From assembly GCA_024220525.1 (NCBI GenBank), contig JAMYWO010000078.1:81147-112521 (forward strand): a stretch of DNA of 31,375 nucleotides, written 5' to 3'. Every line of letters starts with the position of its first letter. Within the stretch, counting starts at the first letter, position 1. The translations under genes were made by a program, and so were the position numbers. The notes under the pieces were generated by a model, which was not told the origin of the DNA, ran no database searches, and worked only from the letters and a program-made list of their open reading frames with translations. Origin of the DNA: Cochliopodium minus. Its lineage: Eukaryota; Discosea; Himatismenida; Cochliopodiidae. Shown piece by piece: positions 1-31,375 of this stretch.

Positions 1-1402
1 CAAGATTTGGGTTGGAGTTCTTGAAAAAGATCATGTCAGAATCTTTGAGGGATTTCAGATTTTCCAATGCTATTTCTATGTTTTCAATGTTGTATTTTTT
101 GATGAACCAATCACAAAATTCCTTCACTATAATAATAAGAAAAATATAAATTTTCAATTGAATAAATGTAGGGAGATATAAAATATCTTCAACATATAAT
201 TAAATCATATTTTACCGTTGAAGCAATATGCTATTCCATCTTTTTTCTTCAAAATTGTATCATCTTTGATGTTGTTGAGCAAATCCTATAATTAATAATG
301 AAAATTTTTAAAATTCAACATATCAAAATAATTACCCAATTAGGTCTGCACATTGAACACATAAAAAATGAAAGAAAATTAAAAATGATAATAATATGAC
401 AAATATAAAAAACGTAATATTTACACTGAATATCCAATTGTCACTGCGAGTGATTCTATTGGAGGAACTTCATCTCCCCAAACTATTTTTTGGATTCGTC
501 CTGAATTGAATGCACTCTCTTCAGAAGGAAAGATGATCACATCTTTTTGAATGGCAATAAAGAAGAGAACAGGCTATTAGATAGAGGTTAATGGAAAAAC
601 AAATACATCAATGAAAATTTTACCCTATTTTTATTTGCTTTTTCATGGATTGGAAAACAAACAAAGTCGTTCCAAAAAACAGATGAATCTTTCCTATAAT
701 TCAATAACTCAACATGGCACTATATTTTGAAAAGAAAATAAAATAAAGCGTTTTCAAAAAAAATAATATGAGAAATTTACAGGTATTCCTTTTTGTAAAC
801 ATTCCCTCATTTTAAGAACAACATCCTATATTTGATTTTGAATGAAATAAATAAACTATTGAATATTTTTTTTTTCCCCTTCACCTTGTCTGAATTTCTC
901 CCCTGCAAAAACCTGCAATTTTTCCCAAGAATATCATTCTCAGAGTATCCGGTCATCGTTGTGAACTATATAAAAAAAATATTAGGGATATGTCCAAAAA
1001 TATTACAACAGTTTAAAATTTGTTAGTAAAAACTTTATATCCGCTAACAAAGTTGTAAAATTTGGACATATCTAAAAAATATTTTAAATTTATATATTTT
1101 TTATAAACTTTTAAATTCAAAATAAGAAAATTACTACCTTCTTGTTTTGCATAATGATGGGACAATCAGGTAATCCATTGTGGCAAATAAGCATTGATTC
1201 GTGTATCGATCGGATGAATTTGTATTCTAATTTTTGAAAAAAGTTATTTCATATCACAAATTACAATCAAATCTTTACCTTTCAAAATCAATTTTTGGAT
1301 TGATTTGAGCTTTTTTTGTGTTAATTTAAAATCAGTAGCTTTCCATACTTGGTTAAACCCTTCTGCTTGTTCTTGCAAATAAATATCGTTATAGTTTCCC
1401 AT
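1..1402 (-). CDS. LOV-domain blue-light photoreceptor with DEP-like domain, 5' part (runs off the left edge)
   Basis: Exons on the minus strand are 1279-1402 (start ATG), 1138-1226, 885-965, 781-825, 624-719, 425-573, 336-345, 216-285 and 1-126. All junctions are GT-AG and phases match across every one, giving about 263 residues. Residues ~55-157 are a PAS/LOV domain: GKNCRFLQG carries the flavin-adduct cysteine (C88) with R89 and Q92, followed by ELLNYRKD (N120), FWND (N130) and IAIQKDV (Q154), the glutamine that flips on adduct formation. All diagnostic LOV residues are present, so FMN binding and a blue-light photocycle are expected from the family. Residues ~199-258 resemble a DEP domain (GIAYCFN..EFCDWFIKKYNI), which in other proteins directs membrane or GPCR/RGS association. 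The N-terminus has no signal peptide. The LOV call is strong and the DEP call moderate; domains beyond the edge (RGS, for example) cannot be seen. Confidence 0.88.
336..345 (-). other. 10-nt microexon of the LOV-DEP gene
   Basis: The exon is flanked by a 79-nt intron (346-424, acceptor TGTGCAG) and a 50-nt intron (286-335, donor GTAATT). It supplies one base to close a Val codon plus Pro-Asn-Trp. Skipping it would shift the frame, because 10 is not a multiple of three. It links the LOV domain side to the DEP-like domain. Confidence 0.75.
987..1072. repeat. Fold-back (MITE-like) element, copy A, in a LOV-gene intron
   Basis: The left arm begins GATATGTCCAAA and the right arm ends TTTGGACATATC, its reverse complement. 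The inner arms TTTGTTAG and CTAACAAA also pair, as do ACAAC and GTTGT. The element lies inside intron 966-1137. It shares its inner sequence and orientation with the fold-back at 20126-20199. No clear target-site duplication is seen. Confidence 0.6.
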
Positions 1403-1858
1403 CTTTTTTGAAAAGGATTTTTTTTTTTATTTCTTCTTTTTTTGGATTTATTAATTTTTTTAAAGTTCGGCAATATACTGAAATTTCAATGAAGATGATA
1501 AACTTATATCCCAATCTAATTTGTTTGCGGATAAATATTATATATAAATTATAGACTTTTTTCTCTCGTTTTAGTTTTAATCCCGCCCCAATTAATTAGA
1601 TAACTAATATAAATGTTTACCTTTTCATAACATTAGAACGAGATTGATAATCCTTTAAAACAAAATTTTTGCAAAGATGAAAATTATTTTAGTGTAAATT
1701 TTTTTTAAATTTCTCAACAGGAAAATTATTAAAATTAATGAAATTTTTTAGTAAAAAATAAATTATTTTGATGTTATTTCTGTTTATTTTCGATTTGAGT
1801 TTACAAGAAATTTAAAAAAAATTTACCCTTCTTGTAAGAATATATAGATATAAAAAAA
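1403..1858. other. Divergent intergenic region, AT-rich
   Basis: This spacer lies between the LOV-DEP start (minus) and the small membrane ORF (plus), so it should hold both promoters. Only A/T tracts and TATA-like strings are visible. No RNA gene or conserved motif is recognised. Confidence 0.5.
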
Positions 1859-2050
1859 ATGTTAATCGTATTTTTATTTTTCATAGTTTTATTCATTTTA
1901 TTTGGGATCTTCATTTATCTCTCTCAAAAACGTTCTCAACTCCATTTCCACCTCAAATCCAAATTATTCTGGCAGGCCAACCTATCGCTCGATTCCAAGA
2001 ATAAAGTTCTTGCATTCATCTTGGGAACTGCAATTGGTATATTGATCTAA
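1859..2050 (+). CDS. Small hydrophobic membrane protein (63 aa), unknown
   Basis: This single-exon ORF starts at ATG 1859 behind an A-rich leader. Residues 1-23 form a strongly hydrophobic segment (MLIVFLFFIVLFILFGIFIY), followed by a polar, basic stretch (QKRSQLHFHLKSK) and a second hydrophobic segment at about residues 49-63 that ends the protein. It looks like a two-segment membrane protein. GC inside the ORF is clearly higher than in the flanks, which favours a real gene. I recognise no family. It is divergently arranged with the LOV-DEP gene, and nothing ties the two functionally. Confidence 0.45.
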   Translation: MLIVFLFFIVLFILFGIFIYLSQKRSQLHFHLKSKLFWQANLSLDSKNKVLAFILGTAIGILI

Positions 2051-2361
2051 ATCAAAGATAAAAGGGATTATTTTTGTTCAATAAATTAATATAGGTGATA
2101 GTCTGGGTAAAAAAAAAGAAAAATGAATTATAATACAAATTATAAGGGCTATAATTGATCAATTATATTAGATCCAATGAGATCTTATTTTAAAAATCTT
2201 AAAATTTAAAAATTTCATTCAGAATTCTTTTTATCTTCCCCGAAGATTTAAAATCTGAAAGTCTTGTTTTAAAGAATATATCCAATGGAGGAGAGAGAGA
2301 TATATATAAATGGTCACTGTTCCATAAAAATTTTTTTTTTTTCAAATAAAGAAAAAATCAA
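2051..2361. other. Intergenic, AT-rich
   Basis: Spacer ahead of the ADP-ribosylglycohydrolase-like fragment. It contains a purine run GGAGAGAGAGATATATATAAA near 2286-2306, which could be a TATA-like core promoter, and a poly-T tract near 2330. Nothing else is recognised. Confidence 0.35.
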
Positions 2362-2703
2362 ATGTCCAACAATTTAAATGAATTTTACCAAATTGATTTG
2401 TTGAAAAGTTTGAAAATAACAAAGAAAATTTTTAAATCAAAATTTTGTTTTTTTTGAAATTATTTTTTTTTTTTGAAGGATTTTTGTGTGAAGGAGAAAA
2501 CTCAGAGAGTTGCAAGAAGATATGCAAAGAAATAAAGAGCAGCATCAAAGAAATCTCCTTCGAGCTGTTAAAAATCTCCGCCAACAAGAACATAAAGCAT
2601 TTCGGTCAATTTTCTGACGACACACAGTTATCTCTTCTTTTGTTTCGGAGTTTTGTTGACACAGAAGGTGTTTTTACTCCCAAAGATTATGCAAATAAAA
2701 TAG
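2362..2703 (+). CDS. ADP-ribosylglycohydrolase-like protein, partial
   Basis: The core exon 2479-2703 encodes GQFSDDTQLSLLLFRSF and then EGVFTPKDYANKI. This matches the metal-binding (T/S)DDT segment and following helix of the ADP-ribosylglycohydrolase (DraG/ARH) fold, which removes ADP-ribose from proteins. The simplest start is ATG 2362 with exon 2362-2407 spliced to 2479 in matching phase; reading straight through meets a stop. The family's N-terminal Gly-rich GDALG-type helix is not seen, and after 2703 only a possible 17-nt exon (2864-2880) remains before a microsatellite and an n at 3036. The C-terminal Asp pair of the family is missing. The gene is truncated here, either by assembly collapse or by decay. 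Confidence 0.5.
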
Positions 2704-2889
2704 GTATTAAAAAAAATATTTTTTAAAAACAAATTTAAATTTTTTTAAGATTTTTTAATTGTTTAGTTTTTTTAATGATTAAATTTTATTTTGTTTGATT
2801 TTTTTTTTAGTAATTTTTTTTTAGTAATTTTTTTTTTAAAAAAGCTTTTATTTTCAAAAACAGCAAGATTGTTGGATGTGGTAAAATAA

Positions 2890-3190
2890 TATTAATATAT
2901 TCAAACAAAAAAATAAAATTGAGATTAAAAAAGAACAAAAAAAAATTTAATTAAATAAAAAAATAAAAAATAAAAATAAAATCACCAATGTTCCCAATTG
3001 TAAAGAATTTTTTTTTTAAAACTTCAAGTCCAAGANATAAAAAATAAAAAATAAAAAATAAAAAATAAAAAATAAAAAATAAAAAATAAAAAATAAAAAA
3101 TAAAAAATAAATAGATAATAAATTATAAATAATAAAAAATAAAAAATAAAAAACAAAAAATTTGAAATAAAAAATAAAATAAAAAATTAA
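2890..3190. repeat. A-rich microsatellite with (A6T)n tract and an ambiguous base
   Basis: A run of about ten period-7 AAAAAAT units follows the n at 3036, within a longer A/T tract. The last exon of UTP14 and the remaining exons of the ADP-ribosylglycohydrolase-like gene should lie here but cannot be found, suggesting collapsed or misjoined sequence. Confidence 0.7.
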
Positions 3191-3248
3191 ATTAATAAAT
3201 TAATTAACAAAAATGAGAATTTAAAAAAAAAAAGGAAATAGATTTTAC

Positions 3249-6200
3249 CAACTTCATACTCTTGCAAGCTGTTAAAAGGATGAGGCAAATGGTTGATGAG
3301 AAGCTTAGATGCCTCAGAAGGCAAAGCGAGGTTGTTGATGATGACTTTCTTATTCTCCTTGTGCAACTCTTGCAACTCATTCTCTTTTGCTTTCTTTTTT
3401 TGTTGTTTGGCTTTGGTGACTGGATCCACCTTTCTTTTTCTCTTTTGGTTTTTGACTCCGTCTCCTGCCCAACTTCCCCAACCTAATAATTCTTCCTCCT
3501 TCTCCTCAAGTACTTAAAAAAAAAAAAAGTTTTAAAAAAAATTGAAACAAAAAATAAAAAATTAAAACATAAAATAAACAAAAAATAATTTAATAAATAA
3601 AAAATAATTAAATTCTTTATTAATTTAAATAAAAATACAATTTCTTTTTACCATTCTCATTTAGAACTTGATTTCTTTCCATTTCAAACTCTTCAGCAAC
3701 ATCATCAACAGCAAACGCTTGCTCGACAATCTCTTTTTGGTTCACGTTGTTGCTCTCCAAAAGGTTGAACATGCTCAAGTCCTTCTTGGAAGACTTCGTG
3801 GGCTCCTTGTAAAGTTCCTGAGTCTCGGTGATTCTCATCTTCTCCTCGTTTCTCTTCTCCTTCAATCGCTTCTTCTCCGACTTTTCTTTGCTTTCTTTTT
3901 TGTCTTTGGCGATCCAAGGATTGTTGGTGATCTGAAGTACACTTTCACTGTCACTGTCATCTTGGAGTGAGATGATCTTCATATTTTCTTCTCCTTTTTT
4001 TTCATCATCTCCTTCTACTTCTTCATCTTCATCAGAGATGACATTGTTCTGGTTTTCATTTTCGCTGCTGTCAAGGTTTTCATCCTCAGAGTTGTTTTCT
4101 TCGTCATTCTCGTTGAGATTAGAAGCAGGATTGACGAAATGATTGATGTCACCTTCATCACCATCAGATTCACTTTCCGATGAAGAATCCTCCTTCTCCC
4201 CATTAGATTCGTTCTTCTCCATAGCAGTCTTGTTGGAAACAGTTTGGGGAACGTTCTTTTGTTTCAATTTTATTTGAGTTTGGTTCAAAATTTTGGAGAA
4301 TTCGTCAATTTCTCTTCTCTCCTCTTTGTCGTCAATCTCAGGGAAATCAGTGACCTTAAACTCAAGACTCTTATTGTGTTTTTTGTTGGTGTTGACCTCC
4401 AAGTTTCCTTTGAAAGAAGTCTTGTGGGAAACAGTGTGAGAAGAAAAGTCCTCACTGACAATACTAGAAGATTTGTTTCCCTCCTTTTGTTTCTTTTGGA
4501 TGGATGCTTTGTGCTTAGCAATAATGTCGTGAAGTTCAGTCTTCTTTTCCTTTTTTTGAGGGTTTTCCATTCTCTCTAGATCTTCTTTCAACTCCTCTGC
4601 ATGTCTCTTCTCCTTTTCCAAGGCTCTTTGCATGAACAACATACCAGAAACTCCGTCTTTTTGATTTTCTACAGCTTCCTCCTCCTTCTCGCTTGAATTT
4701 TGACTCTCTTCCTCACTATCTTCAACTCCCATCTTCTTTTTCAAAGATCTTGCAAGATCTCTTTGTTGTTGGATTTGATCTTTGATTTCTGTTTCTTTCT
4801 TAAGACCAGTTCTGAGCATTCTCTTTGTCCAATTGCTTGAGCTCGAGTGTCTCAATCTTGCTCTTTCCAAAGCTCTATCCTTCTCAGCTTTTACTCTTTC
4901 TCTCTCAATATCCTCTTCATCCATTTGTTCCTCATCATTCTTCTCTCTTTTTCTTCTCAAAATTTTTCTGTATTTTTTGGATTTGATCTTTTTTTGTCTC
5001 TTTGCTTTTAACTCTTCGAAGAACATAATACTTCTCAATTTCTTGAGTTCCTTTTCTCTTTCTCTGAGTTGTTCGAGGGTGGTTTCGTTTTTGGTGAGAT
5101 CTTCGTATTCCTTTATTTGTTGCTCGTCAATACCACTTTGTCTAAGGATGTTTTGGATTGTGTTTTTCAACTTTGAGTCTCCATCTTTGATCCCGAGATC
5201 TGTTATCTTAATTTGGTTTGGTTCGCTTCTTCCGAAAGTGAGACCAGTCTTTTAAATTTAAAGAATTAAAATTTAATTAAAATAAATTGATTAAAAATAT
5301 TATAATTTTAAAAAATTTTATTGTACAATATTTAAAAAGAAATTTCAAATAGAAAAACAAATTTGAAAAATTTTTTTTATATTTTACTTCTCTGTTTTGC
5401 TCAATGACTTGCTCCCACTTGTTTACTTTGTTCTTTACTTTCTTGTAGGAAATGTCTCTGTTGATGTTTTTCACATCCTCCTCTTCCAAAGGCTGAGCAG
5501 TAGGCCTGGAACGCTTTAGTTTCTCAATGTCTTGCTTGATGGTGTCCAACTTGGATTGAAGATCCTTGTTTTTGTTTAGTGGATCCACGAGATCTTCTAA
5601 TTGAAGATTATCATTGTTATCATACGGGTTTTTTTTGTATTCTCCTTCTTCTTTGAAACTCCCCTTTATTTTTTTCTTCTTCATTCCGAGCATTCCTTTC
5701 AATTGATCCAAGAAGTTATCATGATTCGATGATTCATTTGATTTCATCGTCTTTTCATCCTCTGAATCAAATTCTAGATCATCATTATCGTCATCTTCAT
5801 CATCAAACTTATATCCATCATCATTGTCCGAATCCAATATATCTGTCAAAGTAACGAATTTTCCATCATCTGATCCATCATTGTCCAATTCTTCTCCTCC
5901 ATCATCAGATTCATCGTATGATTCTTCAAGATCAAGCTTCTTTTTATTATTTTTGTTATTCTTGTCATTTTCTTCTACATTTCCTTGTTTTCCTTTTTTT
6001 TTCTTATTTTTTTTATCGAATATATCTCCGTATTTTATATCGTCTTGTGAATTGAATGCCTCATCTGAATCTATCTCCTCATCTTCCATTTCAAATCTTC
6101 TTTTTCTACCAAATTTTTTGCCTGAAGAATTATTTGATGAATTATTTTTGTTGAAGGAAGGTCTATTGCCAAATGAGGAAGATGATCCCTTTGATCTATC

Positions 6201-6308
6201 ATTATTTGATTTATTTCTGTTGAAGGGTGATTTATTGAAAGAGGGAGCAGATCCACTATTGGATCTTGATTTCATAGAATTATTTTCTCCATTGAACTTT
6301 TTTCGCAT
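3249..6308 (-). CDS. UTP14: U3 snoRNA-associated protein UTP14 (SSU processome), last exon missing
   Basis: Exons are 5388-6308, 3652-5248 and 3249-3512, with phases matching. The product is about 927 residues without its very C-terminus. The N-terminal third is acidic and low-complexity (DEEIDSDEAF motif). Next come KWEQVIEQNRE, a RSIMFFEELKAKRQKKIKSKKYRKI-type basic helix (typical of UTP14), a Ser-rich SSNW motif, the acidic middle ending NNPWI, QAFA-DDV, the GWGSWAG motif and LPHPFNSLQEYE. This order is that of UTP14, which acts in the nucleolar small-subunit processome and stimulates the DEAH helicase Dhr1. The expected final PIG-EWN / G-VI-P segment should follow donor 3248 but falls in microsatellite sequence. 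Confidence 0.93.
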
Positions 6309-6800
6309 CTAAAGTTTTATAATCTTGAGAATCACAACTATTTTTTTTTTTATTTCTTGTTTTTTTATCTTTAATTTTATGGGATATAAATTCAAGAAAT
6401 CTATTTTTGATGGAACAGCAATTATACAATCTAATCTACTCTCCCTATAAAATTATCTCCAACTGTTGGCAATTTTTTTTTGCCTCCTTCTTACTATTTC
6501 CTTTTTCCTTTCAAATTAACAACAAAATGTTGAAAGAACATTGAGGTAGTTGCAATTTACCAAATTTTAATCCCCGCCTTCAAATTATTAAATAATTATT
6601 CAGCAAATTATGAGAATTTAGTCCTAAAAATAAGGAAAATTGTTAATTGCAACTACCTCATTTTTATTTCTTTCTTTGATAACAATCAAAAAAAACTGGA
6701 TTGATTTCTCAATTATAGGGAGGTAAAAAAATCTCCACCCAAAATAATAAATATGTATTGTGTTGGTTATTGATGGAAGTCATGGTATGATTTGAACTGA
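6309..6800. other. Intergenic region upstream of UTP14
   Basis: This 492-nt spacer lies between the UTP14 start and the 3' end of the next minus-strand gene. It is AT-rich with short C-containing patches (CTCCCTATAAAATTATC near 6440). Apart from the inverted repeat annotated separately, I see no gene. Confidence 0.5.
6542..6660. repeat. Inverted repeat with 16-bp perfect arms
   Basis: The arms TGAGGTAGTTGCAATT (6542-6557) and AATTGCAACTACCTCA (6645-6660) are perfect reverse complements around an 87-nt spacer. Weak further pairing continues inward (ACCAAATTTT against AAAATTGTT). It lies about 235 nt upstream of the UTP14 start. It could be a MITE-like element, a structured transcript or a regulatory palindrome. 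Confidence 0.7.
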
Positions 6801-8417
6801 TCACAATTTATTATTTTGTTTTCTTTCAATGAAAGTATAAATTCCAAAATGATCACTTGAATGAAAATCAAAATTGTTTTCTTCATCACTATGAACTTGA
6901 TCAGCAAAAAATTTTGGCTCACCACATTGACTCCATTCAGTCTCACTGTTAAACAAAATGCGATCCAATCTCATCTGTCTCATTTCACACCAAAGATAAA
7001 CAAGTTGGATAGTTTTGTTAGTGAGAGGATCAAAAGAATGGCCTTTGCCTTGAACTTTTTCATCCCATACATCGATAAACTTTAGTTCTTTCAAATTTTG
7101 CTCATCAATTTGGTTGTGAATGTTGAGATCTCCCATCAAAACAAAACTTTTGTTAGATTGGGAATTGATAATGTTCTCCAACTGTCTTTTTCTAGAGAAA
7201 ATTTTTTTTTTTTAAAAAAATATTTAGTTGGAAAATATTTTACAAGAAATATTAAAGTGTCAATAATCAATAATTTAAATATTTAAACTCAATATTCTTT
7301 ATTTTTAATTTAAAATAATTTCCTATCAGGAATAGGATGAAAACAGTTAATAGCTGCAAAACAAACCACAGTTTTTTAATTTTGGAATAAGCAAAAGAGA
7401 GAATATATAATTAAACAATTTTTTAAATGAAAAAAAAAAAAAAAAAAAATTTAAAATAATTTGGTACCTTATGTCTGTAAAGTTATCAAATGCTTTCAAG
7501 TGTGCTCCATTGATGGAAAGACCACCAGGCAAAGAAATTTCGATACTGTACCCTGGATCCATGAAAGTCCTCTTTGCATCTTGAAAGTGGACATCACGAT
7601 GAACCAAAACCAAAACAAAATCGGAAAACTGATTTGAAATTTCACCGAAATTTGCAAGATGATTTTCATCAACTTTTATATCACTCAAAAAATAATCATC
7701 TCTCACCCAATCCTCCTCCATTAACATTTCTACGTATTTTATCTGTATTTCTTGCAAGCTAAAAATATCCGCTTTTATTTCTTTCATCTGTTGGAATTGT
7801 GCCTTGAATCTTTTCACTGCATCAAAGATGAGAAATTGGGTATATCTAGAGATGGATCCTTCCCTGAAGATATCGCTCACCACTTCATTCAATGTGAGTA
7901 TTTTCTCATCTATGATAAAGAGTATAAGTGATGCTATCCTCTTTGAATAATTTTCTTCACTTGCATATAATTTCTCCAAAATGATATCTTGGAGCAATGA
8001 GATCATTAATCCGCATAATCCTTTCTTATCTATTCTCTTCTCAAAAATTTCCTTCATTATAATCTTCACTTCGTTGTAGATCTCATCCCTCAAGCAGATA
8101 TATTTGAATATGCTAAACAATATAATTTTCAGAGAAAAGGATTTCTCTAAATTTTCAATTAGATCACAAAATGATTGGTAATCACTATGATTCTTATAAT
8201 TTTGGCTGAGATATTCTCCTATCTTTGTATAATCTTTCACATCTGCCTTGATCAATTCAACACTAGGCTTATCTACTTGGAATAAAACATTGAAAGTTGC
8301 TAATTTGTATTTTCTATCTGGTGTTAGTGTAGATGTATTTGAATTGTGAGGCATCCATTTCTTTTCATTTTTATCATATTTGAAAAGAGAGATTTTGTGA
8401 GATAAATTTTCTTTCAT
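6801..8417 (-). CDS. Endonuclease/exonuclease/phosphatase family protein (TDP2-like) with helical insert
   Basis: Exons 7468-8417 and 6801-7191 join in phase to give 446 residues. The fold's motifs appear in order: KLATFNVLF (~38-46), DIFSLQEIQ with the metal-binding Glu (~215), FSDFVLVLVHRD, INGAHLKAF (catalytic His), VLMGDLNIH (Asp/Asn), FIDVWDE, GHSFDP, MRLDRILF and a terminal SSDHFGIYTF. The whole is closest to tyrosyl-DNA phosphodiesterase 2-like hydrolases, which cleave phosphodiester bonds with Mg2+; the true substrate could instead be RNA or a lipid phosphate. Between FNVLF and the QE motif lie about 165 mainly helical residues, where the family usually has ~35-40. No targeting signal is evident. 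Intron 7192-7467 contains long A/T runs. Confidence 0.82.
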
Positions 8418-8988
8418 TTTTTTATAATCTCATAAAAACATTTGGAATGAAAGAATCCTAATCTATTCACTTCAAATAGGAAAGATAATATTCAGAAATA
8501 AACATGCAAAAACAAATTATTTTCTTTGGGGTAAGATGGTATTCTGTAAAAGAACAAAATATAAAGAATTGATTATTCATCCAACTCATCCTTGTTTCAA
8601 TCCATCGTATAATAATCAAAAATTTGAATGCTTCCAAAAATTGTGTCAATCATTTTTTATTTTATATTTGGTTATTTTTTTTTTTCTAATTTGATACTCC
8701 ATTTCTTGCGAATCAATGTTATCATAAAAAAGGATTGAGATTCAAAATACTAAATTTAAAAAATAACATTGAAACTAAAGAAAGAAGTCCATTTTGTTTT
8801 ATTTAATTCTCCTTTTAACACACATTTAAAGAAAAATTACTAATTAATAAAGAATTTGGAGAAATAATGTGATTTGAAAGTGAAGGTAGTTTGATGAATT
8901 AATTATTTCAGTTTTTAATCCTTTGGAGAAATTTCGAATTTGTTAAAATATATATAATAAAAAAAAAGAAAAAAGAAAATTTGTTTCA
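8418..8988. other. Divergent intergenic region before beta-tubulin
   Basis: This 571-nt spacer separates the TDP2-like start (minus) from the beta-tubulin start (plus). Positions 8467-8649 are less AT-rich and open on both strands for about 60 codons; the plus-strand reading includes IIHPTHPCFNPSYNNQ. I cannot connect it to a start, splice sites or a known family, so it is only a possible gene remnant. Confidence 0.35.
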
Positions 8989-11765
8989 ATGAGAGAAATA
9001 ATACATTTACAGGTGAATTTAATTTTATGAGAAAATTTGATACATTTCAGTTTATTAACAACTATTTTCTCAAATATATTTGAACAATGTATAGGTTGGA
9101 CAATGTGGAAATCAAATAGGAACAAAATTTTGGGAAGTGATAACAGAAGAACATGGCATATCAAAGAGTGGACATTATATAGGAAAAGATGAAGAGTTGA
9201 TGAAAAGATCAGATGTCTATTTCAGAGAAGGAAATGGAGGCATCTATGTACCAAGAGCTGTATTGGTTGATTTGGAGACAGGTGTGTTAGATAATATCAG
9301 ATCAGAACCTATGGGAAAATTATTCAGGCCTGATAACTTTATCTTTGGAAAGAATAGTGCGGGAAACAATTGGGCAAAAGGTATTATAGAAAAATTTTTA
9401 ATATTTTGATTTTAAAAAAAATATGGATATCTTCTTATGAGTGATTTAGGAAAATTGCTCTTTCAATATTAAATATAATTTTGATTTTATTTATATAATT
9501 TTATTTGAGAAAAATATCGAAAAAATAAAAATTCAATAATATGTTTTTTCATCCTTTGTTCATCATTTCAATTTTTTTATAAATAAATCTAGAAGGATTT
9601 TAAATTTTAAAAAATTTTTCTTATGAAATCATTTTAATAAAAAAGTATCTTTCAGACCAAGATACTCATTTCTAAAAATTTTTTTCTTTAAAAAAAATAA
9701 AGGACACTATACTGAAGGAGCAGAACTTTGTGAGGGGGTAATGGAGGTAGTCAGAAAAGAAGTAGAAGACACTGATACTTTTCAAGGGTTTCAAATGTGC
9801 CACTCTATTGGTGGTGGAACTGGTATATTCTTTTAATTTTATTTTTATTTATTAAAAAATTTTCAATTTATTTTAATTTTTTTATTCATTAAAAATTTTT
9901 TAATTATTAATTTTATTTTTAAATTAATCAATTTTATTTTAAGGATCCGGTATGGGAACATTGATTCTCCAAAAATTAAAAGAAGATTATCCAGACAGAA
10001 TGATTTTGAACTATTCCGTCTTTCCCTCCCAAAAAATGTCTGATGTAGTTGTAGAACCATATAATTCTTTATTGACTATCCATCAATTAATTGGTAACAA
10101 AGTTTTTAATTTTTATTTATTATATATTTTTTATAATTTTTATTTTTAATTTTTATTTTTTTTTTGATTTTTTATTTTATATTTTATATTTTATTTAAAT
10201 TTTCAAATACTTTTTTTTTTAATTTTTTATTTTGTTTAGAAAATTCAACTGCCACAATGGCTTTCGATAATGAAGCTCTGTATAATATAACCACCAAAAA
10301 CTTGGGATTGAAAACAGCCAATTACCAAAGTTTGAACTCTTTGATCTCCAGTGTAATGAGTGGGATCACTTGTAAAAAAAAAAACATTTTTTTGACTTGA
10401 TTGTTGATTTGATTTAATTTTAGTTTAATAATTTTATTTTTTTACCATTTTTTTTTAGTTAAACATTTTTTTGTTAATTTTTTTGATTTAAAATTTTTAA
10501 TTTTTAAAGTTTTTTTCAACCTATCTTTTATCCAAAAAAGTTTTTTAATTATAATCAATCATTTTATTATTTAATTTTTTATATTTATTTCCCAATTTTT
10601 TTCAAATTAGTTCGAATTATTTTTAACATTTTTTTTAATTATTGATTTATTTATATTTTAATTTTCGGTCATTTTTTATTTAAAACATTTTTTTTTTTTT
10701 TAGGTTCATTGAGATTCACAGGACAACTTAATAGTGACATAAGAAAATTGGCAGTTAATTTGATTCCATTTCCAAGACTTTCTTTCTTCTGCGTTGCTCA
10801 TTCTCCCCTCTCCACTGTCAAAAATCTCACCTTCGATAGTGTCAATGTACAGGAGGTTTCTCAACAACTTTTCAATGGAGATAACTTGATGTCTGCTTGT
10901 GATTTGAAAAGCGGAAAATTTTTGACTTCATCTCTCATTTATAGAGGTAAAAAAAAAAATTATTTGGATTTGATATGTTATATTTTTCTTTTTAAATTAA
11001 TTATTTTTACTTTTTAAAATTATTTTTAATTTATTTTCAAATTTTTTTAATTTATTATTAATTATTAAATAATTTTTTTTATTTTATTTTTATATTTAAA
11101 AAATTTTTTTTATTTTATTTTTTTATCATTTATTTAATTTTTTATTTTTAATTTAATATTTTTATTTATCATTCAATTTAATTTAATTTTTTTAAAGGTA
11201 AAATCTCAGCAAAAGAGGTTGATGATTATGTGATGAAGGTGATGTCCAAAAAATCCGAAAATTTTGTGGATTGGATCCCCAACAACATCAAAACTTCTCT
11301 TTGTAATGTAGCGCCAAAAGGATTTCCTTTGTCTGGAACAATGATTGCCAACACCACTTCCATCCAAAAAATTATTAAAAGGTACAAAAAAATAATTAAA
11401 TAAATAAAAAGAAAATAATAAAATTAATTTTTATTTCTCATTTTGAATAAAAAAAAGAGTTAAAGAACAATTTTCAGCAATGTTTAAAAAAAAAGCATTT
11501 TTACATTGGTACACCGGAGAAGGAATGGAAGAAATGGAAGTAAAAAAAATTCTATTTAATTTTTATTATTTTTATTATCTTTTTTTTTTTAAATCAAATC
11601 AAATTTTCTGTTTTTTAAAAAAAGTTTTCTGAGGCAGAATCTAACATTAATGATCTTTTGAATGAGTATCAACAATATGAATCTTCTGACAGCGAAAGCG
11701 GGAATAATACTACAAACAACACTTCTCATAACAATTCTCATAACAATTCACAAGACCACAACTAG
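8989..11765 (+). CDS. TUBB: Beta-tubulin, divergent isotype
   Basis: Nine exons: 8989-9012, 9095-9380, 9703-9822, 9944-10093, 10240-10371, 10704-10946, 11198-11381, 11458-11539 and 11625-11765. All are GT-AG with consistent phases, giving 453 residues. Exon 1 encodes only MREIIHLQ, including the MREI autoregulation tetrapeptide known for beta-tubulins. VGQCGNQIG, the GTP-binding [72 protein letters not shown] and EYQQY identify the family. It would pair with alpha-tubulin in microtubules. The core is unusually divergent ([15 protein letters not shown] where most have VGFAPLTSRGS), and the tail is Asn/Ser/His-rich (about 20 residues after ESSDSES) rather than Glu-rich. This suggests a specialised isotype. 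Introns are T-rich. Confidence 0.96.
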
Positions 11766-11888
11766 CTCGGCGTTTAGCTCATATTTTTTTAAACATTATT
11801 TTTCCCACAAAAAAAAAGTTTTTTTTTATAAAATAAAAAAATAAAAAATAAAAAATTAAAATAATATTAATTTATTTTTCATTTGTTT

Positions 11889-12928
<1,040 letters not shown>

Positions 12929-12959
12929 CTTTTAATTATTAAAATAAAGATTTAAATAA

Positions 12960-13062
12960 ATAAAATAATTAAATAAACTAAATAAAAAAAATAAAATAAA
13001 TAAAATAAATAAAATAAATAAAATAAATAAAATAAATAAAATAAATAAAATAAATAAAATAA
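12960..13062. repeat. AAATAAAATA-type microsatellite at the left edge of the gap
   Basis: Tandem A3T/A4T units run directly into the N gap. No exon is present between 12931 and 13062. Confidence 0.75.
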
Positions 13063-13266
13063 NNNNNNNNNNNNNNNNNNNNNNNNNNNNNNNNNNNNNN
13101 NNNNNNNNNNNNNNNNNNNNNNNNNNNNNNNNNNNNNNNNNNNNNNNNNNNNNNNNNNNNNNNNNNNNNNNNNNNNNNNNNNNNNNNNNNNNNNNNNNNN
13201 NNNNNNNNNNNNNNNNNNNNNNNNNNNNNNNNNNNNNNNNNNNNNNNNNNNNNNNNNNNNNNNNNN
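13063..13266. other. Assembly gap (204 N)
   Basis: The flanks are an A-rich repeat on the left and a (T6A)n repeat (13267-13332) on the right. By gene content the gap must hold the 5' exons of QTRT2 and the 3' exons of the F-box gene, so the true missing length is probably well over 204 bases. Confidence 0.95.
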
Positions 13267-13410
13267 TTTTTTATTTTTTATTTTTTATTTTTTATTTTTT
13301 ATTTTTTATTTTTTATTTTTTATTTTTTATTTATTTATTTTTTCATTTCATTAATTTAATTAATTTTTACATTTTATTTTTTAATATTTTATATTTTTAT
13401 TTTATTTTAC

Positions 13411-14356
13411 CATTGTATAAACACCCTCTCTCATTGTAATATCGCGGAATAAAGTTGTTCTCTGAAATGAGTTGGTTGAATTTTACTATTGACTCTTCTT
13501 GTTTGTTCGAATCTGCCAACTGTTTGGCTAAAAAGTATTTTGTGTATGTATCTTTTCCTTTTTGATTTTTGTTAACCTCCCACTTAAAATAAAAAATAAA
13601 TAATGGTTTTTTTTAAATATTGATTGTTATTTTAGTTATTTATTTTTATTTATTTTATTTATTTTTATTTTTACAAGGCAGAGGCAGCACATATTCTTAA
13701 AGTCTTGGAAGAAGGTACAATTTTGGCAGAGAAATTTTGAGCACACGTCGCACCTCTCTCTTTTTTCAGTATATTCCTTGATGTTTCTATTGCAAGTGTA
13801 ACAAACCTACGCAATCAAAAAAGATAATAAAAAATTCATCTTTAAAATAATTTTTTGGAATATTCAAAAAAAAATTATTTCAGAGAATATTTTTATTATA
13901 TTTATAATTTATAAATTGTGAAAAAAATTGAACAGAAAGAAGTGGGTATATTCAAATTTATATTCATTCTCAAATAACAATTGAAAAAACTCTTGGATAT
14001 ATTTTTTTTTCAATATTTTTTGAAAATAATAATAGCAGAAAATTTTTTACCTCAAAATGAGCTTTATAACCTAATATGTCATGATCCAAGTAAAATTTTT
14101 GAAATTAAAAAATTATTATAACATAATGATGGTATCATCACTTACATAGCTTCCAAGAATCAAATAAATTCCTATCCAGAAAAAACCCTTTCTTCAAATC
14201 TCTTTGGGTGAAATTCTCCCAGATCAATTCTCTATTGCTGTCGATTATCTCCTTGAATTTTTTGGAGGTTCTCATCAATACTGCCAAATCACTAATATGA
14301 ACATTGGATAAGATCAATACCAAACAATTTTTATGTAATTTGAAGACATCACTCAT
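13411..14356 (-). CDS. F-box protein with Cys-rich zinc finger (3' part lost in gap)
   Basis: Exons 14146-14356, 14051-14070 (20 nt), 13675-13806 and 13411-13582 join in phase to about 178 residues. The first 60 residues form an F-box-like helical module (CLVLILSNVHISDLAVLMRT, then IWENFTQRDL), which in the family recruits SKP1/CUL1 ubiquitin ligases. Then follow paired cysteines: KLCYKAHFEVCYTCN, RCDVCSKFLCQNC and MCCLCL, spaced like a FYVE/RING-type two-zinc finger, and a polar helical stretch (WEVNKNQKGKDTY... to RGCLYN). The last visible donor is at 13410 and the rest is in the gap. The F-box call is moderate; the zinc-binding call is stronger. I do not recognise an orthologue. Confidence 0.62.
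14051..14070 (-). other. 20-nt microexon of the F-box/zinc-finger gene
   Basis: The acceptor ATATTAG and donor GTAAAA flank it. It closes a Cys codon begun in exon 1 (donor GTAAGT at 14145) and encodes YKAHFE, joining phase 1 to phase 0. Without it the Cys-rich exon would be out of frame. Confidence 0.7.
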
Positions 14357-14841
14357 TATTAATCAATTTTTTTTATACTCAATAAGAATTATTTTTATTT
14401 ATTTTTTTTATTTTATTAATAAATTTTAATAAATTTATTTTATTCATTTAATTTATTTTGTTCTCATCATTGTTAATTATTTTCCTATAAAAATTTTTCT
14501 TGTTCTGTATTACTTTTTTAATATTTTTATTTTAATTTTTAATTTTTTTATTTTATTTTTATTTCTTTTTAAAAGGTTTATTTTATTATTTTTTAAAAGG
14601 TTTATTTTATTACTTTATTTTCTTTAAAATAAAATCAAATAAATAATAATGCAAATAATTTATTTTTTATTAAATTCATTATTTTATTTTGTATTTATTT
14701 TTTTTATTTATTTAAATAGTTTTTTTATTTTTTACTATTTTTTTTATTTTTATTTTTATCATAAAATGTAAAATAAAATAAAATACATATTTTCACATAT
14801 GTAAAATAATAAAATATAAAAAAGATTTTTTTAAAGTAAAA
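14357..14841. other. Intergenic, extremely AT-rich
   Basis: This spacer lies between two minus-strand genes. It contains T-rich runs and a short imperfect palindrome ACATATTTTCACATATGT near 14785-14802. No ORF or RNA gene is recognised. Confidence 0.5.
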
Positions 14842-16514
14842 TTATAGTTTATTTTCATATTCAGATATAAATTCTTTAATTTTGTTGGAACGAATCAAAA
14901 TGGTTTTGTTTGCCCATTCTTCTTTGGCTTGATCAGTCCACCTTGAAGAAACAATTCCCAAACAATTTGGTTCTTTGTCGTGAAGGATGGCAGGAGCGCC
15001 ACACATTCCAAATTCTGAAGGGAGAGGTGTTTCAACAAAATGAAAACTGGGTGTTGTGTGTGTAACAATACCTTAATAAAAAAAAATTAGTTTAAAAAGA
15101 AAAAAATAATTAAATTTTTTAAATTTAAATTTATTTTTATTTTGATGATATTTTTATTTTATTTTTTTCACATTAATTTATTTTTTTTACATTTAATTTT
15201 TATTTTAAAATTATTTTTTTGATTTTTTTTGTTTTAAAAAATTTTGTTTTATTTGATGATTAATTATAATTTATCAGTTTTTAATAGTTCATTATTATTA
15301 TAAATTTTAGTTTTATTATTCTAAATTTATTTATTTTTTTGATTTCTGGTTGGTTGTAAACTTACCTTCATAATTTCTTGGAATCAATAACTGGCCTTTT
15401 TTAGGATCCTTAATTAAATCATGTCCAACCAACATAACATTATCACCAATGTTACACTCGTCCATCAAATCTACCGCTCTTATTTGGAGGTTGTGTTCTT
15501 TCAAATTAGAAAGAAACTTGGACTCGTCTTTAACATTAAAAATAGAAAGGTCCAATCCTTTGTGAGGCATCCCACTATTTAAATCCATTTCAAAATATTT
15601 TTCCCCTGTTTCTTCCTTTTTTTTTTTTATTAAAAAAATTTTTGTGAAAATTGTTTTTTTTTTAAACTTTATTTCTTTATTTTTTTTTTTTGATGCTCAA
15701 ATTTAATTATCAGGTTCTAGATTTTAATTACTATTTTTTAATCTATTCCTTTTTTTTTATTTTTTATAATTTTCCAATATTGTGAAATTTTGAGGATCAT
15801 TCTCAACAAATTATTTTTGAATTTATTAAAGAGTTTATTTCAAAAAAAAAAATTTTAAAAGGAAAATTTTAAAAAACTGAAAAAATGAATCATTTTTTAT
15901 TGAATGTTTTCTTTGATTTAAAACATATTCTTGATGATCATCCGTTCCCAAAAAAAAAGTTTTATTTTTATTGTTATTAGTTTTTGGACATCCCTATATT
16001 GTTATATTATTTTTAATCTTTATTTATTTAACATATGTTTCCAATTATCTTAACTTGTGAATTCATTTTTCAAATTTTTTTTTTTCTTTCTTTTTGGTTT
16101 ACCTTCCTTATTGATAATTTACAAATGATGGAATCTGGCCTCACAAATTTGAGCCATTCTTCATCATACAGATCCAACCATTTGTATACATGAGTGACAT
16201 GTGCAGTGGTCAAAAAATGGAATTTATTTTTGGCATTATTGCTCTTTATCTTAATAAGAGGAACATTTAAGTCATATTATACGATATAAACAAGTTTTAT
16301 GTAGATATGATCTTACTATGGTTGCACTTGATTGGGATAATAAATCATATCCCTTCATCCCTTGCTCAGGAAGGCAGAAATAAGAGGTGATGGTGATGCA
16401 ATAGTCATTATATGTATTCTTGTTGGCATTGATATTGATGGATGATGAATAATATCTTTTAGAAAAAAAATTTCTCTCGATATTTTTGAAAGAAACTAAT
16501 TTTTTGATCTTCAT
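14842..16514 (-). CDS. Trypsin-fold protease with Cys nucleophile, probable mitochondrial targeting
   Basis: Exons 16317-16514, 16103-16249, 15366-15615 and 14842-15071 join in phase to 274 residues. The N-terminus (MKIKKLVSFKNIERNFFSKRYYSSS) is basic, Ser-rich and lacks acids for most of its length, as in a mitochondrial presequence. The chymotrypsin-fold triad follows: FHFLTTAHV (H83), KGLDLSIFNV (D137), IGDNVMLVGHDL, and SEFGMCGAPAILHDKEP (C222) with CLGIVSSRW after it. Cellular trypsin-like enzymes have G-x-S-G-G/A-P; here Ser is Cys, as in 3C-like cysteine proteases of the same fold. It may be an active cysteine protease or a binding pseudoenzyme. Acceptor choice at 15616 is set by phase. 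No neighbour suggests a substrate. Confidence 0.78.
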
Positions 16515-16660
16515 TTTAATTTATTTTATTTTATTTTTATTTTTAAAAAAAGATTAAAAAAATTCATTTTCTGTTGGATTTGCTAATTAGTTTAAAATTT
16601 GTTTTTAATTTGAGAAAAAAAAATTTTTTGTTTATTTTATAAATAATTATTTAATAATTT

Positions 16661-16915
16661 TTATTTTTTGTTCTTCAAATTTTTAGGAAGATTATTTTTG
16701 TTAGGAGTATTCTTGTTGTTGAATCTCTTTTTGTTTTGGTTGTTATTTTTGTTTTTATTATTATTATTGTTTTGCTCTTGTTTCTTTTTCTCCATCTTCT
16801 TTGGGTCCCACTCAATAGGATTGATGACGGAACCATCATAGACTTTGACGTCAGGTTGGATGAACTGTTTGAACATTGATCTCGTGTTGAATTCACTACC
16901 TACTGGTCTTCCCAT
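16661..16915 (-). CDS. Small basic Asn/Lys-rich protein, unknown
   Basis: The 84-residue ORF starts at ATG 16915. Its first ~48 residues (MGRPVGSEFNTRSMFKQFIQ, then DVKVYDGSVINPIEWDPKKM) look conserved and folded. The remainder is an Asn/Lys-rich low-complexity tail. An acceptor-like TTTTTAG sits two bases before the ATG, so this could instead be the last exon of a larger gene whose 5' exons are lost in the A-rich tract to the right. I do not recognise the family. Confidence 0.5.
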   Translation of the reverse strand: MGRPVGSEFNTRSMFKQFIQPDVKVYDGSVINPIEWDPKKMEKKKQEQNNNNNKNKNNNQNKKRFNNKNTPNKNNLPKNLKNKK

Positions 16916-17370
16916 TCCTAAAAAGTATTAAAAAAAAAATTATTAATTTAAATGAAAAAATAATAATAAAAAATAAGTAAAATAAAATGAAAATAAAAAT
17001 AAAAGAAAAAGAAAAATTAAAGAATATTAAAAAATAAAAAATAAAAAATAAAAAAAATCATTAAAAAATAAAATAAATAAAAAATAAAATTTACAAAATA
17101 TTATAAAATAAAAATAATAATAATAAATAAAACTTTTCTTTGAAAAATACTAACAAAAATTTTAAAATAAAAAAAAAAAAAATGAGTAAAATAAAATAAA
17201 TAAATATAATGAAAAAATAAAAAATAATGAATAAAATAAAATAATAAAAAATCAAATTAAAAAAAAATTCAAAATAAAATAATTTTTAAAAAAAAATATC
17301 AAAATAAAAAAAAAATTGAAAAAATTAGAATGTTTAAATGAAAATTTATTAAACAAAACTTATTTTTCAG
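16916..17370. other. A-rich low-complexity tract between two partial genes
   Basis: About 455 nt of A/T microsatellite-like sequence. It should contain 5' exons of the plus-strand PROPPIN and possibly of the minus-strand Asn/Lys-rich gene, but no coding exon can be found. Collapse or misjoin is suspected. Confidence 0.55.
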
Positions 17371-17608
17371 GTTGATTTTTATGAAAGGAGTGTTGCCCAA
17401 GTACTTTTCTTCAGAGTGGTCCTTTTCCAACATTCACATCCCCATTGGGACCAACGAAAAGTATTTTTGTGCTTTCGGAGAGAATGAGGACACCATCATC
17501 GCCATTACCACGAATGGAAATTACCACAAGTACAAATTGGATCTAAAGAAGAACCAAGTGCTGCCTGTCGACAAACCCAAGAAATTTATTGATATCAAAA
17601 ACATTTGA
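17371..17608 (+). CDS. PROPPIN (WIPI/Atg18 family), last exon only
   Basis: A canonical acceptor TATTTTTCAG at 17361-17370 precedes an exon of one base plus 79 codons ending in TGA. FMKGVLPKYFSSEWSFSNIH, YFCAFGENEDTIIAITTNG and YHKYKLDL are the last beta-propeller blade of PROPPINs, closest to the WIPI3/WIPI4 (WDR45) branch. The family binds PI3P on autophagic and endosomal membranes. The exon with the FRRG lipid-binding motif and the upstream blades are absent from the window, so this is an orphan terminal exon. The coding identity is clear; the completeness of the locus is not. Confidence 0.82.
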
Positions 17609-17876
17609 AAAGAGAAAAAAAAGAAATTGTTTTTGTGCATTTTAAAAGATATTATTAATCAAAAAAAAATTTTTAACCTCCAAACAAAAGTCCAAAAAAT
17701 CTTTTAATATAAAGAAATTTCAGTTTTATTTATTGATTTGAATATTGAGACCAAAAATGAATTATTTCCTTGAAAAAATCTATATTGATATTTTCATTTA
17801 TTATTCTGACTAATTAATATATAATAAAAAAAATTGGATATTCACAAAAATTTCATAAAAGATTGATTCACAGTGG

Positions 17877-18765
17877 ATGGCTTATCATTATAAAAAATGT
17901 AATTTCTTCATTAATTTTAATTGGGTAATACCTTATTTCATAAAGAAAAATGGAAAAATAATTTGCATAATTATGCGAATCACCTTGTAAATATCAATTG
18001 TGAGATATATCTCCAATTAGAAAACTAAGATTTTTTTTTTGAAATTAATTTTGTATATTTTCATTTTATTAAGGTGATATGTGCTTGGAACAAAGTCATG
18101 AAGATTATGTGAGATTTATATCAATTTTACAAATGGATGATGTAATTAAATTATGCGAAGATTGTGAGGATCAATTCGAATATGAGGATATAACTAGCTT
18201 TAGAACATTAATGGATACCCACCACATAAAATATCAAATGAAGGATGAAGATACGAAGGAAATAAAGAAATATGAATGCTTCAGTGATATGACACAAGAT
18301 GTGGAAGAGAAAATGGGGATATTATTTGATTATGAATTGGTGAAGGGAAAATCTTTCGCTTATTCAATTGTTTCGGAAAAAACCGAACCCTACACATCTC
18401 CTTTCTTCAAAAATCCTGCAGAGTTACGTAAAAATTTAAAGAATTACATCTCAGCTCCCCCTCTCCAAGTGATGGAATCGACCATGTCAATGAACAAAAA
18501 CTTTGTTTTTTCTCATATTTACGAGAGAAACAAAGAAAGAGTTGAAAAACTGAAAAAGAAAATAATAGAATCAGAGAATAAAATGAAGGAGTTATGGATG
18601 GAATGGGAAACTTGGAATCCTGAGACTCACAAAAACTTTCCTGATTGTTTCGTTCAGTTAATTGAAAATCTCTTGTTGTCTTTGAAAGTGATCGAAAAGA
18701 AAGAAAAGATGCTCAAAGTTCCAAAGTTTGTTATTTATGAGATTATCAAGTTAGTTCCAACGTAA
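17877..18765 (+). CDS. Unknown protein with two CxxC pairs (237 aa)
   Basis: Exon 1 (17877-17898) encodes MAYHYKK plus one base; exon 2 (18074-18765) begins after acceptor TTATTAAG and completes a Cys codon. This model creates KKCDMC (C8, C11), which with LCEDC (C35, C38) makes a plausible zinc site that would be broken without the small first exon. The rest is charged and mostly helical (EKTEPYTSPFF; RVEKLKKKIIESENKMKELW coiled coil). It ends LKVPKFVIYEIIKLVPT, which resembles the start of an F-box-like helix pair. I recognise no family. The intron is 175 nt. Confidence 0.68.
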
Positions 18766-19060
18766 TTCTTTTAATTTTTTTTAATTTTTTATCTGATTTT
18801 GTTTGCTTTATTAAAATAAGAATAAATAATTTCAAGATCCCAAAAAACAACTTGGTGAACATCTTTCACACGAATAGAAACAAAGAAAAGACAAAGCAAT
18901 CCACCAAAAAAAGAAAGAGATCAAAAAAATAAAATACCATTCTATCTTTTTAGATATACATTTATTAAATGAGTAATATTATTATATTTGCAATACATTT
19001 CTCAAAATGAAGATATATCAAGATAAATACCATTCAGAATATGAAAATTTTAATTTGATA
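18766..19060. other. Convergent intergenic region
   Basis: This 3'-to-3' spacer lies between the CxxC protein and the GAHV protein. It holds a purine-rich stretch (18880-18930) and AT-rich sequence. No gene is recognised. Confidence 0.45.
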
Positions 19061-19751
19061 TTAGTTTCGTATGTAAAATTGTGGATTTGCCCCAATATTA
19101 TCAAAGTCTTGTAATCGATGGGGATGATTCTCTTCTAATAATTCCCTTTCATCTTCAATTGTAAATTTGGAATTTGTTTCGAAACAATCAATTTTTTTTT
19201 TGGGCCTAAGGATCAAAATTGCTTTTTGGGTTATGTGCAATGCAACTTGGTATTAAATAAACTGTGTTTGAGAATCTATTTAAATGCTCGCGCCAAATTC
19301 TAACATGTGCACCATGTCTGAATTTGTTTTTGCAATCATATGTACTGCAATTATTTGAAACCAGTTTATTTTCATTCAGAATTAATTTTTTACAAGATCC
19401 TCCATCACAATGGTTTGAAGGTTCAATACTTGTACCATAAACATTTCTATACCATTTTATTCTTGCATCTTTTTTATACATTGTAATCTTTATTCCTCCT
19501 CCATTCATTAAAAACTCCATTCCTCCATTATTATTGAAGTTATATAAATATGGGTATCTGTATTTCAAAAACTCCATTTTCTTTTCTACTTTTTGTAATC
19601 TTTCATTCAAATCTTCATTATCTGAATCCGACAATGTGATGCTTTTTATATTTCCCAAAATTTCATTTCTTTCATGCATCAAATTAAGGAAATGAGTACA
19701 AATCGTATTATAATCATCCATTTTCTTTTTTTTTCTTTTCTGCCCTTTCAT
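19061..19751 (-). pseudogene. Cys/His-rich GAHV protein, frameshifted
   Basis: The intact frame 19206-19751 gives 181 residues (start 19751, or the later Met at 19721). After a coiled N-terminal half come NHCDGGSCKKL, NNCSTYDCKNKFRHGAHVRI and YLIPSCIAHNPKSN, a Cys/His arrangement like small zinc-binding, HNH-like treble-clef proteins. The frame then stops at a TAG directly before an A10 run. Another minus-strand frame continues with protein-like sequence (IDCFETNSKFTIEDERELLE ... QFYIRN) to a TAA at 19061. No GT-AG intron bridges the two. A one-base indel, real or from sequencing, explains it best. Function unknown; DNA or RNA binding is only a guess. Confidence 0.55.
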
Positions 19752-19901
19752 TTATTTTTCCTTTATTCAAATGCATCTTTAAAAATATGTGATAAAGTTT
19801 AATTTTTTATTCAAATTCATTCTCACATACAATACCTGCAAAAAAAACGATCAAAAGGTTATTTCAAAATTGAAATTCATTTTATTTTTTAATTTTAATT
19901 T

Positions 19902-22900
19902 TTATTTCTTCTCTCTAATTTTCAACACCAATTCATAATTTTTGTCTACAAAGTCCGTGACACACTTCAAAGAGCAAAACTGATGGGAGTTGTCAAGAAA
20001 ATAGGGAACGATCATGTTAACTTGGAGTTTGCATTGAGGGCAAAATGGAAGTTTGTTGGTTTGTTGGGCGTATCTTTTTAGAAAATTGATTAATTTTCAT
20101 TATTTTTATTAATTATTATATTGGAGATGTTCAAATTTTACAACAGTTTAATTTGTTAGTTATAAATTAATACCTAATAAAGTTGTGTATTTTGAATATT
20201 TTTTATTTTTTATTTTTTATTTTATTCATTTTATTCATTTTATTCTTTATTTTTATTTTTTATTTATTATTTTTTATTTTATTCATTTTTATTTTTTTAT
20301 TTTTATTTTTTATTACTTTTTTTGTTATTATTTATTTTATTTTATTATTTTATTTATTTTTAACCTTAATTCAATAGCAAGTGCCCTCTTCTCCCTTTCT
20401 TCCATCTCACTCAACCTCTTGTCACGAGCCTTCTCGATGGAAGAAGAGATCATTTTTTTGTCATTTTTGATGTCAGCTTGTTTTTGTTTGATTTTTTGTT
20501 CCGTCTTTTTTTTTTGAAGTTTTTTCTTTTTCTTTTTCAGTGATTCTTGTCTTTTTAATTCTAATTCCTCTTCCATTTCTAACAAGAAAATATTTTCAAA
20601 AAGCACAAAAAAAATATGATTATAAATTAAAAAATGAAAAATAAAATAAAAAATAAAAAATTTGAAATTTGAAATTTGAAATTTGAAATAAAAAATAAAA
20701 AAATGAAAATAAAATAAAAAATAAAAAATAAAAATTTTATAAATCAAAACAAATTTTATTTTACCTTTACTCAAAGGTTCAATTCTAGCTTGAGTTTCCC
20801 TTCAATTTTTAACGTAAATAAAAAATCAAAATTTTTTAAACAATAAATTCATTTGAAGAAAGATTTTTTTATTTACCAATTCCACTTATCGAGATTCTCT
20901 CCTGCAAATTTTCTGAAAGTTATTTTGGTGGTTTTGTTTTTGCACAATTCGTATGCAACCTTGCCAAATCCATCTTAATAAAAAATAAATGAATAAATAA
21001 AAAATATAAAATAAATTTTATAAAAAATAAAACACATAAAAAAAAAAAAAATAAATGTATAAAATAAAAATTTGAAATAAAAATAAAAAATTTGAAATAA
21101 AAAATAAAAAATTTGAAATAAAAAATAAAAAATAAAATAAAAAATTTGAAATAAAAAATAAAAAATCAAAAAATAAAAAAATAAAAAATAAAAAATAAAA
21201 AATAAAAAATAAAAAATAAAATAAAAAATAAAAAATAACAATAAAAAATAAAGAGTAAAATACTTCTCTTACCTTTGATTGTAGGATCAGCGCCATGTTC
21301 CAACAAAAGAACAATGATATCCAAGTGACCCAACAAAGAAGCTTTGATGAGGGGAGTTTGGAAACGGCTTGAGGGAACCACAAAGTTGATTTGAGGTTCG
21401 AAAGAGCTGTTCTCCTGCTTAAAATTCAACAGAAACTTCAACATCTCTATGTTTCCCTCTTCTACTGCAATGAACACTGGACTATTCAAAAAAAAAAAAA
21501 ATTTTAATTTAATTTTTTATTTTCCACTTTAAATATTTTTCAAATTATAATAATTTGAAAATTATTATTTTTTTATATAATTTGAATAATTAATTAATTT
21601 TTTTATTTTGAATTAATTTTTATTTTTATTAAATTTTATTTATTTTTATTATTCTTTTATTTGTTTTGTAATTTAAAATTAATTTTTTTTTAAAAAAAAT
21701 TTTTGTTTTGTTGTTAAAAATTAATTTTTGTTTTGTTAATAAAAAAACTTTTATTTTGTTAATAATAAAAATTTATTCACTGTTTTTTGTTTTATTCATT
21801 TCATTTTTTACCTTATTGCCGATTCGCTATTTACTAAGGAGGGTCTTTGATAATTGGTTTTAAGAAGATTCTCCACGATTTCCAACTGATTTGCCCTCAC
21901 CGCCTCACACAACAAATCTGGTTTTTGTTCCACCACAGAAGATTCTTTGTTTTCTATCTTTGTTTCTATCAGTGTTTCCTTTTATTTGTTATATTAAATT
22001 ATGATCATTAAATATAATTCAATTTATAATTTATTTATTTTTATTTTTTATTTTAAATTTTTTAATCCGAATTTTTATTTTTAATTTTTAATCTGATTTT
22101 CTAATCTGATTATTATTTTTTATTTTTTAGTATACTAAATTATGACTTGATTTTTTTTTTTTAGATTTTTTTATTCATTGTTTTTTTGATTTTTTTTATT
22201 TTATTTTTTAATTTTTAATTTCATTTTCAACTATTTTTATTTTTCAGAAATTTTTTACAATTTTTTCTTCAAACTTTATCTCTTTTTGGACTTCTTCGTC
22301 TTGCAAGAGAGTTCCAGGACTATTTTCAACATGGTCATAAGTGTCCACAGTAGAAAGGAGCTTAAAAAAAGATAGATCAATAAATAACAAAAGAAATTAA
22401 AATTAAATAATTAATTTTAAATAAAAATAATGTTTAATTTATCATCTTTTTGAAAAATAAAAAAATATAAAAAACAAGATAAGAAGGTTAGTTTTGGGTT
22501 GCTGGTAAATAATAATTTTTTTTTATTTCTATCTTTTATTTATTTTTATTTTAAAATTGTTTTAAATTTTATTTATTTTTTTATTTTAAATGAATTTTTT
22601 AATTTTTATTTTATTATTTTCATTTTTTATTTCTTTTTTATTAAATCAAAAAATATTGTTACCCAATGAACTCTTTTGACTTCCAAGAAATTGGGTTTGT
22701 TGGTTTTGAAGGGGATCTTCCTGATTCTAGGGTCTGCTTTGGTGAGGATGTTGTTATCGAAGTACCAGATGCCCTTGTTGGTGTTGGGCTGTCTGAGAAA
22801 TATCAAGTCGCTGTCTTTGATGTGATCTTTCCATTTGATGATTAATTGTTGGATTTGCTAGTATTAAATGATAAAATTGAATATTAAAAAACATCAAAAA

Positions 22901-24388
22901 ATAAAAAATAAATAATAAATAATATTATAATTGATTAAGAATAAATAAAATTTTAATAAGATGTTGAAAAAATCAAAAAACATCAAAAAAAAAAAAACAA
23001 AAAAATCAAAAAAAAAAAGAAATAAATAAAATATAAAAATAAAAATAAAAATAATTGAAATTACTTCTAAAAGCATTTTTTCATTTTCTCTCCTAAATAA
23101 AGAATTCTAATAAATTATAAAGATTATTCTATTTTTTAATGCCTCATTTGAGCACCAGCAGATTTTGCTTGGGAACCAGAGTTTCCTTTACCATCCTTGC
23201 TGGATTGGGAGCCTCCTTGTTTTTTTCTGCTAGTATATTTTTTGAGAACTTTGTGCACTACTATTTTGTCTTCATTGAAGATAACCCCCGAAAAACAACC
23301 TTTAAAAAAATAAAAAAAGTTTTTAATTAAAAATATCAAAGAAATTTTTTATCAAGTTATTTTTCAAAAAAACATTCATAAAAAATAATTTAAGAATTTT
23401 CATTCAATTTTTTAAAAATATTTGGATTTCAAAATTTAAAATCTTTTTTATTTAAAAATAAAACTCTCTAATAAAAACTCCAAAATAAATTCAATTAAAA
23501 ATTACAAAAAAAAAATTTTGAACAAATTAAAATTAATGATATTCAGCGTTTTTACCTGCGGCATACATCATCACCGTCCATTTCTTTCTGTTTTTAAGTT
23601 GTTTCAGCTCATTGATGTACTCGGAGGCCATGAACTGTTTGACCTTGTTGGGCTTCAACAAGCACTTCCACATCGAGATGTCTTTGTCGATCTTGTCTAG
23701 ATGGAAGATTATTTTAGGGGATCCCACTTTTTTTTTCTCTGGTGTATTGAATTCTTCTTCATCTTCATTCACTTCTTCATCCATCAATTCTATTTTTTTT
23801 ATTAGTGTGATATTTTTCAACAAGTTATATAACTTTAATCTTACCTCCATCTTCGACTGATGATCAATGTGATTTGATTCAAAAAAAAAAAAAAATGATT
23901 TATAATGAGGAAATTATAAAGAAATATAAACACATAAATTTAAAAATAAAAGATGAAATCTGATTTATCTTATTTTAAATGGAATATGTGATTTTAAAAA
24001 TGGTTATAAATTTTTTTTCTTTCAATTTTCTCATTTAAATTTTTTATATACCCAATATGTTATATTCCTCCAATGTCATCACCCTTTTTATCCCGACAGA
24101 TCTCAATTTTACATTCAATCTGTGGAAATCAGAAGTGTAATGAGCTACATGCTCTTTCTTTTCTTTATCCAATGTTATCTTGCAAGAATTACAAACCATA
24201 TTCTTCGAATCATTGAAAGAAATTTTGCTGTTGTTATTGATTTCAGTCAATTTGATAAGAGATTCTTCCGTCTTTTTCTCATTAACCAAGATATCTACAT
24301 CTCCATCTTTGACAGATAATACATTATTCTTCTCAATATCATTAAAATAAAGGAATAATGATGTGTGAGTGATCTTATTGTTTTCCAT
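19902..24388 (-). CDS. VMS1: VMS1/ANKZF1, peptidyl-tRNA hydrolase of ribosome quality control
   Basis: Thirteen exons: 24052-24388, 23845-23856, 23556-23789, 23143-23299, 23065-23092, 22663-22857, 22259-22360, 21812-21978, 21273-21481, 20877-20973, 20765-20799, 20365-20578 and 19902-20073. Phases all agree (652 residues). Domains: C2H2 finger (C66, C69, H83, H89); VLRF1 release-factor-like domain with CFSGVIF, KKQGGSQSS (catalytic-type Gln Q226) and KSAGAQMRRENE; WKDHIKDSDLIFLRQP and DPRIRKIPF; ankyrin repeats (~365-480); W-rich linker; coiled coil with a VIM-like REKRALAIELR that binds p97/Cdc48; C-terminal FCPQC-x(~16)-FCSLKC zinc motif. The family frees stalled nascent chains from 60S subunits and protects mitochondria from CAT-tailed proteins. 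The start at 24388 follows a long A tract; an upstream Met would merely translate it as poly-Lys. Confidence 0.93.
20126..20199. repeat. Fold-back (MITE-like) element, copy B, in the last VMS1 intron
   Basis: The left arm GATGTTCAAATTTTACAACAG and the right arm GTTGTGTATTTTGAATAT are imperfect reverse complements. The inner part (TTTAATTTGTTAG ... CTAATAAAG) is nearly the same as copy A at 987-1072, in the same orientation. It lies in intron 20074-20364. Confidence 0.6.
20650..20700. repeat. AAATTTG minisatellite (about 4 units)
   Basis: Period-7 GAAATTT-type units lie within VMS1 intron 20579-20764. Related TTTGAAATAAAAAAT units recur at 21066-21160 in intron 20974-21272. Confidence 0.6.
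20990..21260. repeat. Mixed TTTGAAAT / A6T repeat tract in a VMS1 intron
   Basis: Repeated AAAAATTTGAAAT blocks alternate with (A6T)n, filling most of the 299-nt intron 20974-21272. Long hydrophobic ORFs here are repeat translations. Confidence 0.7.
23093..23142 (-). other. GC-AG intron of VMS1
   Basis: The only in-frame join between the VLRF1 exon (ends ...CAAATGAG) and exon 23065-23092 uses donor GCATTA and acceptor TTTATTTAG. It gives SAGAQMRRENEKML, which matches the conserved SAG-LRRYNE of the family. Reading through meets TAA after two codons, and no GT is available near the boundary. Confidence 0.75.
23845..23856 (-). other. 12-nt microexon of VMS1
   Basis: Flanked by acceptor TGATCATCAG and donor GTAAGA. 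It adds V-E-D-G, linking the C2H2 exon (phase 1) to exon 23556-23789 (phase 1). Being 12 nt it could be skipped without frame change. Confidence 0.7.
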
Positions 24389-24628
24389 TTTTTTTTTTTT
24401 TTTTTTTTTTGCATTTTTTTTATTCCTGCTAATAATAAGATTCAAAATGAATATATGAATTGATTGGTTTGAATTGAATGAATATCAAATGTTTTTATTT
24501 CACTGAAATTATTTTGGCAATATTTTTTGGTTTGGAATTCCAAATTTGGTTTCTTGTGCATTTGTTGAAATAAAAAATCAAACACGTATTTAAATTTGAA
24601 AATAAAAATAAAAAAAAAGGAATTAATA
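24389..24628. promoter_or_regulatory. Short divergent promoter region (VMS1 / secreted Lys-Glu-rich gene)
   Basis: Only 240 nt separate the two divergent starts. On the VMS1 side a ~22-nt A tract (coding strand) abuts the ATG. The plus-strand side carries an A-rich leader AAAAATAAAAAAAAAGG before ATG 24629. A-rich leaders precede most ATGs in this window. Confidence 0.45.
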
Positions 24629-27438
24629 ATGAAGAAACACTTTATTTTTTTGATATTCTTATTTTTGGTTGTCATCATGATGGATGCAAAAAAGGTGGGA
24701 GGCAGAAAATCTCCCTTAAAAGAAGAAGAGGAGATCTTTCTCGGCAAAAAATTCAAATCTGATGAAGATGAGGATGATGAGGAAGATGAAGAAAAAGAGA
24801 AAAAAAGCATCAAAAAAAAGAGCATCAAAAAAAATAAGAAAAAATCATCAAAGGATAGGGATGACGATTCGAATAAAAATAAGAAAAACAAATCAGAGAA
24901 GAAAAAGAAAGCAAAAATAGAAGGGCTTGAATATGAGGAAAGAAAAGTGAAGCCAAAACTAATAAAAAAGGAGGAAAAGAAGAAACAAAAGAAAGAATCT
25001 AAAAAAAAGAAAATTCCTGTAAAAGAAAATTTCTTATTTAAGATAAATCTTTGACAATATTAATTTATTTTTTAAAAGAAATTTAAAAGATTATAACAAT
25101 TTCTTTTTAATATAGAAGATAGAGGGACCAAAATATGTCGATTTCGATATTGATGGAGATGATGTGACAGAGAACAAGGAGAAGGAAGAACAAGAGGATA
25201 GATTGATCGAAAAGCAAAAGCAAAAAGAAAAGGAAAAAAAGAAAAAAGAGAAAGAAAAGGAGAAAAAGAAAAAAGAGAAAGTGAAAAAATTGAAAGTGAA
25301 ACCTTCTGTAGCTGATGATAATGCATCTGAATATGAAGATAACGATGCCAAGGAGTTTAGGGAAATGGAGAAAATTGCAAATAAGGATATAGAGAAGAAA
25401 AAGGGGGTGGATAAAGATGAGGAGGGTGTGGTTAAGAATGAACATGATAAGGATAAGATTGATGAGAGCTATTTCTACAATGCGGAGCTTGATACTATCC
25501 CTCCCAATCCCAATGCTCATAGTGGTCCTAATGATGGCATCTTGGCTGATGGTACTTTCAATTCGAAGGAGGATCTCCAGGAGATAGCAAGGAATATCGA
25601 GAAGGAGAACAAGAATCTCGAGGCAATCAATCATCGCAACTCCCTCAACATCATCCAGGATCAATTTAGCAAGAACAATGTTCAAAATCCTGTAGTTTCT
25701 GATTCCCCACCTTCTTTCTCTGGAAATTCCAATATCGATATCGATTCAAGTAATCAAAATTTTTTTAATGAGAAAATTCAATCTGAGCCATAAGAATATC
25801 TCAACATAGGATACTTTATTATTGATCAACATATTATAACATATCATTTATATGATTAATATTCATTTTTGCTTTAGTATAATAACATAATGATTCAATT
25901 CATCATAATTAAGAAATATATTTGAATTAAATTAGAATTTTCTTTTATGTATCTTATAATGCTCATATAACGTGTCATTTGTTATGATCACCATTTTGTT
26001 TATAATAAATCTTGTATATTTTTTTTCCTTTTCCATAAATAAAATTGAAAATTGATTTAAAGAAGAATTTACATATGATTAATGATTTAAAAGTATTTAA
26101 TCATTAAACAAAATCCCTTTTTAATATCCTAGGTGGCGGTAATGTTGTTGGAGATTCGTCCAAGGAGGTTGATGATCCTTCATCTGAGGATGGATGGGGC
26201 GATCTTGGGGGGTTGGAGAAAGTAGAGGAGATTGAGAAGGAAGATCAATTGAACCGGGAGAATAATCCCAATCAAAAATCCACAGAAGAGTAAAATTCCT
26301 ATTTCAATTAATTTATCAAAAAATCTATATCATACCAATTGTATTTGACCTAATATTAATTTAAAAAACATATTATTCAAACTATTATTAAATTAATTGT
26401 GATTATTATGACATATGATTAAAAGACTGATCTGAAATTTTAAAATTGGGAAATTTTTTTTATAATTCTTTATCGAGCATACAGCAAAAGAATCACATCA
26501 AAATTAAAAAATAAATTTTTTTCTTTCTTCAATAAAGATATTTTATTCTTTGAAGCAAGCATCAAATTTTTGAAATCATTTGAATTCATTATAACATTTG
26601 GTAGTTTCAATTATACAGTTATCACCATGATTTTAAATTGATTATACTTGAAATGATCTGATATAAACACAACTCAAAAATTTGATGCTAAGAATATTCA
26701 AACCAACATTATAAAATTAATTGAATGTGATTATTTTAAGACATGATCTTCTAAAGCTTTGAAAACATTAAAATTATTTTTTTTTTTCATTTTTTTTGAA
26801 AAAGGGAATATCCTGATCTTCAACTTGAACGTGAGCAAATAAACTTGAAAGAAAACTCTAGATTCAAATATTTCAAGTTGACTGCAGATCAAGAGAAAAG
26901 AGCAAAGGACCTCATCGACAACGGCTTCGAGATGCTCAACACCTCGACCATCTTCCAGATCTCCTTCCAGGCCGAAGCAGACAAGGAAAACTCCGAGTTG
27001 TGCATATTCAAGTTGGACGAGAGAAGCACTCAGAGTAACGAGAACCGCTCCAATTTCGCCAAGTTGAACAGTTTACTTCAACAACATTTCACTGAGGAAA
27101 AAGTTCTTAAGGACAGCGAAACTCTCATATTACCAAAGACAAACTGTTATGACAAGGTAGAGATTGATTCTCACATTGATGGTGAGTTTTCTAAAGTGAA
27201 TCTTCAGATTGGCAATCCTCAGCCTTGTAGCGCTTCTTCTTCCATTGTTTTGCAGAGCACCAAGGCTTTTTATGTCATCCCCTTGTCTTTCAAGAAGCAG
27301 CTTTCTGTCACCCTCACCTACCTTCCTCAGTCTGAGCTCAATGAAATCTTGAGTGATGGTTATCGCACTTTTTTCTTGGATGATAACAAGTTCATTGAAG
27401 TCCTTTCGTCCTACTGGTTGATTCAACAGTCTGTTTAG
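24629..27438 (+). CDS. Secreted or ER Lys/Glu-rich protein with C-terminal unknown domain
   Basis: Exons 24629-25018, 25116-25749, 26133-26289 and 26805-27438 join in phase to 604 residues. The N-terminus is a clear signal peptide (MKKHFIFLIFLFLVVIMMDA). Next is a long Lys/Glu/Asp low-complexity region with coiled-coil character (about 25-190), then YFYNAELDTIPPNPNAH and a Ser/Asn-rich stretch, an acidic exon (SSEDGWGDLGGLEKVEEIEK), and a C-terminal ~200 residues (ADQEKRAKDLIDNGFEMLN ... FKKQLSVTLTYLPQSELNEI) that look folded. I recognise no family. Donor 25750 was chosen because phase 1 joins SS/GGNVVG in frame; unspliced, exon 2 would end at TAA 25793. Exon 4 is markedly richer in C-ending codons than the rest of the window. 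Confidence 0.72.
26370..26770. repeat. Intronic direct repeats bracketing a 16-bp inverted repeat
   Basis: Inside intron 26290-26804 are two diverged ~70-nt direct repeats (about 26376-26446 and 26697-26773), sharing TTCAAAC, AAATTAATTG, TGATTATT and ATTTTAAAATT/ACATTAAAATT. Between them, AGCATCAAATTTTTGA (26558-26573) is the exact reverse complement of 26674-26689, with partial inner pairing (ATCATTTGAA against TTGAAATGAT). The layout suggests an old inserted element. Confidence 0.5.
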
Positions 27439-27643
27439 AAATTGGGATTATTTTTATTGATCCCTCTGTTTAAAAAATTAAATTAATACAATGTTTATTT
27501 TATTTTTTATTCATGATATCTAAGCTTATGAAATTATTGGACGTAATTGAAGGCACATATTAAGTTTTTTTTTAAATGTTTCAATAATCTTTAATTTTTT
27601 TTCAATAATGCATTTTTTATTAATGATCCAAAAAACATTAAAA
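27439..27643. other. Convergent intergenic region
   Basis: The 3' ends of the secreted-protein gene (plus) and the unknown 214-residue gene (minus) face each other across 205 nt of AT-rich DNA. No feature is recognised. Confidence 0.5.
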
Positions 27644-27925
27644 TCAGAAGAAATATTGGTCTGATTTGTAAAAAGAATTTATCAATGTTGAAGAAGAGTT
27701 AAGACGATCTAAACGGTGCAAAAGAAATGAAACCTCCTTGAATTCCTCTCCCTCTGATCTGTTCTCGTAAACTGTATTCAACTTATCCAAAATGGCAGCA
27801 GAGTTTCTATAAACGAAGAAAGGGATATAAGAATTGATATCATCCAGATCAATGGATGATTCTTCTGTACTATCGGATCCTTTCCTTAATTTTTTGATAC
27901 CTTTTTTTAAAAAAAAATTTAAAAT

Positions 27926-27962
<37 letters not shown>

Positions 27963-28602
27963 AATTTAAGAAAAAATAAAATCCAAAATAATTAAATGAA
28001 GGAGATTATACCTTGTTGTGAACCCTTCTTACGGAAGATTTTACTTTCAAGAGAATTGACTTTTTTCTTTTTATTGTTGCTTTTCATCTTGAGAATGTAT
28101 TCTTCACTTTTGTTTTTGAACTTTATAAAATCCAGGTTGGTACGGAAGTTTTTGTGTTCTTCTGAAATTTTGTTAGAGAGTGATCTTGGCGTTGTATTCT
28201 CCACATTCACACGAAATTCACTTTTTATTTTTGCTTCGTGAAATAACTGTATGTTGGTGAACATTTCCACAGTTTTGTCTATAGAAAAATAAATAATAAA
28301 AATAAAAATGAAAATAAAAATAAAAATAAAAATAAAAAATAAAAATAAAAATAAAAATAAAATGAAAAAAAAATATAACATTAAAAAAATAAAAATAAAA
28401 ATAAAAAATTTTTGAATTGAAAAAAAAAAATTACAATAAAATTTTAAAATATAAATATGATTAAATAAATAAAGATATTACTCAAATAATTTTTCTTGGT
28501 GTACTCCTCATAAAACTCGTTGAAAAGTGTGATTTGTATGTTTTCGTAGTCTTCCTTCTCTTGCAAATTTTCCCCTTCTTCCAAGTCTTCGTTTTTCTCC
28601 AT
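27644..28602 (-). CDS. Unknown charged protein (214 aa)
   Basis: Exons 28482-28602, 28012-28278 and 27644-27900 join in phase. The product begins MEKNEDLEEGENLQEKEDYE (acidic), then FNEFYEEYTKKNYLNKTVEM, a helical charged middle (RSLSNKISEEHKNFRTNLDF), a strongly basic patch (KMKSNNKKKKVNSLESKIFR) that could act as a nuclear signal, an acidic Ser patch (DSTEESSIDLDD), and a helical end (FFVYRNSAAILDKLNTVYEN, FLLHRLDRLNSSSTLINSFY). I recognise no family. The acidic and basic segments and final helices would fit a nuclear adaptor, but that is inference. Both introns hold A5T/A6T repeats. Confidence 0.65.
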
Positions 28603-29112
28603 CGTAACCTGATTAACCAAACACTGTAATACCTTTGAAATGACAAGAGAAGCTAATTTTTTTTAAAAAAAATTGTTATTTTTTATTTGATATTTTTACA
28701 TTTTTACATTTTTATATTTTTATATTTTTATATTTTTTTATTTTTTATATTTTTATATTTTTTTATTTTTTATATTTTTTATATTTTTTTATTTTTTATT
28801 TTTTTATTTCAAAAAATTTAATTTTTTAAATTTTTTGTTTTTAAAAGTTTATTTCGTTTTTTTTTTATTTTGTTTATTTTTTTTATATTTTTTTATTTTT
28901 ATATTTATTTTTTATTTTTTTTATATTTATTTTTATTTTTTATATATTTTATTTATTTTTTTATTTTTTATATATTTTATTTATTTTTTATTTTTTGTTT
29001 TATTTTTTATTTCAAATTTTTTATTTTTTATTTTATTTTTATTTTTTTATTTAGTTATTTTTTATTTTATAATCATTTTTTGTTACCTCTTTTCACTTTT
29101 TCGTTTTGCAAG
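28603..29112. repeat. T-rich microsatellite tract
   Basis: About 500 nt of TTTTTA/TTTTATA-type repeats. It ends in an acceptor-like TTTTCGTTTTGCAAG before the orphan plus-strand exon. The hydrophobic Phe/Ile/Tyr-rich ORFs here are repeat translations. Confidence 0.65.
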
Positions 29113-29247
29113 CTTGAACAAGAGGAAATGAAGGATGGATGGAAAAATCTGAGAAAAAACAATGACACGAATGGTTTGGTTCTGGACTCAGGATACACTT
29201 TCTCACATTCTTTGGTGACCACTTCCAAAATTTTGCAAAATATGCTG
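29113..29247 (+). CDS. Orphan exon, possibly actin-related protein
   Basis: The exon is bounded by an AG acceptor at 29111-29112 and a GT donor at 29248, and is open for 45 codons in phase 0. NGLVLDSGYTFSHSLVTTSK resembles the ATP-binding DxGYSxTH loop of actin-related proteins (ARP6/ARP10 type). Upstream and downstream exons are not found; the flanks are microsatellite. It is too short for a firm assignment. Confidence 0.4.
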
Positions 29248-29581
29248 GTGACAAAAAAAATTAAAATAAAAAAAAAATAAAAAAATTAAAAATAAAATAA
29301 AAAATAAAATGAAAAAAAAATGAAAAAAATGAATAATAAATTAATTAAAATTATTTCATTAAAATAATGTAGAATTTTTCTAATAGAAATTTGACTATAA
29401 ATGTGAAAATAAATATAAAATAAAATAAATGATAATGAAATAAATGAAAAATATAATAAAATAATCAAAGTAAAAATAAAATAAAAATAAAAATTTAAAA
29501 AAAAAAACAAAAAAAGAAAAATATGAATGAAAAAAAAAAATGTGAAGGATTAAATGGAAGATTTAAAAAAAAAAAAAATTA

Positions 29582-29701
29582 TTACTCAGGCAACATTGTC
29601 ATATATTTTTCCATGTTGTCAAGGATTTCTTTGCATAGAAGGATGATGTTTGAGACATTTGACCTCAAGAAGAAATAGTGGAGTATCTTGTCAGGGTTTA
29701 C
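29582..29701 (-). CDS. Orphan terminal exon, unknown
   Basis: Following an acceptor (TTATTAG, 29702-29708 on the minus strand), 39 codons end in TAA. The sequence is VNPDKILHYFFLRSNVSNII and on through CKEILDNMEKYMTMLPE, an amphipathic helical end. No family is recognised. Its upstream exons should lie to the right, but that side is an (A6T)n tract with an n at 29780 and then the Ran pseudogene. Confidence 0.35.
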   Translation of the reverse strand, partial: VNPDKILHYFFLRSNVSNIILLCKEILDNMEKYMTMLPE

Positions 29702-29790
29702 CTAATAAATAATAAATAAAAAATAAAAAATAAAAAATAAAAAATAAAAAATAAAAAATAAAAAATAAAAAATAAAAAANACAATCAAAA
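29702..29790. repeat. (A6T)n microsatellite with an ambiguous base
   Basis: About ten AAAAAAT units with an n at 29780. This is a third site where a single n or gap meets A-rich repeats and neighbouring genes are incomplete. Confidence 0.8.
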
Positions 29791-29818
29791 AAAAACAAAA
29801 TTTATTTATTTTTCTTTT

Positions 29819-30271
29819 TTAGAGATCATCATTTCCATCAGGGATTGGAAATCTACTACAAATCAGAATTTCTCTTTCCATTTGTTCCAAATGATTCTTG
29901 TCAATGTTCACCTCAACAGGTTTCAATCCAATAGGAGCAACAAAAGAAAGATTATCTATTCCAATAAGTTTTTTCAAAAGCCACCAAAATGGTTTTTCAT
30001 AATTGTAGTTTGATTTTGCAGAAATTTCGTAAAATTGCAAGTTTTTCTTTCTGTGAAAAGTGATGTGTTTTGGTAAAACATTTCTTGTTCAACATCCACA
30101 CAAAACGATTGGATTATTGTCACAAACACGGATGAGATCTCTGTGCCATTTTGGAATGTTTTAGTAGGGCATTCTTGATGTAACATCGAACTTCATAATT
30201 GCACATTGTCCTTGTATATAGTCCCCATCTCTTATTCCTCCATATTTTTCTTGTCCTGCTGTATCCCAAAC
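29819..30271 (-). pseudogene. RAN: Ran GTPase pseudogene (5' exon missing, two nonsense codons)
   Basis: An acceptor TTAAAAAATAG precedes [20 protein letters not shown], a Ran switch II hallmark. [50 protein letters not shown] and the terminal ...GNDDL follow in one unbroken 453-nt register. The frame carries TAA at 30161-30163 (after SRMPY) and TGA at 30089-30091 (after LCGC). Next to the second stop about four codons are deleted, removing the NKxD guanine-specificity motif. The exon with the P-loop and switch I is absent: the sequence right of 30271 is unrelated. Ran drives nuclear transport; this copy cannot encode a working GTPase. A functional copy must lie elsewhere. Confidence 0.85.
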
Positions 30272-30353
30272 CTATTTTTTAAAAAAAAAGAAATTTTGAA
30301 TTTTCATAAAATTAATTTATTTAAATCTTGAAATTGATTAAAAGAAATTCCAA

Positions 30354-31261
30354 ATGTCTGGAGAATGTAATGATAGTTTGTATACACCAGTTCCTTCTAC
30401 AATAACTCCATCCACTACTATTCAATCTTCTTTAACACCATCAACTACAATCCCCTCTTTTACTCCTTCAACAGAAACACCAAAATACAATCCAAAGTTA
30501 AACCCATCAGCAACACTAATACCCACAAATATGTAACTATAGCTACAGTAACACCAACAGAAACAGGAGCTCAAAATACAGTGACTCCTACAACCCCACC
30601 AAGCAATAATTGTACTTATGATGTTTCTGATTGCCAACGTTGTCCCTAATACTATCATCGTTTCCGATTGAAATCAATTTATCATTTCCTGCAAATTAGT
30701 CTCTGATCCTACTTTTTTTGTTGGAGATCTTTTTTTGAAAGAAAACTCGAGCATCCAATACAATTATGATAAAAGTGCCAACATCATTCTTTATTCAACA
30801 GGAAATTTATATTTAACACCAAAATAAGTGGTGATCAACATCAATTTAAGACCCACCTCTCCCAATTTTTCTATGTTCATCCTTAAATTTAATAAACTAA
30901 ACACTTCCATTTTAATAATTCCAAGATTATGGCGCAAAAGAAGTATGATGATAGCTATTGCGACTTTTTAAATTTCACATTAGAATATAATAGAAACACT
31001 TACACTATCTTGTTTCGTTTTGAAATTGACAAAAACTGCGATAAATTTGGGATTCCCAAAATAGTAGCAATTTCATTAGCAGGAGGTATTGCTTTGCTCA
31101 TTCTTTCCCTCGTTTTGATAAAAAAATATTGCTGTAAAAGATCCATATCCTTACGATCTAATACCCCCAAATGACATAAATAGAAAAGATGAACAAGATC
31201 TTACTCGGGCCAAGAATTGAAGACGATGAAAATACAAGACCAATAAATGAAATTAAAAAAT
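30354..31261 (+). pseudogene. Ser/Thr/Pro-rich type I surface protein, decayed
   Basis: The first frame starts MSGECNDSLYTPVPSTITPS and continues as a mucin-like Thr/Pro/Ser tract to TAA 30534. A shifted frame continues it (VTPTETGAQNTVTPTTPPSN, then a Cys knot CTYDVSDCQRCP, TAA). Another frame reads FIISCKLVSDPTFFVGDLFL and on to TAA near 30825, and then more. Frame 30929-31174 holds YCDFLNFTLEYNRNTYTILF, a transmembrane helix (IPKIVAISLAGGIALLILSL) and a basic KKYCCKR stop-transfer. Further frames to 31261 look like a cytoplasmic tail. At least four indels or nonsense changes without splice sites indicate a dead gene. Confidence 0.7.
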
Positions 31262-31289
31262 GATACTTCTGTGATATTTTTATAATTAA

Positions 31290-31375
31290 AAAGGATCTAA
31301 AAAATTAAAAAATTAAAAAATTAAAAAATTGAAAAATTAAAAAATTAAATTATTAGATTATAAAATTAAAAAATT
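31290..31375. repeat. AAAAATT tandem repeat at the right edge
   Basis: Period-8 to -9 AAAAAATT units run to the end of the window. This is compatible with a contig end in simple repeat. Confidence 0.6.

Follow-up and report, generated by a model that had tools for sequence, protein, structure and literature searches.

In LOV proteins, blue light leads to a bond between a cysteine and a flavin, upon which the glutamine of the last strand rotates and the linker shifts. Known LOV outputs are kinases, DNA-binding domains, F-box and RGS domains, and others. Phototropins have the same LOV core as the genes described here, with the NCRFLQ motif and the flavin-contact residues N, N and Q. Their LOV domains are also the closest solved structures (2.5e-24), among them LOV1 of a phototropin that is presumably from Chlamydomonas. 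They differ in their effector, which here is not a Ser/Thr kinase: the sister genes found in this work have an N-terminal LOV domain ahead of Ras regulators.

Fungal RGS-LOV proteins such as BcLOV4 likewise tie a LOV receptor to G-protein signalling, possibly at membranes, as far as the passages available from PMC8993538 go. In contrast, the sister genes at loci C347 and C413 have no RGS domain. They carry a RasGAP or a RasGEF, which act on small GTPases, and LOV comes first. The copy in the stretch studied here is incomplete.

The RasGAP of C347 resembles the neurofibromin / p120GAP family in its profile, its arginine finger and its FLR motif, and differs in being diverged and headed by LOV. 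C413 resembles the SOS, RasGRF and CDC25-type RasGEFs in having RasGEF_N followed by RasGEF, and differs in the LOV domain and coiled-coil-like stretch in front. Engineered optogenetic Ras tools, for example light-recruited GEFs, also let light control Ras exchange; excerpts of PMC10363612 describe engineered dimerizers for light control of Ras. These are man-made, unlike the natural fusion proposed here.

No natural LOV-RasGAP or LOV-RasGEF fusion was found in the available parts of the open-licence literature; the LOV-diversity and RGS-LOV work by Glantz and colleagues lies outside that scope. The passages available from PMC2566311 and PMC12525002 contain no such fusion. A term search of the review PMC8993538 gave no occurrence of 'RasGAP' or 'RasGEF', and a similar search of the review PMC12558739 found neither 'Ras' nor 'RGS' as whole words. 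The sensor is a known one, with an output class that we could not find described in the literature searched.

The window, which is the whole stretch of 31,375 nucleotides that was analysed, is C78:81147-112521 from the 44.65 Mb genome (598 contigs) of Cochliopodium minus. Quite probably, a gene for a flavin blue-light receptor with the domain order LOV - DEP-like - RasGAP has its 5' part in it. Four LOV genes were found in all, a LOV-RasGEF sister among them. The features are as follows, in window positions except for the last.

1279..1402, minus strand: exon 1, start codon and N-terminal helix region (MGNYNDIY...LILK); 95.1% identity to C84
1138..1226, minus strand: exon 2, where the LOV core begins (EYKFIRSIHESMLICHNGLPDCPIIMQNKK); from the spliced model, Pfam and the C84 alignment
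885..965, minus strand: exon 3, GKNCRFLQG with the adduct cysteine C88; its 81 nt recur in C347 and C413
781..825, minus strand: exon 4, LOV core (DVVLKMRECLQKGIP); a 45-nt exon also in C347
624..719, minus strand: exon 5, flavin-contact asparagines N120 and N130; from the spliced model and the C84 alignment
425..573, minus strand: exon 6, last LOV strand with Q154, and linker; the shared LOV cassette stops at its phase-2 intron
336..345, minus strand: exon 7, a 10-nt micro-exon; C347 has one of equal size, place and phase, and in C84 the donor is lost
216..285, minus strand: exon 8, first part of the DEP-like module; from the spliced model, Pfam and the DEP-profile comparison
1..126, minus strand: exon 9, remainder of the DEP-like module, open at the window edge; the exon continues in C84 and C347
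27644..29701, minus strand: five exons, all open and with GT..AG introns, for the putative C-terminal half of a sister of the LOV-DEP-RasGAP type; from homology to C84
L024, about 8732-5245, minus strand: the C84 copy of the LOV-DEP-RasGAP gene, with two frame breaks and the micro-exon donor lost

Joined in frame on the minus strand of 1-1402, the nine exons (124, 89, 81, 45, 96, 149, 10, 70 and at least 126 nt) give a spliced translation of 263 aa. All eight introns are GT..AG, with compatible phases across the junctions, and the protein has C88, N120, N130 and Q154, which is the full LOV signature. The gene runs past the left window edge, so that only its 5' part is within the window. A model that leaves out the 10-nt exon is also in frame in the window, and C84 has no donor for it. 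This model was rejected because C347 keeps the exon at the same size and phase. In C347, skipping it would break the reading frame.

Pfam finds PAS_9 in residues 61-157 of the spliced protein at 67.6 bits, against a cut-off of 27 (E=1.3e-18). A preliminary description of this DNA had proposed the nine-exon LOV gene with the same four residues; re-splicing reproduced it exactly, and the Pfam result bears out the LOV half of its protein. The top NCBIfam model is the YtvA blue-light receptor family (2e-31), at 109 bits under an equivalog cut-off of 250. The GxNCRFLQ motif with the adduct cysteine is present, as GKNCRFLQG, and is also found in C347 and C413. Adduct cysteine, both asparagines and glutamine are conserved in 3 of the 3 aligned LOV domains (window, C347, C413).

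Compared with C84, the exons are identical at 747 of 788 bases (94.8%) and the introns at 367 of 477 (76.9%, with 204 gap columns excluded). The exon mismatches at codon positions 1, 2 and 3 number 7, 6 and 28. Because the exons are more alike than the introns, and mismatches are biased towards the third position, there is independent support for both coding constraint and the exon borders. On this sequence evidence, the LOV signal is not a matter of chance, and the domain is predicted to bind flavin and to respond to light.

The module behind the LOV domain is harder to name. The preliminary description called it DEP, and DEP (PF00610) is indeed the only Pfam family reported at E<=10 for the window sub-sequence. 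The scores are 13.2 bits for the whole protein and 15.2 for the sub-sequence, so this part of the claim stays below the Pfam cut-off of 32.7. The whole C347 protein has no DEP match in Pfam at E<=1, and its DEP-like sub-sequence has a sole, sub-threshold match to MJ1010-like_2nd. Against solved structures, the best three of nine matches of the window module are DEPTOR, at E=0.021 to 0.13, which is not significant alone.

A profile of six DEP domains from this genome scores 10.8 bits on the window, 13.6 on C84 and 7.1 on C347, values equalled by 0, 1 and 8 of 3000 shuffles. Pairwise comparison with the DEP domain at C4 is weak, with 146, 47 and 149 of 2000 shuffles as good for window, C84 and C347. 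In a profile-profile comparison with five DEP domains, one of 200 shuffles scored higher. Taken from these comparisons, a diverged DEP-like module is likely but not proven. The DEP fold often acts at membranes or receptors.

With the spliced window protein as query, a six-frame search across the genome found 24 exon matches at E<=1, which is a lower bound as the best candidates alone were scored; all of these fall on four loci, C78, C84, C347 and C413. Searching the genome with PAS_9 brought up 15 exon places, two of which belong to C78 and C347. The DNA pattern that codes for C[R/S]F[L/F]QG occurs at eight places in the genome, and the reversed pattern, used as a control, at four. Four of the eight are the LOV loci. 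Three more, which are all the others except C514, were translated and are not LOV.

The two top PAS_9 places, both on C3, were set aside as not LOV: by eye they read PH - PAS - protein kinase, without the LOV motif. The genes concerned, at C3:219000-228900 and C3:246500-256400, appear by eye to be related to each other.

The sister at C347 has 13 exons, which give 694 aa up to a stop codon in the order LOV - DEP-like - RasGAP. Pfam assigns PAS_9 at 64.4 bits, and RasGAP at 31.9 bits in the whole protein and 39.8 bits in a 318-aa sub-sequence (cut-off 28.3). The closest match of the RasGAP part is neurofibromin (3.9e-10). In that alignment TLYR stands against TLFR, which we take to be the arginine-finger motif of RasGAPs, and FLRY against FLRF, FLR presumably being a RasGAP motif too. 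The catalytic arginine finger is thus kept in C347, and TLYR is present in C84 as well. A RasGAP profile made from three copies matched 10 distinct solved sequences at E<=0.01, and all 10 are Ras GAPs.

C84 has the same LOV - DEP-like - RasGAP order, but the gene is broken. Besides the lost donor of the 10-nt exon, two exons go out of frame at runs of A, one as found by alignment and one by eye. This means that C84 is either a decaying copy or suffers from assembly or sequencing errors. Its RasGAP piece alone reaches 22.9 bits, below the Pfam cut-off of 28.3.

At C413, 11 exons give 1081 aa in the order LOV - coiled-coil-like - RasGEF_N - RasGEF, where the coiled-coil-like stretch was recognised by eye. 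The Pfam scores are 53.2 bits for PAS_9, 32.8 for RasGEF_N (cut-off 28.3) and 132.7 for RasGEF (cut-off 23.1, E=1.7e-38). Without its low-complexity linker, the GEF part is closest to a guanine nucleotide-releasing protein (1.7e-27), with CDC25, RasGRP1 and SOS as the next matches.

Neither of the full C347 and C413 proteins has an RGS domain in Pfam at E<=1. The preliminary description had seen kinship with fungal RGS-LOV proteins and a GPCR pathway. Because these two sisters, read to their ends, finish in a RasGAP and a RasGEF without RGS, that reading has no support. The light-controlled signalling switch it also proposed survives in altered form: going by the sisters' effectors, the target would be small Ras-type GTPases, in place of the GPCR and heterotrimeric route, and control by light is itself predicted.

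Regulators of this kind are numerous here, with exon matches across the genome for at least 168 RasGEF, at least 69 RasGAP and at least 46 DEP. Large RasGEF, RasGAP and DEP sets are common in amoeboid protists. Next to the RasGAP on C308, no adjoining LOV part was found.

The exon structure points to how the family may have arisen. Over about the first 200 residues, the window protein is identical to C347 at 140 of 200 positions and to C413 at 111 of 197. Exon 3 measures 81 nt in all three genes. In both the window and C413, exon 6 measures 149 nt and runs from phase 0 to phase 2; in C347 it is merged into a 248-nt exon, of which it makes up the final part and which ends in that phase too. Past this phase-2 intron the lines diverge: the RasGAP line goes on with the 10-nt exon and the DEP-like part, the RasGEF line with the coiled-coil-like stretch. 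We infer that one LOV cassette was probably shuffled, at one intron, onto both a RasGAP and a RasGEF.

At C4, a DEP match at 57107-57283 (38.1 bits, above the cut-off) precedes a RasGAP match at 56026-56175 (24.6 bits, below it) on one strand, as seen by eye. A DEP-RasGAP gene without LOV, as there may be at C4, is therefore a possible source of the fusion.

The window contains a second piece of such a gene. At 27644-29701 lies the coding sequence for the C-terminal 322 aa of a C84-like sister, which picks up behind the exon with the arginine finger and runs to the stop codon. Compared with C84, exon mismatches at the three codon positions are 11, 7 and 47 of 321, with 6 gap columns, and the introns are identical at 387 of 483 bases (80%, 609 gap columns excluded). 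By itself the piece has no Pfam match at E<=0.01; its assignment as a RasGAP half depends on homology to C84 and C347. It is not adjoined by LOV, DEP-like or arginine-finger exons. It begins beside a simple repeat containing an N, and adjoins what we take to be a Ran-like GTPase gene (about 30272-29819, minus strand), which by eye has in-frame stops and missing pieces and is probably broken. The piece could be a truncated copy in its own right, or it could belong to the LOV gene of the window as a 3' half that was misplaced.

The RasGAP end of the window's own copy is a prediction. The window gene and C84 are homologous up to the window edge, and C84 and C347 continue from there into RasGAP, and for this reason the window copy is expected to do the same. 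With a RasGAP 3' half present in another part of the window, the copy could also be split or rearranged. This leads to the best surviving alternative, in which the window copy codes for the LOV and DEP-like parts and then soon stops, or has some other C-terminus, and works as a light-driven membrane or scaffold switch. LOV-RasGAP would then be limited to C347, and formerly C84. The position of the RasGAP half fits this: it shares the strand of the LOV part, 26 kb upstream of it, and sits beside the broken Ran-like gene. It is nevertheless unlikely, given that exon 9 keeps 97.6% identity to C84 as far as the edge, where C84 and C347 go on into RasGAP.

PAS/LOV folds can also sense redox. A LOV module kept for flavin redox or for protein-protein sensing, with Ras regulators that answer to redox state and not to light, would agree with this property, and the light role here is itself predicted from sequence. 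We consider it improbable, as the adduct cysteine and the N, N and Q are kept in the window, C347 and C413, and the exons are under constraint. Least probable of all, by a little, is that the gene in the window is decaying or arose as an artefact of assembly: C84 has its frame breaks and lost donor, and in the window the order of the two gene halves is wrong, the simple repeat beside the second containing an N, yet 9 of 9 window exons are open, with GT..AG introns and a third-position bias.

Returning to the LOV - DEP-like - RasGAP receptor, a mechanism can be sketched. Blue light of about 450 nm would bond C88 to the flavin held in the domain. The last strand, with Q154, and the linker behind it would change as a result, which could reposition the DEP-like module and the GAP domain, on the membrane or relative to each other. 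This would shift the access of the GAP to membrane Ras, and so alter Ras-GTP hydrolysis nearby. LOV-RasGEF (C413) would have the opposite job, with Ras loading changed by way of the coiled-coil-like stretch.

The light response, its sign and its role in the cell are all predictions for these LOV-Ras regulators. The sign could take three forms: the two proteins might be push-pull antagonists, they might respond to different intensities by way of their dark-recovery times, or they might act in different places. A wider proposal is that this is a two-sided natural Ras light switch, where an ancestral LOV cassette was exon-shuffled to both RasGAP and RasGEF and blue light sets the off-rate and the on-rate at once. 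This is put forward tentatively, with rather less than an even chance of being right.

Ras may thus be steered directly by light in C. minus. If natural LOV domains do sit on both an activator and an inactivator of Ras, light enters the Ras network directly, with no membrane receptor. Such regulators would offer a way, open to testing, in which light could influence movement or development of a protist. Optogenetics builds links between light and Ras by hand; evolution may supply single-chain versions. A two-sided LOV-Ras switch, if true, would be a new class of photoreceptor output, as well as a single-chain optogenetic Ras tool.

The window and genome also contain some unrelated genes. On the minus strand, 3620-5251 holds a gene for a Utp14-like nucleolar protein (Pfam, 148 bits). 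On the plus strand, about 9095-11500, there is by eye a multi-exon and rather divergent beta-tubulin-like gene. A hydrogenosome-bearing amoeba was considered and rejected: the single Fe-hydrogenase-like gene found in the genome presumably resembles the iron-sulphur protein Nar1, judged from its C-terminal RW.
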